Below the pieces are notes generated by a model that was given only the letters and a program-made list of their open reading frames with translations, ran no database searches and was not told where the DNA came from. This document shows positions 1-64,000 of a stretch of DNA of 64,000 nt, in pieces. This DNA comes from Rhodobacteraceae bacterium Water-Bin34. GTDB lineage: Bacteria > Pseudomonadota > Alphaproteobacteria > Rhodobacterales > Rhodobacteraceae. Position 1 is the first letter of the stretch. The number at the start of each line of letters is the position of its first letter. The DNA is taken from positions 1-64,000 of the forward strand of contig FZLS01000002.1 in NCBI GenBank assembly GCA_900197625.1, given 5' to 3'. Made by a program: the position numbers and the translations under genes.

Positions 1-54
1 CTCGTCAGGCTCATAACCTGAAGGTCGTAGGTTCAAATCCTACTCCCGCAACCA
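1..54 (+). tRNA. initiator tRNA-fMet (CAT), 3' part only
   Basis: The window opens inside a tRNA gene. The anticodon stem (5-9 with 17-21) encloses a seven-base loop with anticodon CAT at 12-14. A T arm (GTAGG, TTCAAAT, CCTAC), the 3' acceptor strand and an encoded CCA ending at 54 follow. The base at tRNA position 72 is A, which fits the unpaired 1-72 position of initiator rather than elongator tRNA-Met. The anticodon stem has the 3GC region as AGG/CCT instead of the usual GGG/CCC. The 5' half lies outside the window, so the C1:A72 mismatch cannot be checked. Confidence 0.88.
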
Positions 55-119
55 ATCAATAATTTACTGAATATATTTCTATGCTTGAAATATGCTCTTT
101 TACATATCATTAATTATAA

Positions 120-698
120 ATGGCAAAATTATACTTTCATTATTCTACAATGAATGCAGGTAAATCTACTTTACTACTGCAGGCAGCTCATAATTATCAA
201 GAGAGAGGTATGGAGTCTTACTTATTGACTGCACAATTTGATAACCGAGCTGGAGAAGGCAGAATAGGTTCTCGCATAGGTATCGGACAAGATGCTGATA
301 CTTTTTCACATTTAGATGATTTATTTTATAAAATTGAGAAACGAATTAATAAGAGACCTTGCGCCTGTGTTTTTATTGATGAAGCACAGTTTCTATCACA
401 TGAACAAGTATGGCAATTGGCAAGAGCAGTTGATGATTTGAATATTCCAATAATGTGCTATGGACTAAGAGTGGATTTTCAAGGCAATCTATTTCCAGGA
501 TCTGCTACTTTATTAGCATTATCGGATGAAATGAGAGAAATAAAAACAATTTGCCACTGTGGAAAGAAAGCGACAATGGTTGTTCGCCAAGATGAAAACG
601 GAGATGCAATGATTGATGGAGAGCAAGTTCAAATTGGTGGCAATGAAACTTATGTCTCTCTTTGTCGCAAACATTGGCGTAAAAAAGTAGGCCAATAA
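120..698 (+). CDS. tdk: thymidine kinase
   Basis: The 192-residue product is a type II thymidine kinase, which phosphorylates thymidine to dTMP in the pyrimidine salvage pathway. Visible features are a P-loop at residues 9-17 (STMNAGKST), the DEAQ motif with the likely catalytic Glu88, a lasso/lid region near 166-178 and a zinc-site pattern made of Cys145, Cys147, Cys182 and His185. Length matches bacterial Tdk (about 190-205). The gene follows the initiator tRNA by 65 bases. No strong Shine-Dalgarno sequence is visible, but the second residue onward matches the family start. It implies the cell can scavenge thymidine from DNA turnover. Confidence 0.95.
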   Translation: MAKLYFHYSTMNAGKSTLLLQAAHNYQERGMESYLLTAQFDNRAGEGRIGSRIGIGQDADTFSHLDDLFYKIEKRINKRPCACVFIDEAQFLSHEQVWQLARAVDDLNIPIMCYGLRVDFQGNLFPGSATLLALSDEMREIKTICHCGKKATMVVRQDENGDAMIDGEQVQIGGNETYVSLCRKHWRKKVGQ

Positions 699-775
699 TT
701 TGGATAAAAATAAAATTATAATCAATCGATTTAATGCTACTTGTAGACATACTTTAAAGACTTTATGAAAGAATT

Positions 776-958
776 ATGTCTAAAGCTGTTTTGATTTTTT
801 TAATATTTATTATTTTATTGGGTATATTTGGTAAGTTGAGATTACCATCTTTGCCTAATTTAAAGCGTAAAAGTTCTATGGCTCAAACTAAAAAATGTAA
901 GGGCTGTGGTAGCTATATATTTAAAGGTATTGATTGCAGCTGTAAAACTAAGAGCTGA
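776..958 (+). CDS. small membrane protein with Cys4 zinc-ribbon-like tail
   Basis: This 60-residue protein has one hydrophobic segment (residues 4-19), a basic linker rich in Lys/Arg, and a C-terminal Cys cluster, Cys41-x2-Cys44-x9-Cys54-x-Cys56, that could bind one zinc ion. The layout suggests a single-pass inner-membrane protein with a small cytoplasmic zinc knuckle. I do not recognise a named family. Similar short TM-plus-zinc-ribbon proteins exist in proteobacteria, without assigned function. The codon use resembles its neighbours and the Cys pattern is unlikely in random sequence, so I take it as real. It lies 77 bases after tdk. Confidence 0.6.
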   Translation: MSKAVLIFLIFIILLGIFGKLRLPSLPNLKRKSSMAQTKKCKGCGSYIFKGIDCSCKTKS

Positions 959-959
959 T

Positions 960-1266
960 AATTATTGTTATATAGATTTGAAATTAAATCAAAATTTTGT
1001 CCACTTGATAAAACTGTATATTTTTTGATACTTAAAAGTCAATGATATCAATGGCTTGCAAGATAAAATATTTTTGTTGTTTAATATCAATAGCTTAGAC
1101 TATGATTAAATTTTAAGCAAAGTGCAGAACATACCATAATTAAACGTAAAAATCAGTTTATAACTAAGTTATCCTCAGAGTTATCCACAAAATTTGTGGA
1201 TAGAAATTTTAATTTTTTTTACAAGAAGTAAGTGCAGAACCTTCAATTATCTGGCAAAGATATGAA
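960..1266. other. AT-rich spacer with DnaA-box-like sites and direct repeats
   Basis: This 307-base gap has no plausible gene. It contains TTATCCACA at 1181-1189, the one-mismatch copy TTATCCTCA at 1169-1177, and TGTGGATAG at 1195-1203 (an inverted CTATCCACA). Two of the sites form a perfect 10-base inverted repeat with a one-base centre (1182-1202). There are also direct repeats: AAGTGCAGAAC at 1120-1130 and 1230-1240, and ATATCAATRGCTT at 1045-1057 and 1084-1096. It could be a replication-origin-like element, a DnaA-titration site or a DnaA-controlled uvrC promoter; the sequence does not decide between these. Confidence 0.55.
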
Positions 1267-3144
1267 ATGACTGAGTCTGAACAAAAATTAAAATTTAATA
1301 TCTCTAAAGGTCATGAGGTTATAAAATCATATTTAAAGACACTTGATGGAAGTCCAGGTGTATATCGTATGCTTAATCAAGATGGTGAGGTATTATACGT
1401 TGGTAAAGCTAGAAACTTAAAGCGACGTGTATCAAATTATGCTAAGCCTACAGGGCATTCTGCACGAATTGGGCGGATGATTTCTAATACATCTAGTATG
1501 ATGTTCTTAACAACTCAGACTGAAACAGAGGCACTACTCCTAGAGCAAAACCTAATAAAGCAACTAAAACCTCGATATAATGTTTTATTACGAGATGATA
1601 AAAGCTTTCCAAATATAATGATTTCAAGTTCCCATGAATTCCCTAAAATTGCAAAACATAGAGGTCGCAGGTCAAAAGACTCTGAATATTTTGGCCCTTT
1701 CGCATCAGTAACCTCCGTAAACAGAACTCTTCACCACCTCCAGAGAATATTTTTGCTTCGTACATGTACAGATAATGATTTCTCTTCTCGCACACGAGCC
1801 TGTTTACAATACCAAATCGCTAGATGTTCTGGGCCGTGTGTTGGGAAAATTAGTGAAAAAAAATATAACCAACTTGTGGATGATGCTAGGAAATTTTTGA
1901 AAGGTAAAAGTACTAAGATTCAAGAAAGCATGGCTAAAGAAATGACTGAGGCCAGTAAAAATTTACAATTCGAAAAAGCAGCTAGTTTGCGAGATAGAAT
2001 AAAGGCTTTAACTACAGTTCAATCGAGTCAGGGGATAAATCCACAGACTGTAAATGAAGCAGATATTGTTTCATTACATATGGAGGGTGAGCAAGCATGC
2101 GTTCAAGTATTCTTTATCAGGGCAAACCAAAATTGGGGCAACAGAGCCTTTTATCCACGTAATACATCAGGAGCCGATGCAGATGAGGTAATGGAAAGCT
2201 TCCTTGCACAATTTTATGATAATAAAACTCCACCTAAATTAATATTGGTTTCTTGTTCTGTTGCAAATGTAGATCTTTTAATAGACGCGTTAACAGTTAA
2301 ACGTGGAAATAAAGTAGAAATTATTGTGCCAAAACGTGGCGAACGTTCTGAATTAGTACTTAACGCAGCAAGAAACGCACGTGAAAGTTTAGCGCGAAAA
2401 ATGAGTGAAAGTGCAACACAGGCGAAATTGCTAAAAGGAATATCAGAAGCATTTTCATTAGAAAGTATTCCAAATCGAATTGAGGTTTATGATAATAGCC
2501 ATATCCAAGGCGCATTTGCAGTTGGTGCAATGATCGTATCAGGCCCAGATGGATACATGAAATCTTCATATCGAAAATATAATATAAGATATGAAGATAC
2601 TGTTGCTGGTGATGATTTTGGAATGATGAAAGAAGTATTAGAGCGCCGATTCAAATCCTTAATAAAAGAAGACCCGAATAAAAAAACTGAGATTTGGCCC
2701 GATTTATTATTAATTGATGGCGGTGCAGGGCAGGTAAGTGCAGTAGATGAAATATTGAGTGAACTTGGTGTTAATGATGTGCCATTTGTTGGTATTGCAA
2801 AAGGAATTGATCGAGATCAAGGTAAGGAAGAATTCTATTGTAAAGGCAAACCAGCCTTTGCTTTACAGCGCAATGATCCAGTACTTTATTTTATTCAGCG
2901 TTTGCGTGATGAAGCACATCGTTTTGCAATTACTACGCACCGAGCAAAAAGGTCAAAGGCAATTGGCATCACTACCTTAGATGAAGTTCCAGGCGTAGGG
3001 GCTGCAAGGAAACGTGCAATTTTAGCCCATTTTGGTTCTGCAAAGTCTGCTTCACGTGCATCCCTGAAAGATTTAAAAGCTGTTGAGGGCTTATCAAGTA
3101 AGATGGCGCAAATTATCTATGACTTCTATCATGATAAAGGTTAA
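1267..3144 (+). CDS. uvrC: UvrABC excision nuclease subunit C
   Basis: The 625-residue product is UvrC, which makes both incisions around bulky DNA lesions in nucleotide excision repair. Domains in order are an N-terminal GIY-YIG nuclease (Gly-Val-Tyr at 31-33 and Tyr-Val-Gly at 44-46), a Cys-containing region near 160-190, a UvrB-interacting UVR segment around 225-245 (EKAASLRDR), the RNase H-like C-terminal nuclease (for example DNSHIQG and LLIDGGAGQ), and helix-hairpin-helix repeats at about 577-620. Length is close to E. coli UvrC (610). The start has only a weak ribosome site. Its upstream spacer carries DnaA-box-like sites. pgsA follows 41 bases later. Confidence 0.97.
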   Translation: MTESEQKLKFNISKGHEVIKSYLKTLDGSPGVYRMLNQDGEVLYVGKARNLKRRVSNYAKPTGHSARIGRMISNTSSMMFLTTQTETEALLLEQNLIKQLKPRYNVLLRDDKSFPNIMISSSHEFPKIAKHRGRRSKDSEYFGPFASVTSVNRTLHHLQRIFLLRTCTDNDFSSRTRACLQYQIARCSGPCVGKISEKKYNQLVDDARKFLKGKSTKIQESMAKEMTEASKNLQFEKAASLRDRIKALTTVQSSQGINPQTVNEADIVSLHMEGEQACVQVFFIRANQNWGNRAFYPRNTSGADADEVMESFLAQFYDNKTPPKLILVSCSVANVDLLIDALTVKRGNKVEIIVPKRGERSELVLNAARNARESLARKMSESATQAKLLKGISEAFSLESIPNRIEVYDNSHIQGAFAVGAMIVSGPDGYMKSSYRKYNIRYEDTVAGDDFGMMKEVLERRFKSLIKEDPNKKTEIWPDLLLIDGGAGQVSAVDEILSELGVNDVPFVGIAKGIDRDQGKEEFYCKGKPAFALQRNDPVLYFIQRLRDEAHRFAITTHRAKRSKAIGITTLDEVPGVGAARKRAILAHFGSAKSASRASLKDLKAVEGLSSKMAQIIYDFYHDKG

Positions 3145-3185
3145 ACATTAATTTAAATTAAGAAAATGATTTTTAGGAGACTAGA

Positions 3186-3854
3186 GTGAACTGGAATATA
3201 CCAAATATACTTACTACATTTCGTATGCTTGCGGCGCCAGCAGTTGTAATTGTTTTCCTATGTTTAGACAGACCATACGCCGATTGGGTGGCGCTATTTC
3301 TTTTTATTGGTGCATCAATAACTGATTATATTGATGGGTATTTGGCGCGTAAATGGAGTCAACAAAGTGCATTTGGAACGATGTTAGATCCAATTGCTGA
3401 TAAAGCAATGGTCATTTTGGCAATCGTTGCAATAATTGGGTTATATGGCTTGAAACCATTAATTGTAATACCAATGATTTTAATTCTATTTAGAGAAGTC
3501 TTTGTATCAGGGCTTCGTGAGTTTTTAGGTAAAGATGCTGGAAGACTTGCAGTAACTAAAGTAGCAAAATGGAAAACTACAGTTCAAATGGTTGCGATTT
3601 CTGTATTATTTTCACATGGAATTTTTGAACATAATCTTAGAGTTATAACTCGAGAAATGGATAAAAATCTTATTGCAAAAATTATATCCAATCAACTATC
3701 CGATGAAACAAATCTGATGGTTTATTATTCAACTGCTTATTATTCATACTATATTGGTATAACATTATTATGGATTGCAATGCTTCTGACTATTTATACA
3801 GGTATAGATTATTTAACCAAAGCGAGCCCATATCTAAAAGGTAAAGCAAAATGA
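3186..3854 (+). CDS. pgsA: CDP-diacylglycerol-glycerol-3-phosphate 3-phosphatidyltransferase
   Basis: PgsA condenses CDP-diacylglycerol with glycerol-3-phosphate to make phosphatidylglycerol phosphate, the committed step to phosphatidylglycerol. The CDP-alcohol phosphotransferase signature is complete: Asp47, Asp50, Gly51, Ala54, Arg55, Gly64, Asp68 and Asp72 with the correct spacing. There are several transmembrane helices. At 222 residues it is longer than E. coli PgsA (182), mainly because of a polar insertion near 142-180 before the last helix. The start is GTG behind an AGGAG ribosome site. It overlaps moaD by four bases (ATGA), so the two are probably translationally coupled. Confidence 0.95.
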   Translation: MNWNIPNILTTFRMLAAPAVVIVFLCLDRPYADWVALFLFIGASITDYIDGYLARKWSQQSAFGTMLDPIADKAMVILAIVAIIGLYGLKPLIVIPMILILFREVFVSGLREFLGKDAGRLAVTKVAKWKTTVQMVAISVLFSHGIFEHNLRVITREMDKNLIAKIISNQLSDETNLMVYYSTAYYSYYIGITLLWIAMLLTIYTGIDYLTKASPYLKGKAK

Positions 3855-4102
3855 AAATTAAAATTCTATACTTTGCTTGGATGCGTGAAAGAATAGGTAA
3901 GTCTTCTGAGAAAATAGAAACTGAAGCGTCAACAATAGATGAGCTGGTTAAAGAACTGAGATTAAAAGATCAAAGATATGATTTTGCTTTTTCAGATCTG
4001 TCCTCAGTTCGCGTAGCTTTGGATCAAACTTTAGTATCATTTGACACAAGTTTAACAGATGTATCTGAAATAGCTTTTTTTCCACCAATGACTGGGGGAT
4101 AA
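3851..4102 (+). CDS. moaD: molybdopterin synthase small subunit MoaD
   Basis: MoaD is the ubiquitin-fold sulfur carrier of molybdopterin synthase. Its C-terminal glycine thiocarboxylate donates sulfur to precursor Z. The 83-residue product has the expected size and ends in Thr-Gly-Gly, the diagnostic terminus. It begins inside the pgsA stop codon and is followed after one base by moaE, its partner subunit, so both halves of the synthase would be made together. Confidence 0.94.
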   Translation: MKIKILYFAWMRERIGKSSEKIETEASTIDELVKELRLKDQRYDFAFSDLSSVRVALDQTLVSFDTSLTDVSEIAFFPPMTGG

Positions 4103-4103
4103 A

Positions 4104-4541
4104 ATGGCTGTTTTGATCCAAGAAGAAGATTTTGATTTATCAGATGAGTTAAAGTTATTGAAGGCAGGTAAAGGTGATGCTGGAGCTATAATAAGTTTTA
4201 TAGGTACTGTCCGTGGGGATAAGTCTCTTAGGGCTTTGGAATTAGAACATTATCCTAATATGACACTTTCATCTTTAGAGGAAATTCAAGATAAAGCTAT
4301 AAGTAGATGGAAACTCATTGATGTGCGAATTATACATAGATTTGGATACTTATCACTTGGTGAACAAATAATGATGGTTGCTGTTGCGTCGCAACACAGA
4401 CGTGAAGCTTTTGAGGCAGCTGATTATATAATGGATTTTTTAAAATCTCGCGCACCGTTTTGGAAAAAAGAACATAGTGATACTGGAAGTACTTGGGTAG
4501 ATGCTAATCCTGAAGATGAAAAATCATTAGCTCGATGGTGA
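4104..4541 (+). CDS. moaE: molybdopterin synthase catalytic subunit MoaE
   Basis: MoaE is the large subunit of molybdopterin synthase, converting cyclic pyranopterin monophosphate to molybdopterin with sulfur from MoaD. The 145-residue length is typical. Conserved active-site residues are present: Arg37 in GTVRG, the His-Arg pair in SQHRREAF (about 98-100), Lys114, and Lys121/Lys122 in the FWKKE motif near the C-terminus. The gene ends one base before a convergent gene on the minus strand, and I see no terminator hairpin there. Confidence 0.95.
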   Translation: MAVLIQEEDFDLSDELKLLKAGKGDAGAIISFIGTVRGDKSLRALELEHYPNMTLSSLEEIQDKAISRWKLIDVRIIHRFGYLSLGEQIMMVAVASQHRREAFEAADYIMDFLKSRAPFWKKEHSDTGSTWVDANPEDEKSLARW

Positions 4542-4542
4542 A

Positions 4543-4839
4543 TTAAGTTTTTTCTGCTTCCCGCCTAGCAGCTCCTAAACCTTCCATAGCAGCTGATAAC
4601 TCGGCCTCAAGCTGAGAGATCTTATTTGTAAGCTCCCACTCGCGTTCTTTAAGTTGCGACTCTGCGGCGTCTTTTGCATGTTCCATTTCATATAATCGAT
4701 TTGTGAGGTCATCAATTTCCCCCATATCGGAAGCATTTATTTTATTAAATCCACTGTAACCCCATCTTAATACCCAACCTAAGATGAAACTTAAGAAAAA
4801 AGCCAAAGCAAGCACACCAATTAGTTCATCACTATTCAT
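4543..4839 (-). CDS. membrane-anchored coiled-coil protein, unknown function
   Basis: The 98-residue product has a single N-terminal transmembrane helix (residues 6-25) followed by a charged, Glu-rich helix from about 40 to 96 with heptad-like spacing, predicted as a coiled coil. I do not recognise a characterised family. It lies 35 bases downstream of the OmpA-like gene in the same orientation, so the two are probably co-transcribed. An inner-membrane rod beside an OmpA/BON-like envelope protein suggests an envelope-linking or scaffolding role (inference). Gene pairs of this kind appear next to moaE and ubiA in Rhodobacterales as I recall them. Confidence 0.7.
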   Translation of the reverse strand: MNSDELIGVLALAFFLSFILGWVLRWGYSGFNKINASDMGEIDDLTNRLYEMEHAKDAAESQLKEREWELTNKISQLEAELSAAMEGLGAARREAEKT

Positions 4840-4874
4840 TTTAAAGTATTCCTCTTTTATTCTTTTTTATTAAT

Positions 4875-6716
4875 TTAATTTGAGTTTGTTTTTGTTGTCT
4901 CTTCAACTAGTTTAATTTCAATTCTTCGATTAATTTCCCGGCCTTCTTCGGTTTTATTATCGGCTATAGGACTAATTGAGCCGTATCCTTTAGCACTTAT
5001 ACCAGATGTAAGTACTCGACGATTTAGTAATTCAAACAAAACTGCTTCTGCACGTGATTGGCTGAGATTTTGGTTAAGTTCCTCAGAGCCAGAACTATCT
5101 GTGTGACCTTGTATTTCAAATTTTGCTTCAGGGCATGTACGCAATACGTCAGCAATTAATTTAATAACTGTAAAGTTATCATCATTAAGCACAACTTTTC
5201 CAGGCTCAAATCGAATTTTAGTATTTGATATTATGGTATTTATTTCGCTTTCACAGAGACGGGCAGATTTAATTTTTGGTTTTGGTGCAAACTTTTCATT
5301 ATATTTAGCTGAGATCTTATATATTCCTTTTGATCCAACACGAACTGATAGTATCCGAGAGATTTTCCCTGCAGTTTCTTTACTTCCTGATACACCACTT
5401 ATTTTTATTTCATCAGGCTCAACTATAACAACACCATAATTCAGTTGGCCTAAAGCCTCTAATCCTCCTAGGACGCGCATTGGCCAACCATCTGGTAAGT
5501 TTGAATCTAGGCGTGTTTGGACATAAACAGTTTTACCAACAAATAATGATTTAGCATAGGCCTCCACTGCGTCTCTTGAAATATTTGAAGGTAGCCTTCC
5601 ACGTAATTGAACTGAGCCCTCTGGACTAATTGTTGCCGTAAAATCTGGAATAAATACTTCACCAGTTTCTCCGTCCAAGGCTTTTTTTTCTGGCAAAATG
5701 GCAGAAAGAGAAAATAATCCAGGCAAATCATTTTCAAGTTTCCCAATTACGTTATCAAATATTTTTTGTGATGTGTCTGGTGATGCAATCAATGATATGT
5801 CTGAATCTGTAAATGTTAAAGATCCATTACCTAATTCTACCACTGCTTCAATTGACATTCTTACTGCATCTGCCCAATCAGGAGTTGGTACGCCCAAACC
5901 AATCTTGCAATTTCTGGGTTTTAGCATACCAGCTAATTTGGCTGCTTTTAAAATTTTTGCCTCAGTATTTTTTGTATCGGCAGAACAATTATCTAATCTA
6001 ATGTTATCCTCTTCTTTACTAAAGCGGATTGTAAATGGAGATATAACTGGCCTTGGAGCTGAGATATTTAATGTAAGTTTAATACCAGTTGGTTGATTTT
6101 TTAATAGCATGCGTTCAAATCTTGATCTCTCATCCTGAGAGTCAGTAATTGCCGAAATGACTACATTCTCTCCAGATATGCTAACCTTTGAACGATTAAG
6201 ACTTGATAAGCTCTCTAAGCCGAAATTTAGTGATTTTTTCCAATTTTCAGGAATTGGATAATCCACCTCTTCTAACATGTCAGTGATTTTTATTTCACTT
6301 GAGATATTATTGACAGTTGAAAGAATATTCTTTCTACCAGAGTTTTTTGGAATTAAACCAATTAATGAAATGCGATCATCATTTCTTAACGCTTCTAGTG
6401 AAAATTTTGGTGGTATCAGGTTTTCTTCTTCGAGGAGGGTGATTTCATCTCTTAATCTTGACGCTTCAACAAGTTTACCGAGTGATTTAATTAACTCAAA
6501 TCTGGCTGACTCATTAGGGGCAAGACCTGTAAGGTGTAAACGTAAGCCGTTTGCCCTAATGTTACTCCATTCGTTTCCTGTGAGAAACATTGTTTTTTCT
6601 AATTTTTCTTCTGTAGCTCTTTCAAATCTATCAACAGCATGAATTGCTCCAAAATATGATCCTGCTGCTGCTAGGATGAAACAAATTAATCCAAAAAGAA
6701 GGGCTGTACGGTGCAT
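4875..6716 (-). CDS. OmpA-family envelope protein with BON-like repeats
   Basis: The 613-residue protein starts with a transmembrane or signal-anchor helix (residues 5-23). A long periplasmic region follows with repeated units of the type beta-strand, Gly-x-hydrophobic, short helix (near 60, 115, 180, 370 and 440), resembling BON domains. The C-terminal 115 residues form an OmpA-like peptidoglycan-binding domain, with the GHTDSSG motif, the SQSRA helix and the NRRIEIK motif. It probably tethers the envelope to peptidoglycan. No beta-barrel region is seen, so it is not a classical OmpA porin. It heads a minus-strand pair with the coiled-coil gene. Confidence 0.85.
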   Translation of the reverse strand: MHRTALLFGLICFILAAAGSYFGAIHAVDRFERATEEKLEKTMFLTGNEWSNIRANGLRLHLTGLAPNESARFELIKSLGKLVEASRLRDEITLLEEENLIPPKFSLEALRNDDRISLIGLIPKNSGRKNILSTVNNISSEIKITDMLEEVDYPIPENWKKSLNFGLESLSSLNRSKVSISGENVVISAITDSQDERSRFERMLLKNQPTGIKLTLNISAPRPVISPFTIRFSKEEDNIRLDNCSADTKNTEAKILKAAKLAGMLKPRNCKIGLGVPTPDWADAVRMSIEAVVELGNGSLTFTDSDISLIASPDTSQKIFDNVIGKLENDLPGLFSLSAILPEKKALDGETGEVFIPDFTATISPEGSVQLRGRLPSNISRDAVEAYAKSLFVGKTVYVQTRLDSNLPDGWPMRVLGGLEALGQLNYGVVIVEPDEIKISGVSGSKETAGKISRILSVRVGSKGIYKISAKYNEKFAPKPKIKSARLCESEINTIISNTKIRFEPGKVVLNDDNFTVIKLIADVLRTCPEAKFEIQGHTDSSGSEELNQNLSQSRAEAVLFELLNRRVLTSGISAKGYGSISPIADNKTEEGREINRRIEIKLVEETTKTNSN

Positions 6717-6769
6717 TTATTTGCCTAAATATATTACTTCAAAGCTTTATTTTAATTAAATTGTTAACT

Positions 6770-7759
6770 TTAGCTAGTTAAAATTATTGATTGTAAAATG
6801 ATGGCGCAAGTAAACCCAAGGACTGGCAAAAGTCCAGCATTGCGATTAGAGCGAAATATCATTAGGCAATTATCCGCGTTGTTTATATCTAAATTTATTA
6901 ATTGCCAAATTAGGTGAATTCCAAAAGCTAATATTCCTGTGATACCAATTATGAAACAGAAGATACTATTTTCACTTTTAAGAGCTGTAGTAAATGCAAG
7001 AGTCATAAATATTATTGATATAATTAGAAAAAACCAAAGCCATTTTTTTGTATTTGATTGGAATAGACGCGCAGTTGATTTTACACCAATTAATGCATCA
7101 TCTTCTTTATCTTGGTGCGCATATATTGTGTCATAGAATAAAGTCCATGAAATGCCTGATAAATATAAAAGAATTGGTGAAAGTGATAATGAGCCCATAA
7201 GCGAAGACCATCCTATCAATGCTCCCCAGTTAAAGGCAATTCCTAAGAATAATTGAGGCCACCATGTAAATCGTTTTGCAAATGGATAAATTGCCACCGG
7301 AATTAATGCAATTAATCCAAGTGAAATTGTGAATTTGTCAAATGAAAATAATATAATTGCTCCTGCTAATGTTTGAATTAGCATCCAATTTAATGCTTGT
7401 TTAACTGTAATTTGGCCAGAAGGGATTGGCCGAGATTTCGTTCTCTTTACACTAGCATCAATCTTTAGATCTGTAATATCGTTCCAAGTACACCCAGCGC
7501 CTCGCATTAAAAATGCGCCAATAGACATCAATATTACATATTTGATATTTGTAGAGAAACCAATATCAATTGATAAGGAAGCCAAGCACAATGACCAAAT
7601 ACAAGGGATTAATAACAGCCAAGTACCAGCCGGGCGATCTGCTCTCGATAAGCGTAAATATGGACGAAAACGTGTTGGGGCATAAAGGTCTACCCAATTT
7701 TTGTTAACTGCATCCGCAACTCTATCTGTTTGATCTGGTGTTTGTCTTTTTTCAGACAT
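6770..7759 (-). CDS. ubiA: 4-hydroxybenzoate polyprenyltransferase
   Basis: UbiA attaches the polyprenyl tail to 4-hydroxybenzoate, the first membrane step of ubiquinone synthesis. The 329-residue protein has about eight to nine hydrophobic helices and both Asp-rich motifs: Asn93-Asp94-x2-Asp97-x3-Asp101, and Asp210 with Asp217, Asp220 and Asp221 in YDTIYAHQDKEDD. The N-terminal 35 residues are polar and longer than in E. coli UbiA (290). The gene is divergent from rsmE with only 11 bases between the two starts, so promoters must overlap the opposite coding sequence or lie upstream. Confidence 0.95.
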   Translation of the reverse strand: MSEKRQTPDQTDRVADAVNKNWVDLYAPTRFRPYLRLSRADRPAGTWLLLIPCIWSLCLASLSIDIGFSTNIKYVILMSIGAFLMRGAGCTWNDITDLKIDASVKRTKSRPIPSGQITVKQALNWMLIQTLAGAIILFSFDKFTISLGLIALIPVAIYPFAKRFTWWPQLFLGIAFNWGALIGWSSLMGSLSLSPILLYLSGISWTLFYDTIYAHQDKEDDALIGVKSTARLFQSNTKKWLWFFLIISIIFMTLAFTTALKSENSIFCFIIGITGILAFGIHLIWQLINLDINNADNCLMIFRSNRNAGLLPVLGFTCAIILQSIILTS

Positions 7760-7770
7760 ATGTTTGCCTT

Positions 7771-8502
7771 ATGAATATACGTTCAAAAATTAGACTCTTT
7801 GTAGACACACCTTTGGGAGAAGGGCAATCAATTTTACTTGATAGAGATCAAGCTAATTATTTATTTAATGTCATGAGGTTAAATATTGGTGATTATATTT
7901 CTGTATTCAATGGAAAAGATGGTGAGTGGCAAGCCGATGTTCTTCATGCAAACAAACGTAAAGGTATCCTCGTTGCAAAATACCAATCAATGCAACAATT
8001 AAATCCACCTGATTTATGGTTATTATTTGCACCTATAAAAAAAACTAGAACAGATTTTATCGTAGAAAAAGCTACAGAGATGGGGGTATCTCGCATATTT
8101 CCAGTAAATACTGATTATACCAATTCAGATCGTATCAAACAAAGCCGATTACAATCACATTCAATTGAAGCTGCTGAACAATGTGGAGGCACTTATGTCC
8201 CTCCTGTTGATGAATTATCTAAATTAACTTCGATATTAAAGGATTGGCCAAAAGACAGATGCTTGATATTTTGTGATGAAAATAAAGTTGGAGAGGCAGT
8301 AAAAACATTTAAATCTAGCGTGGGTGACAAATGGGCGATTTTAATTGGTCCAGAGGGAGGGTTTAGTAAGAATGAAATTAAATACTTGAAATCTCTAGAG
8401 TTTGTTACCTCAATAAGCCTTGGACCTAGAATACTGAGAGCTGATACTGCAGTAGTGGCTGCTTTAGCCATATGGCAAAAGGAAATAGGTGATTGGAAGT
8501 GA
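7771..8502 (+). CDS. rsmE: 16S rRNA m3U1498 methyltransferase
   Basis: RsmE is a SPOUT-fold enzyme that methylates N3 of U1498 in the 30S decoding region. In the 243-residue product the C-terminal knot motifs are clear: the SAM-binding ILIGPEGGFS segment and SLGPRILRADTA. An upstream in-frame ATG at 7738 exists, but it overlaps the divergent ubiA start and adds residues atypical of the family; the ATG at 7771 (MNIRSK) fits better. The stop codon overlaps the next start in a GTGA arrangement. Confidence 0.93.
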   Translation: MNIRSKIRLFVDTPLGEGQSILLDRDQANYLFNVMRLNIGDYISVFNGKDGEWQADVLHANKRKGILVAKYQSMQQLNPPDLWLLFAPIKKTRTDFIVEKATEMGVSRIFPVNTDYTNSDRIKQSRLQSHSIEAAEQCGGTYVPPVDELSKLTSILKDWPKDRCLIFCDENKVGEAVKTFKSSVGDKWAILIGPEGGFSKNEIKYLKSLEFVTSISLGPRILRADTAVVAALAIWQKEIGDWK

Positions 8503-9014
8503 GTTTTGTGAGGCCAGCGGCTAAAAAGTTATTGAGGCATTGGCTTGAAGTAATATTAATTTTACTAGGGTTTTTGTTTTTTGGCTATATGGCTTTGCAA
8601 TCTGTTGGCCGAATATTACCACTTATATACGGTGCAATTAGTTTAGCTCTTTTGTTTTTGATGTTTGTAGCCATAAGGCGAGCACGGCACTTATCAGAAG
8701 TTGATATTGAGTCAGGTTTCGTTGAGGTTGATGAGCGCCAAATAACTTATTTTAGTCTTGGGCAAAGTTGGTCACTTTCTCTAGAAGATCTTATTTTGGT
8801 TGAAGTGGAAATTACTATAAATGAAACTCAAAGTTTTTATTGGGTTATTACGGATATCTATGGCTCTATTATTAGAATTCCAACAACAGTAAAAGGGAAT
8901 GAAAACTTACTTGATTCAATATCCTCTTTAAAAGGTGTTTTATTTGATCAAATAACAAATTCTCTTAATGCTTCTACTTCTGGCAAACATATTATATGGC
9001 AAAAGAGTCTATAA
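8499..9014 (+). CDS. two-TM membrane protein with a small soluble domain, unknown
   Basis: The product (171 residues from GTG) has two hydrophobic helices (about 18-38 and 42-60), then a C-terminal beta-rich domain of about 105 residues reminiscent of small membrane PH-like domains. I do not recognise a named family. I chose the GTG at 8499 because it overlaps the rsmE stop by four bases; a TTG at 8493 would add two residues. It sits between rsmE and gshA, an arrangement I associate with Rhodobacterales. Function unknown. Confidence 0.72.
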   Translation: MSFVRPAAKKLLRHWLEVILILLGFLFFGYMALQSVGRILPLIYGAISLALLFLMFVAIRRARHLSEVDIESGFVEVDERQITYFSLGQSWSLSLEDLILVEVEITINETQSFYWVITDIYGSIIRIPTTVKGNENLLDSISSLKGVLFDQITNSLNASTSGKHIIWQKSL

Positions 9015-9086
9015 AAACAGTTTGTTTGCTTGCATAATCCACGCAATTCAGACTAGGTAAATTCTAGGACTATAAGGAAATATTTA

Positions 9087-10451
9087 ATGTCGATACCTCA
9101 AACTGGTGGTGGTCAAATTGAAAATATAAATCAATTGACCGAGTATCTTGAAAGTGGATGTAAGCCCCCAAAAGATTGGCGTATAGGAACAGAGCACGAA
9201 AAATTTGGCTTTAATAAAGATACCTTAAAGCCATTACCATATGAAGGTGATTGTTCTATTAAAGTCATGCTCGAAAATCTTCGAGATACATTTGACTGGG
9301 CTCCAGTATACGAGCAAGGAAATTTAATTGGATTGGAAAAGAATGGTGCAAATGTTTCCTTAGAGCCGGGTGGGCAATTGGAACTATCTGGAGCACCACT
9401 GGAAAGTATTCATAAGACTTGTGATGAGGCAAATTTACATCTCAAAGAAGTAAAACAGATCGCAGATGGAATTGGAGCAGGGTTCCTTGGTTTGGGTGCA
9501 GCACCTATTTGGGCACATGAAGATATGGATATGATGCCTAAAGGTAGGTATCGATTAATGACAGATTATATGGATAAAGTTGGCACACATGGCAAACAAA
9601 TGATGTATCGAACTTGTACTGTTCAGGTCAATCTAGATTTTGGTTCAGAGCTTGATATGGTTAAAAAAATGAGAGTAGCATTGGCATTACAACCAGTTGC
9701 CACTGCATTATTTGCAAATTCACCTTTTTTTGATGGTAAAATAAATGGCCATAAATCATGGAGGTCTCGTATCTGGCGTGATTTAGACGAAGATAGAACT
9801 GGAACTCTGCCATTCTTTTTTGAAGACGGTATGGGTTTCCAAAGATATGTTGACTATGCTTTAGATGTTCCAATGTATTTTGTTTACCGAAATGGACATT
9901 ATATCAATGCATTAGGTCAATCTTTTCGTGATTTCCTAAATGGAAACCTACCGGCACTCCCAGGTGAATTACCTACTATGTCAGATTGGGCGGATCACTT
10001 AACTACTTGTTTTCCTGAAGCTCGAATAAAAAAGTTTATGGAAATGCGAGGCGCTGATGGAGGCGCTTGGAATCGGATTTGCGCACTACCTGCTTTTTGG
10101 GTTGGTTTGATGTATGACAATAATTCATTAGATGCAGCATGGGATATATGTAAAAGCTGGGATTTAGACACAAGAGAAGATATGCGAATAAAAGCTTCTG
10201 TTGATGGATTAAATGCTAGAGTTGGTAATATTAAAATGCTCGATTTGGCATCGAGAGTTTTATCAATATCAAACGCTGGTTTAAAATCACGTTCACACAT
10301 TGGTAAAGGTGGATATAATGAGACACACTTTTTAAGCGCATTAAAAGAAAGTATTGATACAGGGAAAACACCTGCAGATGAACTTTTAGATAAGTTCAAT
10401 GGTGATTGGAATGGAGACTTAACAAGAATTTATTCTGATTTTAGTTATTAA
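9087..10451 (+). CDS. gshA: glutamate-cysteine ligase (plant/alphaproteobacterial type)
   Basis: This enzyme joins glutamate and cysteine to form gamma-glutamylcysteine, the first and usually limiting step of glutathione synthesis. The 454-residue length and motifs (GTEHEKFGF near the N-terminus, LEPGGQLELSG, and MYRTCTVQVNLD in the centre) are those of the class shared by plants and alphaproteobacteria, not the E. coli class. An AAGGAAAT ribosome site lies a few bases upstream. Its 3' end overlaps the convergent plsY by 11 bases. gshB is not in the window. Confidence 0.95.
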   Translation: MSIPQTGGGQIENINQLTEYLESGCKPPKDWRIGTEHEKFGFNKDTLKPLPYEGDCSIKVMLENLRDTFDWAPVYEQGNLIGLEKNGANVSLEPGGQLELSGAPLESIHKTCDEANLHLKEVKQIADGIGAGFLGLGAAPIWAHEDMDMMPKGRYRLMTDYMDKVGTHGKQMMYRTCTVQVNLDFGSELDMVKKMRVALALQPVATALFANSPFFDGKINGHKSWRSRIWRDLDEDRTGTLPFFFEDGMGFQRYVDYALDVPMYFVYRNGHYINALGQSFRDFLNGNLPALPGELPTMSDWADHLTTCFPEARIKKFMEMRGADGGAWNRICALPAFWVGLMYDNNSLDAAWDICKSWDLDTREDMRIKASVDGLNARVGNIKMLDLASRVLSISNAGLKSRSHIGKGGYNETHFLSALKESIDTGKTPADELLDKFNGDWNGDLTRIYSDFSY

Positions 10452-11046
10452 TTTTAGGTTCTGTATTCTTAATTATTCTTTTTATATTTTCTATATGACG
10501 GTACCATATTAATATTGTTAGAACTGTCATGATAAATACTGCACTTGGAGCGCCTAAAACCCAGACCCATAAAATGCTGCTTAGGCTACTTATAAGTGCA
10601 GAAAGTGATGAAGTTCTACTTAGAAAAGCAATTAAAACCCAAGTCAAGCATATTAGAATCCCAGCGGGCCAATATAATGCAAGAGAAATTCCAATAAACG
10701 TTGCAACTCCCTTTCCGCCTTTAAATTTGAGCCATATCGGAAAACAATGCCCTAAAAAAGAACTCAAAGCAGCTATTTGAGCTGTGGTATCATTAAATAT
10801 ATAATATGTAATGATTACAGCTATAGCACCTTTTAATAAGTCAAAAATTAAAGTTAAAATTGCAGCTAATTTATTTCCTGTTCTAAGAACATTTGTTGCG
10901 CCAATATTTCCAGACCCAATATTACGTAAGTTTCCCAGTCCCATTATTTTAGATATAATTATCCCAAAAGGAATGGAGCCAATCAAATATGCAAATAAAA
11001 TTACTAAAAAAATATTCATCAAACCTAATTCTAATGCTGGTATCAT
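10441..11046 (-). CDS. plsY: acyl-phosphate:glycerol-3-phosphate acyltransferase
   Basis: PlsY transfers an acyl group from acyl-phosphate to glycerol-3-phosphate, making lysophosphatidate at the start of phospholipid synthesis. The 201-residue integral membrane protein shows the three conserved loops: GSIPFG, the GSGNIGATNVLR segment and KGGKGVAT. The start overlaps the upstream pyrC-like stop by one base (TGATG). A second Met at residue 10 is also possible. Works with PlsX, which is not in the window. Confidence 0.95.
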   Translation of the reverse strand: MIPALELGLMNIFLVILFAYLIGSIPFGIIISKIMGLGNLRNIGSGNIGATNVLRTGNKLAAILTLIFDLLKGAIAVIITYYIFNDTTAQIAALSSFLGHCFPIWLKFKGGKGVATFIGISLALYWPAGILICLTWVLIAFLSRTSSLSALISSLSSILWVWVLGAPSAVFIMTVLTILIWYRHIENIKRIIKNTEPKINN

Positions 11047-12323
11047 CAGCTATGAACCTCTTGTCCTGAAACAATCGTTTTTATCACTCGACCCTGCATT
11101 GTTCTTCCATCGAATGGAGTATTTTTTGATTTTGAATGCAGTTTTGTTCTATCCAATATAAATGGTTTATCTAGATCGAATAATACTAAATCTGCAGGAC
11201 AACCAACTTTAATTCGACCAGTGCTTAAGCCTAATAATTTTGCAGGATTTAATGATAATGCCCTCCAGAGTGTTGGCAAATCCATATAATCTCCATGAAC
11301 TAATTGAAGAGCTGCTGGCAACAATGTTTCAAGACCGACAGCGCCTGATGCCGAAGCTTCAAAAGGTAAACGTTTACTTTCTTCATCTTGCGGAGTGTGC
11401 ATTGAGCTTATTATATCTATTGTACCAGATGAAACTGCTTCTATTGCTGCAATACGGTCTGTTTCATTTCGTAATGGTGGCTTTACCTTAAAAAAGGTTG
11501 GGTACCCTTCAATATCTTGTTCATTAAGCGTCAGATGATGAATTGAAACCCCAGCGCTAATTGATAAGCCTTTGTCCTTACCTTGCTTCAAAGCTGCGAT
11601 ACTGTCAGAGCAGGTTACTTGATCAAAGTGTACTTTTGAGTTTGTCATTTCAATAAGTGACATGTCTCTTTGAAGTTGTATTAATTCTGCAAAAGTTGAG
11701 ACGGAAGGTAAGCCTAGCTTTGTTGCGAGAGCACCACTTGTTGCGCAAGCGTCTTGAGATAATATTGGTTCTTGTGGGTGTGTTATAATGAGGGCATTTA
11801 ACCCCTTTGCATAAGTCAAACATCTTAAAAGAACTTTATTATCTGTGATTACTTGGTCACAATCTGTGAAAGCTACGGCTCCAGCATCTTTTAAAAAGCC
11901 TATTTCAGCCATTTCCGCGCCGTTTCGACCTTTTGTTAACGCAGCCATGGGTAAAACTTTTACTATACTATCACTTACGGCTCTTCGGTAAATAAATTCT
12001 AAGATTTCAGGGCTGTCTACAGTTAAATCGGTGTCTGGTCTAATAACCATTGTGGTTATGCCACCATTTGCAGCAGCTAGGCCTGCTGATTTAAAACTTT
12101 CCTTGTGACGTTCTCCAGGCTCACCAATTTTAACGCCAATGTCGACAATTCCTGGTGCTAAACAATTTTGTTCACAATCTATAACTTTATCTATTTTGAA
12201 ATCAAAAGATGGATTATTATTATATACTCCAGTTATTGTTTCATTTTCTATTAATACAGAGCCAAGTGTATCAGACAGCGTTTCTGGATTAATTATTCTA
12301 GCATTAGAAAAGAGCGTCTTCAT
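11046..12323 (-). CDS. pyrC': dihydroorotase-like PyrC' (probably non-catalytic)
   Basis: The 425-residue amidohydrolase-fold protein belongs to the class I dihydroorotase family that accompanies pyrB. The zinc-binding DxHxH signature is degraded: residues 61-65 read Asp-Ile-Gly-Val-Lys, so both His ligands are missing. The later DHxPH-type motif reads SMHTPQ. Family knowledge: pyrB-linked pseudo-dihydroorotases in several bacteria are structural partners of aspartate transcarbamoylase without dihydroorotase activity. I infer that role here and expect a true PyrC elsewhere in the genome. It overlaps the upstream PH-like gene by four bases. Confidence 0.85.
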   Translation of the reverse strand: MKTLFSNARIINPETLSDTLGSVLIENETITGVYNNNPSFDFKIDKVIDCEQNCLAPGIVDIGVKIGEPGERHKESFKSAGLAAANGGITTMVIRPDTDLTVDSPEILEFIYRRAVSDSIVKVLPMAALTKGRNGAEMAEIGFLKDAGAVAFTDCDQVITDNKVLLRCLTYAKGLNALIITHPQEPILSQDACATSGALATKLGLPSVSTFAELIQLQRDMSLIEMTNSKVHFDQVTCSDSIAALKQGKDKGLSISAGVSIHHLTLNEQDIEGYPTFFKVKPPLRNETDRIAAIEAVSSGTIDIISSMHTPQDEESKRLPFEASASGAVGLETLLPAALQLVHGDYMDLPTLWRALSLNPAKLLGLSTGRIKVGCPADLVLFDLDKPFILDRTKLHSKSKNTPFDGRTMQGRVIKTIVSGQEVHS

Positions 12324-12799
12324 GATTTCTTACCTTGCAAATATTGCCGGATTTCTGACGCATTTTCTACGCCTAATAATGTGATACCTGTCCCCCATCC
12401 GCCAATTAATCGAACGGTTGAACCAAAGCCAACTACTTTTCGAATTGATGAGGATAACATTGGGCGGCGTTTTTTTAAATAAACTGCTCTGTTCGTAATT
12501 ATCCAACTCTGTTTATTATACATTAAAAATATAATAATTGCTCCAAATATAGATAATAAAACCACAAACCCAATACCTTCAATTTTTATTGGATGACCGA
12601 TTGCATTGGACAGCACAATTATCAGAAAAAATGCTAAGGCGCTGAAAGTTACATTTTTATGTAACCATGCAGATTTATTAAACTTACCTTCAAATGATAT
12701 TGTTTCATTTTTTATTAAGACTGGAGGCCACTCATTTGATGGCTGGATAATAGTTACATCCTCAATGAATTGATCTGCCTGTTCTTTAAAACTGCTCAT
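12320..12799 (-). CDS. small membrane protein with bacterial PH-like domain
   Basis: The 159-residue product has a soluble N-terminal arm, two transmembrane helices (about 48-66 and 74-92) and a C-terminal segment beginning ITNRAVYLKK that resembles membrane-linked bacterial PH (YdbT-type) domains. It lies between pyrB and the pyrC-like gene and overlaps the latter (ATGA), so it is co-transcribed with pyrimidine genes. A functional link to pyrimidine synthesis is not evident; it may be a passenger. Function unknown. Confidence 0.7.
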   Translation of the reverse strand: MSSFKEQADQFIEDVTIIQPSNEWPPVLIKNETISFEGKFNKSAWLHKNVTFSALAFFLIIVLSNAIGHPIKIEGIGFVVLLSIFGAIIIFLMYNKQSWIITNRAVYLKKRRPMLSSSIRKVVGFGSTVRLIGGWGTGITLLGVENASEIRQYLQGKKS

Positions 12800-12822
12800 T
12801 GGGAAACCCTCTGTGTATCACT

Positions 12823-13788
12823 TTATGATGTGTAATCATGTAAAGTTGATTTTATTCTCTCGTTACGTAAGTTTTTAGCAAGTAAATCCATTGTAGCCAT
12901 TCTAACAGCTACTCCCATTTCAACCTGTTCTTGAATAACAGATCTATTTATATCATCAGCAATTTCACCGTCTATCTCGACACCACGATTCATTGGCCCA
13001 GGGTGCATAACTATTGCATCATCTTTTGCTTTGGCAAGTTTTTTGGGTGTTAGGCCCCAACGATAATAATATTCTCGCCTAGATGGTATAAATGCACCAT
13101 CCATACGTTCATTTTGTAAGCGTAGCATCATTACAACATCAACGTCTGTTAAGCCTTCATTCATGTCCTCATAGACCTCTACACCAAACTTTTCTATCCC
13201 ACTTGGTATAAGTGTTTGTGGCCCAATTATTCTTATGCGATTTTCCATCTTGTTTAGTAAAAAAATATTTGATCGAGCAACTCTGCTATGTGAAATATCC
13301 CCACATATGGCAACATTCAATCTATGCAATCTACCTTTAGCACGTCTAATAGTTAACGCATCTAATAATGCTTGAGTGGGGTGTTCATGCCGGCCATCGC
13401 CAGCATTTAATACAGCACATTTGACTTTTTCTGCTAATAAATTGATTGCACCAGAATGTGGGTGGCGAACGATAAGTAGGTCAGGATTCATTGCATTCAA
13501 CGTCATCGCCGTATCAATAAGCGTTTCACCTTTTTTGATTGAGGACGCTCCAACTGCTAAACTCATCACGTCTGCACCTAAACGCTTTCCTGCAAGTTCA
13601 AATGAGGCTAATGTTCTGGTGGAATTTTCAAAAAACATATTTATTTGTGTCATACCCGTAAGAGTGCCACCTTGTTTTTGTTCTTTTCTGTTTAAGTCTA
13701 CGTATGTTTCTGCCAAATCAAGAATGGCAGTGATATCTGTGGAAGATAAATGTTCAATTCCTAACAAATGTTTTGATGAGTATACCAT
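12823..13788 (-). CDS. pyrB: aspartate carbamoyltransferase catalytic chain
   Basis: PyrB condenses carbamoyl phosphate with aspartate, the committed step of pyrimidine synthesis. The 321-residue product has the carbamoyl-phosphate motif Ser56-Thr57-Arg58-Thr59, the RHPHSG and [10 protein letters not shown] motifs, and the aspartate-binding region near MLRLQNER and HPGPMNRG. Length is typical. No pyrI regulatory chain is adjacent; instead the pseudo-dihydroorotase gene follows downstream, consistent with a PyrB-PyrC' type complex. It is divergent from the uracil-DNA glycosylase gene across 107 bases. Confidence 0.96.
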
Positions 13789-13895
13789 CTTGTTAGTTTC
13801 CTCGATAATTTAAGTTGTTATATCAGTGGAAAAATTCCAAGCAAGCTGTTTACGAATGTAAGCATTATGAATATTGTAAATTTAGGGAGTTTTTT

Positions 13896-14690
13896 ATGAG
13901 TAATTCACAAAGTTTTTACGAAGCTAAATTGGCGTTGGAATGGCAGTATGAGTTTGGTGTTGATGAAGCAATAAGTGACGCTCCCATAAATAGGTATGAA
14001 ATTGAAATCGTCCCCCCCAAACTGAAGATTAATCCTAAGTCAAATATTGCGCATGTTTCTTCTATGCCGGACATTCTGTCATCAAGAGAAACTGCATCTG
14101 ATGTTGCAAAAATACTAGCAAAAAAATGTGATAACCTTACAGAACTTAGGGATGCAATAGGGCTCTTTGAGATGTGCTCATTAAAAAAAGGAGCAAAAAA
14201 CCTAGTTTTTTCCGATGGTCCAAGTAATTCTAGAGTAATGGTGATTGGAGAATCTCCTACACGTGAAGAGGATAACCAAGGAAAGCCATTTGTTGGAGCT
14301 GAGGGTGAATTAGTGGATAAAATGTTTCAGGCTATAGGTTTGTCAAGAAGGGCAAGTAATCCAAATGATGCTATTTATATCACAACGGCAATTCCATGGA
14401 GGCCACCACAAAGTCGTGACCCAAGTTCAGATGAGATAGCAATGATGGTACCTTTCTTGAAGCGCCATATAGAATTAATAAATCCTGATTTTATTGTTTT
14501 AATGGGTAATATTGCTTGTTCTGCAGTTTTGAATAAAGTTGGCATTAATAAATTCCGAGGTGAATGGACAGAGGCCTTTGGAAAGAGAATTATTCCTATG
14601 CTTCACCCAAGATCATTATTGAGAGATCCTATGAGAAAAAGAGATACTTGGAATGACCTTTTAAGCTTAAAAGAGCAGTTAAATTCATGA
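13896..14690 (+). CDS. uracil-DNA glycosylase family 4-like
   Basis: The 264-residue protein has the UDG fold of family 4: motif A GESPTREED, the GKPFVGAEG loop and the catalytic-loop motif HPRSLLRDP. It would remove uracil from DNA. Classical family 4 enzymes carry a 4Fe-4S cluster on four Cys; here only Cys94 of the first pair remains, and the usual Cys before RPP is Trp168 (IPWRPP), so the cluster is probably absent. A roughly 85-residue N-terminal extension is present. The ATG at 13896 sits six bases after AGGGAG; an upstream ATG at 13815 is unlikely. moaB overlaps its stop by four bases. Confidence 0.82.
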   Translation: MSNSQSFYEAKLALEWQYEFGVDEAISDAPINRYEIEIVPPKLKINPKSNIAHVSSMPDILSSRETASDVAKILAKKCDNLTELRDAIGLFEMCSLKKGAKNLVFSDGPSNSRVMVIGESPTREEDNQGKPFVGAEGELVDKMFQAIGLSRRASNPNDAIYITTAIPWRPPQSRDPSSDEIAMMVPFLKRHIELINPDFIVLMGNIACSAVLNKVGINKFRGEWTEAFGKRIIPMLHPRSLLRDPMRKRDTWNDLLSLKEQLNS

Positions 14691-15217
14691 TTAATAGAAA
14701 ATTTATCCCAGTAAACATAGCGGTTCTTACTGTCTCAGATACTAGAACACATGAGAATGATCGTTCTGGAGATGTGCTAGCCAAGTATATTAATGATTCA
14801 GGTCATTTTTTGAAAAATAGAGAAATTTTAAAAGATGATAGAGCTATAATCTCATCGAAATTAACCGAATGGTGCAAAAGGGACGATATAGACGTGGTTA
14901 TCACTACTGGTGGAACTGGGCTCACGGGACGAGATGTATCAGTTGAGGCACATCGTGATATTTATGAAAAAGAAATAGATGCTTTTGCTACCATGTTTAC
15001 AATAATATCAATGAAAAAAATTGGAACATCTGCGGTTCAATCAAGGGCATGTGCTGGAGTTGCCTTTGGAACGTATCTTTTTGCACTGCCGGGCAGTCCT
15101 GGAGCCTGTAAGGACGGGTGGGAAGAAATTTTAAAATATCAATTAGATTATACACACAAGCCATGTAATTTTGTTGAGATAATGCCCCGTCTTGATGAAG
15201 ATAAAAAAAGAAAATAG
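14687..15217 (+). CDS. moaB: molybdenum cofactor biosynthesis protein MoaB
   Basis: MoaB belongs to the MogA/MoaB family that adenylylates molybdopterin before molybdenum insertion. In the 176-residue protein, motifs include TVSDTRT near the N-terminus, TTGGTGLTGRDV and the LPGSPGAC segment that binds the pterin. It begins in the stop codon of the glycosylase gene, but is functionally related to moaDE and to the fdhD-mobAB-moeA cluster elsewhere in this window. E. coli MogA is about 195 residues and MoaB 170, and the sequence fits MoaB best. Confidence 0.9.
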   Translation: MINRKFIPVNIAVLTVSDTRTHENDRSGDVLAKYINDSGHFLKNREILKDDRAIISSKLTEWCKRDDIDVVITTGGTGLTGRDVSVEAHRDIYEKEIDAFATMFTIISMKKIGTSAVQSRACAGVAFGTYLFALPGSPGACKDGWEEILKYQLDYTHKPCNFVEIMPRLDEDKKRK

Positions 15218-15350
15218 ATCATAGTTATGCTGAAATTATGTATATCTAATTATAAGGCTAGATATGGATAAAGAATAATTTGATAATTAGTGATGAAAAA
15301 CTACATATATTCAAAGTTGATTATATTGTCCTCTATCAGGGAAAGACATA

Positions 15351-16802
15351 ATGCGTTTTTTTAACAGAAGTATTTTTGGACTTTTTTTAACTGTGCTCAC
15401 TATTGGGGTACTGTTAATTGCAGTTTACGTTTTTAAAAACGCCCAAGACGAGCGTGAGGACAGAAAAAGACCTCGAAGTGATAGAGAGCGTAGTTTTTCA
15501 GTTTATGTATTGCCCCTTAAAATTGAATCAATAAATCCTGAAGTAACAGTATTTGGTGAAGTTGTGTCAGGTCGTACTTTAGAATTAAGGACATCTGCAG
15601 GTGGAAAACTTGTTCAAATGTCTGACAATTTTAGAAAAGGTGGAGCAGTTTCAGAAGGTGAATTGTTATTTGCGACAGATCCATCGAGTGCTAACGCTGA
15701 GGTGCAGTTAGCTGAAACGGATGTAATGGAAGCGAAGGCTGAACTTTCTGAAGCTGAAGACGCTTTGCTGTTGTCAAATGATGAATTGCGTGCAGCGTCA
15801 CATCAATACGAATTACGCATTCAGGCTGCAAAACGACAGAGATCTTTATTAAAAAGAGGAGTTGGCACTGAGGCTGCTGTTGAAGCTGCTGAGCTTTCGG
15901 CTTCAAGTTCAGAGACCCAAGCCTTGAGCAAAAGGCAAGCAGTAGCTAATTCAAAAGCTAGAATAAATCGAGCTAAGACATCCCTCAAAAGAACCATTAT
16001 TAATCTAAATGAATCTCAGAGAAAATTAAAAGATTTGGCTGTTAAGGCAGGTTTTGATGGCGTACTTGCAAATGTAACTGGTGTACTGGGAGGTCTGGTT
16101 AATCCAAACGAGCGTTTAGGTGAATTGATTGACCCAAATGCGTTAGAAGTTTCTTTCAGAATTTCTTCGGAACAATTTGTCAACTTAGAGAGTGTTGAAG
16201 GTGGAATTAAAGCAGCTTCTGTAAGTATATACTTTACTGGCCTTGATACTGTAATTCCTGCTGTTATTGAACGTTCAAGTGCTGCTGTTGGTGAAGGTAT
16301 GACCGGGCGTGAGATTTTTGCTCGACTTGTTGGTAAAAATGCTGCTGCTGTAAGAGTTGGTGATTTTGTTACGGTTAAACTAATAGAACCAGAATTACAA
16401 AACGTAAGCTTAATCCCTTCAACAGCATCGACTTCAAGAGGTGAGGTTTTAGTTGTTGGAGATGATAAAAGATTACGCGCTGCAAACGTAAATATATTAC
16501 GAAAACAAGGTGATAATATTATTATTCAATCTGATAATTTATCTGGATTAAGCATTGTTAAGCAACGTACGCCACAACTTGGAACTGGTATATTAATTGA
16601 ACCACGATTTGAGGGTGTGGTAGAAATACCAAGTCCTCCAAAAAATGTTGTACTAACATCTGAACAACAAGAAAAAATGCTTGCTCACATAAAAAAAGGT
16701 AGAATGCCTGATGGAGTAAAAAAACGTATAATGGATAAAATTTCTACGGGAACTATTCCAAAAAGTATGTATGATCGCATAACTGATAGCATGGGGTCAT
16801 AA
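15351..16802 (+). CDS. RND efflux periplasmic adaptor (membrane fusion protein)
   Basis: The 483-residue adaptor has an N-terminal membrane anchor (residues 5-27), a biotinyl/lipoyl-like half-motif near 85-110, a long alpha-helical hairpin (about 115-225) rich in Ala/Glu/Lys, then beta-barrel and membrane-proximal domains. It links the inner-membrane pump encoded three bases downstream to an outer-membrane channel not seen here. The last 45 residues form an unusual charged helical tail (for example RMPDGVKKRIMDKI) after the normal end of the fold. The start lies behind an AGGGAAAG ribosome site. Confidence 0.88.
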   Translation: MRFFNRSIFGLFLTVLTIGVLLIAVYVFKNAQDEREDRKRPRSDRERSFSVYVLPLKIESINPEVTVFGEVVSGRTLELRTSAGGKLVQMSDNFRKGGAVSEGELLFATDPSSANAEVQLAETDVMEAKAELSEAEDALLLSNDELRAASHQYELRIQAAKRQRSLLKRGVGTEAAVEAAELSASSSETQALSKRQAVANSKARINRAKTSLKRTIINLNESQRKLKDLAVKAGFDGVLANVTGVLGGLVNPNERLGELIDPNALEVSFRISSEQFVNLESVEGGIKAASVSIYFTGLDTVIPAVIERSSAAVGEGMTGREIFARLVGKNAAAVRVGDFVTVKLIEPELQNVSLIPSTASTSRGEVLVVGDDKRLRAANVNILRKQGDNIIIQSDNLSGLSIVKQRTPQLGTGILIEPRFEGVVEIPSPPKNVVLTSEQQEKMLAHIKKGRMPDGVKKRIMDKISTGTIPKSMYDRITDSMGS

Positions 16803-16805
16803 AGT

Positions 16806-19800
16806 ATGAATATGCGTGTACTCCCTTCATCAGCTAGTGGTATTCTTAGTTACTTCACCCGGCATGGTACTGCTGCAAATTTGATTTTGGTGGTAATGTT
16901 AGTATTAGGTGTAGCAGCATCAACGCAAATAAGATCACAGTTTTTTCCTGATGTTGTTATTGACAATGTTACGGTATCTATGCGCTGGGATGGAGCTGGC
17001 CCAGAGGATGTGGATGACGGTATTGTAGCACTTCTTGAGCCAGCATTGTTAGGTGTTGAGGGAATTGAGAGCACTGCATCAACTGCAAGTGAAGGACGTG
17101 CAGTAATACGCTTAAATTTTCAACCCGATTGGGATATGGCGAGAGCTGCAGATGACGTTAAAGTTGCTGTAGATGCTGTCATTGGTCTACCTTCAGGCGC
17201 TGATGCTCCAAATGTGAGAAGAGGAACTTGGCGTGATCGAGTTACTGACGTTATTATATCAGGTCCAGTTTCAGCAGATCAATTATCACGTTTTGCGGAT
17301 GAATTGACTGCTCGATTGTTCTCCAAAGGAGTAACTCGAGTAACAATACGTGGAGTATCTGCACCAGAAATATCAGTAGATGTTAGCGAGTCTAGCCTAA
17401 TACAAAACAAAGTATCATTATCCGATATTGCAAGCGCAATAAGTCAGGAAGCAGAGGCGGATCCTGCAGGTGACGTCGCTGGTGGATCCGCAAGGGTTAG
17501 AACGGGAATAGAAAAAAGAAGTGCAGATGAAATTGAAAAAATAATAATTAGATCAAAAGCAGATGGTTCAAAACTATTGGTTGGTGATGTAGCTAATATT
17601 TCAGTATCTGGCACGGATGCAAAAAGAACATATTTCGTTGAAGGAAATCCAGCAGTTTCTGTTAGAGTTGATCGTTCTGATAAAGGTGACGCCATTGGTG
17701 TACAGGCAATAGTTCAAAGCGTTGCAGATGAAATGGAATTAACTCTACCTAAAGACGTAAAGATAGATCTAATTCGGACACGCGCACAGGCAATTCAAGA
17801 TCGTTTAAGTATACTGATCCAAAATGGGCTAATGGGTCTAGGATTGGTTATAGGCTTATTGTTTTTATTTTTATCCGCACGTACGGCTTTTTGGGTAGCA
17901 GCTGGGATTCCAGCAGCAATGTTTGCAGCTGTAGCAATAATGTATGCCGCTGGATTAACATTAAATTTAATATCTCTTTTTGGCTTAATTATTACATTGG
18001 GCATTGTCGTAGATGATGCAATAGTTGTGGGTGAACACGCAGATTTTCGTGCAAGAACATTGGGTGAAAGTCCAGTTGTAGCTGCAGAGAATGCAGCAAG
18101 TAGAATGGCTCCTCCAGTTTTTTCAGCAACAATAACAACAATTTTAGCTTTTTGGGGGCTAACTCTAATTGGTGGAAGATTTGGTAGCTTATTATCGGAT
18201 ATACCTTTTACTGTAATTGCAGTTCTAGCGGCATCTTTAGTTGAATGTTTTCTGATTTTGCCAAATCATATGAGTCATTCGTTAACAGTTAATGGAACTG
18301 TTAAATGGTATGATATACCAAGCTACCATTTTAATCGCGGGTTTAACTGGTTTAAGAAAAATATCTTCCGCAAGATAATTAAATTTGTATTGATCTTCAG
18401 GTATCCTGTTTTTGCTTTTGCGGTTTTACTCTTAATGTTGAATGTAGCATTATTTACATCTGGACAAGTAAATTTCCGCTTTTTTAACGCTCCAGAGCGT
18501 GGATCATTATCAGGTAACATAGCAATGTTAGATGGAGCATCTAGATCTGATACCAAAGCTATGGTTGATGAATTGCAACGTGCAGTAAATGATACTGCAA
18601 AAGCATTTGAAGAGAAATATGGAACAAATCCTGTTACCTTTTCAATGACTGAAATTGGTGGAAATACAGGCCGTGGGATTTCTGGCATTGCAAATAAAGA
18701 TAACGATCTTAAAGGTTCAGTCGCCATTGAACTAATTGATGCAGATGCACGTCCTTACTCATATTTTGCTTATATTGGTGAATTGCAAGATGCGATACAA
18801 AAACACCCATTGTTAGAAACAATTAGTTTTCGAGGATGGGGTTTTGGGCCAGGAGGTGACAGTCTTGATGTACAACTAATAGGTACTGACAGCTATATTC
18901 TTAAAGAAGCCGCGGAAAAATTAAAGACTGATATTTCTTTAAGGTTCCCAGAAGTAACATCTGTGGAAGATGATTTGCCGTATGGAAAAGAAGAGTTAAT
19001 TCTTGAACTTACACCTCAAGGCCATGCTCTAGGATTTACTATCGATGACATAGGGCGTGAATTACGTAATAGGTTAAACGGAATTGAAGCAGCAAGTTTT
19101 CCAATTGGAACGCGTACATCTGAAGTTATAGTCGGCTTTCCTGAAGAAGAAATATCAGCAGATTTCTTAGATCGAACGCGACTATTGTCGAAAGCAGGTA
19201 ATTTTGTTCCGTTAGCAGATATCGTAACCGTTGATAGAACAATTGGTTTCTCAGAAATATTACGTGAAAATGGGTTAAGACTTACTTCTGTTACTGGAAA
19301 CATTCCAGAAGATGATCCAAAGCGAGCAGAAGAGATCGTTACTCTTTTAGAAACTGAAGTGTTGCCAGATATTGCAAGAGATTTTGGAGTTGAGTTTAGG
19401 CTAGCTGGACTTGCCGAACAAGAGAAGGAATTTTTCTCTGACGCAATAGTTGGATATATGCTTTGCTTATTAGGCATATATCTTGCCTTAACTTGGATTT
19501 TTTCAAGTTGGATGCGCCCAATAATAGTTATGTCTGTTATTCCATTTGGAGCAATCGGCATGATATTTGGTCACTGGGTAATGGAAATCCCATTATCAAT
19601 GTTTAGTATTGTGGGTATGATTGGAATGAGTGGGATAATTATCAACGACTCAATTGTGCTAGTGACAACGATTGATGAATATTCAGAAAAACGTGGCTTA
19701 ATACCTGCTATTGTTGATGCTTGTTGTGACAGATTTAGACCAGTTTTACTCACAACCTTAACTACTGTTTTAGGGTTAGCGCCATTGTTATTTGAAAAAT

Positions 19801-20198
19801 CAGCAGCAGCACAGTTTTTAAAGCCAACTATTATAACGCTATCTTTTGGTTTAGGTTTTGGGATGTTTTTGGTTCTATTAATTGTTCCATCACTAGTTAT
19901 TATGCAAAAAGATTTTGGACGATTATTCACATCACTAAGACGAGGTGTACTTGGTGGAAATGTACCAAAAAAATCAAAAGCTTTACTTATTTTATCTATA
20001 TTTGGCACTTTTGCCGTTCTTGGATTAACATTGCTACCACTTGCATTAACACAAAAAGCTTCTCCATTAGTCGCATTGTTAATGGGTAATAATTCAAATG
20101 CGTTATTCGATTCAACAATCGTGTTTGTATTTGGATTGTTAATTACATTAATAATTACTTATATGGTTTCTTATTTTACACGAAATAAAAACCTTTAA
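16806..20198 (+). CDS. RND family efflux permease
   Basis: The 1130-residue inner-membrane pump has the RND duplicated architecture: a TM helix near 17-38, a large periplasmic loop, TM2-6 at about 335-480, TM7 near 530, a second loop and TM8-12 at about 880-1050. TM4 carries the proton-relay pair in GIVVDDAIVVGE. TM10 reads IIINDSIVLV where AcrB has its Lys. Two further hydrophobic helices follow at about 1060-1085 and 1105-1128, giving 14 in all. Substrates unknown; no local regulator or outer-membrane channel. Its end overlaps the convergent gene by four bases. Confidence 0.92.
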   Translation: MNMRVLPSSASGILSYFTRHGTAANLILVVMLVLGVAASTQIRSQFFPDVVIDNVTVSMRWDGAGPEDVDDGIVALLEPALLGVEGIESTASTASEGRAVIRLNFQPDWDMARAADDVKVAVDAVIGLPSGADAPNVRRGTWRDRVTDVIISGPVSADQLSRFADELTARLFSKGVTRVTIRGVSAPEISVDVSESSLIQNKVSLSDIASAISQEAEADPAGDVAGGSARVRTGIEKRSADEIEKIIIRSKADGSKLLVGDVANISVSGTDAKRTYFVEGNPAVSVRVDRSDKGDAIGVQAIVQSVADEMELTLPKDVKIDLIRTRAQAIQDRLSILIQNGLMGLGLVIGLLFLFLSARTAFWVAAGIPAAMFAAVAIMYAAGLTLNLISLFGLIITLGIVVDDAIVVGEHADFRARTLGESPVVAAENAASRMAPPVFSATITTILAFWGLTLIGGRFGSLLSDIPFTVIAVLAASLVECFLILPNHMSHSLTVNGTVKWYDIPSYHFNRGFNWFKKNIFRKIIKFVLIFRYPVFAFAVLLLMLNVALFTSGQVNFRFFNAPERGSLSGNIAMLDGASRSDTKAMVDELQRAVNDTAKAFEEKYGTNPVTFSMTEIGGNTGRGISGIANKDNDLKGSVAIELIDADARPYSYFAYIGELQDAIQKHPLLETISFRGWGFGPGGDSLDVQLIGTDSYILKEAAEKLKTDISLRFPEVTSVEDDLPYGKEELILELTPQGHALGFTIDDIGRELRNRLNGIEAASFPIGTRTSEVIVGFPEEEISADFLDRTRLLSKAGNFVPLADIVTVDRTIGFSEILRENGLRLTSVTGNIPEDDPKRAEEIVTLLETEVLPDIARDFGVEFRLAGLAEQEKEFFSDAIVGYMLCLLGIYLALTWIFSSWMRPIIVMSVIPFGAIGMIFGHWVMEIPLSMFSIVGMIGMSGIIINDSIVLVTTIDEYSEKRGLIPAIVDACCDRFRPVLLTTLTTVLGLAPLLFEKSAAAQFLKPTIITLSFGLGFGMFLVLLIVPSLVIMQKDFGRLFTSLRRGVLGGNVPKKSKALLILSIFGTFAVLGLTLLPLALTQKASPLVALLMGNNSNALFDSTIVFVFGLLITLIITYMVSYFTRNKNL

Positions 20199-21001
20199 GA
20201 TATACACCCGTCAAATTCGAAAGCCTTATTTTTTGTAAAAATGGTTAGAGTTAGGTCACTACGATCTATGAAATGAATAGATTTATTATAAACTATAGCA
20301 TGAACACTAAGTTGATTACTGGAAATCAAGCTAGCTTTTTGGTTGATCCAACCGTTTTGTTTTACAGGGTACTCAACAACCCCTAAAGTATCTTTATCAA
20401 ATGAAGCTAAGCCCTCAAAAAATGCATTAACTTCAAATCCGTCTTTTATTGGAACAATATTACATTTTACAATTTTAAATGGACTTTTATTTCCAGATAA
20501 TATGGCTTTCTCTAAAGTATCCAATATATTTTTTTTTCCAATTGAGGTGCGTTCTGGAAGTCTTTCTTCAACTGAAGTCTGTATAGGAACGCAAACATCG
20601 GAACAAATTCCAAAATCAATAGTAATTGAAAGATGTATTGGTTGCTTTTTATCTATAGGCTGGATTTGAAGAGGTAGTAATAGTTCATCTTTATATCCAA
20701 TTGTTTGTAACCCGTATTCGTTATAAATATTTGGTGTTGGCCAGATTTGAGAAATATTTTTAATATTTTTAGACTTTTCCCAGTTAAGTATTGGTGCAAT
20801 TCCACCGATGCCTGGAACACGCCAGTAGGTTTTCCAACCGTCTTCTAATTTGATATTGATTGCGGCAATATGGATGTCATCACTTTGGCGCCAGCCACGA
20901 ATAATATCTACTGATTTTAAACCTATGATAGGCGATTGTGAGAACACACTACTTCCAACAATATTGAAAAGTAGCACCAAAAGAATCATTATTTTTTTCA
21001 T
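20195..21001 (-). CDS. periplasmic DsbD-alpha-like domain protein
   Basis: The 268-residue product has an N-terminal signal peptide (MKKIMILLVLLFN start) and a domain like the N-terminal periplasmic part of DsbD/ScsB, with the GICSDVCVP motif providing a Cys pair that could accept electrons for disulfide reduction. The membrane and thioredoxin-like parts of DsbD are absent, so it would need a separate CcdA-like partner, not seen here. I chose the ATG at 21001 because it gives a clean signal peptide; an ATG at 21055 adds 18 hydrophobic residues. Neither has a clear ribosome site. Confidence 0.78.
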   Translation of the reverse strand: MKKIMILLVLLFNIVGSSVFSQSPIIGLKSVDIIRGWRQSDDIHIAAINIKLEDGWKTYWRVPGIGGIAPILNWEKSKNIKNISQIWPTPNIYNEYGLQTIGYKDELLLPLQIQPIDKKQPIHLSITIDFGICSDVCVPIQTSVEERLPERTSIGKKNILDTLEKAILSGNKSPFKIVKCNIVPIKDGFEVNAFFEGLASFDKDTLGVVEYPVKQNGWINQKASLISSNQLSVHAIVYNKSIHFIDRSDLTLTIFTKNKAFEFDGCIS

Positions 21002-21112
21002 AGTAATAAAAATAAGCAATAATGGTACAATTGAAAGTAACAATTGTTTAGGCATGTTATTATTTGCATAAATGCTATTGTCTTTTGTCTCTCATACAGA
21101 CAAATTTATTGT

Positions 21113-21679
21113 ATGAAAGAAAAAATAGATCTTGATGGAAAACTGTTAATAGCTATGCCTGGAATAGGCGATCAGAATTTTGATAAATCAGTTATCTATA
21201 TGTGTTCACATTCAGAAGATGGTGCAATGGGATTAGTTATAAATAAGCCATCCACTGACTTAAAATTGAGTGATTTGTTTAAGCAATTATCAATTATACC
21301 AGAAAGTATATTGCTAACTGAAACAGTCCATATAGGCGGTCCAGTTGAGCACGGTAGAGGGTTCATTCTTCATAGTTGTGATTATGTGGCAAAAGACTCT
21401 AGTATAAATGTTACAGATAAAATCAGCATGACTGCGTCCTTAGAAATATTAGAAGATATATCTAAAGGAAAAGGGCCTAATGATTATTTATTATCTCTTG
21501 GGTATTCTGGCTGGGGTCCTGGGCAATTAGAAGCTGAAATACAATCGAATGGTTGGTTAATTTGTGACACACCAGATAATTTTTTATTTACTACTAACGA
21601 TGATGAAAAATGGGATATAGCTCTCAAAGCAATTGGTATTGAGTCTGGTATGCTCTCCACAACTGGTGGAACTGCTTAA
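21113..21679 (+). CDS. YqgE/AlgH family protein (DUF179)
   Basis: The 188-residue protein matches the widespread UPF0301/AlgH family: LLIAMPGIGDQNFDKSV at the N-terminus, GAMGLVINKP, GGPVEHGRGF and the GYSGWGPGQLE motif. Its biochemical role is unresolved; AlgH was named for an effect on alginate regulation in Pseudomonas. The ATG at 21113 is chosen because the conserved region starts there; an upstream ATG at 21044 would add an unconserved hydrophobic stretch. It is divergent from the DsbD-like gene and overlaps the 3' end of the convergent TsaC-type gene by four bases. Confidence 0.9.
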   Translation: MKEKIDLDGKLLIAMPGIGDQNFDKSVIYMCSHSEDGAMGLVINKPSTDLKLSDLFKQLSIIPESILLTETVHIGGPVEHGRGFILHSCDYVAKDSSINVTDKISMTASLEILEDISKGKGPNDYLLSLGYSGWGPGQLEAEIQSNGWLICDTPDNFLFTTNDDEKWDIALKAIGIESGMLSTTGGTA

Positions 21680-22632
21680 TCTTTAGGAGTACTTGCTCTT
21701 TTTAATCGGTCATTTATTGCAATTCCCAAGTCATTCATAGGTATTGGAGCTACAGCAATTTTTGTTTTTCCTAGTGTGATCGCATCTTCATCGGCCATAT
21801 GAAGAAAAGAAAAAAGATTGGTAGCTGCTTCTGTTAGATCTCCTTGTGAGGATAAATTCAATTGTCCAACAACATCTCCAAAACCTATCATGTATTCATC
21901 ATCATAAGCTTTTTCAGCATTCATTCTTAGCTTAGCATTAGGTGCATAATGAGAAGATAACTGACCAGGAGCAATTGGCGAATCTGGATTTTTGCTTGAT
22001 GATAATTTATAGCCTAAAACTTTTTCAATTTCACTTTCAGGAATACCACCAGAACGTAAAATACTACATTCCCCGCTCTTAGATAGTATTATTGTAGATT
22101 CTAATCCAACATTACATTTCCCACCATTTAAGATTGCTTGAATTCTACCATTTAAACCATTTTTGACATGGATTGCATTTGTAGAGCTAATTGATCCAGA
22201 AGGATTCGCGGATGGTGCAGCAACCGGGCCATCAAATTCTTTTAGAAGTTTGCGTGCGACAGGGTGGGATGGGACTCGAAAAGCGACTGTTTCTAAACCT
22301 GCAGTTATAAGTTTTGATAGATTTGCATCAGCTTTAATTGGAGCAACTATTGTGAGTGGGCCAGGCCAAAACTTATTTGCTAGAAGAAGTGAGTCTTCAT
22401 CAAAAATTGCAAATTTTTGTGCTGTTTCTAGATTTAAAACATGAACAATAAGAGGATTGAAAGTTGGGCGTTTTTTGGCTGCGTAAATTTTCGATACTGC
22501 GTTATTGTTTAATGCATCAGCGCCAAGTCCATAGACGGTTTCAGTTGGGAAAGCAACAAGACCACCACTTTGCAAGATCTTAGATGCAGTGTCATATCCA
22601 TCTGAATTAGTTTTTAATATTTTGGTATCCAT
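21676..22632 (-). CDS. tsaC: L-threonylcarbamoyladenylate synthase (Sua5/TsaC)
   Basis: The enzyme makes threonylcarbamoyl-AMP from threonine, bicarbonate and ATP for the t6A modification of ANN-decoding tRNAs. Of 318 residues, the N-terminal 200 form the YrdC domain (GLVAFPTETVYGLG, AAKKRP, PSANPSGSIS). The C-terminal 100 residues, after a linker with PGQLSSHYAPN, form the Sua5 domain. This makes it the longer Sua5 type rather than the short E. coli TsaC. It is divergent from the downstream metallo-hydrolase. Confidence 0.93.
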   Translation of the reverse strand: MDTKILKTNSDGYDTASKILQSGGLVAFPTETVYGLGADALNNNAVSKIYAAKKRPTFNPLIVHVLNLETAQKFAIFDEDSLLLANKFWPGPLTIVAPIKADANLSKLITAGLETVAFRVPSHPVARKLLKEFDGPVAAPSANPSGSISSTNAIHVKNGLNGRIQAILNGGKCNVGLESTIILSKSGECSILRSGGIPESEIEKVLGYKLSSSKNPDSPIAPGQLSSHYAPNAKLRMNAEKAYDDEYMIGFGDVVGQLNLSSQGDLTEAATNLFSFLHMADEDAITLGKTKIAVAPIPMNDLGIAINDRLKRASTPKD

Positions 22633-22735
22633 TTTTTACTTTTCCGCCTAGTTAACCTTGCATTTCTTTCCTGCTCTGTTAGCGAGATCAGATATAGTGT
22701 TATCCCAGCGGATGCAAAAAGAATGTGAGGTAATA

Positions 22736-23761
22736 ATGATACCAATCAGTTTTCCTTTTGAAAACCCACCATCTGAAGGGTCAGCAATTGAAGTTGCTGA
22801 AGATATATTATGGATGCGTTTGCCACTTCCAATGGCATTAGATCATGTCAATGTTTACGCAATTCGCGATGGAGAAGGTTGGTGTATAGTAGATACTGGT
22901 TATTTCACAAAACGTAGCCAAAAAATATGGGAATCTTTACTTTCAGGCCCATTAAACGGCAACCCTGTTACGCGAGTTCTAGTTACTCATCATCATCCAG
23001 ATCACATTGGAATGGCTGGATGGTTTCAAACTAAATTAGACACTGAGTTAATATCTAGTCGTACTGCATGGATGTATGGCAGAATGATGATATTAGACAA
23101 CCAAAAAAAATGGCCAAAAGAAGTATTAGATTTTTATAAAAGCACAGGCATAAGTGAAGAGATGTTTTCATATTGGCTCTCTCGTGGGCCAAGAAATTTT
23201 TCAGATGTTTGTTTTCCAATGCCATCTGGATATACACGTATAAAAGATGGAGATAAAATAAAGATAGGTAAACGAAAATGGCATGTACGTTCTGGTGATG
23301 GCCATGCGCCAGAACATATAACTTTATGGAGTTTAGATGATGATGTTGTAATTGCTGGAGATCAAGTTCTACCTGGAATATCTTCTAATATAGGTGTTTA
23401 TCCGACTGAGCCATTAGCTGACCCTTTAACTGATTGGATCGACTCTTGTGAAAAATTTAAATTAATCGCAAAAAATGAACATTTTGTATTACCTGGCCAC
23501 AAATTACCATTTTTGGGCTTACCAACAAGGTTACAACAATTAATCGATAATCATAATAATTCATTGCCAAGATTAATTGAGCATTTAAAAACTCCACAAA
23601 CTGCAGTTGGATGTTTCGAGATTTTATATAAACGTAAAATTGGTAAAGGTGAGTATGGATTAGCTTTAGTCGAAGCTGTTGCGCATTTAAATCATCTTTT
23701 CATAGCGGGTAAGATTCAGCGAAGGATGAACAAAAATAAGGTATGGATGTGGTTTGTTTAA
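22736..23761 (+). CDS. metallo-beta-lactamase-fold hydrolase
   Basis: The 341-residue protein has the MBL metal motif THHHPDHIG, a later His in GDGHAPEHI, Asp in AGDQVLPG and His in LPGHKLPF, enough for a binuclear zinc site. The C-terminal 80 residues are helical, as in lactonase/LACTB2-like members. Substrate cannot be assigned; a thioesterase or hydroxyacyl hydrolase role is possible. I chose the ATG at 22736, five bases after TGAGG and where homology begins; the frame stays open upstream to 22658. It stands alone between divergent tsaC and coxIV. Confidence 0.85.
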   Translation: MIPISFPFENPPSEGSAIEVAEDILWMRLPLPMALDHVNVYAIRDGEGWCIVDTGYFTKRSQKIWESLLSGPLNGNPVTRVLVTHHHPDHIGMAGWFQTKLDTELISSRTAWMYGRMMILDNQKKWPKEVLDFYKSTGISEEMFSYWLSRGPRNFSDVCFPMPSGYTRIKDGDKIKIGKRKWHVRSGDGHAPEHITLWSLDDDVVIAGDQVLPGISSNIGVYPTEPLADPLTDWIDSCEKFKLIAKNEHFVLPGHKLPFLGLPTRLQQLIDNHNNSLPRLIEHLKTPQTAVGCFEILYKRKIGKGEYGLALVEAVAHLNHLFIAGKIQRRMNKNKVWMWFV

Positions 23762-23794
23762 TTTAAAAAAAATTAAAACCTTTAATTTCCTGTA

Positions 23795-23823
23795 TTGATT
23801 TTCACTCTTTGCAAATGAATAAT
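23795..23823 (+). promoter_or_regulatory. possible sigma-70-type promoter for coxIV
   Basis: TTGATT at 23795-23800 and AATAAT at 23818-23823 are separated by 17 bases, about 42 bases before the coxIV start. The match is good for an AT-rich genome, but chance matches are frequent. Confidence 0.35.
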
Positions 23824-23864
23824 TTTGTGAGATATGATAAAAAATATTAATAAAAGGTTATCCA

Positions 23865-24002
23865 ATGGCAAAAAAACACAAACATGGTGAAATGGATGTA
23901 TCTGCGCAAGAACACGCATTTGATGGATTTATCCGATGGTCAATTCGAATTACATTAATATCTATTGGCGTTCTTATTTTTATGGCCATTTTTAATTCTT
24001 AG
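23865..24002 (+). CDS. aa3-type cytochrome c oxidase subunit IV
   Basis: A 45-residue peptide, easily missed because of its size. It begins MAKKHKHGEMDVSAQE, followed by a single transmembrane helix at about residues 24-43. This is the pattern of the bacterial aa3 oxidase subunit IV family found in alphaproteobacteria, where the helix packs against the catalytic core of the terminal oxidase. AAAGG precedes the ATG by about eight bases. The other oxidase subunits are not in the window. It is followed by a strong bidirectional terminator. Confidence 0.88.
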   Translation: MAKKHKHGEMDVSAQEHAFDGFIRWSIRITLISIGVLIFMAIFNS

Positions 24003-24058
24003 AACTTCAAAGTTTAAGAGTAAAAATAATATAGATATTATGAATATTTAAGAGTTAT

Positions 24059-24087
24059 AAAAAACCCCGGTAAAGGCCGGGGTTTTT
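24059..24087. terminator. bidirectional terminator between coxIV and rpsU
   Basis: The arms AAAACCCCGG and CCGGGGTTTT (24061-24082) pair around a six-base loop and are flanked by A-rich and T-rich runs. The element sits between the convergent coxIV and rpsU genes and should stop transcription in both directions. Confidence 0.9.
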
Positions 24088-24122
24088 AAATCATATATAG
24101 TAAATTTAAAACTCGAAAAAGT

Positions 24123-24329
24123 TTATAACATACCTTCACGCTGTAATTTCTTACGAGCTAGTTTGCGAGCACGACGAATAGATTCCGTTTTTTCACGGGC
24201 CTTGCGAATTGAAGGCTTCTCAAAATGTTGCTTTAGCTTCATTTCTCTGAATACGCCTTCGCGTTGCAATTTTTTCTTAAGCGCACGAAGCGCTTGATCG
24301 ACGTTGTTATCACGAACTGATACCTGCAT
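24123..24329 (-). CDS. rpsU: 30S ribosomal protein bS21
   Basis: bS21 is a small basic protein of the 30S platform near the anti-Shine-Dalgarno end of 16S rRNA. The 68-residue sequence has the family pattern ([18 protein letters not shown] and the Arg/Lys-rich C-terminal helix [15 protein letters not shown]). A good AAAGGTGGTG ribosome site precedes the ATG. The gene is divergent from COQ9, a pairing I know from other alphaproteobacteria. Confidence 0.96.
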
Positions 24330-24424
24330 GTGGTGTCACCACCTTTCTAGAGTTAGAGTTGCAGAATTGCAGGAAAGTGGCATATAACAGGGAGAATATG
24401 ACTTGTCCAGCGTGGGAGCTAATC

Positions 24425-25123
24425 ATGGTTAAAAGTAAAAAAACTGAAACAGATCATATTAACATTACAAAAGATTTATTATTATCTTCCATATTGCCTA
24501 ATGTTGACTTTGACGGATGGTCTTCTACAGCATTTGATCAGGCAATAGTTGACTCAGGAGTTGAGAGAAGCTTAGCCCATCAAGCTGCTCCTCGTGGTGC
24601 TATTGATTTAGCGGTGGCATTCCATAAAAAGGGTGATGAATTGATGAAGAATGGCTATCAGCCAGAAAATTTTTCAAAATTAAAATACTCAGAAAAAGTA
24701 AGAGAACTGGTTAAGTCTCGGATACAAGTTTCAAAAGCTCACAAAGAAGCCGTTCGAAAAGGTATGTCTTTGTTTGCTTTACCACCTAATATTAATGAAG
24801 GTGGGCAACTTATATGGAATACTTCAGATGTAATTTGGAATATACTAGGAGACACTTCAACTGACAGTAATTGGTATACCAAACGCACTACACTAAGTGC
24901 CGTTTATTCGTCTACTGTGTTATTTTGGTTGGGAGATGAAAGTGATGAAGCTATAGATACTTGGAATTTTTTAGATAGACGAATAAAAAATGTAATGGAA
25001 ATAGAAAAAGCAAAAGCCAAAATAAAAAAAACATCTTTTGGGCAAAGTGTGTTTAATCTACTTAATTTATTTCAAAAACCTTCAGATGATCATAAATCAG
25101 ACTTTCCAGGTTATAACGGCTAA
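24425..25123 (+). CDS. COQ9-family ubiquinone biosynthesis protein
   Basis: COQ9 is a TetR-like-fold lipid-binding protein that presents ubiquinone intermediates to the Coq7-type hydroxylase. The 232-residue product shows the conserved core: DLAVAFHKKGD, the WNTSDVIWNILGDTSTDSNWY segment and KRTTLSAVYSST. The ATG at 24425 is preceded by GGGAG at six bases; an ATG at 24398 with AGGGAG only three bases away is an alternative adding nine residues. Its 3' end overlaps the convergent small membrane gene by four bases. Confidence 0.92.
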   Translation: MVKSKKTETDHINITKDLLLSSILPNVDFDGWSSTAFDQAIVDSGVERSLAHQAAPRGAIDLAVAFHKKGDELMKNGYQPENFSKLKYSEKVRELVKSRIQVSKAHKEAVRKGMSLFALPPNINEGGQLIWNTSDVIWNILGDTSTDSNWYTKRTTLSAVYSSTVLFWLGDESDEAIDTWNFLDRRIKNVMEIEKAKAKIKKTSFGQSVFNLLNLFQKPSDDHKSDFPGYNG

Positions 25124-25353
25124 GCCCATCTGATTAAGCCTATTAAAGCTGAAGATGCATAAAAAAATTGCAATGCAAGAAATGTCCATCGCTTATCAAT
25201 ATAACCCCATATTGCGAATAAAATTGCTGATATTAACAATAAACTAAATCCTAAAATTTCATTTCCAGTATTTGAGGCAATCAAGATTGCATATACCATT
25301 GCTAAAACTGAACCTGAAAATTCACAAATATTGGTTATTTTTCTTTTAAACAT
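25120..25353 (-). CDS. conserved small membrane protein, unknown
   Basis: The 77-residue product has three hydrophobic segments (about 9-27, 32-49 and 54-74) separated by short loops, including the WGYIDKRWTF turn. It resembles uncharacterised small three-helix membrane proteins of marine alphaproteobacteria, but I cannot name the family confidently. It overlaps the end of COQ9 on the opposite strand. Function unknown. Confidence 0.65.
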   Translation of the reverse strand: MFKRKITNICEFSGSVLAMVYAILIASNTGNEILGFSLLLISAILFAIWGYIDKRWTFLALQFFYASSALIGLIRWA

Positions 25354-25464
25354 TTATATACTTTCTTATTTTTATTGATGCTTATTTAACATAACGGTTA
25401 CATAAGGCCTTATTGATAATTTTGAACAATAAAGATAGCCCTTGCAAAAATTTAGGAGATAGCT

Positions 25465-26328
25465 GTGGTCCTTGGTGGAAAGATTTTAACTTGGTATGAT
25501 AATCAATGGTTTGAAGGCAATACACCCATAATTGGGGCAGCTGATCACGCTGCTTGGCTTGGATCTACTGTATTCGACGGAGCGCGCCAATTTGAGGGTG
25601 TCAGGCCTGATATGATGCTCAATTGTCAAAGGATCATTTATTCAGCAGAAGCATTTGGTATGATGCCTCCGATAAGCGCAGAAGATATATTTGAAATTTG
25701 TGAAGAAGGCTGTGCAATGTTTGATGCTAATTCAGCTTTGTATATCCGGCCTATGATGTGGTCAAATCAAGGGACACCTGGAATAATTGATATTATTCCT
25801 GAAAGTACTGGGTTTTCAGTTTGTATAGAAGAACTACCAATGCCAGAAGTTGGGTCATTTTCATTAACAACTTCACCATACAGGAGGCCTAGACAAGATA
25901 TGGCACTTACATTTGCAAAAGCAGGTTCCTTGTATGCTAATAATGGTAGGATTATGGCTGATGCTAGGTCGAGAGGATTTAACAACGCTTTATCTCTGGA
26001 TATTGATGATTATGTAGCTGAAACTGCATCAACCAATGTATTTACAGTTAAAGATGGTGAAGTATTTACTCCAATTCCAAATGGAACTTTTTTGAATGGT
26101 TTGAATCGTCAAAGAATTATAAAGTTATTAAAATCTGATGGTATAAAAGTTCATGAATTACCTATGGTTATTAAAGATTTTGAAGATGCTGATGAAATTT
26201 TTTGTACAGGAAATATTGCTAAAATTATGCCAGTACAACGTTTTGAAGATAAAGAAATGAAAAGTACTAAGTTATCAAAACATGCGCGCGAACTATACTG
26301 GGATTTTGCTTTGTCTAAATACTCTTAA
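25465..26328 (+). CDS. class IV (branched-chain type) aminotransferase
   Basis: This is a PLP-dependent fold-type IV aminotransferase of the branched-chain/D-amino-acid group. The 287-residue product has VFDGARQFEG at the N-terminus, the PLP lysine in FAKAGSLYANN, the phosphate-binding segment VAETASTNVF and a C-terminal TGNIAKIMPV motif. It most likely transaminates Leu, Ile or Val (IlvE-like), but 4-amino-4-deoxychorismate lyase or D-amino-acid substrates are possible in this family. The start is GTG seven bases after AGGAGA. It stands alone between small intergenic regions. Confidence 0.85.
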   Translation: MVLGGKILTWYDNQWFEGNTPIIGAADHAAWLGSTVFDGARQFEGVRPDMMLNCQRIIYSAEAFGMMPPISAEDIFEICEEGCAMFDANSALYIRPMMWSNQGTPGIIDIIPESTGFSVCIEELPMPEVGSFSLTTSPYRRPRQDMALTFAKAGSLYANNGRIMADARSRGFNNALSLDIDDYVAETASTNVFTVKDGEVFTPIPNGTFLNGLNRQRIIKLLKSDGIKVHELPMVIKDFEDADEIFCTGNIAKIMPVQRFEDKEMKSTKLSKHARELYWDFALSKYS

Positions 26329-26506
26329 ATCGTGTATTTTATTATAATATTAATACTATTTTAAATTTTAAAGAGGGGCTTTCACTTTTAAGAAATTACA
26401 TATATACACTTCTAGAATTCTCCCCCCAAGTAACGGAAATTTACAAGCTCAAATGGCTTGAAGCTGATTATTCGGTCGGGAAAAATTTATGTGAAAGGAA
26501 TAAAAT

Positions 26507-27232
26507 ATGGCACTACCAATTATGGCTAAAGCAACTGCTGTTTGGCTTGTAGATAACACAACCCTGACTTTTAAGCAGATAGCTGATTTTTGTGGGCTAC
26601 ATGAGTTAGAAGTAAACGGAATTGCTGATGGTGAAGTTGGTCAAGGCATCAAAGGTTTTGACCCCATTGCTAACAAGCAATTGACTGCTGATGAAATTCA
26701 AAAGGCAGAACAGTCTCCTATTTATAAAATGGAATTAATGTACAATGCCGCAGCTGATGGTGAAGAAAAACGCCGAGGTCCAAGATATACGCCCTTGTCT
26801 AAACGGCAAGACCGACCTGCATCAATCTTATGGCTTGTTAAATTTCACCCAGAACTTACTGATGGGCAAATTTCAAAATTAGTTGGAACTACCAAACCAA
26901 CAATTCAAGCTCTTCGTGATAGGTCTCATTGGAATATTGCTAATATTCAACCAATTGATCCTGTAGCACTAGGCTTGTGTAAGCAATTAGAGCTAGATGC
27001 TGCTGTTCAGAAAGCTGCTAAAAAGGCTGCAAAAGATGGTGTTTCTATATCAGATGAAGAACGCAGCAAACTAGTTTCAACAGAACAATCTTTATCAATG
27101 GATGCAGAGCCTAAAATTCCGTCATCTATTGGTGGCTTGGAAAACTTTACTTTTGGTGCTGATTCATCTGAAGAAGAAAAAGAAGAGCCTGAAATAAACG
27201 TTGATAATGTTTTTAAAAATATTGAAGAATAA
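26507..27232 (+). CDS. TrcR/DUF1013 cell-cycle transcriptional regulator
   Basis: The 241-residue protein matches the alphaproteobacterial DUF1013 family: an N-terminal helix-turn-helix-like segment (MAKATAVWLVDNTTLTFKQI region), a YTPLSKRQDRPAS motif and a second winged-helix-like region with LVGTTKPTIQALRDR. The C-terminal 60 residues are acidic. Family knowledge: TrcR is a CtrA-network-associated regulator found almost only in alphaproteobacteria. A GTGAAAGGAA ribosome site precedes the ATG. A hairpin at 27256-27280 ends the transcript. Confidence 0.88.
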   Translation: MALPIMAKATAVWLVDNTTLTFKQIADFCGLHELEVNGIADGEVGQGIKGFDPIANKQLTADEIQKAEQSPIYKMELMYNAAADGEEKRRGPRYTPLSKRQDRPASILWLVKFHPELTDGQISKLVGTTKPTIQALRDRSHWNIANIQPIDPVALGLCKQLELDAAVQKAAKKAAKDGVSISDEERSKLVSTEQSLSMDAEPKIPSSIGGLENFTFGADSSEEEKEEPEINVDNVFKNIEE

Positions 27233-27255
27233 GCGTACTTAAATGGATTTTTTGA

Positions 27256-27280
27256 AGAGGCGATGAAATTTCGCCTTTTC
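27256..27280 (+). terminator. terminator after trcR
   Basis: AGGCGA (27258-27263) pairs with TCGCCT (27271-27276) around a seven-base loop and is followed by a short T run. It separates trcR from the convergent SDR gene. Confidence 0.65.
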
Positions 27281-27295
27281 AATTATTAAACCGCC

Positions 27296-28105
27296 CTAAT
27301 GTACTGGTGTGTTTAAGGGGTCAATCAATGTTCTGCCGCCATCTACAGTGATTATTTGACCTGTCATAAACCCGGAACTATTTGACGATAAAAATTGAGA
27401 AACTTCTGCTACTTCCTTTGCTTCAGCAATTCTACCTAATGGCGTTGCTTTCTCCATAGAATCTTTTAGCTCTGGATCATCTAACAAAACTTCTGAAAGG
27501 CTCGCACTTTGAACTGAGCCAATAGCAATTGCATTTACGCGAATGCCTTCTTTAGCAAAACTTACAGCTAAGGATCTTGTCATTTGATTAAGTGCTGCAC
27601 ATGAAACTGAATAAGCTAGCAAGTCTGGATGCGTTCTTTCAGATGCTATAGAGCTGAGATTTACTATTGTTCCAGTTACACTACTTTCATCAATACTTTC
27701 TTCTTTTTGTTGTATCATCCTCTTTGCAACAATCTGGCTTAACCTTAAGTTGGAAAGTACATTTTGTTGAAATAAGGCTTCAAAACAATCTTCTTTTGGA
27801 TCTAAAGAGTTTGAAGGCATAACCTGTCTTGATGCATTAATTAAAATATCTACCCGTTCAAATTCATCAATAGTTGCTGATAATAGATTAGCTAAACATA
27901 GTTTTTGGCGTAAATCTCCAGTAAAGCTTTTTGCCTGAGGAAAATCTTTTGATAAAAGTCTAATTTCAGACTCTAATTTTTCCTCGTCTATATCGGCCAT
28001 CATTACATTTGCACCATTTTGGACAAAATGTTTTGAAATCGCTAGCCCGATACCATTTGCTGCACCAGTAATAATTGCTGTTTTACCTTGAATTGAAAAA
28101 GACAT
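27296..28105 (-). CDS. SDR-fold protein with altered catalytic lysine
   Basis: The 269-residue protein is a classical-size short-chain dehydrogenase/reductase. The nucleotide-binding motif TGAANGIG (13-20) is intact and Ser152 and Tyr165 are in place. The Lys of the YxxxK active site is Cys169 (codon TGT at 27601-27599), and the usual NNAG motif reads NASRQ. Oxidoreductase activity is therefore doubtful, while NAD(P) binding is likely. The ATG at 28105 has AGGAAA upstream; an in-frame upstream ATG is not supported. It follows the RsmC-like gene by 46 bases on the same strand. Confidence 0.85.
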   Translation of the reverse strand: MSFSIQGKTAIITGAANGIGLAISKHFVQNGANVMMADIDEEKLESEIRLLSKDFPQAKSFTGDLRQKLCLANLLSATIDEFERVDILINASRQVMPSNSLDPKEDCFEALFQQNVLSNLRLSQIVAKRMIQQKEESIDESSVTGTIVNLSSIASERTHPDLLAYSVSCAALNQMTRSLAVSFAKEGIRVNAIAIGSVQSASLSEVLLDDPELKDSMEKATPLGRIAEAKEVAEVSQFLSSNSSGFMTGQIITVDGGRTLIDPLNTPVH

Positions 28106-28151
28106 GTGTTGTTTCCTGATTCTAGTAGAATCTGTTATAAACAAATATTTG

Positions 28152-29159
28152 TTACCTGAATATTTGTTTTTTAGGCCTTGAGGCATTGATGACCTTAAAC
28201 TGAGGCGTTTCTGTGATCGAGTTTACTGTTGTGAAGTATGAATCCAGTGTTGTTTCATATGCCAATTGACGATTTGCAACCATCCAAAGTTGTCCCTTTG
28301 GTAAGAGTAATTCGTTGGCTTGTTTTATGAATGATTTTCCAATATCTGGCTCTGCTTTTCGGGTTAGGTGGAAAGGTGGGTTCATTACTATAAAATCATA
28401 TTTAGTTTTTTTATATTGAGTTGCATCTGCCCATTCAAATTCTGCTCTTTTGTCGTTTATATTTAACTTTGCACATTCTAACGCGTTCCAATCTGCTTCT
28501 ATTAAACATATGGATTTTATTTTATCATTACTTCTTAACAATTCACTGCTTAGGTAACCCCAGCCTGCGCCCAAATCAGCACCATTTCCACTCAAATGAT
28601 TTGGTAAGTTTTCTAATAACAGTGCCGAGGCTTTATCAATGTGGTTAGCGCTAAAAATTCCTGCTTTGGTACTGTAGTTGTGATCAATTTTTGTAGGTTC
28701 CAAGCCTTTCAACCATTGGTCAAGAATTTGAGGTCTTGTAGATTTTTTTATCCAAAATATTTTACCATGTGCTTTTGATATTACTCCCTCAATATTAAAA
28801 AGCTTTCGTAATGTTTTTAGGTGGCTTTCTATTCCGTCAGTTTTATTACCATCAATCATTAAAATACTATTTTTTGATAGCGTATCAAAAGCTTGTGCAA
28901 TTAATCCTAATGATTGTGGTTTGGATCGTGTAATTTCTACTAACGCAAAATTATTTACAGATGAAAAATCTTGAAATGTTTTGAATCCTATTTCTATTAA
29001 TCGATCACATGTAGGCTTGAACCATTGAATGCAAGATGCATTTCCTAATTTCGAGTAATCTGCTGTGTCATTTGCGTTAACAATTAATGAGTCAGGTTGA
29101 GGTATTGTCAATGAGCATGCATCCAAAGCAAGTGATAATCTAACATTTGTATTTGCCAT
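28152..29159 (-). CDS. RsmC/RlmG-like class I rRNA methyltransferase
   Basis: The 335-residue protein has a degenerate N-terminal half (residues 1-160) and a C-terminal Rossmann methyltransferase domain with ADLGAGWGYLS for SAM binding and the NPPF motif of N2-guanine/N6-adenine methyltransferases. This two-domain layout is that of RsmC (16S m2G1207) and RlmG (23S m2G1835). I cannot tell which from sequence alone. It is followed by the SDR gene and lies 18 bases after clpS on the same strand. Confidence 0.85.
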   Translation of the reverse strand: MANTNVRLSLALDACSLTIPQPDSLIVNANDTADYSKLGNASCIQWFKPTCDRLIEIGFKTFQDFSSVNNFALVEITRSKPQSLGLIAQAFDTLSKNSILMIDGNKTDGIESHLKTLRKLFNIEGVISKAHGKIFWIKKSTRPQILDQWLKGLEPTKIDHNYSTKAGIFSANHIDKASALLLENLPNHLSGNGADLGAGWGYLSSELLRSNDKIKSICLIEADWNALECAKLNINDKRAEFEWADATQYKKTKYDFIVMNPPFHLTRKAEPDIGKSFIKQANELLLPKGQLWMVANRQLAYETTLDSYFTTVNSITETPQFKVINASRPKKQIFR

Positions 29160-29177
29160 GTTATTGTAAGCCCTAAG

Positions 29178-29489
29178 TTATTCTTTTTCCATGGTACACT
29201 GGAGTGGATGCTGATGTTTTCGTGCTAACTCTGTAACTTGCATGACTTTTGTCTCAGCAATATCATGAGAGAAAACGCCAACAACCGCTAGTCCTTTCTG
29301 ATGAACAACCATCATGAGTTCATAGGCTTGGCTTCCACTTGTACCAAAGTACCTTTCTAGAATATGAACAACAAATTCCATAGGTGTGTAGTCATCATTT
29401 AATAACAACACTTTATACATTTTTGGTTTTTTGGTTTTTGGAGTTGCTTTTGTGGCTAAACCAACATCAATATTTTCGTCTTCTGACAT
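29178..29489 (-). CDS. clpS: ATP-dependent Clp protease adaptor ClpS
   Basis: ClpS delivers N-degron substrates to ClpAP. The 103-residue product has a disordered N-terminal tail rich in Lys/Thr, then the core with [16 protein letters not shown], whose Asn-Asp contacts the N-degron, and the EVH/HQKG region. An in-frame ATG at 29513 would add eight residues; neither start has a strong ribosome site. I prefer the shorter one on family length. clpA is not next to it. Confidence 0.94.
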
Positions 29490-29771
29490 AATTGCTTTTT
29501 CGTTAATCTGCATTGGGTATTAAATATTTAATTCTAGTAGATTTATTATAAAGTAGCTGTTGTATAATTACAAAGGCCAGTTTTTGAAATTTGGCACTAC
29601 ATAGTGTAATTTTATATATATTAAACACAATATATAGATCTAGTGTTCTACAGAGAATCATTTTGCAATGTATATAAAATAATAGTTTTCTGTTTTGACT
29701 CTACATGTTACTATTTTAAAAAAAGGCGTATCAAAATACGTTATAATAAGCAGCAGTTATCGGGGAAACCG

Positions 29772-31217
29772 ATGCAATTAAAGGCAATTCGAGGATTTAT
29801 CCTTGTTGTAGTATTACTATTTACTGGGGTGTCAGTATATGGCGCACCATATGCGGCATTGGTTATGGATGCACGCACGGGAGAAGTTTTGCATTCTAGA
29901 AATGCTGATACACGCCTTCATCCAGCATCATTAACAAAAATGATGACGCTTTATTTAGCGTTTAAAGCCGTTGAATCAGGACATTTATCATTAGATGAAA
30001 AAGTAAAAGTATCCAGAAATGCTGCGTCAGAACCACCTTCAAAATTAGGCCTGAGAACAGGAATGCGAGTGAAGGTTCGACATCTTATTCGTGCAGCAGC
30101 TGTCAAATCTGCGAATGATGCTGCAACAGCCTTAGGTGAAGCGATAGCTGGTAGTGAGGTAAAGTTTACTACACTTATGACAGCCCAAGCAAAAGCACTA
30201 GGAATGAAGCGAACAACTTTTAAAAATGCTCATGGATTAACTGCTAAAGGCCATTTATCCACTGCTCGGGATATGTCTATATTAGGCCGTCATTTAATGT
30301 ATGATTTTCCTGATTATTACAATCTTTTCTCACGTAGAAACACTGATGCTGGCTTGCGAACAGTCCCTAATACAAACCGGAGATTATTAGCAAATTATAA
30401 AGGAGCTGATGGTATTAAAACTGGCTACACAAACGCGGCTGGTTTTAATTTAGTATCTTCAGCACAACGAGGTAATAAACGTATTATTGCAACAGTGTTT
30501 GGTGGACGAACATGGAAATCACGAAATGCTCGTGTTGCTGAATTGTTAGACATGGGGTTTAATCGTACTCCAAAAAAATATACATCAACTGCTATACCCG
30601 CACGACCAACGAGAGGTAATCAACTAGAATCTGTTGCTTTGATATTACCCGGAAATGTTTCTATAAAGTCGCCACGAATTATTTCTTCAAGCCCTAGACC
30701 AAAGATTAGACCAAATTTTGACAAAAAAATAATTGAAATGGCATCGGCCGTTAGAGAAGATCTCGAGGCTGAAATATTAGCCTCTGCTCAGGCTAATATT
30801 ATTCGTAATTCTGCAGAAAACGTCAGTATCTTAGAGCCAATTAGCTCAATTATTGAATCTCAAAATACAATTGTAAATGCAGTTTCAAAGGCACATGCTC
30901 AGCGAGGGTATATTGAACCTGTGCCATACTTAACAAGGGTGGTTTCAAGGCAATTTAGTGAAGAAGATATTGATTGGTCTGTTCAATTAGGTGCCTACAA
31001 AAACAGATATAGTGCAGAAAAAATGTTACTTCGCACAGCCTTGACTGACTTAGATTCTTTAGAGGGAGCACTTCGCAAAATAACTCCTGCAACAATTAAT
31101 GGCCGCCATTTGTATCGTGCACGTTTTATTGGTGTTTCAGAGGAATCTGCAATGAAAGCATGTGCTCGTTTGAGAGCACGTAATCAGCCCTGCACAATAA
31201 TAGGTCCAGGAGCTTGA
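29772..31217 (+). CDS. D-alanyl-D-alanine carboxypeptidase with SPOR domain
   Basis: The 481-residue protein is a penicillin-binding-type D,D-carboxypeptidase that trims peptidoglycan pentapeptides. After a signal peptide (cleaved near residue 25), the serine protease motifs are Ser53-x2-Lys56, Ser113-x-Asn115 and Lys216-Thr-Gly218. A low-complexity linker leads to a C-terminal SPOR domain (about 395-478), which binds denuded glycan at division sites. The ATG at 29772 follows a GGGGAAAC site; the open frame extends to 29643 but that stretch lacks a signal peptide. A DacA/DacC-like role in division is likely. Confidence 0.92.
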   Translation: MQLKAIRGFILVVVLLFTGVSVYGAPYAALVMDARTGEVLHSRNADTRLHPASLTKMMTLYLAFKAVESGHLSLDEKVKVSRNAASEPPSKLGLRTGMRVKVRHLIRAAAVKSANDAATALGEAIAGSEVKFTTLMTAQAKALGMKRTTFKNAHGLTAKGHLSTARDMSILGRHLMYDFPDYYNLFSRRNTDAGLRTVPNTNRRLLANYKGADGIKTGYTNAAGFNLVSSAQRGNKRIIATVFGGRTWKSRNARVAELLDMGFNRTPKKYTSTAIPARPTRGNQLESVALILPGNVSIKSPRIISSSPRPKIRPNFDKKIIEMASAVREDLEAEILASAQANIIRNSAENVSILEPISSIIESQNTIVNAVSKAHAQRGYIEPVPYLTRVVSRQFSEEDIDWSVQLGAYKNRYSAEKMLLRTALTDLDSLEGALRKITPATINGRHLYRARFIGVSEESAMKACARLRARNQPCTIIGPGA

Positions 31218-31318
31218 TGTTTATTTCAAAGTTCGATTTCTATTATTACATCACATAATTTATCATGAGTTGTAACATTAAGCATTAATATTTTTTAGTT
31301 CATCTTACTAAGAATAAA

Positions 31319-31345
31319 AAAACGCCGCTAAAAAGCGGCGCTATT
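31319..31345 (-). terminator. terminator of rplS-rpmE
   Basis: GCCGC and GCGGC arms (31323-31340, perfect inverted repeat) around a short loop. On the minus strand the hairpin is followed by a run of eight T, a classical intrinsic terminator 22 bases past the rpmE stop. It may also stop dacA-like transcripts less efficiently. Confidence 0.9.
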
Positions 31346-31366
31346 ATATTAAATAATTTGGGTGCT

Positions 31367-31588
31367 CTAGAATCCCAAACCAGCATATTTATTTTTGAAT
31401 TTAGAAACTCTACCACCAGTATCCATTAGTTTTGAATTTCCGCCCGTCCAAGCAGGATGTGCGGAAGGATCAATATCTAATGTTAGTACATCGCCTTCTG
31501 ATCCGTATGTTGAGCGAGTTTCATAAGTAGAACCATCTGTTAGTTTAACAGTGATCATGTGATAATCTGGATGTAATTCTTTTTTCAT
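31367..31588 (-). CDS. rpmE: 50S ribosomal protein bL31
   Basis: bL31 bridges the two ribosomal subunits. The 73-residue sequence starts [10 protein letters not shown] and has the SHPAWTGG-type motif ([10 protein letters not shown]). It lacks the CxxC zinc pairs of the C+ form, so it is the zinc-independent type normal for this group. It lies 11 bases after rplS. Confidence 0.96.
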
Positions 31589-31599
31589 GATTTGGCTCC

Positions 31600-31971
31600 T
31601 TACTTCTTTGGTCGATAATTTGTTTGTTCAGCGATACGTGCAGATTTACCACGACGATCACGTAAGTAGTAAAGTTTTGCACGTCGTACACGACCGCGAC
31701 GAACCACTTCAATATTATCAATATTTGTTGAATATAATGGGAATACGCGTTCTACGCCTTCACCAAATGATATCTTTCGAACTGTAAATGATGCAGCGAT
31801 AGTGTTTCCACCTTGGCGCGCAATACATACACCTTCATAGTTCTGGATACGAGAACGTGTGCCCTCTGTTACCTTAAAGCCTACACGAACTGTGTCGCCT
31901 GCTTTGAAATCTGGAATATCTTTGCTTAAAGTAGCAATTTGCTCTGCTTCAAGCTGTGCAATTAAATTCAT
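31600..31971 (-). CDS. rplS: 50S ribosomal protein bL19
   Basis: bL19 lies at the 30S-50S interface. The 123-residue product has the typical core ([56 protein letters not shown]). A Shine-Dalgarno (AGGA) lies seven bases before the ATG. It is separated from trmD by an unusually long structured leader of 341 bases, so it may have its own promoter or post-transcriptional control. Confidence 0.97.
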
Positions 31972-32312
31972 AACGTTTTCCTTTTACACCCTTTGAGGGA
32001 ATTTTGGTTTTCCAATCCTAGAGCTCTTGGCCTTCTTCCGGTACTCCTTGGAGCCCGCCAGAGATTAAAATCGACGTTTCATGTTTCAGTTATTGGTCAA
32101 TTTAAAGAGAATTCATATACTATCCAAACCGAAGAAAGTTTTTATTTATATGACTTAAAATTGACTTCATAGCTGCCTACCTGGGAACGAATCCTAATGT
32201 AAGTTTGCGTGGTATATGTCGAAAGCATATAGACATCAAGGCCTCTTTCCGTAACTAATTCATTAGATATAGTCACATCTCTTCGATGGATAATTTTTAG
32301 TTTAAGATTTAG
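31972..32312 (-). promoter_or_regulatory. structured leader upstream of rplS
   Basis: A 341-base gene-free stretch. On the minus strand, 32063-32057 (CTCTGGC) pairs with 32031-32024 (GCCAAGAG, one bulge), enclosing a GC-richer, purine-rich segment. A tight CCCTCAAAGGG hairpin at 31999-31989 lies just before the ribosome site, and a further TATATG/CATATA hairpin lies at 32231-32213. This looks like a 5' leader for rplS, perhaps autoregulated by L19 as in other bacteria (inference). No reading frame of note is present. Confidence 0.5.
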
Positions 32313-33122
32313 TTAATCTTTTTCATTTAATTCATCAAATTTTTCCCAGAGATCTGGGCGGCGTTCTTTTGTTATTTTCTTGGACATTTCTGTACGCCAT
32401 TTCTCAACATTTGCGTGATGTCCAGATAGTAATACTTCTGGTATTCTTCGGCCACTCCATTCGGCAGGTTTTGTATACTGAGGGTGTTCTAGAAGCCCAT
32501 TCGAGTGACTTTCATCTTTTGCACTTTCAACATTGCCTAATACATTTGGTATGAGACGAACAGTTGCATCAATTAATGCTTGAGCAGCAATTTCCCCACC
32601 AGTAAGTACAAAATCACCAATAGAAATTTCTTCAACATCATATTCTTCTAAAACACGTTCATCAACACCTTCAAAACGACCACATAGTATAGTCATACCC
32701 TTTGCTTCACTCCAGGCTTGTGCCATCGATTGTGTTAATGGTTTTCCACGTGGTGACATGTATATAACTGGCCATAATTTTGGATCTACTGGAGTGCCAC
32801 GCCTAGCATCTTCTAACGCTGGACCCACTACGTCAGCTTTCAAAACCATGCCTGCCCCACCACCAGCTGGCGGATGATCTACATCTTTATGCTTTCCTAG
32901 ACCAAATCCTCTTAATTCAATTGTTTGTAATTGCCACAAACCTTCTTGGAGAGCTTTACCAGTTAATGAGCGATCTAAAACACCAGGAAAGGATTCTGGA
33001 AATAAGGTAATAACCTTTACAGTCCATGCGTTTTCAAGTTCTGGCGTATCTGTCATTAAAACACGAGGTTTCAGACTTGGTCTAATTGCAAGACGTCCAT
33101 GTGATTTAGATTTTTCACTCAT
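32313..33122 (-). CDS. trmD: tRNA (guanine-37-N1)-methyltransferase
   Basis: TrmD methylates G37 next to the anticodon to prevent +1 frameshifting. The 269-residue protein contains the SPOUT knot motifs (MSPRGKPLTQ, LCGRFEGVDER, IGDFVLTGGE) and the substrate region GGGAGMV. An N-terminal arm of about 33 residues before the usual start (VKVITLFPESFPG) is a feature I associate with Rhodobacterales TrmD. The ATG at 33122 overlaps the rimM stop by eight bases; an ATG at 33056 would remove most of the arm. Confidence 0.95.
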   Translation of the reverse strand: MSEKSKSHGRLAIRPSLKPRVLMTDTPELENAWTVKVITLFPESFPGVLDRSLTGKALQEGLWQLQTIELRGFGLGKHKDVDHPPAGGGAGMVLKADVVGPALEDARRGTPVDPKLWPVIYMSPRGKPLTQSMAQAWSEAKGMTILCGRFEGVDERVLEEYDVEEISIGDFVLTGGEIAAQALIDATVRLIPNVLGNVESAKDESHSNGLLEHPQYTKPAEWSGRRIPEVLLSGHHANVEKWRTEMSKKITKERRPDLWEKFDELNEKD

Positions 33123-33684
33123 CGCCAAGTTCCAAATAATTTTTTGGAGATGGAGGTTCTTCTGCTTCATTGTTATCAAATACACCATTTGGAGGGTCGA
33201 TAATTATGCGGCCAAGCTTTAGGTCAACGGTTGGCACTGATTTTTTTGTAAACGGAAGTAATGCTAAGTTTTTTTGACCAAAAGCTTTAATCTCTAAAAA
33301 GTCACCTGCTCCATGGTCATTTACAGACATTACTTTGCCTAATTCTATTCCCCCAGTATCAAATACTGTAAGATTTATTAAATCTGAATAATAAAATTCA
33401 TCATCAGCTAAATTTGGCATCTCATTGCGCTGAACATAAAGTGCTATTCCTTTTAAATTCTCTGCTTGGTCTCTATATCTTACACCTGAAACACGAGCTG
33501 AAAAGCCACCTTTTATTGGGCCAATAATTTTTAAGTTAAATGTCTTTTCACCGGTCTCATCTGTAAGTTGGTCGTAATCTGCAATCGATTTTGGGTCAGA
33601 GCAAAATGATTTAATACGTATCTCTCCATTGATGCCAAATGCACCTATAACAGCTCCTACACAAACACGTTCTGGAATAGTCAT
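33115..33684 (-). CDS. rimM: 16S rRNA processing protein RimM
   Basis: RimM helps assemble the 30S head around uS19. The 189-residue product has the N-terminal barrel (VCVGAVIGAFGINGEIRIKS) and a C-terminal PRC-barrel (DFLEIKAFGQKNLALLPFTK, DPPNGVFD). Length is typical of alphaproteobacteria. It lies between rpsP and trmD, the usual order, but a strong hairpin in the rpsP-rimM gap may lower its expression relative to rpsP. Confidence 0.95.
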   Translation of the reverse strand: MTIPERVCVGAVIGAFGINGEIRIKSFCSDPKSIADYDQLTDETGEKTFNLKIIGPIKGGFSARVSGVRYRDQAENLKGIALYVQRNEMPNLADDEFYYSDLINLTVFDTGGIELGKVMSVNDHGAGDFLEIKAFGQKNLALLPFTKKSVPTVDLKLGRIIIDPPNGVFDNNEAEEPPSPKNYLELGDE

Positions 33685-33832
33685 TTATTGATCATCACTT
33701 GCAAAATTTAATAATATTATAATATCTTGTTTCTTATTTAATTAAAAGTACTCGAGAAACTTATGGTTAATGTTTTGATTAATTAAACTTAACTCTATAC
33801 TTTGTTTAAAATATAGATTTATACCCAAAAAT

Positions 33833-33863
33833 AAAAGTAGCGCCAAATATGGCGCTACTTTAA
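33833..33863 (-). terminator. terminator-like hairpin between rpsP and rimM
   Basis: AAGTAGCGCCA and TGGCGCTACTT arms form an 11-base perfect stem with a three-base loop; on the minus strand a T-rich run follows. It lies 28 bases after the rpsP stop. Because rimM-trmD continue in the same direction, it may be a partial terminator or attenuator. Confidence 0.75.
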
Positions 33864-33890
33864 AATCATGAAGTAAACTTCATTTATGTA

Positions 33891-34391
33891 TTATTCAGCT
33901 GCGTTCTCTTCTGCTGCTTCTTCAGATACTGGAGCTTCTGCTGGTTCTTCAGCTACTGGTGCTTCCGGCGCTTCTTCGGCAGCTGGTGCTGCTGCTTCGG
34001 CCGCTGCTGCTTCGGCTGCTGCAACTTTAGCTGCTTCTTCAGCTTCAGCAGCTGCTTCTTTTGCTGCTGCTTTTTCGTCTAAACGATCTTGAGCTTTTTT
34101 ACCTGGCTTAGCTTTAATTGGATTGTTGCGCTCTGTTTTTTCCATCACGCCTGAAGCTTCTAAAAATCGAACTACACGTTCAGTTGGCTGAGCACCTTGG
34201 CTTAACCAGTAGTTCACGCGCTCCATGTTTAATTGTACGCGCTCTTCGCTATCTTTTGCTAATAACGGGTTATATGTTCCTAATTTTTCAACATAACGAC
34301 CATCACGAGGCATACGTGAGTCTGCTGCAACTACTCTATAAAAAGGACGTTTTTTTGATCCGCCTCGAGCGAGTCTGATTTTCATAGCCAT
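33891..34391 (-). CDS. rpsP: 30S ribosomal protein bS16 with Ala/Glu-rich tail
   Basis: bS16 is an early-assembling 30S protein. The core occupies residues 1-85 ([44 protein letters not shown]). A C-terminal extension of about 80 residues follows, almost entirely Ala, Glu and Pro with Lys at first. It brings the total to 166 residues, about twice the E. coli length (82). Such extensions are known in Rhodobacterales-type bS16, but this one is long and internally repetitive. It would be disordered on the ribosome surface. Confidence 0.95.
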
Positions 34392-34438
34392 GATATTTCT
34401 CCTAAGTGCTAATTAATATGGTCATTTATATTTGACCG

Positions 34439-34732
34439 TTATTTTTGATGTTTCTTGTGGTGATTAATAACTTCTGCAATTATGAAGTTTAAAAATTCTT
34501 TCGCGAATACGGGGTCAAGGTCAGCCTGTTTTGCTAAATCCTCTAATCGTTCAATTTGCTTCGATTCTCGTTCTGGATCTGATGGTGGCAATGAGTGTTC
34601 GGCCTTTAAAAGACCTACTGCCTGTGTTTGCTTAAAGCGTTCTGCCAGTGTGTATACAAGAATAGAATCCAATCGATCAATACTTTTACGATGTTCTTTT
34701 AATATTGATTGTGCTCGTGATGTATCAGTCAT
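34439..34732 (-). CDS. chorismate mutase (AroQ class)
   Basis: The 97-residue all-helical protein fits an AroQ-type chorismate mutase that converts chorismate to prephenate for Phe and Tyr synthesis: Arg15 in HRKSIDRLD, a central Lys in VGLLKAEHSLPPSDPERE and the C-terminal helix with FLNFIIAEVINHHK. It overlaps the ffh stop by four bases (ATGA) and precedes rpsP. The location among translation genes is typical of Rhodobacterales. Confidence 0.9.
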   Translation of the reverse strand: MTDTSRAQSILKEHRKSIDRLDSILVYTLAERFKQTQAVGLLKAEHSLPPSDPERESKQIERLEDLAKQADLDPVFAKEFLNFIIAEVINHHKKHQK

Positions 34733-36240
34733 TTCTTTTTCCCAAAACCAGATAAACCAAGGGGTAATCCACCACCAAGACCTGGTAATCCATTAGGCAT
34801 ACCTCCGCCCATTTTTTTTGCTGCTTCTTCTAGTTGTTTTGCGTCAATATCATTAATACTATTAGGCATTCCTGAGCCTAAATTTCCTGGACCTTTACCG
34901 AACATTGTCCCCATTGCTTGTTTAAGCATGCCGCCTTTGCCCATTTTTTTCATCATATCGCCCATTTGGCGCTGCATTTTCATTAACTGGTTTAATTCTT
35001 GAACAGATAGGCCTGCACCCTGGGCAACACGCTTTTTTCTACTAGCTTGCATAATCTGAGGATTTGCACGTTCTTTTTTTGTCATTGATTGTATCAACGC
35101 TATTTGGCGTTTGAATATTTTTTCATCAATGCCGCCAGCATCGTTTATTTGTTTTTGCATTTTTTTCATGCCTGGCATCATTCCCATGATACCTTCCATT
35201 CCACCCATTTTCATCATTTGTTCGATTTGCGCTTTAAGGTCGTTCATGTTGAACATACCTTTCTTCATGCGCTTCATCATTTTTTCAGCTTGTTCGGCTT
35301 CAATTGTTTCTTGAGCTTTTTCTACAAGGGAAACAATGTCTCCCATGCCTAAAATGCGGCCAGCGACACGTTCTGGGTGGAATTCTTCTAGTGCATCAAC
35401 TTTTTCACCAAGCCCTACAAATTTAATTGGGCGACCGGTTACTGCCCTCATAGATAGTGCTGCGCCGCCCCGTCCATCACCATCCATACGCGTAAGAATC
35501 ACGCCTGAAATACCTATACGATCGTCGAAGTTTTGTGCGGTATGAACTGCATCCTGGCCTGTTAATCCATCTACAACCAGCATAGTTTCTCGTGGCTTTG
35601 CAATATTGCGAACAGACTCTACTTCTGACATCAATTCTTCATCAATGGATAAACGGCCAGCTGTATCAAGAATAAATACATCATAGCCGCCAAGCATTGC
35701 TTGCTGTTTTGCGCGTTGTGCAATTTTAACAGCTGTCTCACCTTTAACTATCGGTAATGAGTCAACTCCAATTTGATTACCCAATATTGCTAACTGTTCC
35801 ATCGCGGCTGGGCGATTTGTATCAAGGGAAGCAATTAATACTTTTTTATTATTTTTTTCTTTTAAACGTTTTGCAAGTTTTGCGGTTGTGGTTGTTTTAC
35901 CTGAGCCCTGGAGACCTACCATTAGTATGGGTGCAGGAGGGTTGTCAATTTTCAGATCACCAGCATTTTTATCTTCGCCAGCCAGAAAATGAACAAGTTC
36001 ATCATGAACAATTTTTACAACCTGCTGACCAGGTTTAACTGATTTAGTTACAGCTTGACCGGAAGCTTTTTCTTGAATTGCTTTAATAAAATCACGAGCA
36101 ATAGGTAGGGATACATCAGCTTCTAATAATGCAACACGTACTTCTCTAAGTGCGATTGCAACATCATCATCAGATAAAGTTGCTTTGTTATTTAATTTGT
36201 CAAAAACACCGGAAAGGCGATCAGATAAATTTGCAAACAT
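34729..36240 (-). CDS. ffh: signal recognition particle protein Ffh
   Basis: Ffh is the GTPase subunit of the signal recognition particle, targeting nascent membrane proteins to FtsY and SecYEG. The 503-residue protein has an N domain (1-85), the G domain with P-loop GLQGSGKTT (109-117), DTAGR and TRMDGDGRGGA, and a Met-rich M domain from about 330 that carries the signal-peptide groove and the SRP RNA-binding helix. The tail is a Gly/Pro/Met-rich low-complexity stretch ending FGKKK. A structured leader lies upstream. The SRP RNA gene is not seen in this window. Confidence 0.97.
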   Translation of the reverse strand: MFANLSDRLSGVFDKLNNKATLSDDDVAIALREVRVALLEADVSLPIARDFIKAIQEKASGQAVTKSVKPGQQVVKIVHDELVHFLAGEDKNAGDLKIDNPPAPILMVGLQGSGKTTTTAKLAKRLKEKNNKKVLIASLDTNRPAAMEQLAILGNQIGVDSLPIVKGETAVKIAQRAKQQAMLGGYDVFILDTAGRLSIDEELMSEVESVRNIAKPRETMLVVDGLTGQDAVHTAQNFDDRIGISGVILTRMDGDGRGGAALSMRAVTGRPIKFVGLGEKVDALEEFHPERVAGRILGMGDIVSLVEKAQETIEAEQAEKMMKRMKKGMFNMNDLKAQIEQMMKMGGMEGIMGMMPGMKKMQKQINDAGGIDEKIFKRQIALIQSMTKKERANPQIMQASRKKRVAQGAGLSVQELNQLMKMQRQMGDMMKKMGKGGMLKQAMGTMFGKGPGNLGSGMPNSINDIDAKQLEEAAKKMGGGMPNGLPGLGGGLPLGLSGFGKKK

Positions 36241-36249
36241 ATGTCAGGC

Positions 36250-36350
36250 CCTTTCCGCCAAAATATTTTCTCAAACGCATTTAACACCAGTGGGCGAAAC
36301 TCGCTGACTGGTGTCGATCCTGAGACCGGAAGTGATATAACTTCCATGAT
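36250..36350 (-). promoter_or_regulatory. hairpin-containing 5' leader of ffh
   Basis: Two stem-loops lie within 110 bases of the ffh start. One is ACACCAGT/ACTGGTGT (36284-36314) with an inner GCGA/TCGC stem; the other is GGAAGT/ACTTCC (36328-36345). An AAAGGG ribosome site follows close to the ATG. A regulatory leader is plausible, but I do not recognise a named RNA family. Confidence 0.4.
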
Positions 36351-36419
36351 TTAAATTTGCTTTAGATGCCTTTGACGAGACTGTCAAGAATTGCATTTTT
36401 TTTGATTTTTTAATTGAGG

Positions 36420-36453
36420 GTTAAAAGTCTCGCAAGTGTGCGAGACTTTTAAC
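36420..36453. terminator. strong hairpin after ald
   Basis: A perfect 15-base inverted repeat with a four-base loop (GTTAAAAGTCTCGCA and its complement) lies between the ald stop and the ffh leader on the minus strand. The T-rich part is inside the stem, so it acts as a terminator or an mRNA 3'-end stabiliser. Confidence 0.8.
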
Positions 36454-36485
36454 TATATATGTTGTTATTAAGAAGGTAGTGTTAA

Positions 36486-37604
36486 TTATAAAGATAATGC
36501 CTCTAGTGGTGTTATCACAGGAATATTTAATGCTTTCCCAACCGCAGCATAGGTTAAATTACCTTTATGAGTATTGAGACCATTAAGTAGGTGGGAATCA
36601 TTTTCACATGCTTTTACCCAACCTTTATCAGCTAAAGCTAGCATGAAAGGCATAGTTGCATTACCCAATGCTATTGTTGAAGTGCGGGCAACTGCGCCTG
36701 GCATATTTGCTACACAGTAATGTATTACTCCGTCCACTTCATATATTGGATTATCATGCGTAGTAGCTTTAGAAGTTTCAAAGCACCCACCTTGATCAAT
36801 TGCAACATCAACTAACACTGCACCTGGTTTCATGGTTGATAATTGTGAGCGAGAAATTAATTTTGGTGCAGCTGCTCCTGGAACAAGTACAGCTCCTATG
36901 ACCATATCAGCAGTCTTGATAAGATTTGCGGTATTAGCACTTGATGCGTAAGCAGTTTTAAATACGTTTCCGAATACGTCATCTAGATATCGCATTCTAG
37001 GTAGTGACATATCTAATATTGTTACATTTGCCCCCATTCCTGAAGCAACTCGTGCAGCATGTACTCCAACATTCCCGCCACCAATAACGATTACTTCGCT
37101 AGGTCTAACTCCCGGCACTCCACCAAGTAAAGTTCCAAGACCACCATTAGCTTTTTGAAGAGCCCAACTACCAACTTGAGGGGCTAATTTTCCTGCCACT
37201 TCTGACATGGGCGCTAATAGTGGCAAGCCGCCGTTGCGGTCAGTTACAGTTTCATATGCAATTGCAGTAACGCCACTTTTTAATAGATCATTGGTTTGCT
37301 CTAAGTCAGGAGCTAAATGTAAGTAAGTGAATAAAATTTGACCTTCGCGCAACATTGCGCGTTCAACTGCCTGTGGCTCTTTTACCTTTACAATCATATC
37401 TGATTTTTCAAATAACTCTTCAGCAGTTTCAATTATAATTGCGCCAACTTCTGAATACTCAATGTTTGTGAATCCTGAACCAATACCGGCCCCTGATTGT
37501 ATCAAAACTTTGTGCCCCCGAGATGTGGCTTCTGCTGCTGCTGCTGGTGTAATGCCGACACGATATTCTTGGTTTTTAATTTCTGTTGGACAACCTATAA
37601 TCAT
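36486..37604 (-). CDS. ald: alanine dehydrogenase
   Basis: Ald catalyses reversible NAD-dependent deamination of L-alanine to pyruvate and ammonia. The 372-residue product has the N-terminal substrate domain (MIVKVKEP with the conserved Lys, YLHLAPD with the conserved His) and the central Rossmann motif [12 protein letters not shown]. Length is typical (about 370). It is divergent from an Lrp/AsnC regulator across 142 bases, the usual arrangement for regulated alanine catabolism, so that protein probably controls it in response to alanine. Confidence 0.95.
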
Positions 37605-37746
37605 GATATCTCTCCAAGATAATGTAAATTATTAATGGAAGAATTGCATATTAAATATAAAAAAAGCTTCACATTTCACTATCTTCTATCTAAATTTTAG
37701 AATATTAATATAATAATTTATGTATTTATGATGGATTATTCGAAAA

Positions 37747-38205
37747 ATGAAAATTGATGATACAGATCGTCGTATTTTGAAAGTACTTCAAAAATCTGGA
37801 CGAATCTCAAATTCAGATTTAGCTGATAAGATTAACCTTTCTGCTTCTGCATGTCACCGCCGAGTTCAAAGATTAGAAGATGAGGGCATCATAAAGGATT
37901 ATGTAGCATTATTAGACCCTAGAAAGATTGATAGAAAATCAACAGTATTTGTCGAAATTACTCTTTCAGGGCAAGCTGATGCAATATTAGAAGCATTTGA
38001 AAAGTCTGTTGCTTTAGTTCCTGATGTTTTAGAATGTCATTTAATGGCTGGAACCGCTGACTATATGTTGAAAGTAGTCGCTGGAGATACTGATGATTTT
38101 GCAAGAATACATCGTCAATACCTTGTTCGGCTTCCTCATGTAAGTAAAATGCAAAGCAGTTTTGCTTTAAGAACTGTATTTAAAACAAATGCTATGCCAG
38201 TTTGA
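37747..38205 (+). CDS. Lrp/AsnC family transcriptional regulator
   Basis: The 152-residue protein has an N-terminal winged helix-turn-helix (DDTDRRILKVLQKSGRIS, then SASACHRRVQRLEDEG) and a C-terminal RAM ligand-binding domain with GTADYMLKVVAGD. The size is right for Lrp/AsnC octamers. Its divergent placement next to ald suggests an AldR-like activator of alanine dehydrogenase (inference). No palindromic operator stands out in the AT-rich 142-base spacer. Confidence 0.93.
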   Translation: MKIDDTDRRILKVLQKSGRISNSDLADKINLSASACHRRVQRLEDEGIIKDYVALLDPRKIDRKSTVFVEITLSGQADAILEAFEKSVALVPDVLECHLMAGTADYMLKVVAGDTDDFARIHRQYLVRLPHVSKMQSSFALRTVFKTNAMPV

Positions 38206-38267
38206 AGTTCTAATAAAAGAAAAATTATAGATAGATTTCATATTGTTTCATTTATGAAGGGTAAAAT

Positions 38268-39194
38268 TTATTTTTTATAAAAATCTTTAGCTATTTTAGC
38301 AGCGATTAGGGCATTATTTTTTACGAGTGCAATATTTGATTTTAAGCTGGTACCTTTTGACAGTTCAAATATTCGTTTTAATAAAAATGGTGTAACATCT
38401 TTACCAGATATATTACTTTTTTCCATTTCTTCTTGAGCTGTCTCAATATAACTTTTTATAATCTCTGATGGTATCTCATCTTTTTTTGGTATGGGGTTAG
38501 CGATTAAAATACCAGAATTTAGATGAAGCTCATCACGTACCTTTAGAAAATCAGATATCTGAGATGTATTATTCATTCTGAGTGGAACGTCTAGATTTGA
38601 TTCTCTTGTCCAAAAGGCTGGTAACGTATTAGTTTGGTAACCTATAACAGGAACACCTTGAGTTTCTAATACTTCTAATGTTTTAGGGACATCGAGTATT
38701 GCTTTTGCCCCCGCTGCGACTACAAGAACATCTGTTTTGCCTAATTCTGTTAGGTCTGCAGAAATATCGAAGTTAGTTTCAGCACCTTTATGTACACCGC
38801 CAATACCTCCTGTAGCAAAAATGCGGATTCCCGCCATACGTGCAATAATCATTGTAGCTGCAACAGTCGTTCCAGCAGTTTTCCCTTGAGAAATAGCAAA
38901 GGCCATATCCGCTCTTGAAATTTTTAATGCATTTTTTACATTCGCAAGCTGCAATAGTTCGTTATGTGTAAGGCCAATCTTAATTCGTCCATCAATTACT
39001 GCAATTGTTGCAGGCACAACTTCATAATCACGTATCAACGCTTCTACTGATGCTGCCATTTCAGCATTATCGGGGAATGGCATACCATGAGTGATAATTG
39101 TACTTTCAAGAGCAACGATTGGAGCGCTTTGTTCGATTGCATTCAAAACGTCTTCATGAATATCAACAAAACTGGGAAGATTGCTTAATGTCAT
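38268..39194 (-). CDS. psuG: pseudouridine-5'-phosphate glycosidase
   Basis: PsuG cleaves the C-C glycosidic bond of pseudouridine 5'-phosphate to uracil and ribose-5-phosphate. The 308-residue protein has the family motifs VALESTIITHGMP, KISRADMAFAIS, GTTVAATM, FATGGIGGVHKGAE and PVIGYQTNTLPAFWTRES. It overlaps psuK by one base and follows it, so the two catabolic steps are co-expressed. It allows reuse of pseudouridine from RNA turnover. Confidence 0.95.
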   Translation of the reverse strand: MTLSNLPSFVDIHEDVLNAIEQSAPIVALESTIITHGMPFPDNAEMAASVEALIRDYEVVPATIAVIDGRIKIGLTHNELLQLANVKNALKISRADMAFAISQGKTAGTTVAATMIIARMAGIRIFATGGIGGVHKGAETNFDISADLTELGKTDVLVVAAGAKAILDVPKTLEVLETQGVPVIGYQTNTLPAFWTRESNLDVPLRMNNTSQISDFLKVRDELHLNSGILIANPIPKKDEIPSEIIKSYIETAQEEMEKSNISGKDVTPFLLKRIFELSKGTSLKSNIALVKNNALIAAKIAKDFYKK

Positions 39195-40315
39195 TAATTT
39201 TCCTTTATTATTTCTTCTTTTGAGAGGTATTCATCTAAAACCTTGTTACTTAAATCCTGTCTAACATCCATTTGAGACTCTACAGTTAGAGCAGACAAAG
39301 CTGCACCAATATTAGATGCTTCACGCACTGAAGCTCCGGAATGAATCTTCGAAATAAATCCAGCAACAAATGCATCGCCTGCACCTGATACATTTTTGAC
39401 ATTTTTGGATATAGCGGGAGAAGTAAAAACTTCAGAACCTATATTCACAATATGTCCATTTGCCCCATCTGTGAGTACCACACCTTTTGCACCTTTGTTA
39501 CGTAATTGAGTAGTGATCTTGTTAAGCTTATGTGTTTTTGAGTTCTTGTTTAGATTTAGGAATGATATGGCTTCGGCTTTATTGGTAAAAAGGATATCGA
39601 TCTGGGACAAATCATCGGGTAATCGTTTTGCTTTTGATACTGATACTGTGTCTATAGCAAGCATAAAGTTTGCATTTTTTTTAAGCTCAAGAATTTTTTT
39701 GATTGTTTCTTTTGGTAAATTACAGTCTAAAACCACCCAATCGCTTGATCTTATACTTTGCCAAGAATTTTCTATACATTTAGGGGAAATTTGGTCGAGA
39801 ATATCCATACTAGCTATTCCCATCACTAATTCATTTTTGTCATCAAAAACTGCTATGTATTCAGCAGTTGGACTGTCATTTGAGATTAAAATTTGACTAG
39901 TATCAACGCCAAGATTGTGCATTTGTGTACGTAGTTCTTTACCAGATTCATCGTTTCCAATAATTGATATTAGACAAACATCAATATCCATGCGTGCCAT
40001 ATTTTCTGCAATATTTCGTATCACGCCTCCATAACTTCTTGTACTTTTGGCAGGGTTTGAAGTTCCAAGTAATGGTGAAGTGCTGAGTAAATATTTGCGA
40101 TTGAATGCTATACCACCAATACAGGTAATCTTTTGTGATTTTGGCAATATATAACCTCGCCCAATTAATTGGCCTTTGTCGATTAGTTGTGTGATTTGTA
40201 CAGCAATTGTAGATCGCGCAAGCTTAAGTTTTGCAGCTATTTTAGCCTGACTTATAAATGGGTCACTTGAGATTAATTCAAGAATAATTTTTTCTGTTTT
40301 TGATAACTTAGGCAT
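39194..40315 (-). CDS. psuK: pseudouridine kinase with N-terminal winged helix
   Basis: The 373-residue protein joins a winged helix-turn-helix (residues 1-58, KTEKIILELISSDPFIS and LKLARSTIAVQITQL) to a PfkB-family sugar kinase. The kinase part shows GGVIRNIAENMAR at the N-terminus and the catalytic NVSGAGDAFVAGF motif with its Asp base. Context with psuG indicates a pseudouridine kinase. Similar HTH-PfkB fusions are known (for example E. coli YeiI), and the HTH may let the enzyme also regulate its own operon. Confidence 0.9.
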   Translation of the reverse strand: MPKLSKTEKIILELISSDPFISQAKIAAKLKLARSTIAVQITQLIDKGQLIGRGYILPKSQKITCIGGIAFNRKYLLSTSPLLGTSNPAKSTRSYGGVIRNIAENMARMDIDVCLISIIGNDESGKELRTQMHNLGVDTSQILISNDSPTAEYIAVFDDKNELVMGIASMDILDQISPKCIENSWQSIRSSDWVVLDCNLPKETIKKILELKKNANFMLAIDTVSVSKAKRLPDDLSQIDILFTNKAEAISFLNLNKNSKTHKLNKITTQLRNKGAKGVVLTDGANGHIVNIGSEVFTSPAISKNVKNVSGAGDAFVAGFISKIHSGASVREASNIGAALSALTVESQMDVRQDLSNKVLDEYLSKEEIIKEN

Positions 40316-40384
40316 TAACTACAACATTTGTTTGTTTTAATAACATATGTCCGATTGATAGAATTGCGTCAAGTTTACAGTTAT

Positions 40385-40711
40385 TTAATTTAAAATAAAC
40401 ATAGTAGAATATAAAACTGAAATTCCTGCTAAAACTGACCACAGTGCAGAACGTTTCCAAATTCCGAAGCAAAATGCGGCAATTGCAGCAAGTAATCTTG
40501 GCGCATCTAGAGTGCCTCCAGTAGCATCAGGCCAAACTAGAAAAGGGATAATCAATCCAGGCATTACAGCTACACCAACATAATTTAAATGTTGAATAAA
40601 CCATTTAGGTAATTGTCTATCACCTACAAGGCCCAAGAAAGAAAACCGTATTAAATAAGTACCAATACCTAAAAAGAAAATGATTATCCAAATTTTAATT
40701 GGTTCAGTCAT
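40385..40711 (-). CDS. azlD: AzlD-family branched-chain amino acid transport protein
   Basis: The 108-residue hydrophobic protein has about four helices and matches the small AzlD subunit that partners AzlC in export of branched-chain amino acids. The first helix (IIFFLGIGTYLIRFSF) and the LPKWFIQHLNYVGVAVMPGL segment are typical. It overlaps azlC by eight bases. Confidence 0.9.
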   Translation of the reverse strand: MTEPIKIWIIIFFLGIGTYLIRFSFLGLVGDRQLPKWFIQHLNYVGVAVMPGLIIPFLVWPDATGGTLDAPRLLAAIAAFCFGIWKRSALWSVLAGISVLYSTMFILN

Positions 40712-41426
40712 TTTTTACCCTCCTTTTTTGCCAATTCTCTGTTTGCACTCCTGCAATCATGGCTAAAAATGCCGCCATTAATAATCCTGTGGAGTAGGGC
40801 GCTGATATAAAGACTAGAGTTCCAATCATTGACACTAGTGCGGCAATAAAATGTGGAAGACTTCGCATCATTGGTGCCGATAATGCTATAAAGCAAATTG
40901 GCATGGCAAAATCTAAAGCGTATTCTGGTGGTATTTTTGTTCCAAGAAGTGCGCCTATAAGTGTTGAAAAAATCCATACTGGAAGTAAACATGCAAAACT
41001 TCCCATAAAATACCGGCATTTTTGGGGTAGTGTCATCTCAGGATTATCTGAATATATATTTATTGATGTAGCATAACTCTGATCAACTAAGAAATATGCA
41101 AAAAGAGCTCTGATACCAAGAGGTGCTCTACCTAAATGGGGGACTAACGCTGCTGAATACATGGCCATTCTTAAATTTACTGCAAGTGAAGTAGCTAGAA
41201 TAATAAATGTTGGTGCATCGTCTTGAAGTAAGGTCAATGCAGTGAATTGTGATGACCCTGCGACCACAAATGAAGTCATAATCATTGTCTGCAGGATCGA
41301 AAATCCAGCTTCAGTAGCAACAACACCGAACAGCAAGCCAAAAGGTGCTACAATTAACCAAAAAGGGATATTGTCGCGATAACCTAGCCAAAAGGCCGAT
41401 TTTTTGGATGTTGGACTGAATTTCAT
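40704..41426 (-). CDS. azlC: AzlC-family branched-chain amino acid permease
   Basis: The 240-residue membrane protein matches AzlC, the large subunit of a branched-chain amino acid exporter. Recognisable segments are the PFGLLFGVVATEAGFS start, VAGSSQFTAL and the NLRMAMYSAAL helix, with about seven hydrophobic spans. It is divergent from fdhD across about 57 bases. The substrate is inferred from the family, and no specific regulator is adjacent. Confidence 0.92.
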   Translation of the reverse strand: MKFSPTSKKSAFWLGYRDNIPFWLIVAPFGLLFGVVATEAGFSILQTMIMTSFVVAGSSQFTALTLLQDDAPTFIILATSLAVNLRMAMYSAALVPHLGRAPLGIRALFAYFLVDQSYATSINIYSDNPEMTLPQKCRYFMGSFACLLPVWIFSTLIGALLGTKIPPEYALDFAMPICFIALSAPMMRSLPHFIAALVSMIGTLVFISAPYSTGLLMAAFLAMIAGVQTENWQKRRVKND

Positions 41427-41483
41427 GTGGTAGGATTCTAAAAAGATTAATTTTTAGGTAATTCATTTATATTGGAGCTGCAA

Positions 41484-42308
41484 TTGTCAAATACTTTTAA
41501 GAATTATATTTTACAGCCCGATGAAGAGCGCATGGATCTAACCCAATTGGTTCAGGGTTTTGATCAAAATGGCCAAGCTTGTGAGATTAATGTTGTTGAA
41601 GAGCAGCCATTAACAATTTTTTTAAATGGACAAGAAATTGTAACTGCAATGACAATAGGGGATTACCCTGAATATCTAGCTTTGGGTTTTTTAAAGAACC
41701 AAGGAATGTTGTCAGATACTGAAAACATTTTAGGAATTGATTATGATGATGAATTGAAAACTGTTGTAGTTCGGACAGATGGTCAGACTGTTTATGAAGA
41801 AAAATTAAAAAAGAAAACTCGGACATCTGGATGTGCTATTGGGACTGTATTTGGAGATATGATGGAAGGTCTTGAAGGTCTCAAACTTCCAAATACCGAA
41901 TTACAAGTTTCATGGCTTTATGAATTATCTAATGTAATTAACCAGACACCAAGTTTATATTTAAAAGCTGGAGCGATTCATGGGACCGTTCTGTGTGCAA
42001 AAAATAAACCATTAGTTTATATGGAAGATGTAGGTCGCCATAATGCTGTTGATAAAATAGCTGGATGGATTTATTCGAATAATGAATCTGTTAAAGATAA
42101 ACTATTGTACACTACAGGGCGATTAACATCTGAAATGGTAATCAAATGTGCTTTAATGGGTATTCCTGTTCTTGTATCACGATCTGGATTTACTGCATGG
42201 GGGGTGGAAATTGCAAACCAAGTAGGTTTAACACTAATTGGGCGTCTAAGAGGAAAAAGATTTATGTGTTTAGCTGGAAAAGATCGTTTGATCTATGATG
42301 TAGAATGA
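41484..42308 (+). CDS. fdhD: formate dehydrogenase accessory sulfurtransferase FdhD
   Basis: FdhD passes sulfur from a cysteine desulfurase to the molybdenum cofactor of formate dehydrogenase. The 274-residue product includes EDVGRHNAVDKI and TTGRLTSEMV, both typical. The loop around Cys117 reads RTSGCAIG, with one Cys where E. coli has two (CxxC). I chose TTG at 41484 because GGAG precedes it by six bases; a TTG at 41472 is also possible. No formate dehydrogenase gene is in the window. It heads an operon with mobA, mobB and moeA. Confidence 0.92.
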   Translation: MSNTFKNYILQPDEERMDLTQLVQGFDQNGQACEINVVEEQPLTIFLNGQEIVTAMTIGDYPEYLALGFLKNQGMLSDTENILGIDYDDELKTVVVRTDGQTVYEEKLKKKTRTSGCAIGTVFGDMMEGLEGLKLPNTELQVSWLYELSNVINQTPSLYLKAGAIHGTVLCAKNKPLVYMEDVGRHNAVDKIAGWIYSNNESVKDKLLYTTGRLTSEMVIKCALMGIPVLVSRSGFTAWGVEIANQVGLTLIGRLRGKRFMCLAGKDRLIYDVE

Positions 42309-42913
42309 AAATTCTTGGGATCATTCTAGCTGGAGGTCTTTCTACTCGAATGGAAGGTCAAGACAAAGCACTGCTAAGTCTTGCGGGTTCTCCATTAGTC
42401 AAACATACAATAGATCGATTAGAAAATCAGGTAGACGGCTTAGTAATAAATGTTAATCAAAACCATAATCAATATGAAAAATTTAATTTTCCTTTGATCT
42501 CCGATACTATAGGCGGACATTTGGGGCCGCTTGCAGGTATCTTATCTGGAATGAATTATGCATCAGCTCATAATTATACTCATGTTATTACTGCTGCTTC
42601 AGATACGCCATTTTTTCCATTAAATTTGCGTGATAAACTATTTGATGAAACTTTTGATATAACAGTAGCCAAAACAATATCTGAAGTTGATAAAAATAAC
42701 TTACACCCGACATTTGGCCTTTGGAGTGTAAAGCTACGTTCAAGTTTACATAAGGCTCTGTCAGGGGATATCAGGAAGGTAATGGCTTTTGTAAAATTAA
42801 ATAAATGGAAAGCTATCGAATGGGAAAAAAAAGATAATGACCCATTTTTTAACATCAATACTCCTTCCGATATGATTGATGCTGAATGGATTATAAAAAG
42901 AGAAATCAAATGA
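42305..42913 (+). CDS. mobA: molybdenum cofactor guanylyltransferase MobA
   Basis: MobA adds GMP to molybdenum cofactor, producing the MGD form used by DMSO-reductase-family enzymes such as formate dehydrogenase. The 202-residue protein has the nucleotide-binding signature LAGGLSTRMEGQDKALL, GPLAGILSGM and the SDTPFFP loop. It overlaps fdhD by four bases and mobB by four bases. Confidence 0.95.
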   Translation: MKILGIILAGGLSTRMEGQDKALLSLAGSPLVKHTIDRLENQVDGLVINVNQNHNQYEKFNFPLISDTIGGHLGPLAGILSGMNYASAHNYTHVITAASDTPFFPLNLRDKLFDETFDITVAKTISEVDKNNLHPTFGLWSVKLRSSLHKALSGDIRKVMAFVKLNKWKAIEWEKKDNDPFFNINTPSDMIDAEWIIKREIK

Positions 42914-43407
42914 ACATATTCGGTATTATTGGATGGAAGAATTCTGGAAAAACTGGATTAATGGAAAGACTAGTCTCTGAAATAACTAAACGTGGGTTTA
43001 AAGTATCCACAATAAAACATGCTCATCATTCTTTTGACATTGATCATGAAGGCAGAGATAGTTTTAGGCACCGCCAGGCTGGGGCTTCAGAGGTTTTGTT
43101 ATCATCAAATAGTCGTTGGGCATTAATGCACGAATTAAGAGCAGAACTTGAACCAAATTTTTCTGATCTAATTTCAAAAATGAAACCAGTAGACCTAATT
43201 TTAGTTGAAGGATTCAAAAAAGAAAAACATTCTAAATTGGAATGTCACAGGATAGAAAATAATGAAAAATTAATCTATAGATCTGATAGGTCTGTTTGTT
43301 TGATAGCATCGGACATGCTAATGGATGATGTCAGTATTCCTAATATTGATTTAGATGATACAGTTGGAATTGCTAATTTCATTCTAAAGAATCAAGGTAT
43401 GATATGA
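42910..43407 (+). CDS. mobB: molybdopterin-guanine dinucleotide biosynthesis adaptor MobB
   Basis: MobB is a small GTP-binding protein that assists MobA. The 165-residue product has a P-loop (GWKNSGKT near residues 7-14), the IKHAHHSFDIDHEGRDS segment and LILVEGFK. The ATG at 42910 overlaps the mobA stop (ATGA); the frame is open to 42886 but that lies within mobA and lacks family support. It is directly coupled to moeA downstream. Confidence 0.94.
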   Translation: MNIFGIIGWKNSGKTGLMERLVSEITKRGFKVSTIKHAHHSFDIDHEGRDSFRHRQAGASEVLLSSNSRWALMHELRAELEPNFSDLISKMKPVDLILVEGFKKEKHSKLECHRIENNEKLIYRSDRSVCLIASDMLMDDVSIPNIDLDDTVGIANFILKNQGMI

Positions 43408-44651
43408 CAAATGCGCCACCTTTAAGAGATGATTGTTTTGTTATGCCACGAGGTGTAAAGTGGACACCTGTTGAAGAAGCCTTGGAAAAACTTCACAAAA
43501 GTTTAAAAAATATAACGAAAACTTCAGTTATTCCAGTAAGCAAATGTTGTGGAAGAATTTTAGCTGAAGATGTAGTGGCACAGACTAATCACCCACCATT
43601 TTCTAATTCTGCTGTAGATGGGTATGGATTTGCATTAAGTGCTTTGCCAGATAAGGGCGAAATAGCATTAAAATTAACTACTGGACGCTCGGCTGCAGGA
43701 AATTTCTACTTTGATAAAGTGCCGGCAGGATATGGACTGCGTATATTAACTGGTGCACAGATACCCGATGGTGTGGATACTGTAATTCTTGAAGAAGACG
43801 TAAACAAAATAAAAGATATTATTTATTTTAATTCAGGGTTGAAAAAAGGTGCGAATATTCGCGCAAAAGGTGAAGATATTTTATCTGGTTCAACTATTTT
43901 ACAAAAAAGTAAAAAATTGAGCCCTGCAGATTTAGGTGTATTGGCTTCGAGTGGAGTGAAAACAATAAAGGTTTATGATCAACTCAAAGTTGCAATTATA
44001 TCAACTGGTGATGAATTGGTCGAATTAGGGAATTATAATCGTAAATCACAAATAGTAGATGCAAATAGACCAATGCTAAAAGCACAAATAGAACAATGGG
44101 GTTACACTATTTTAGATTTTGGTATTGTTGGTGATGAAGAAGCGTTAATCGAATCTGTATTAAACGAAGCTTCAAGAACTTCTGATATTATTTTGACTAC
44201 AGGTGGGGCATCAGCAGGAGATGAGGATCACATCTCTAGATTGTTATCACAAAAAGCTAACTTGCAAACTTGGCGAATTGCCTTAAAACCTGGGCGCCCA
44301 TTAGCATTGGCATTATGGAATGATATCCCGGTTCTAGGATTGCCTGGCAATCCAGTTGCAGCAATGGTTTGTACGCATATTTTTGCTTTCCCTGCATTTA
44401 GTTTTTTAGCAGGAGCTGGTTGGTTGGAAGCAAGTGGTATTAATGTACCAGCAGCATTTTCAAAAAATAAAAAAGCAGGTCGTACTGAGTATTTGCGCGC
44501 TAAATTAAATGCGGATGGTCATGCTGAAATATTTAATTCTGAGGGCTCAGGTAGGATTTCTGGTTTGTCGTGGGCTGATGGCTTGGTAGAATTAAAGCAT
44601 AACACTGAATCTATAGAAAAAGGGAATAAAGTAAAATATATTCCCTTTTGA
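43404..44651 (+). CDS. moeA: molybdopterin molybdotransferase MoeA
   Basis: MoeA inserts molybdate into adenylylated molybdopterin. The 415-residue product has the NHPPFSNSAVDGYGFA motif, ISTGDELVELG, the molybdopterin loop TTGGASAGDEDH and LPGNPVAAMV. Length is typical (about 400). It starts in the mobB stop (ATGA). Its last codons and stop lie inside an 11-base-pair hairpin (44618-44649) that separates it from convergent greA. Confidence 0.95.
   Translation: MTNAPPLRDDCFVMPRGVKWTPVEEALEKLHKSLKNITKTSVIPVSKCCGRILAEDVVAQTNHPPFSNSAVDGYGFALSALPDKGEIALKLTTGRSAAGNFYFDKVPAGYGLRILTGAQIPDGVDTVILEEDVNKIKDIIYFNSGLKKGANIRAKGEDILSGSTILQKSKKLSPADLGVLASSGVKTIKVYDQLKVAIISTGDELVELGNYNRKSQIVDANRPMLKAQIEQWGYTILDFGIVGDEEALIESVLNEASRTSDIILTTGGASAGDEDHISRLLSQKANLQTWRIALKPGRPLALALWNDIPVLGLPGNPVAAMVCTHIFAFPAFSFLAGAGWLEASGINVPAAFSKNKKAGRTEYLRAKLNADGHAEIFNSEGSGRISGLSWADGLVELKHNTESIEKGNKVKYIPF
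44618..44649. terminator. bidirectional terminator overlapping the moeA stop
   Basis: AAAAGGGAATA (44618-44628) is perfectly complementary to TATTCCCTTTT (44639-44649). The stem therefore covers the last moeA codons and the first base of its stop codon. It has A- and T-runs on both sides and lies four bases from the end of convergent greA, serving both genes. Confidence 0.8.
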
Positions 44652-44655
44652 TTTA

Positions 44656-45126
44656 TTATATAAATTTTATCGATAAAATTTCGTAACTTTTTACTCCACC
44701 TGGAGTTCTTACTTCGACACTATCGCCCTCTTCTTTGCCAATTAAAGCACGCGCTATAGGGGAATTCATATTAATCTTGTTATTTTCTATATTGGCTTCA
44801 TGTTCTCCAACAATTTGTAATGTTCTCTCAGCATCGGTGTCCTCATCTACTAAGTGTACTGTTGCTCCAAATTTTATATTTCCTGAGAGTTTAGATACAT
44901 CTATAATTTGAGCTAAACTAATAATAGCTTCTAACTCTTTGATTCGGCCTTCTATATGCGATTGAAGCTCACGTGCAGAGTGATATTCAGCATTTTCTGA
45001 AAGATCGCCATGTTCACGTGCTTCAGCAATAGCTTTAATAACTGATGGCCGGTCTATAGATTTCAATTGTTTTAATTCATTGTCAGCTGATTTAAAACCA
45101 GCAGGCGTCATAGGTATTTTGTCCAT
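44656..45126 (-). CDS. greA: transcription elongation factor GreA
   Basis: GreA stimulates transcript cleavage by backtracked RNA polymerase. The 156-residue product has the coiled coil with the acidic tip (ARE-HGDLSENAEYHSA) and the C-terminal FKBP-like domain (ALIGKEEGDSVEVRTPGG). I chose the ATG at 45126 (MDKIPMTP) because the family starts there; an in-frame ATG at 45186 adds 20 unsupported residues. Confidence 0.96.
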   Translation of the reverse strand: MDKIPMTPAGFKSADNELKQLKSIDRPSVIKAIAEAREHGDLSENAEYHSARELQSHIEGRIKELEAIISLAQIIDVSKLSGNIKFGATVHLVDEDTDAERTLQIVGEHEANIENNKINMNSPIARALIGKEEGDSVEVRTPGGVKSYEILSIKFI

Positions 45127-45301
45127 TGTCGAACTCTTTAGATTATTACAAGACTTAACCATAAATTCATGTTTAGGAACACGCAAGTTGTCTTTACAAG
45201 TCGTGTAAGTAAAACTTATGTCGTGTTGTGGTTGTCGATGAGTAATTTTTTAATCTATATAGTTAAAGTAAGTAATCACTTTAGATCTCTTTGGGGGAAA
45301 A

Positions 45302-46954
45302 ATGAGCCATATTGAACGAGAAAGTATGCCATACGATGTAGTTATTGTGGGCGCAGGCCCTGCTGGATTATCTGCAGCTATTAAAATTAAACAATTAGAT
45401 CCTGATTTAGATGTAGTTGTTTTGGAAAAAGGTTCTGAGGTTGGTGCACATATTCTATCTGGTGCAGTTCTTGACCCAAGTGCCTTAACTGCTCTGATAC
45501 CTGATTGGAAAGAAAAAGGTGCTCCAATCAAAGTAAAAGTGAAAAAAGACATATTCTTGAATTTGACTGAGAAAAAAGCATCAAAAATACCAAATATTTT
45601 AATGCCACCCCTTATGAATAATCACGGTAATTACATAGTATCCATGGGGAATGTTTGCCGTTGGATGGCTGAGCAAGCTGAAAATATTGGTGTGGAAATC
45701 TTTCCAGGAATGGCATGTTCTGAGCTGGTTTACGGTGAAAATGGTGAAGTCAAAGGTGTTGTTGCTGGAGAATTTGGTAAGAATGCAGATGGAACAGATG
45801 GCCCAGGGTATGAACCTGGTATGGAGCTGCATGGGAAATATATACTCTTATCAGAGGGTGTTCGCGGTAGTTTATCAAAAGAAGTAATTTCAAAGTATGA
45901 ATTAGATGCAAAAAGTGATGTTCCAAAGTTTGGACTTGGCATGAAAGAAATTTGGGAGGTTAAACCTGAAAATCATAATGAAGGCGAAGTTACACACACA
46001 ATGGGCTGGCCAATGTCTCAAGATAGTGGTGGATCTTTCATGTACCATCTAGAAAATAACCAGGTTTATGTGGGTTTCATTGTCGACCTTAATTATAAAA
46101 ACCCTCACCTTTTCCCTTATATGGAGTTCCAAAGATGGAAGCATCATCCAAAAATATCTAAGGTATTAGAAGGTGGAAAAAGAATTTCATATGGTGCGCG
46201 TGCTGTTACAAAAGGCGGTTTTCAGTCAATACCAGAAACTGCTTTTCCAGGTGGAGCATTACTAGGATGTTCAGCAGGACTTGTAAATCTACCCAGAATT
46301 AAAGGTAACCATAATGCTATGTATTCTGGACAGCATGCAGCTGAAGCAGTTGTTGCAGCTATAAAGGCTGGAAGAATGGGAGATACTTTATCAGATTATG
46401 ATAAAGCATTGAAGTCAGGACCTGTTGGTAAAGATTTAAATATAGTTAGAAATGTTGCTCCTTTACGATCAAAGTATGGTCCAGTTTTAGGTGTGATATT
46501 GGGTGGTTTTGATATGTGGTGCCAAACTATTTTAAAGTTCAGTATTTTTGGGACTGTAAAACATGGTAAAACTGATGCAGAAAGCACAGGAAAGGCTGCG
46601 GATTATCCACAAATAGAATACCCAAAACCTGATGGAAAGTTAAGTTTTGACAGATTAACAAATGTAAGCTTTTCAGGAACCAATCATGCTGAGGGTCAGC
46701 CAGTTCATCTCAAGCTCACTGATTTATCGATACCGGTTGATAAGAATTTGCCAATATATGCTGAGCCAGCTCAAAGGTATTGTCCTGCTGGTGTATATGA
46801 AATTGTTCGTGAAGATAATGGATCAGATCCAAAGTTTCAGATCAATTCACAAAATTGTGTACACTGTAAGACTTGTGATATTAAAGACCCAAGTCAAAAT
46901 ATAACTTGGGTGACTCCTCAAGGTGGAGATGGGCCTAATTACCCTAATATGTAA
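45302..46954 (+). CDS. electron transfer flavoprotein-ubiquinone oxidoreductase
   Basis: ETF-QO passes electrons from ETF, reduced by acyl-CoA and other dehydrogenases, to ubiquinone. The 550-residue product has the FAD motif VGAGPAGLSAA near residues 16-26, a ubiquinone-binding central region, and a C-terminal 4Fe-4S site with CPAGVYE and CVHCKTCDIKDP. Size matches mitochondrial and alphaproteobacterial ETF-QO. ETF subunits are not in the window. It precedes the TPR gene by about 100 bases. Confidence 0.96.
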   Translation: MSHIERESMPYDVVIVGAGPAGLSAAIKIKQLDPDLDVVVLEKGSEVGAHILSGAVLDPSALTALIPDWKEKGAPIKVKVKKDIFLNLTEKKASKIPNILMPPLMNNHGNYIVSMGNVCRWMAEQAENIGVEIFPGMACSELVYGENGEVKGVVAGEFGKNADGTDGPGYEPGMELHGKYILLSEGVRGSLSKEVISKYELDAKSDVPKFGLGMKEIWEVKPENHNEGEVTHTMGWPMSQDSGGSFMYHLENNQVYVGFIVDLNYKNPHLFPYMEFQRWKHHPKISKVLEGGKRISYGARAVTKGGFQSIPETAFPGGALLGCSAGLVNLPRIKGNHNAMYSGQHAAEAVVAAIKAGRMGDTLSDYDKALKSGPVGKDLNIVRNVAPLRSKYGPVLGVILGGFDMWCQTILKFSIFGTVKHGKTDAESTGKAADYPQIEYPKPDGKLSFDRLTNVSFSGTNHAEGQPVHLKLTDLSIPVDKNLPIYAEPAQRYCPAGVYEIVREDNGSDPKFQINSQNCVHCKTCDIKDPSQNITWVTPQGGDGPNYPNM

Positions 46955-47055
46955 TTTTATTAGTAAATGGATAATTATAAAAATCATAATGGTACATTGC
47001 GGTCATCTTATCCATTGGTTAGCATTAAGTAATATTACCTTGGATTAGAGTTATT

Positions 47056-48717
47056 ATGATACTTAAAGCAGTTTTATGTGGCATTGTTTTTGGCTTATTT
47101 TCTTCTATGGCGCATTCAAAGAGTCTCGCTGGATCTTATTTAGCGGGTTCCAATGCTGCAATGCGAGGCGATTACGTTGCCGCATCGAAATACTTTGCAA
47201 ATACACTAATACTTGATCCTGAAAATAATTTCATAAAATACAATGCGATGTTGTCTACATTATCAATGGGAGACGTAAATACTGCGATAAAGTATGCAAA
47301 AGAAATCACTTTAAATAATAATAATCATCTTGCTGATTTGTTAATATTTATTGATTACATAAAAAATGAGAGATTTGTACTAGCGTCTAATTTATTGAAA
47401 AAAAATAAAGAAAACTACACTGAGTTACTTTTTGGGCTTTTAAATGGTTGGACTGATCTAGGTCGTGGAAAAATGAGCTCTGTTTTAAAAACCTTTGACG
47501 AAATGGATGGTAACACTACGTCAAAATTATTAGGGCAGTATCATAAAGCATTAGCTCTTGCAGCTGTTGGTGATTTTGAAAATGCAGATAAAATATTGTC
47601 GGGAAATGTAAATGGTTCGTTGCGATTAACGCGAGGTAGTTTAATTGCGCATGCACAAATAATGGCTGAGCTATCAAAAGAAGAAGAAGCATTAGAGCTT
47701 ATAGATAAAATGGCTCTAAAAGGTCAGGATAATGAATTAGATTTACTTCGCCAAAATATACAAAATGGTAAATCAAGTTATGATTACATAACTTCGGCTC
47801 AACAGGGTATAGCTGAAGTATTATTTACATTAGCTTTTGCCTTGAATGGTTCAGAAAATGATCAAACTAGCTTATTATATGCAAGATTAGCTCAAAGTTT
47901 ACGTCCAAATAATGCCGAAACTATATTGTTAACTTCTGAATTGTTACGAGATCAAAAACAATTTGATTTAGCAATTGAGAATTATGAAACGATTTCAAAA
48001 GATAATAGTTTATATTTAAGTGCTGAGATCGGTCGTGCCGAAACTTTAATTGCTGCAGATAAGCCAGATTTAGCAATTGCTGCGTTAAAAGAATTAGCAG
48101 TTAATTATAAAAAAAGTTCCAGAGTTTTTATGTCATTGGGAGATGCTTACAGAGGGCAAAAAAAATTCATGTTAGCTCGAAGCGCATATGACAAAGCTCA
48201 AAGTTTAATAGGTAAACCCAATTCAAGTCATTGGTTCTTATTTTATACTTTAGGTATTTGTAATGAGCGACTGGGTAATTGGCCTCGCGCCGAAATGAAT
48301 TTTAGAATGGCATTAGATCTTTCACCAAATCAGCCATTAATTTTGAATTATCTCGGATATTCATTGGTTGAAAAAAATAAAAAACTTGAAGAAGCCAGAA
48401 AGATGATTGAAAAAGCTGTCGCGGCTAGACCTAATAGTGGATTTATAATTGATAGTTTAGGTTGGAGTTTATTTACTCTAGGTAAATTTGAAGATGCGAT
48501 ACAACCAATGGAACGTGCTGTTGAGCTCATGCCCGATGACCCTATTGTAAATGATCATCTGGGTGATGTTTATTGGAAAGTTGGACGAAAAAGAGAAGCA
48601 AAGTTTCAGTGGCGCCGAGCAATTTCTTTTGATCCTGAAGAGAAAGAATTAGTAAGGATTAGAAAAAAACTAGAGGTTGGTCTGGATGAAGTTCAAGCTC
48701 AAGAAAAGAAAAAGTAG
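47056..48717 (+). CDS. periplasmic TPR-repeat protein
   Basis: The 553-residue protein starts with a signal peptide (residues 1-20) and consists of about ten or more tetratricopeptide repeats; the clearest are the C-terminal ones near 400-540 with the repeated W/A/G/Y/A/P pattern. TPR proteins are scaffolds for protein complexes. Homologues occupy the slot between ETF-QO and ispE in Rhodobacterales as I recall. Its partner is unknown. It precedes ispE by six bases. Confidence 0.88.
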   Translation: MILKAVLCGIVFGLFSSMAHSKSLAGSYLAGSNAAMRGDYVAASKYFANTLILDPENNFIKYNAMLSTLSMGDVNTAIKYAKEITLNNNNHLADLLIFIDYIKNERFVLASNLLKKNKENYTELLFGLLNGWTDLGRGKMSSVLKTFDEMDGNTTSKLLGQYHKALALAAVGDFENADKILSGNVNGSLRLTRGSLIAHAQIMAELSKEEEALELIDKMALKGQDNELDLLRQNIQNGKSSYDYITSAQQGIAEVLFTLAFALNGSENDQTSLLYARLAQSLRPNNAETILLTSELLRDQKQFDLAIENYETISKDNSLYLSAEIGRAETLIAADKPDLAIAALKELAVNYKKSSRVFMSLGDAYRGQKKFMLARSAYDKAQSLIGKPNSSHWFLFYTLGICNERLGNWPRAEMNFRMALDLSPNQPLILNYLGYSLVEKNKKLEEARKMIEKAVAARPNSGFIIDSLGWSLFTLGKFEDAIQPMERAVELMPDDPIVNDHLGDVYWKVGRKREAKFQWRRAISFDPEEKELVRIRKKLEVGLDEVQAQEKKK

Positions 48718-48723
48718 TATCAA

Positions 48724-49560
48724 GTGCTTAATAAGCAAATAGCAAAAGCTAAAATTAATCTCTGCTTGCATGTGACCGGTCAAGATAAGAATGGTTATCA
48801 TTTGCTTGATAGTATTGTAACGTTTGCTAATTATGGTGATGAATTGATTTTTAGAAAAAATGAAACTTTCGAAATAGTGTCTGATGGTCAATTTAGCGAA
48901 GATCTAAATAATATCCCGATAACAGACAACATAATCTACAAAGCTGCAAAAGAATTAAAATTGTCAGATGATTTTAAAATAGGTTTGAAAAAAAAATTAC
49001 CACTTTCAGCTGGAATTGGAGGTGGATCAGCTGACGCTGCTGCTACATTCCGAGGTCTAATAGAGTATTGCAATACATCTTTACCAATAGATAATGGATT
49101 GACGCTAGGTGCTGATGTACCTGTTTGTCTCAAATCAACAAATCAAAGAATGCAAGGAATTGGTGAAATATTAAGTGATATTGAATTTTTACCAAAATTA
49201 TCAGCAGTACTAGTGAATTCTGGTGATAAAGTTTCAACATCAACCATATTTAAGATTTTAAAATCAAAAGCTAATAAAAAAATTTCTAGCTTACCTAACA
49301 AGAAATTAACATTTTTTGAAACAATTCATTTTTTGAGTAAATTGCGAAATGATCTAGAATCGCCTGCAATTGAGATAGTTCCAAGTATTAGAAAAGTTTT
49401 GGGTTCATTAAATGATTGTGGGTCAAACCTTTCAAGAATGTCAGGCTCTGGAGGAACATGCTTTGGGTTGTTTCAAAGTTTTGAGTTAGCTCAAAAAGCT
49501 GCTGGAGAGATATCTTTACAGAATCCAAATTGGTGGGTTCGGCCGGTAGTTTTGGGTTAG
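48724..49560 (+). CDS. ispE: 4-diphosphocytidyl-2-C-methyl-D-erythritol kinase
   Basis: IspE is the ATP-dependent kinase of the MEP isoprenoid pathway. The 278-residue product has KAKINLCLHVTG at the N-terminus and the GHMP signature PLSAGIGGGSADAAA. Start is GTG with only a weak ribosome site, six bases after the TPR stop. Its 3' end overlaps the convergent polyprenyl synthase gene by four bases, placing precursor and chain-elongation enzymes side by side. Confidence 0.93.
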   Translation: MLNKQIAKAKINLCLHVTGQDKNGYHLLDSIVTFANYGDELIFRKNETFEIVSDGQFSEDLNNIPITDNIIYKAAKELKLSDDFKIGLKKKLPLSAGIGGGSADAAATFRGLIEYCNTSLPIDNGLTLGADVPVCLKSTNQRMQGIGEILSDIEFLPKLSAVLVNSGDKVSTSTIFKILKSKANKKISSLPNKKLTFFETIHFLSKLRNDLESPAIEIVPSIRKVLGSLNDCGSNLSRMSGSGGTCFGLFQSFELAQKAAGEISLQNPNWWVRPVVLG

Positions 49561-50558
49561 GATAATCTACTAACTACGTAGTCAGGTAATTCTAATAATA
49601 CATCTCTTAATGGGCTTTTGGGTAATGTAATAATAGATTCTTTTGCTTTATTAGACCAAAATACAGCATCATTTAATGTGTCATTTAATGCGTTATGTTT
49701 TGACATTAATTCTAATGCATAATCTAAATCATTATTTTTTTGGTCACCAATTTCAATTGTTCTTTTCCAGAAATCTTTTTCAGCAGCATTAGATTTTTTT
49801 AAAACTTTTATTAAAGGAAGACTCATTTTTCTTTCACGGAAATCGTCACCGATACTTTTACCTAAATTAGCTGCGCTGCCATTGTAGTCTAGTAAGTCAT
49901 CAGTTATCTGGAAGCAAATCCCCAAAGCATCTCCATAAGATGCTAATGCGTCAATTATTTTTTCATTCGCATTTGAAATTACACCGCCAACTTTACATGC
50001 CGCCTCAAATAATGCAGCTGTTTTGCCACGTATTACCTTCAAGTAAGTATCTTCAGATGTGCTTAAATTCTGAGCCACAGTTAATTGCAATACTTCACCC
50101 TCTGCAATTGTTGCAGATGCATTTGCCAAGATGTCCAAGACGCGTAAATTGCCAGTTTCTACCATAAGCTGAAATGATCTTGAAAATAAGTAGTCTCCGA
50201 CAAGTACTGAAGATTGATTATCCCATAACAAATTAGCAGTTGGGCGGCCTCGTCGCTGTTTGCTTTCATCAACAACGTCATCGTGTAATAAAGTTGCTGT
50301 ATGTATGAACTCTACTGTGGCGGCTAAATGAATATGATAAGGTGATTTATTTCCACACATTTCTGCTGATGCGAGTGTAAGTAAAGGACGCAAACGTTTG
50401 CCGCCAGCATCAATTAGGTGTCCAGTAACCTCTGGAATCCTTGGTGCAGCATCAGATGCCATACGATTTTTGATTAAGTTATTAACTTCAACCATTTCTG
50501 GGGCTAATAAAGCAGCTAATACATCCTGGGGTTTTTCTTGTGGCAATTGTATTCTCAA
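49557..50558 (-). CDS. long-chain polyprenyl diphosphate synthase
   Basis: The 333-residue trans-prenyltransferase elongates isoprenoid chains for the ubiquinone tail. First Asp-rich motif HDDVVDESKQRRGRP and second ITDDLLDYNG are present. The residues before the first motif are small, as in octaprenyl/decaprenyl synthases (IspB type), not in the short-chain IspA. The tail length (8-10 units) cannot be determined from sequence alone. It works with UbiA, encoded at 6770-7759. Confidence 0.93.
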   Translation of the reverse strand: MRIQLPQEKPQDVLAALLAPEMVEVNNLIKNRMASDAAPRIPEVTGHLIDAGGKRLRPLLTLASAEMCGNKSPYHIHLAATVEFIHTATLLHDDVVDESKQRRGRPTANLLWDNQSSVLVGDYLFSRSFQLMVETGNLRVLDILANASATIAEGEVLQLTVAQNLSTSEDTYLKVIRGKTAALFEAACKVGGVISNANEKIIDALASYGDALGICFQITDDLLDYNGSAANLGKSIGDDFRERKMSLPLIKVLKKSNAAEKDFWKRTIEIGDQKNNDLDYALELMSKHNALNDTLNDAVFWSNKAKESIITLPKSPLRDVLLELPDYVVSRLS

Positions 50559-50604
50559 ATTTGACGTCTCGACTTATTATATGTCTATCGTTTAAATAAT
50601 TCAG

Positions 50605-50820
50605 ATGAAAGAATTATTCAAAACAAATGATCCGACTTTAATAAGTTTTGCAACGGCGTTATTAAAAGGCGAACAGATAACCTGTTTTGCTCTGGACGTC
50701 CATATGAGTATATTAGAGGGCAGTATAGGAATTATGCCTAGACGTATGATGGTGACTGATGAAGATTATTATATGGCATATAAAATTCTTAAAGATAATA
50801 ATTTTGATTTATCGGATTAA
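50605..50820 (+). CDS. DUF2007 family small protein
   Basis: The 71-residue protein matches the DUF2007 family (putative signal-transducing protein): KELFKTNDPTLISFATALLKGEQI, a Cys-Phe-Ala-Leu-Asp strand, the GIMPRRMMVTDEDYYMA segment and a short C-terminal tail. The fold is a ferredoxin-like small domain of unknown function. Its stop codon overlaps the next start by one base (TAATG), so it is coupled to the methyltransferase. It is divergent from the polyprenyl synthase gene. Confidence 0.9.
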   Translation: MKELFKTNDPTLISFATALLKGEQITCFALDVHMSILEGSIGIMPRRMMVTDEDYYMAYKILKDNNFDLSD

Positions 50821-51566
50821 TGATGAATAAGACATTCGACGCATTTTTAAATGGTAAACTAAAAATCACCCAGCCTTCTAATGGTTATCGTGCAGCGACT
50901 GATCCAGTATTTCTTGCTGCTTCTGTACCTGCGAGCAGTGGGCAATCAGTTTTGGACGTTGGATCTGGAGTTGGCGTTGCATCTCTATGTTTGGGTGCAC
51001 GTGTTTCAAATTTGAGATTATATGGCATAGAATTGCAAAGAGAATATTTTTTAATGTCAGAACATAATGCAATTGAAAATAACATTAATTTAAAAGTTGT
51101 TAATGCAAACCTGAATGATTTACCCGCTGACTTTCGTCAAAAGAGTTTTGATCATGTCATGACAAATCCACCATTTTTTGTAACCAAAACTTTATCAAAA
51201 CCAGTAGCTCAAGGAAAATCTATCGCAAATATTGAAAATATTTCTTTAAGTGACTGGATTTTTTTTAGTTTGAAGCGTTTAAAGTCAGGTGGAAGTTTTA
51301 GCATCATACATTTAACAGAACGTCTGCCTGAGATTCTTTCTTCATTGTCCGCTTATTGTGGAAGTATTAGCATTAAGCCCATATCCTCAAGAAAATCTCG
51401 GCCTGCAAAACGTATAATAGTTCAAGGCATAAAAGGCTCAAAAGGGCCAATGAAACTATTAGAGCCTTTTGTTGTACATGATGGTGATATTCATAACATT
51501 GATAAAAGTGATTATTCAAAAAGCGCGAAAAATATTTTACGTTTTGGACATCCTTTGGACTTATGA
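50820..51566 (+). CDS. TrmN6-like tRNA1(Val) adenine-N6 methyltransferase
   Basis: The 248-residue class I methyltransferase has a SAM loop VLDVGSGVGVASLCL and the NPPF motif of base-N6 methyltransferases. The QPSNGYRAATDPVFLAA start is typical of the YfiC/TrmN6 family, which methylates A37 of tRNA1(Val). Two adjacent Met codons offer a start at 50820 or 50823. It is coupled to the DUF2007 gene. Confidence 0.9.
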   Translation: MMNKTFDAFLNGKLKITQPSNGYRAATDPVFLAASVPASSGQSVLDVGSGVGVASLCLGARVSNLRLYGIELQREYFLMSEHNAIENNINLKVVNANLNDLPADFRQKSFDHVMTNPPFFVTKTLSKPVAQGKSIANIENISLSDWIFFSLKRLKSGGSFSIIHLTERLPEILSSLSAYCGSISIKPISSRKSRPAKRIIVQGIKGSKGPMKLLEPFVVHDGDIHNIDKSDYSKSAKNILRFGHPLDL

Positions 51567-51735
51567 AGCTTTGAAATTTAGTATAAAGCTAAGAAACGTT
51601 TTTACCTTTATTATTTATAGGCAAGATTTGACTATAAATTAGAATTTAAAAAAAATTAAATGACAGAAAAAATCTTATGTGCTTTTATTAATATATAAAT
51701 AATTATGCAGTAAATATAAAAACAGGAGATTAATA

Positions 51736-51900
51736 ATGACAAGAAGTTCTTATGTATCAGAACTAAAACAGAAGCATGCAATCCTCTCTGATCAACTTGA
51801 GCGATCGCAAAGAATTCCTTCAATAGATTCTCTAGATTTGAAGGCCATAAAATTAAAGAAATTAAAAATAAAAGAAGAAATAATTAGATTATCTAATTAG
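51736..51900 (+). CDS. DUF465 (YdcH-like) small coiled-coil protein
   Basis: A 54-residue protein below common annotation limits. Sequence MTRSSYVSELKQKHAI, SDQLERSQRIP and LKAIKLKKLKIKEEI matches the DUF465/YdcH family: one long amphipathic helix that dimerises. Function unknown. AGGAGAT sits six bases before the ATG, a good ribosome site. It stands alone, 15 bases before tag. Confidence 0.85.
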   Translation: MTRSSYVSELKQKHAILSDQLERSQRIPSIDSLDLKAIKLKKLKIKEEIIRLSN

Positions 51901-51915
51901 TATAGTACTTTGCAG

Positions 51916-52494
51916 ATGCAGCGATGCAGTTGGTGCGGTGTTGATCCTCTTTATGTGAAATATCATGATGAGGAATGGGGCGTTCCTGATTATTCATCTC
52001 AAGCATTATGGGAAAAGCTCGTATTAGATGGGTTTCAAGCAGGTTTAAGCTGGCTAACAATTCTAAAAAAAAGAGATAATTTCCGTAATGCATTCAAAGG
52101 ATTTAACCCTTATGAAGTTGCGAAATTTACTGATAAAGATATTGATAATCTAATGCTTGATAATGGTATTGTTCGCAATAGAAGTAAAATTATATCCACA
52201 ATAAAAGGTGCACAAATTTGGCAGGATATTGAGTCCTCTATTGGATTTAATAATTATATTTGGAATTTTGTTGATGGAGCTCCAATACAAAATGATTTTA
52301 TTTCAATTTCTGAAGTGCCAAAATTTACAGATTTATCAACGAAAATATCAAAAGATTTAAAGTCTCATGGGTTCAATTTTTGCGGCCCCACAATTGTTTA
52401 TGCTTGGATGGAAGCGTGTGGAATAGTAAATAATCATCTAGTAAGTTGCCCATGCTATGAAAAAATAAAATATTTACCAACAAATATCGAATGA
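51916..52494 (+). CDS. tag: DNA-3-methyladenine glycosylase I
   Basis: Tag removes 3-methyladenine from alkylated DNA. The 192-residue product starts MQRCSWCG and has the zinc ligands (Cys4, a conserved His in KYHDEEWG and the C-terminal SCPC pair), plus DGFQAGLSW and the catalytic-pocket Trp/Glu region. Length is near the E. coli 187. I chose ATG at 51916; a TTG at 51910 adds two residues. There is no clear ribosome site, and the gene closely follows the DUF465 gene. Confidence 0.93.
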   Translation: MQRCSWCGVDPLYVKYHDEEWGVPDYSSQALWEKLVLDGFQAGLSWLTILKKRDNFRNAFKGFNPYEVAKFTDKDIDNLMLDNGIVRNRSKIISTIKGAQIWQDIESSIGFNNYIWNFVDGAPIQNDFISISEVPKFTDLSTKISKDLKSHGFNFCGPTIVYAWMEACGIVNNHLVSCPCYEKIKYLPTNIE

Positions 52495-52563
52495 GTATAA
52501 ATTATTCTGTACTAGTGGCTAATTTTTTTTGTACAAAGTTACAGAAAATTAAGGAATATTGAT

Positions 52564-53280
52564 TTGCGTAAATTTATTATGTCTTTTCTTACAGCTATGC
52601 TTGTAAGTGTTAATCCTGTAATGTCAGAAACTTTAAATGAGGCAGATATTAAAAAACTTGCCCTAGAAGCTATCTTAGAAAACCCACAGATCATAATGGA
52701 AGCTGTTAATCTTTTGCGAGATCGCGATGAAGCAGATAAAGAAGCTTCAAAAAAACAAGCATATCTGGATAATGAAGATCTATTAATATCAGATCCTAAT
52801 GCTCCAACTTATGGCAATCCAGATGCTGATATAACAATTATAGAATTTTTTGATTATAATTGTGGGTATTGTAAAAAAGCAATGGCAGCGGTGCAGGAAG
52901 TTTTAAGAAATGATAAAAACATACGAATTGTTTATAGGGAATTTCCAATTTTATCTGAAGGATCAATATATGCTAGTAGAGCTGCTTTAGCTTCTCGAGC
53001 ACAAAACAAGTATAATGTTTTTCATGAAGAATTAATGAATGCTCAACAATTAAATAAGATATCAGTTATTAAAATTGCAAGACGAATTGGATTAGATATT
53101 GAAAAATTACTTATAGATATGAATGATCCAAATGTTTTTGAGCATATACAAACATCTCGAGATTTAGCCGATGTCCTTCAATTTACTGGTACGCCATCAT
53201 TCGTGATAGGTGATAGATTAATTGGAGGTTATATACCCGAGGATGCTATGTTAGAAATTATTGCATCTATACGAGGATAA
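52564..53280 (+). CDS. DsbA-like periplasmic thiol-disulfide oxidoreductase
   Basis: The 238-residue protein has a signal peptide (cleaved near residue 21, after MSFLTAMLVSVNPVMS), an N-terminal helical extension (about 22-70) and a thioredoxin fold with the CGYC active site in FDYNCGYCKK, followed by the cis-Pro loop GTPSFVIGD. It resembles the DsbA/ScsC/BdbD type with extension. The TTG at 52564 is preceded by AAGGA at eight bases; an ATG at 52579 is the alternative. The redox partner is not in the window. Confidence 0.88.
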   Translation: MRKFIMSFLTAMLVSVNPVMSETLNEADIKKLALEAILENPQIIMEAVNLLRDRDEADKEASKKQAYLDNEDLLISDPNAPTYGNPDADITIIEFFDYNCGYCKKAMAAVQEVLRNDKNIRIVYREFPILSEGSIYASRAALASRAQNKYNVFHEELMNAQQLNKISVIKIARRIGLDIEKLLIDMNDPNVFEHIQTSRDLADVLQFTGTPSFVIGDRLIGGYIPEDAMLEIIASIRG

Positions 53281-53351
53281 ACTTTTAAGATCACTTAAAT
53301 TCCATTATATTAAAAATTGAAAAATACTAAAAATTATGGTCATGTCATGCC

Positions 53352-53380
53352 TTGAAATTAAATGATATGCGCTGTATCAC
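53352..53380 (+). promoter_or_regulatory. possible secE promoter
   Basis: TTGAAA (53352-53357) and TATCAC (53375-53380) are spaced by 17 bases, 29 bases before the secE ATG. The -10 is weak, so the call is tentative. Confidence 0.3.
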
Positions 53381-53408
53381 CACATTTGATTACACATAGG
53401 AGTGCAAC

Positions 53409-53606
53409 ATGGCACGCACCAACCCCTTGCAATTTATGCAGCAAGTAAGAGCAGAAGTTTCTAAAGTTGTTTGGCCAAATCGCCGTGAAACAACTATAAC
53501 AACCGTTATGGTATTTATTATGGCTACTTTGGTTGCAATTTTCTTTTTTGGCGCAGACCAAATTATTAAATTAGGATTAAACATAATTCTGGGCATAGGT
53601 ACTTGA
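53409..53606 (+). CDS. secE: preprotein translocase subunit SecE
   Basis: SecE clamps SecY in the protein-conducting channel. The 65-residue product has the conserved cytoplasmic helix (FMQQVRAEVSKVVWPNRRET) and one transmembrane helix (about 35-60), the minimal form of most bacteria. AGGAG lies before the ATG. No tRNA-Trp gene precedes it, though that is common in other groups. A hairpin-rich 158-base spacer separates it from nusG. Confidence 0.95.
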   Translation: MARTNPLQFMQQVRAEVSKVVWPNRRETTITTVMVFIMATLVAIFFFGADQIIKLGLNIILGIGT

Positions 53607-53612
53607 ATTAAC

Positions 53613-53745
53613 ACGATTTCGGCGCTAAACGCCGATAAATCGTATTAAAATGGCACGCTACGATTCTTAATGCGTGCCTTTTATTTTGGTTATAAGGCCT
53701 TACGGGGCCTTGAAAGTAAATGAATTAACGGACTTAATGTGGTCC
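53613..53745 (+). other. tandem hairpins in the secE-nusG spacer
   Basis: Four inverted repeats occur in order: ACGATTT-CGGCG/CGCCG-AAATCGT (53613-53643); GGCACGC/GCGTGCC (53652-53678) followed by a T-rich run, terminator-like; AAGGCC/GGCCTT (53694-53711); and GGAC/GTCC (53730-53745). They could attenuate or process the message between secE and nusG. Confidence 0.6.
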
Positions 53746-53764
53746 TAGTAGAGGCATAAAAGCT

Positions 53765-54298
53765 ATGGCTAAAAGATGGTATTCAGTAAGTGTTCTATCC
53801 AACTTTGAAAAAAAAGTTGCTGAATTAATCAATGAAGCAGTCGAGCAAGAAGGCATGCAAGATGATATTGAGCAGGTTTTAGTGCCGACTGAAGAAGTTA
53901 TAGAAGTACGCCGTGGAAAAAAAGTTACAGCTGAACGTAGGTTTATGCCTGGTTATTTACTTGTTCGTATGGATATGTCTGAAAAGGGTTATCACTTAAT
54001 TAATAATATTAATAGAGTAACAGGTTTCTTGGGGCAGCCAGGAAAACCAAGCCCAATGCGTGATAAAGAAGTAGCGTTCATATTAAACCAAGTTGAAGAA
54101 GGTGTAGAAAATCCGAGAAACTTAATTACTTTCGATATAGGTGAACAAGTTAATGTTACTGAAGGACCATTTGAAGGTTTTGCTGGAATGGTGGAAGAAG
54201 TAGACCAAGAAAATTCTCGACTAAAGGTTACCGTTTCAATTTTTGGACGGGCTACGCCAGTCGAATTAGAATTCACTCAGGTTATGAAACAATCATAA
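53765..54298 (+). CDS. nusG: transcription termination/antitermination protein NusG
   Basis: NusG binds RNA polymerase and links transcription to Rho or ribosomes. The 177-residue product has the NGN domain (RWYSVSVLSNFEKKVAE, GYLLVRMDMS, VTGFLG) and the C-terminal KOW domain (GEQVNVTEGPFEGFAGMVEE). Length is normal. The rplK leader follows. Confidence 0.97.
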   Translation: MAKRWYSVSVLSNFEKKVAELINEAVEQEGMQDDIEQVLVPTEEVIEVRRGKKVTAERRFMPGYLLVRMDMSEKGYHLINNINRVTGFLGQPGKPSPMRDKEVAFILNQVEEGVENPRNLITFDIGEQVNVTEGPFEGFAGMVEEVDQENSRLKVTVSIFGRATPVELEFTQVMKQS

Positions 54299-54313
54299 TC
54301 ATGTGATGTGCAT

Positions 54314-54404
54314 GTGGGAGGAAATTATCGCGCGCGATGATGACCGTACCACACCAAATTGTTCCAAAAGGCACGCGGCCTGGAGGATCGGAGCTTAAAG
54401 GAGG
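54314..54404 (+). promoter_or_regulatory. rplK-rplA leader, likely L1 control region
   Basis: A GTGGGAGG element (54314-54321) pairs loosely with CC-GTA-CCAC downstream, flanking the perfect 12-base palindrome ATCGCGCGCGAT (54327-54338). A second fold, GGCC...GGCC around 54377-54405, could mask the AAAGGAGG ribosome site of rplK. L1 represses the L11 operon through a leader in this position in other bacteria; that it does so here is inferred. Confidence 0.5.
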
Positions 54405-54409
54405 CCAAT

Positions 54410-54835
54410 ATGGCTAAAAAGATTGCTGGCACTATGAAACTGCAGATACCTGCAGGAGCAGCCAACCCATCACCACCGGTGGGCCCAGCTTTGGGTCAAC
54501 GTGGAATAAATATCATGGAGTTTTGTAAAGCTTTTAATGCAAAAACCCAAGAACTTGAAAATGGTGCACCATGCCCAACTGTTATTACTTATTATGCTGA
54601 TAAGTCATTTACAATGGACATAAAAACCTCGCCTGCTTCATACTTTTTAAAAAAAGCAGCTAAATTAAAGTCAGGTGCAACCACGCCAAGCCGTGAAATA
54701 GTTGGTTCTGTTACTAAAAAGCAACTGCAAGAAATTGCTGAAGCTAAAATGAAAGATTTGAATGCAAACGATATTGAAGCTGCTATGAAAATTATAGCTG
54801 GTTCAGCGCGTTCTATGGGAATTGAGGTGAAGTAA
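54410..54835 (+). CDS. rplK: 50S ribosomal protein uL11
   Basis: uL11 forms the base of the GTPase-associated centre. The 141-residue product has the proline-rich N-terminal domain ([33 protein letters not shown]) and C-terminal rRNA-binding domain. The ATG at 54410 follows a strong AAAGGAGG site; an upstream in-frame start at 54359 is not supported. It overlaps rplA by one base (TAATG). Confidence 0.98.
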
Positions 54836-55533
54836 TGGCTAAATTTGGAAAAAGAACAACAGCTGCTCGTGCTTCATTTGAAGGTAAAGCATCTTTATCA
54901 ATTTCAGAGGCAGTATCTTTAGTAAAGGCAAATGCAGTTTCAAAATTTGATGAGACAATTGATATTGCAATGAATCTCGGTGTAGATCCTAGGCATGCAG
55001 ACCAAATGGTTAGAGGTGTTGTAGGTTTACCAAACGGCACAGGTAAAACTATGCGTGTTGCAGTATTTGCACGAGATGCAAAAGCAGATGAAGCTAAAGC
55101 AGCAGGCGCTGATATCGTTGGTGCTGAGGATTTAATGGAAATTGTTCAAGGTGGAACTATTGAGTTTGATCGTTGTATTGCAACCCCTGATATGATGGGT
55201 GTTGTGGGTCGATTAGGTAAAGTACTTGGCCCAAGAAATTTAATGCCTAATCCACGTGTAGGTACTGTAACTATGGATGTAAAAGCAGCCGTTGAAGCAG
55301 CCAAAGGTGGTGAAGTGCAGTTCAAAGTTGAAAAAGCTGGTGTTATTCACGCAGGTGTTGGTAAAGCTTCTTTTAGTGAAGATAAGCTTGCTGAAAATGT
55401 TCAGGCGTTTGTTAACGCTGTTCGAAAAGCTAAACCTGAAGGTGCTAAAGGCGCATACATAAAGAAAATTGTCTTATCTTCTACAATGGGCCCAGCAGTA
55501 ACATTGGATGTTGATGCAGCTTCCGGAGCTTAA
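54835..55533 (+). CDS. rplA: 50S ribosomal protein uL1
   Basis: uL1 forms the mobile stalk at the tRNA exit and represses its own operon in many bacteria. The 232-residue product has the expected motifs ([46 protein letters not shown]). It is coupled to rplK. A strong terminator follows within 30 bases, so rplKA form a unit ending here. Confidence 0.98.
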
Positions 55534-55552
55534 ATTACAATTTATATATTTT

Positions 55553-55586
55553 TAAAAAAGGGCTCTGTTATTATAGAGCCCTTTTG
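55553..55586 (+). terminator. terminator after rplA
   Basis: GGGCTCT (55560-55566) and AGAGCCC (55575-55581) form a stem with an eight-base loop, preceded by A-rich sequence and followed by TTTT. It cleanly ends the rplKA transcript. Confidence 0.92.
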
Positions 55587-55714
55587 TATATTCAATACAA
55601 AGATTATAAAGATTAAAGTCAGTATCTAGTAATATTTATTCGTCATTCATTTTGGCTTGTGTGGGTTTTCAAATAATAAATATAAATTTTCAATCATAAT
55701 AAAAACTTAACCCC

Positions 55715-55743
55715 TTCACAACTGAACTAAAGCAACCTATATA
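55715..55743 (+). promoter_or_regulatory. probable rplJL promoter
   Basis: TTCACA (55715-55720) and TATATA (55738-55743) are exactly 17 bases apart, located after the rplA terminator and before the L10 leader, where a promoter for rplJL-rpoBC is expected. Confidence 0.5.
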
Positions 55744-55749
55744 CCAACC

Positions 55750-55978
55750 ATTCTTAACCAAATCGATTCGTCGATATTGTTTTGATACTGTCCGAGATGG
55801 TGGGTTTTGCTAATGCAAAATAATCCCTGCCTGAGATGGGAACCGAACAAATTATACCTTTGGCTAAGCCTCGGGTGATTTTGGAAGGGGCCCGTAATTA
55901 GGACCCTAACTGCTGATCCTTGTGGGTCAGTTAAACTGAGCCGGGAAACATTTCGTTTCCTATAATTTGGAGAAACAC
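55750..55978 (+). ncRNA. L10 leader (autoregulatory 5' leader of rplJL)
   Basis: This 230-base untranslated stretch upstream of rplJ contains the CCTGCCTGAGATGGG-type segment near 55826-55840, hairpins TTTTGC/GCAAAA (55805-55820) and GGAAAC/GTTTCC (55944-55960), and other paired regions. Position and motif match the known L10 leader, bound by the L10-L12 complex to repress translation. The exact boundaries are approximate. Confidence 0.7.
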
Positions 55979-55979
55979 T

Positions 55980-56492
55980 GTGGATAGAGCCCAAAAAGAA
56001 GCCTTAGTCAAAGAACTAGGACAGATCTTCACGGACTCTGGTGTTGTTGTAGTATCACACTATGCCGGCATAACAGTTGCAGAAATGCAAGACTTCCGCT
56101 CACGCATGCGTGATGTTGGTGGTTCTGTACGTGTAGCCAAAAATAAGCTCGCCAAAATCGCTCTTGAAGGTAAACCATGTGAGAATATTTCAGGTTTATT
56201 AGATGGAATGACTGTATTGTCTTTCTCAGAAGACCCTGTAGCCGCCGCAAAAGTGACGGAAGAATATGCTAAAGAAAACGACAAGCTCGTAATTCTTGGT
56301 GGGTCAATGGGAGATAATGCATTGGATCGCGCTGGTGTTAAAGCCGTTGCCGCCATGCCGTCACGTGAGGAGCTTATTGCTTCTATCGTTGGTTGTATTG
56401 CTGCACCTGCATCAAACATCGCGGGAGCCGTTGGTGCGCCTGCATCTAATATTGCTTCTATTTTAGAAACGATTGAAGAGAAAGCTGCTTAA
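55980..56492 (+). CDS. rplJ: 50S ribosomal protein uL10
   Basis: uL10 anchors the L7/L12 stalk. The 170-residue product has the N-terminal rRNA-binding domain ([44 protein letters not shown]) and a C-terminal helix for L12 dimers. The start is GTG, seven bases after GGAG. Translation is probably repressed by the L10 leader. Confidence 0.97.
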
Positions 56493-56571
56493 TTGCAAAT
56501 GGAATTACCGGTGTTCGTGAATGCGAGCATCACTGGAAAAACAGAATTTAAAATTGAACTGGAAATATCAA

Positions 56572-56946
56572 ATGGCTGATATCAAAAAACTTGCAGAAGA
56601 AATCGTTGCTTTAACGCTTTTGGAAGCACAAGAACTAAAAACACTTCTTAAAGATGAGTATGGCATTGAGCCTGCTGCTGGCGGAGCTGTTGTTATGGCT
56701 GCAGCTGGAGATGATGCTGCTGCTGGCGAAGAAAAAGATGAATTTGACGTAATCCTTAAATCTGCAGGTGACAAGAAAATCAACGTCATCAAAGAAGTTC
56801 GTGGTATTACAGGTCTAGGCTTAAAAGAAGCAAAAGACCTTGTAGAAGCTGGCGGAAAAGCGGTTAAAGAAGGTGTTTCTAAGTCAGAAGCTGAAGAGTT
56901 GAAGAAACAACTTGAAGCAGCTGGTGCGGAAGTTGAATTAAAATAA
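56572..56946 (+). CDS. rplL: 50S ribosomal protein bL12
   Basis: bL7/L12 is the multi-copy stalk protein that recruits translational GTPases. The 124-residue product has the N-terminal dimer helix ([18 protein letters not shown]), an Ala-rich hinge and the C-terminal domain ([32 protein letters not shown]). I chose ATG at 56572 because the family starts MADIKK; the frame opens at 56521 but is unsupported. Confidence 0.98.
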
Positions 56947-56950
56947 TTTA

Positions 56951-57050
56951 TACACCCTAGGGTGTAGTTATTTTGGCTGGTTCTATTTATTTAGAACCGG
57001 CCACTCCTGTCTTAAAGAGAGCCTTTGTAAAAGGCTTTGTTTTAGACAGG
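56951..57050 (+). other. three hairpins in the rplL-rpoB spacer
   Basis: In order: the perfect 16-base palindrome TACACCCTAGGGTGTA (56951-56966); GGCTGGTTCTA/TAGAACCGGCC (56975-57002, one mismatch); and a nested element (57006-57050) with outer CCTGTCTTAAA/TTTAGACAGG and inner AGCCTTT/AAAGGCT. These fit attenuation and RNase processing known between rplL and rpoB in other bacteria. Confidence 0.65.
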
Positions 57051-57173
57051 GTTCATTCGGGAGCTAGAGGTGGCACTTTAGCAAGAATAGGGTGGACCAT
57101 GTTTCATGTGGCCGATTAGGATGTGATGCCCGCACAAACTATGACGTGAACATTAGAAAAGGTGAAGACGAGC

Positions 57174-60100
57174 ATGGCTCAGACGCATTCAGGTATAAAA
57201 CGTATCCGCAAATATTATGGTAAAATCCGTGAAGTTTTGGACATTCCAAATCTTATTCAGGTGCAAAAGAGTTCATATGACCTCTTTTTGAATTCTGGCG
57301 ATCAATCGCAGCCATTAGATGGTGAAGGAATTAATGCTGTTTTTCAATCGGTTTTTCCAATTAAAGATTTTAATGAAACAGCTGTATTAGAATATGTAAA
57401 ATATGACCTAGAAAAACCAAAATATGACGTTGAAGAATGTATGCAACGTGATATGACATATTCTGCACCATTAAAAGTTACGCTTCGATTGATTGTTTTT
57501 GATGTTGATGAAGAAACTGGTGCTAGGTCTGTAAAAGACATCAAAGAGCAAGATGTATTCATGGGTGATTTACCACTTATGACACCTAATGGAACGTTTG
57601 TTGTTAATGGAACTGAGCGGGTTGTTGTTTCTCAAATGCACAGATCTCCGGGAGTGTTTTTTGACCATGATCGTGGTAAAACTCACTCATCAGGTAAATT
57701 GCTTTTTGCATCTCGCATAATTCCCTATCGTGGATCATGGTTGGATTTTGAATTTGACGCAAAAGATGTTGTTTACGCACGTATTGATCGTCGCCGTAAG
57801 CTTCCTGTTACAACACTATTGTATGCGTTAGGTTTGGATCAAGAAGGTGTATGTTCTGCTTATTATGATACAGTTGATTATAAGTTTGATAAAAAGAAAA
57901 ATTCATGGGTAACAAAGTTTTTTCCTCAAAGAGTAAGGGGAACAAAACCATCTGAGGATATTATTGATGCGAAAACGGGCAAAGTTATCGCTGAAGCAGG
58001 AGCTAAAGTTACTCCAAGAACAGTCAAAAAATTGCTCGAAGAAGGAAAAGTTACAGAAATACGTGTAGCATTTGATACAATTGTTGGACGTTATGTTTCC
58101 CAAGATATAATAAACGAAGAAACTGGTGCCATTTATGTTGAAGCTGGTGATGAGCTTACATTAGAATATGATAAAGATGGTGCTGTTAATGGTGGAACGC
58201 TACAAGAGTTACTAGAAGCTGGTGTTACGAATATCCCAACACTCGATATAGATAATGTAAATGTTGGTCCATATATCAGAAATACTATGTCCATTGATAA
58301 GAATATGGGCCGTGATACTGCATTAATGGATATCTATCGCGTAATGCGCCCTGGTGAACCACCGACTGTTGATGCTGCATCAGCACTTTTTGACACATTA
58401 TTTTTTGATTCAGAGCGGTATGATTTGTCAGCTGTTGGACGTGTCAAAATGAACATGCGTTTACAATTAGACGCTGAAGACACACAACGAACATTACGTA
58501 AAGAAGATATAATTGGTGTTGTAAAAGCGTTGGTAGAATTGCGTGATGGAAAAGGTGATATTGATGATATCGACCACCTTGGTAATAGGCGTGTAAGATC
58601 AGTTGGCGAATTGATGGAAAATCAATACCGTGTAGGTCTGCTGCGAATGGAGCGTGCTATTAAGGAGCGCATGTCGTCTGTTGAAATTGACAATATTATG
58701 CCTCAAGATCTGATTAACGCTAAGCCAGCTGCTGCTGCTGTGCGTGAATTTTTTGGATCTTCACAACTTTCACAGTTTATGGACCAAACTAATCCATTGT
58801 CAGAAGTTACACACAAACGTCGCTTATCTGCACTTGGACCAGGTGGTCTTACCCGTGAACGCGCAGGATTTGAAGTGCGTGACGTTCATCCAACACACTA
58901 TGGAAGAATGTGCCCAATCGAGACACCTGAAGGACCAAATATTGGTTTGATTAACTCTTTGGCGTCTTTTGCTAGAGTGAATAAATATGGATTTATTGAA
59001 ACACCATATCGCCGCGTAGATGATGGAAAAGTTACTGATGAAGTTCAGTATATGTCAGCAACAGAGGAAATGAGATATACTGTTGCCCAAGCAAATGCAA
59101 AGCTTGATGATGCTGGAAAATTTGCCAATGATTTGGTATCTACGCGTCAAGCTGGTGAATATATGCTCAATACGCCGGAAAATATTGATTATATAGATGT
59201 TTCACCTAAGCAATTGGTTTCTGTTGCAGCTTCTCTTATCCCATTCTTGGAAAATGATGATGCTAACCGCGCATTAATGGGTTCAAATATGCAACGCCAA
59301 GCAGTTCCTTTATTAAAAGCTGATGCCCCATATGTTGGTACTGGTATCGAAGAAGTTGTTGCACGTGACTCCGGAGCTGCAATTACAGCTGCTCGTGGAG
59401 GTATCATTGACCAAGTAGATGCAACACGTATTGTTGTGCGAGTAACGGACTCAATGGATGCTGGTGACCCTGGCGTCGATATTTATAGGTTGCGTAAATT
59501 CCAACGTTCAAACCAAAATACATGTATAAATCAGAGACCATTAGTAAAGGTTGGAGATCGTGTATCTATGGGTGAAGTTGTTGCTGATGGACCGTCAACT
59601 GATATCGGAGAGTTAGCATTGGGTAAAAACGTTCTTGTAGCGTTTATGCCATGGAATGGTTACAACTATGAAGATTCAATATTAATATCTGAACGTATTG
59701 TTAAAGATGATGTGTTCACATCAGTTCATATTGAAGAATTTGAAGTTGCTGCTCGTGATACAAAATTAGGCCCTGAAGAAATTACTCGCGATATTCCAAA
59801 CGTTGGTGAAGAAGCTCTTCGTAATTTAGATGAGGCAGGTATCGTTTATATTGGTGCTGAGGTAGGGCCTTCTGATATTCTAGTTGGAAAAATTACTCCA
59901 AAGGGTGAAAGCCCAATGACACCAGAAGAAAAGCTGCTAAGAGCTATTTTTGGTGAAAAAGCATCAGATGTTCGAGATACGTCTTTGAGATTACCACCAG
60001 GTGATTATGGGACTGTTGTTGAAGTGCGAGTATTTAATCGTCATGGTATCGAAAAAGATGAAAGAGCTTTGCAAATTGAGCGAGAAGAAGTTGAACGCTT

Positions 60101-61310
60101 AGCAAGAGATCGTGATGATGAAGTTGGTATTTTAGATCGAAATACTTATGCTAGGTTAAAGTCAATGATTGCTGGTAAGAAAGCAATTAAAGGACCAAAA
60201 GGTGTAAAATCAGGTTCAATAATTGATGATGAACTTCTGGAATCTCTTTCTCGCGGACAGTGGTGGCAACTTGTATTAGAAGATGAAGCTGATGCGGCAA
60301 ACATTGAGTCTCTAAATAAACAGTATGACTTACAAAAAGGGGCATTAGATGCTCGTTTTGAAGATAAAGTCGAAAAAGTTCGTCGAGGAGATGACTTACC
60401 CCCAGGCGTTATGAAGATGGTAAAAGTTTTCATTGCTGTAAAACGTAAATTACAGCCAGGTGATAAAATGGCTGGGCGTCACGGTAACAAAGGTGTTATT
60501 TCTAAAGTTGTTCCACAAGAAGATATGCCATTTTTGGCAGACGGCACGCCTGTAGATTTTTGCTTAAATCCTTTGGGTGTTCCATCGCGAATGAATGTTG
60601 GTCAAATTCTTGAAACTCATATGGGATGGGCAGCTAGAAACTTAGGGAAATCTATAGATTTGTCATTACAAGAGTATCGCCGATCAGGTGATATGACCCC
60701 AGTACAAGATGCAATGAAAGTTGCCTATGGTGATGAAATTTATGATGAAGTTTTAAAAGACATGCCAAAGGATAACTTTCTTGAAGCAGCGGGTAATGTA
60801 ACTGATGGTGTTCCAATTGCTACACCTGTGTTTGACGGTGCAAAAGAAGTTGATGTTAACGATATGTTAACACGTGCAGGATTAGACACATCCGGTCAGT
60901 CGATTTTATTTGATGGCCGAACTGGTGAGCAGTTTAACCGACCAGTTACCGTTGGAATGAAATATATCTTAAAACTTCACCATTTGGTTGATGATAAAAT
61001 TCATGCACGTTCAACTGGGCCATATTCATTGGTTACTCAGCAACCACTTGGTGGTAAAGCGCAGTTTGGTGGGCAACGTTTCGGTGAAATGGAAGTGTGG
61101 GCATTAGAAGCATATGGTGCTGCATATACACTTCAAGAAATGTTAACTGTAAAATCTGATGATGTAGCTGGACGTACGAAAGTATATGAAAGTATCGTTA
61201 AAGGTGAAGATAACTTTGAAGCTGGAATACCAGAGAGTTTCAACGTGCTTATTAAAGAAATCCGTAGTTTGGGCTTAAATATCCAACTGCTGGATGCGGA
61301 GAGTGAGTAG
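57174..61310 (+). CDS. rpoB: RNA polymerase beta subunit
   Basis: The 1378-residue beta subunit contains all major regions: the N-terminal lobes ([16 protein letters not shown]), the rifampicin pocket ([11 protein letters not shown], with the Asp, His and Ser positions intact, so predicted rifampicin sensitive), GPNIGLINS, the catalytic-face segment GYNYEDSIL, the [11 protein letters not shown] loop and the C-terminal clamp. I chose the ATG at 57174 (MAQTHSG), matching the family; a GTG at 57162 would add four residues. rpoC follows 48 bases later. Confidence 0.98.
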
Positions 61311-61355
61311 GCGTTCGCGCCTGCTCCTTCAACTGAAATCGAGATTAGGATCTAG

Positions 61356-64000
<2,645 letters not shown>

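Follow-up and report, generated by a model that had tools for sequence, protein, structure and literature searches.

By comparing the region between trmD and rplS, the gene for ribosomal protein L19, across Rhodobacteraceae, we found that rplS is preceded by a conserved promoter-like site, conserved helices and a predicted long-range pairing, and that roughly one in three of the relatives sampled has this unit embedded in the trmD frame. We consider it fairly probable that these parts make up one control system. In this scheme, rplS would be served by its own promoter plus a leader of about 230 nt, which would fold into a first hairpin at the 5' end, a second one with the loop UUCUUC, a core whose GAAGA loop pairs with that loop, and a small hairpin before the ribosome site, and which would govern rplS translation separately from trmD. 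The signal would most likely be free L19, which on the folded core would block ribosomes from rplS. In the ancestral form, promoter and leader would be written within the 3' third of trmD; many lineages, the one studied here among them, would carry a second, free-standing copy of that stretch and a trmD freed of the double constraint.

The window, that is the whole 64,000-nt stretch of DNA that was analysed, carries rplS at 31600..31971, followed by rpmE (L31), and trmD at 32313..33122 (start codon picked by its overlap with rimM), both on the minus strand. A preliminary description of this DNA had pointed to a 341-base gap separating the trmD stop from the rplS ATG, and it is found at 32312-31972 (minus strand). 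The helix proposed there is in place, with CTCTGG (32063-32058) followed by C and CCAAGAG (32030-32024) preceded by G, and so is CCCTCAAAGGG (31999-31989) before the rplS ribosome-binding site AAAAGGAAAA (31976..31985, minus strand). The latter is kept among close relatives in alignment A4, made of the window and 16 hand-picked relatives with the same leader type. Taken alone, the window sequence is of unremarkable stability (z = -0.54 over the gap as a whole and +0.67 over its final 104 nt). The preliminary description recognized no named alphaproteobacterial family for the leader, and an Rfam search returned no gathering-score match to the element in the window or in 8 relatives. The L19_leader model in particular matched neither at gathering score in these sequences nor permissively in the window region, where a permissive scan gave three matches, all sub-threshold. 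A permissive match of one relative (L104) to the mammalian lncRNA RF02267 was put down to chance (17.5 bits against a gathering score of 55, E 3.2e-4). Thus, single-sequence folding and Rfam do not mark the gap, and it is comparison that reveals more structure than chance. Elsewhere in the window, Rfam recognized the ffh sRNA (RF01793) at 36277-36328 (minus strand) just 5' of ffh, with 53.4 bits, as well as in 6 of the 8 relatives scanned, and a Rhodo-rpoB RNA (RF03074) at 57054-57142 (plus strand), whose 36.6 bits barely exceed the gathering score of 33.6.

For the comparison, rplS was located in 96 of 101 genomes, including the window's, and upstream DNA was obtained for 70. The core alignment comprises 49 of 58 family-level loci, nine being left out (L014, cut short; L030, with Ns; L042, L046, L051 and L055-L058, with no clear element by eye). 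Covariation in these 49 relatives and a covariance model delimit a core element at 32013..32063 (minus strand), which includes P1 (CUCUGG/CCAAGAG, 32063-32058 with 32030-32024), a P2/P3 hairpin (32057-32039), a purine-rich internal loop (32038-32031) and the 3' strand of helix P0 (32020-32013). The CCCTCAAAGGG hairpin, P4 (31989..31999, minus strand), stands directly 5' of the ribosome site. RNAalifold returned 19 pairs, 16 of them changed on both sides. In our 22-pair core structure, 90.6% of cells were paired (78.4% in shuffled alignments), 17 of the 22 pairs had changes on both sides (11.1 in shuffles) and 133 cells were double changes (44.9 in shuffles). The covariation score was 0.391, compared with 0.178 in shuffles, none of 500 reaching the real value, and at most 0.104 with partners slid. 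P4 had both-side changes in 5 of 5 pairs and 83.7% of cells paired in the same 49 relatives. The helices therefore covary beyond controls, and the compensatory changes whose lack would have spoken against the structure are present. Together, the covariation, the place directly before rplS and the absence of an Rfam family strongly support the structured cis-element of rplS that had been suggested; a conserved RNA structure directly upstream of its gene is what is expected of a ribosomal-protein leader.

A covariance model built from the 49 relatives, R1, matched one place only in the window's own genome and was found in 254 of 295 family genomes (253 of 294 genera), the 41 others being without a match under strict filters that lose weak matches. 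In a class-wide sample, and with weak matches lost in the same way, R1 was found in 3 of 240 genomes, all three members of Rhodobacteraceae; among the 237 without a match, the 20 listed with their kinship all lie outside the family. In 100 operon-derived loci, all with rplS (100/100), R1 matched 93 with E no higher than 1, including two weak matches (L181 and L178), and the 7 loci without a match were L165, L174 and five outgroups. Wherever the surroundings were read, the element precedes rplS. One genome (G040) has two matches in total, one of them strong (C197:3179-3301) and off its rplS contig (C321), which is either a second copy or contamination.

We then sorted 139 distinct loci, 127 from the family and 12 from outgroups, by the position of the trmD stop. 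A locus was called embedded when fewer than 100 nt separate the end of the trmD frame from rplS, so that the frame reads through the element region, and free when trmD ends earlier. Among the family loci, 46 of 127 were embedded and 73 free, with trmD outside the fetched stretch in the remaining 8. The window locus is of the free form. Among genomes labelled with the window's genus both states occur, three of them being embedded (G010, G012 and G029). The element was diverged or unclear in 4 of the 46 embedded loci (L055, L058, L198 and L174), and in typical ones it codes for the TrmD tail ...RRPDLWRAY...DPDEDQEL.

In the window, a predicted sigma-70-type promoter lies at 32211..32240 (minus strand), with the -35 box CTTGAT (32240-32235), 18 nt and the -10 box TATACC (32216-32211), and places the predicted transcription start near 32204, upstream of the helices. 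A generic promoter scan of the window did not list this site and gave sites no more frequent than in shuffles. Among free leaders, 69 of 77 reach a promoter score of at least 9 of 12 (shuffled-sequence mean 7.9), and the boxes are 18 nt apart in 66 of these 69. In the embedded form, the same CTTGAT-N18-TATACC pattern lies within trmD, 196 nt 5' of P1 where the distance was measured. It is present in 43 of 46 embedded loci (42 exactly, L095 having CTTGCT), with the whole leader between promoter and rplS, and is missing from L055, L058 and L198, which form the earliest branch. By contrast, it occurs in 0 of 73 trmD genes of free loci and in 0 of 12 outgroup trmD genes. Three free trmD genes (L160, L191 and L007) have CTTATACC with the other box missing. 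The window trmD has the codons CTC ATA CCA (32555-32547, minus strand), a partial likeness to the embedded promoter, and L007 has CTT ATA CCA at that site; both are perhaps traces of the embedded state. In the 43 embedded genes, synonymous choice at the site is close to fixed (CTT and ATA 100%, CGC 98%, GGG 95%), whereas the 72 free trmD genes have mixtures, and ATA is otherwise rare, at 68 of the 1951 Ile codons in the rest of these trmD genes. The protein there reads LIPRV in nearly all embedded forms, mostly LLPGV, LLPNV or LLPDV in free ones and LLPGV in outgroups. In named genomes the nested pattern was found in at least 119 stretches. Among the 80 matches listed, one is a MAG titled only Alphaproteobacteria, and the other 79 bear Rhodobacterales names whose genera we take to belong to the family. 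The conserved promoter-like site in embedded trmD is a candidate nested promoter of rplS.

Between promoter and core, two further domains can be drawn on the minus strand. Domain 1 is a candidate hairpin, CUUAC/GUAGG around GGAUUCG (32176..32203). A GANUCG-like motif occurs in many free leaders, and by eye the stem reads CUUAC/GUAGG or CUUGU/ACAGG in close relatives. Domain 2 (32126..32141) is a hairpin with a covarying stem and the loop UUCUUC (32136-32131), of which UCUUC (32135-32131) can pair with GAAGG (32031..32035; GAAGA in most relatives) in the core. This candidate contact, a kissing interaction or a pseudoknot, gives the leader a long-range pairing of the kind found in L20-type operators, as judged by covariation. 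The promoter, the domain-2 hairpin, the loop pairing and the trmD-embedded form all go beyond the preliminary description.

The contact was followed in the embedded whole-leader alignment of 42 loci (the 46 minus L055, L058, L198 and L174), where it joins UUCUUC, in the V-L-L codons of IPEVLLSG, with GAAGA in the TrmD tail. A 36-pair structure that includes it had 94.8% of cells paired (87.0 in shuffles), 108 double-change cells (28.0 in shuffles) and a covariation score of 0.257 (0.113 in shuffles, at most 0.072 when slid). First, the contact alone had 9 double-change cells compared with 1.5 in shuffles (reached by 0 of 500) and a covariation of 0.154 compared with 0.074 in shuffles and at most 0.123 when slid. 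Its key pair is UA in 32 loci, CG in 7, GC in 1 and other in 2, and most CG cases combine a synonymous Leu change from CTT to CTC with a compensating Glu to Gly change in the TrmD tail. Second, the domain-2 stem was 92.1% paired, with a covariation of 0.262 compared with 0.065 in shuffles. Counts of changed pairs and of pair types were near shuffles both for the contact (47 and 60 of 500) and for the stem (500 and 27 of 500). One pair of the stem is broken in 13 of the 42 sequences, as is one pair of the contact in 8.

In the free form, the hairpin loop is exactly complementary to the leader's own 4-nt core in 53 of 65 leaders, with 9.5 expected from shuffles; the 65 include those of four leaders with a misplaced internal loop (L124, L146, L148 and L031) that passed the filter. 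Among free lineages with an altered GAAG core, the loop is still complementary in L139, L155, L157, L019 and L039 (by script) and L189 (in A4), but not in L173. In A4, which leaves out same-genus free leaders such as L020, L022, L024, L030, L032, L039, L185, L193 and L197, a 22-pair structure (17 sequences) had 96.0% of cells paired (89.6 in shuffles), 39 double-change cells (11.2 in shuffles) and a covariation of 0.333 (0.195 in shuffles, at most 0.182 when slid); further pair types were not above shuffles (498 of 500). All five positions of the contact are paired in 17 of 17 sequences, one of them being CG in 15 and UA in 2, and the domain-2 stem covaries, with one of its four pairs failing in 8 of 17. 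RNAalifold also proposed that a 5' CUUGG pairs with the 3' strand of P1 (alignment A3, columns 5-12 with 244-251). One pair of it is UA in 22 sequences, CG in 6, UG in 4 and CA in 6, which lends weak support to a possible alternative fold.

As for function, we infer that the promoter is used, that L19 is the ligand and that it represses rather than activates. L19 sensing by the leader is plausible. In Caulobacter, a hairpin in the 3' end of trmD is needed for full rplS translation, and the 2021 study proposed L19 feedback without a test (PMC8144410, in its available text). The Rhodobacteraceae element resembles that of Caulobacter crescentus in position: in embedded lineages it too lies in the 3' coding end of trmD in an alphaproteobacterium, from where it would act on rplS. 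The same study (PMC8144410) describes one 23-bp hairpin, a trmD stop that overlaps with the start of rplS, transcription driven by the trmD promoter and a 12-bp match to 23S rRNA. By contrast, the Rhodobacteraceae leader has its own predicted promoter, about 230-300 nt, several domains with a loop-loop pairing, no 23S match found, and both free and embedded forms. It counts against our reading that Caulobacter, the one relative with experiments, has a hairpin that aids translation rather than repressing it (PMC8144410). R1 found no match outside the family in the sample of 240 class genomes, and homology of the two would be conjectural.

The Escherichia coli L20 system (PMC10931766 and PMC6962249) is laid out like the predicted embedded unit: the rpmI-rplT operator lies in and after the upstream gene, infC, which contains the promoter, and it has a long-range pseudoknot. 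It differs in its genes and protein and in its established ligand, that of Rhodobacteraceae being predicted here; escape from the upstream gene within one family is not described for it in the text available for these two sources. In Bacillus subtilis, L20 control is free-standing in a 5' leader, in contrast to its nested form in E. coli, and works by terminator attenuation (PMC10931766), whereas a scan of the window leader gave no terminator-like site. An L19 leader is also reported in Firmicutes and Flavobacteria (PMC7247131, in its available part). It too precedes rplS, in another lineage, and has no Rfam match here. We take this leader to be RF00556. According to a review, nothing is reported on how the trmD operon is regulated (PMC10931766), although the Caulobacter study of 2021 had described the trmD hairpin (PMC8144410). 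Our literature search, with most subscription papers outside its scope, recognized no published description of this rplS leader. Taking the Caulobacter hairpin and the E. coli L20 precedent together, we favour a translational operator with L19 feedback and place a ligand-free role second.

In that second reading, to which we give a real but clearly minor chance, the leader would be a constitutive translation aid or would serve ribosome loading or stability, and the Caulobacter hairpin may be of the same kind. Breaking the Caulobacter trmD stem lowers an rplS reporter and the double mutation largely restores it (PMC8144410, in its available text), which agrees with such a role. So does the lack of a 23S look-alike. 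Compared with 23S loci and their flanks in sense, the longest shared run was 10 nt for the window leader and 11 nt for the embedded consensus, shuffles of which gave a mean of 9.8 and a maximum of 15; we therefore rejected 23S rRNA mimicry, the sense runs being no longer than in shuffles. In antisense, the window leader had a 13-nt run that by position lies in the 23S-locus flank and an 11-nt run inside 23S. However, a long-range loop-loop pairing kept by paired changes, together with an elaborate core, suggests a specific partner. Most ribosomal-protein leaders with such elaborate cores are autogenous, which also counts against a ligand-free role.

The ligand could instead be L31 or another factor, which we regard as improbable. 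Of 163 loci, some of which share a genome, 150 have rpmE adjoining rplS, and several predicted L31 leaders are reported (PMC7247131, in its available part). But in 13 of 13 loci without an adjacent rpmE, R1 is still found before rplS, which favours L19 over L31.

We return to how the two forms are related. In the window, the noncoding stretch directly 5' of P1 (32065..32079, minus strand) resembles the trmD codons K-E-R-R-P-D, and the 5' strand of helix P0 is formed by its 3' part. Across free loci, the 20 nt 5' of P1 share on average 11 of the 16 specified bases with the embedded consensus, compared with 5.8 in shuffles (n=73); helix P0 may keep part of this likeness. Such a repeat of the trmD 3' end, with trmD and rplS 210 to 6521 bp apart in free loci, could suggest that the gap copy is a decaying relic or an attachment-site repeat left by insertions. 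This is very improbable, and we dismissed it on the covariation of free copies, which keep both compensatory pairing and promoter, unlike a relic. The trmD-rplS junction itself seems prone to insertion, with about 2.8 to 6.5 kb of extra DNA separating the two genes in L106, L127, L128, L141, L165, L186, L187, L192, L194 and L195. Least credible of all is that the embedded form is simply TrmD protein conservation resembling a promoter and an RNA: the codons do belong to a conserved enzyme, and a few outside the leader (e.g. 106 and 157) likewise vary less in embedded genes, but synonymous conservation peaks at the promoter, at the UUCUUC loop and in the core, and does so in embedded genes alone (43 vs 72 sequences), the protein sites differ (LIPRV vs mostly LLPGV), and Asp/Glu and Leu codons change their third bases in concert.

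To follow the two states through the family, we used a tree of ffh, rpsP, rimM, TrmD and L19 (129 taxa), on which parsimony gave 19 state changes and an embedded root; an 86-taxon subset gave 17 changes. The upstream genes alone (88 taxa) gave 21, compared with a mean of 28.7 and a minimum of 21 in 200 label shuffles. The 8 loci without trmD in reach were scored free where they entered a tree, and an rplS tree (31 changes, about 122 columns) was set aside. Scoring 11 of 12 outgroups as embedded by the gap rule alone, though none has the promoter, favours an embedded root, so that much of the weight for the root state falls on the early branches of the family, and in the earliest of these trmD extends up to rplS. 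Since errors in the trees inflate such counts and horizontal transfer may have occurred, we claim many switches and give no number; the trees imply, as far as sequences can tell, many changes between embedded and free. The full TrmD tree sorts well by state (9 changes, shuffled mean 39.3), and its N-terminal part poorly (27 changes, where shuffles average 38.6 with a minimum of 29), which traces most of the sorting to the third that bears the leader. We therefore rejected replacement of the whole trmD by transfer as the sole cause, and transfer of its leader-bearing third may have contributed. We infer that the embedded form came before the free one and that copying was the route. On balance we lean slightly towards a history in which the unit arose inside the trmD frame, with TrmD following RNA pairing rules, and was then repeatedly and independently copied out, the trmD codons relaxing.

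These results offer a testable rplS leader for a large bacterial family, and synonymous recoding of trmD in embedded species is expected to disturb rplS. The pairing of embedded and free forms provides a natural experiment in how a second layer of information is borne by a gene and later shed. If our reading is true, Rhodobacteraceae would contain a series of natural escapes from dual coding, and a single genus would still show both states.
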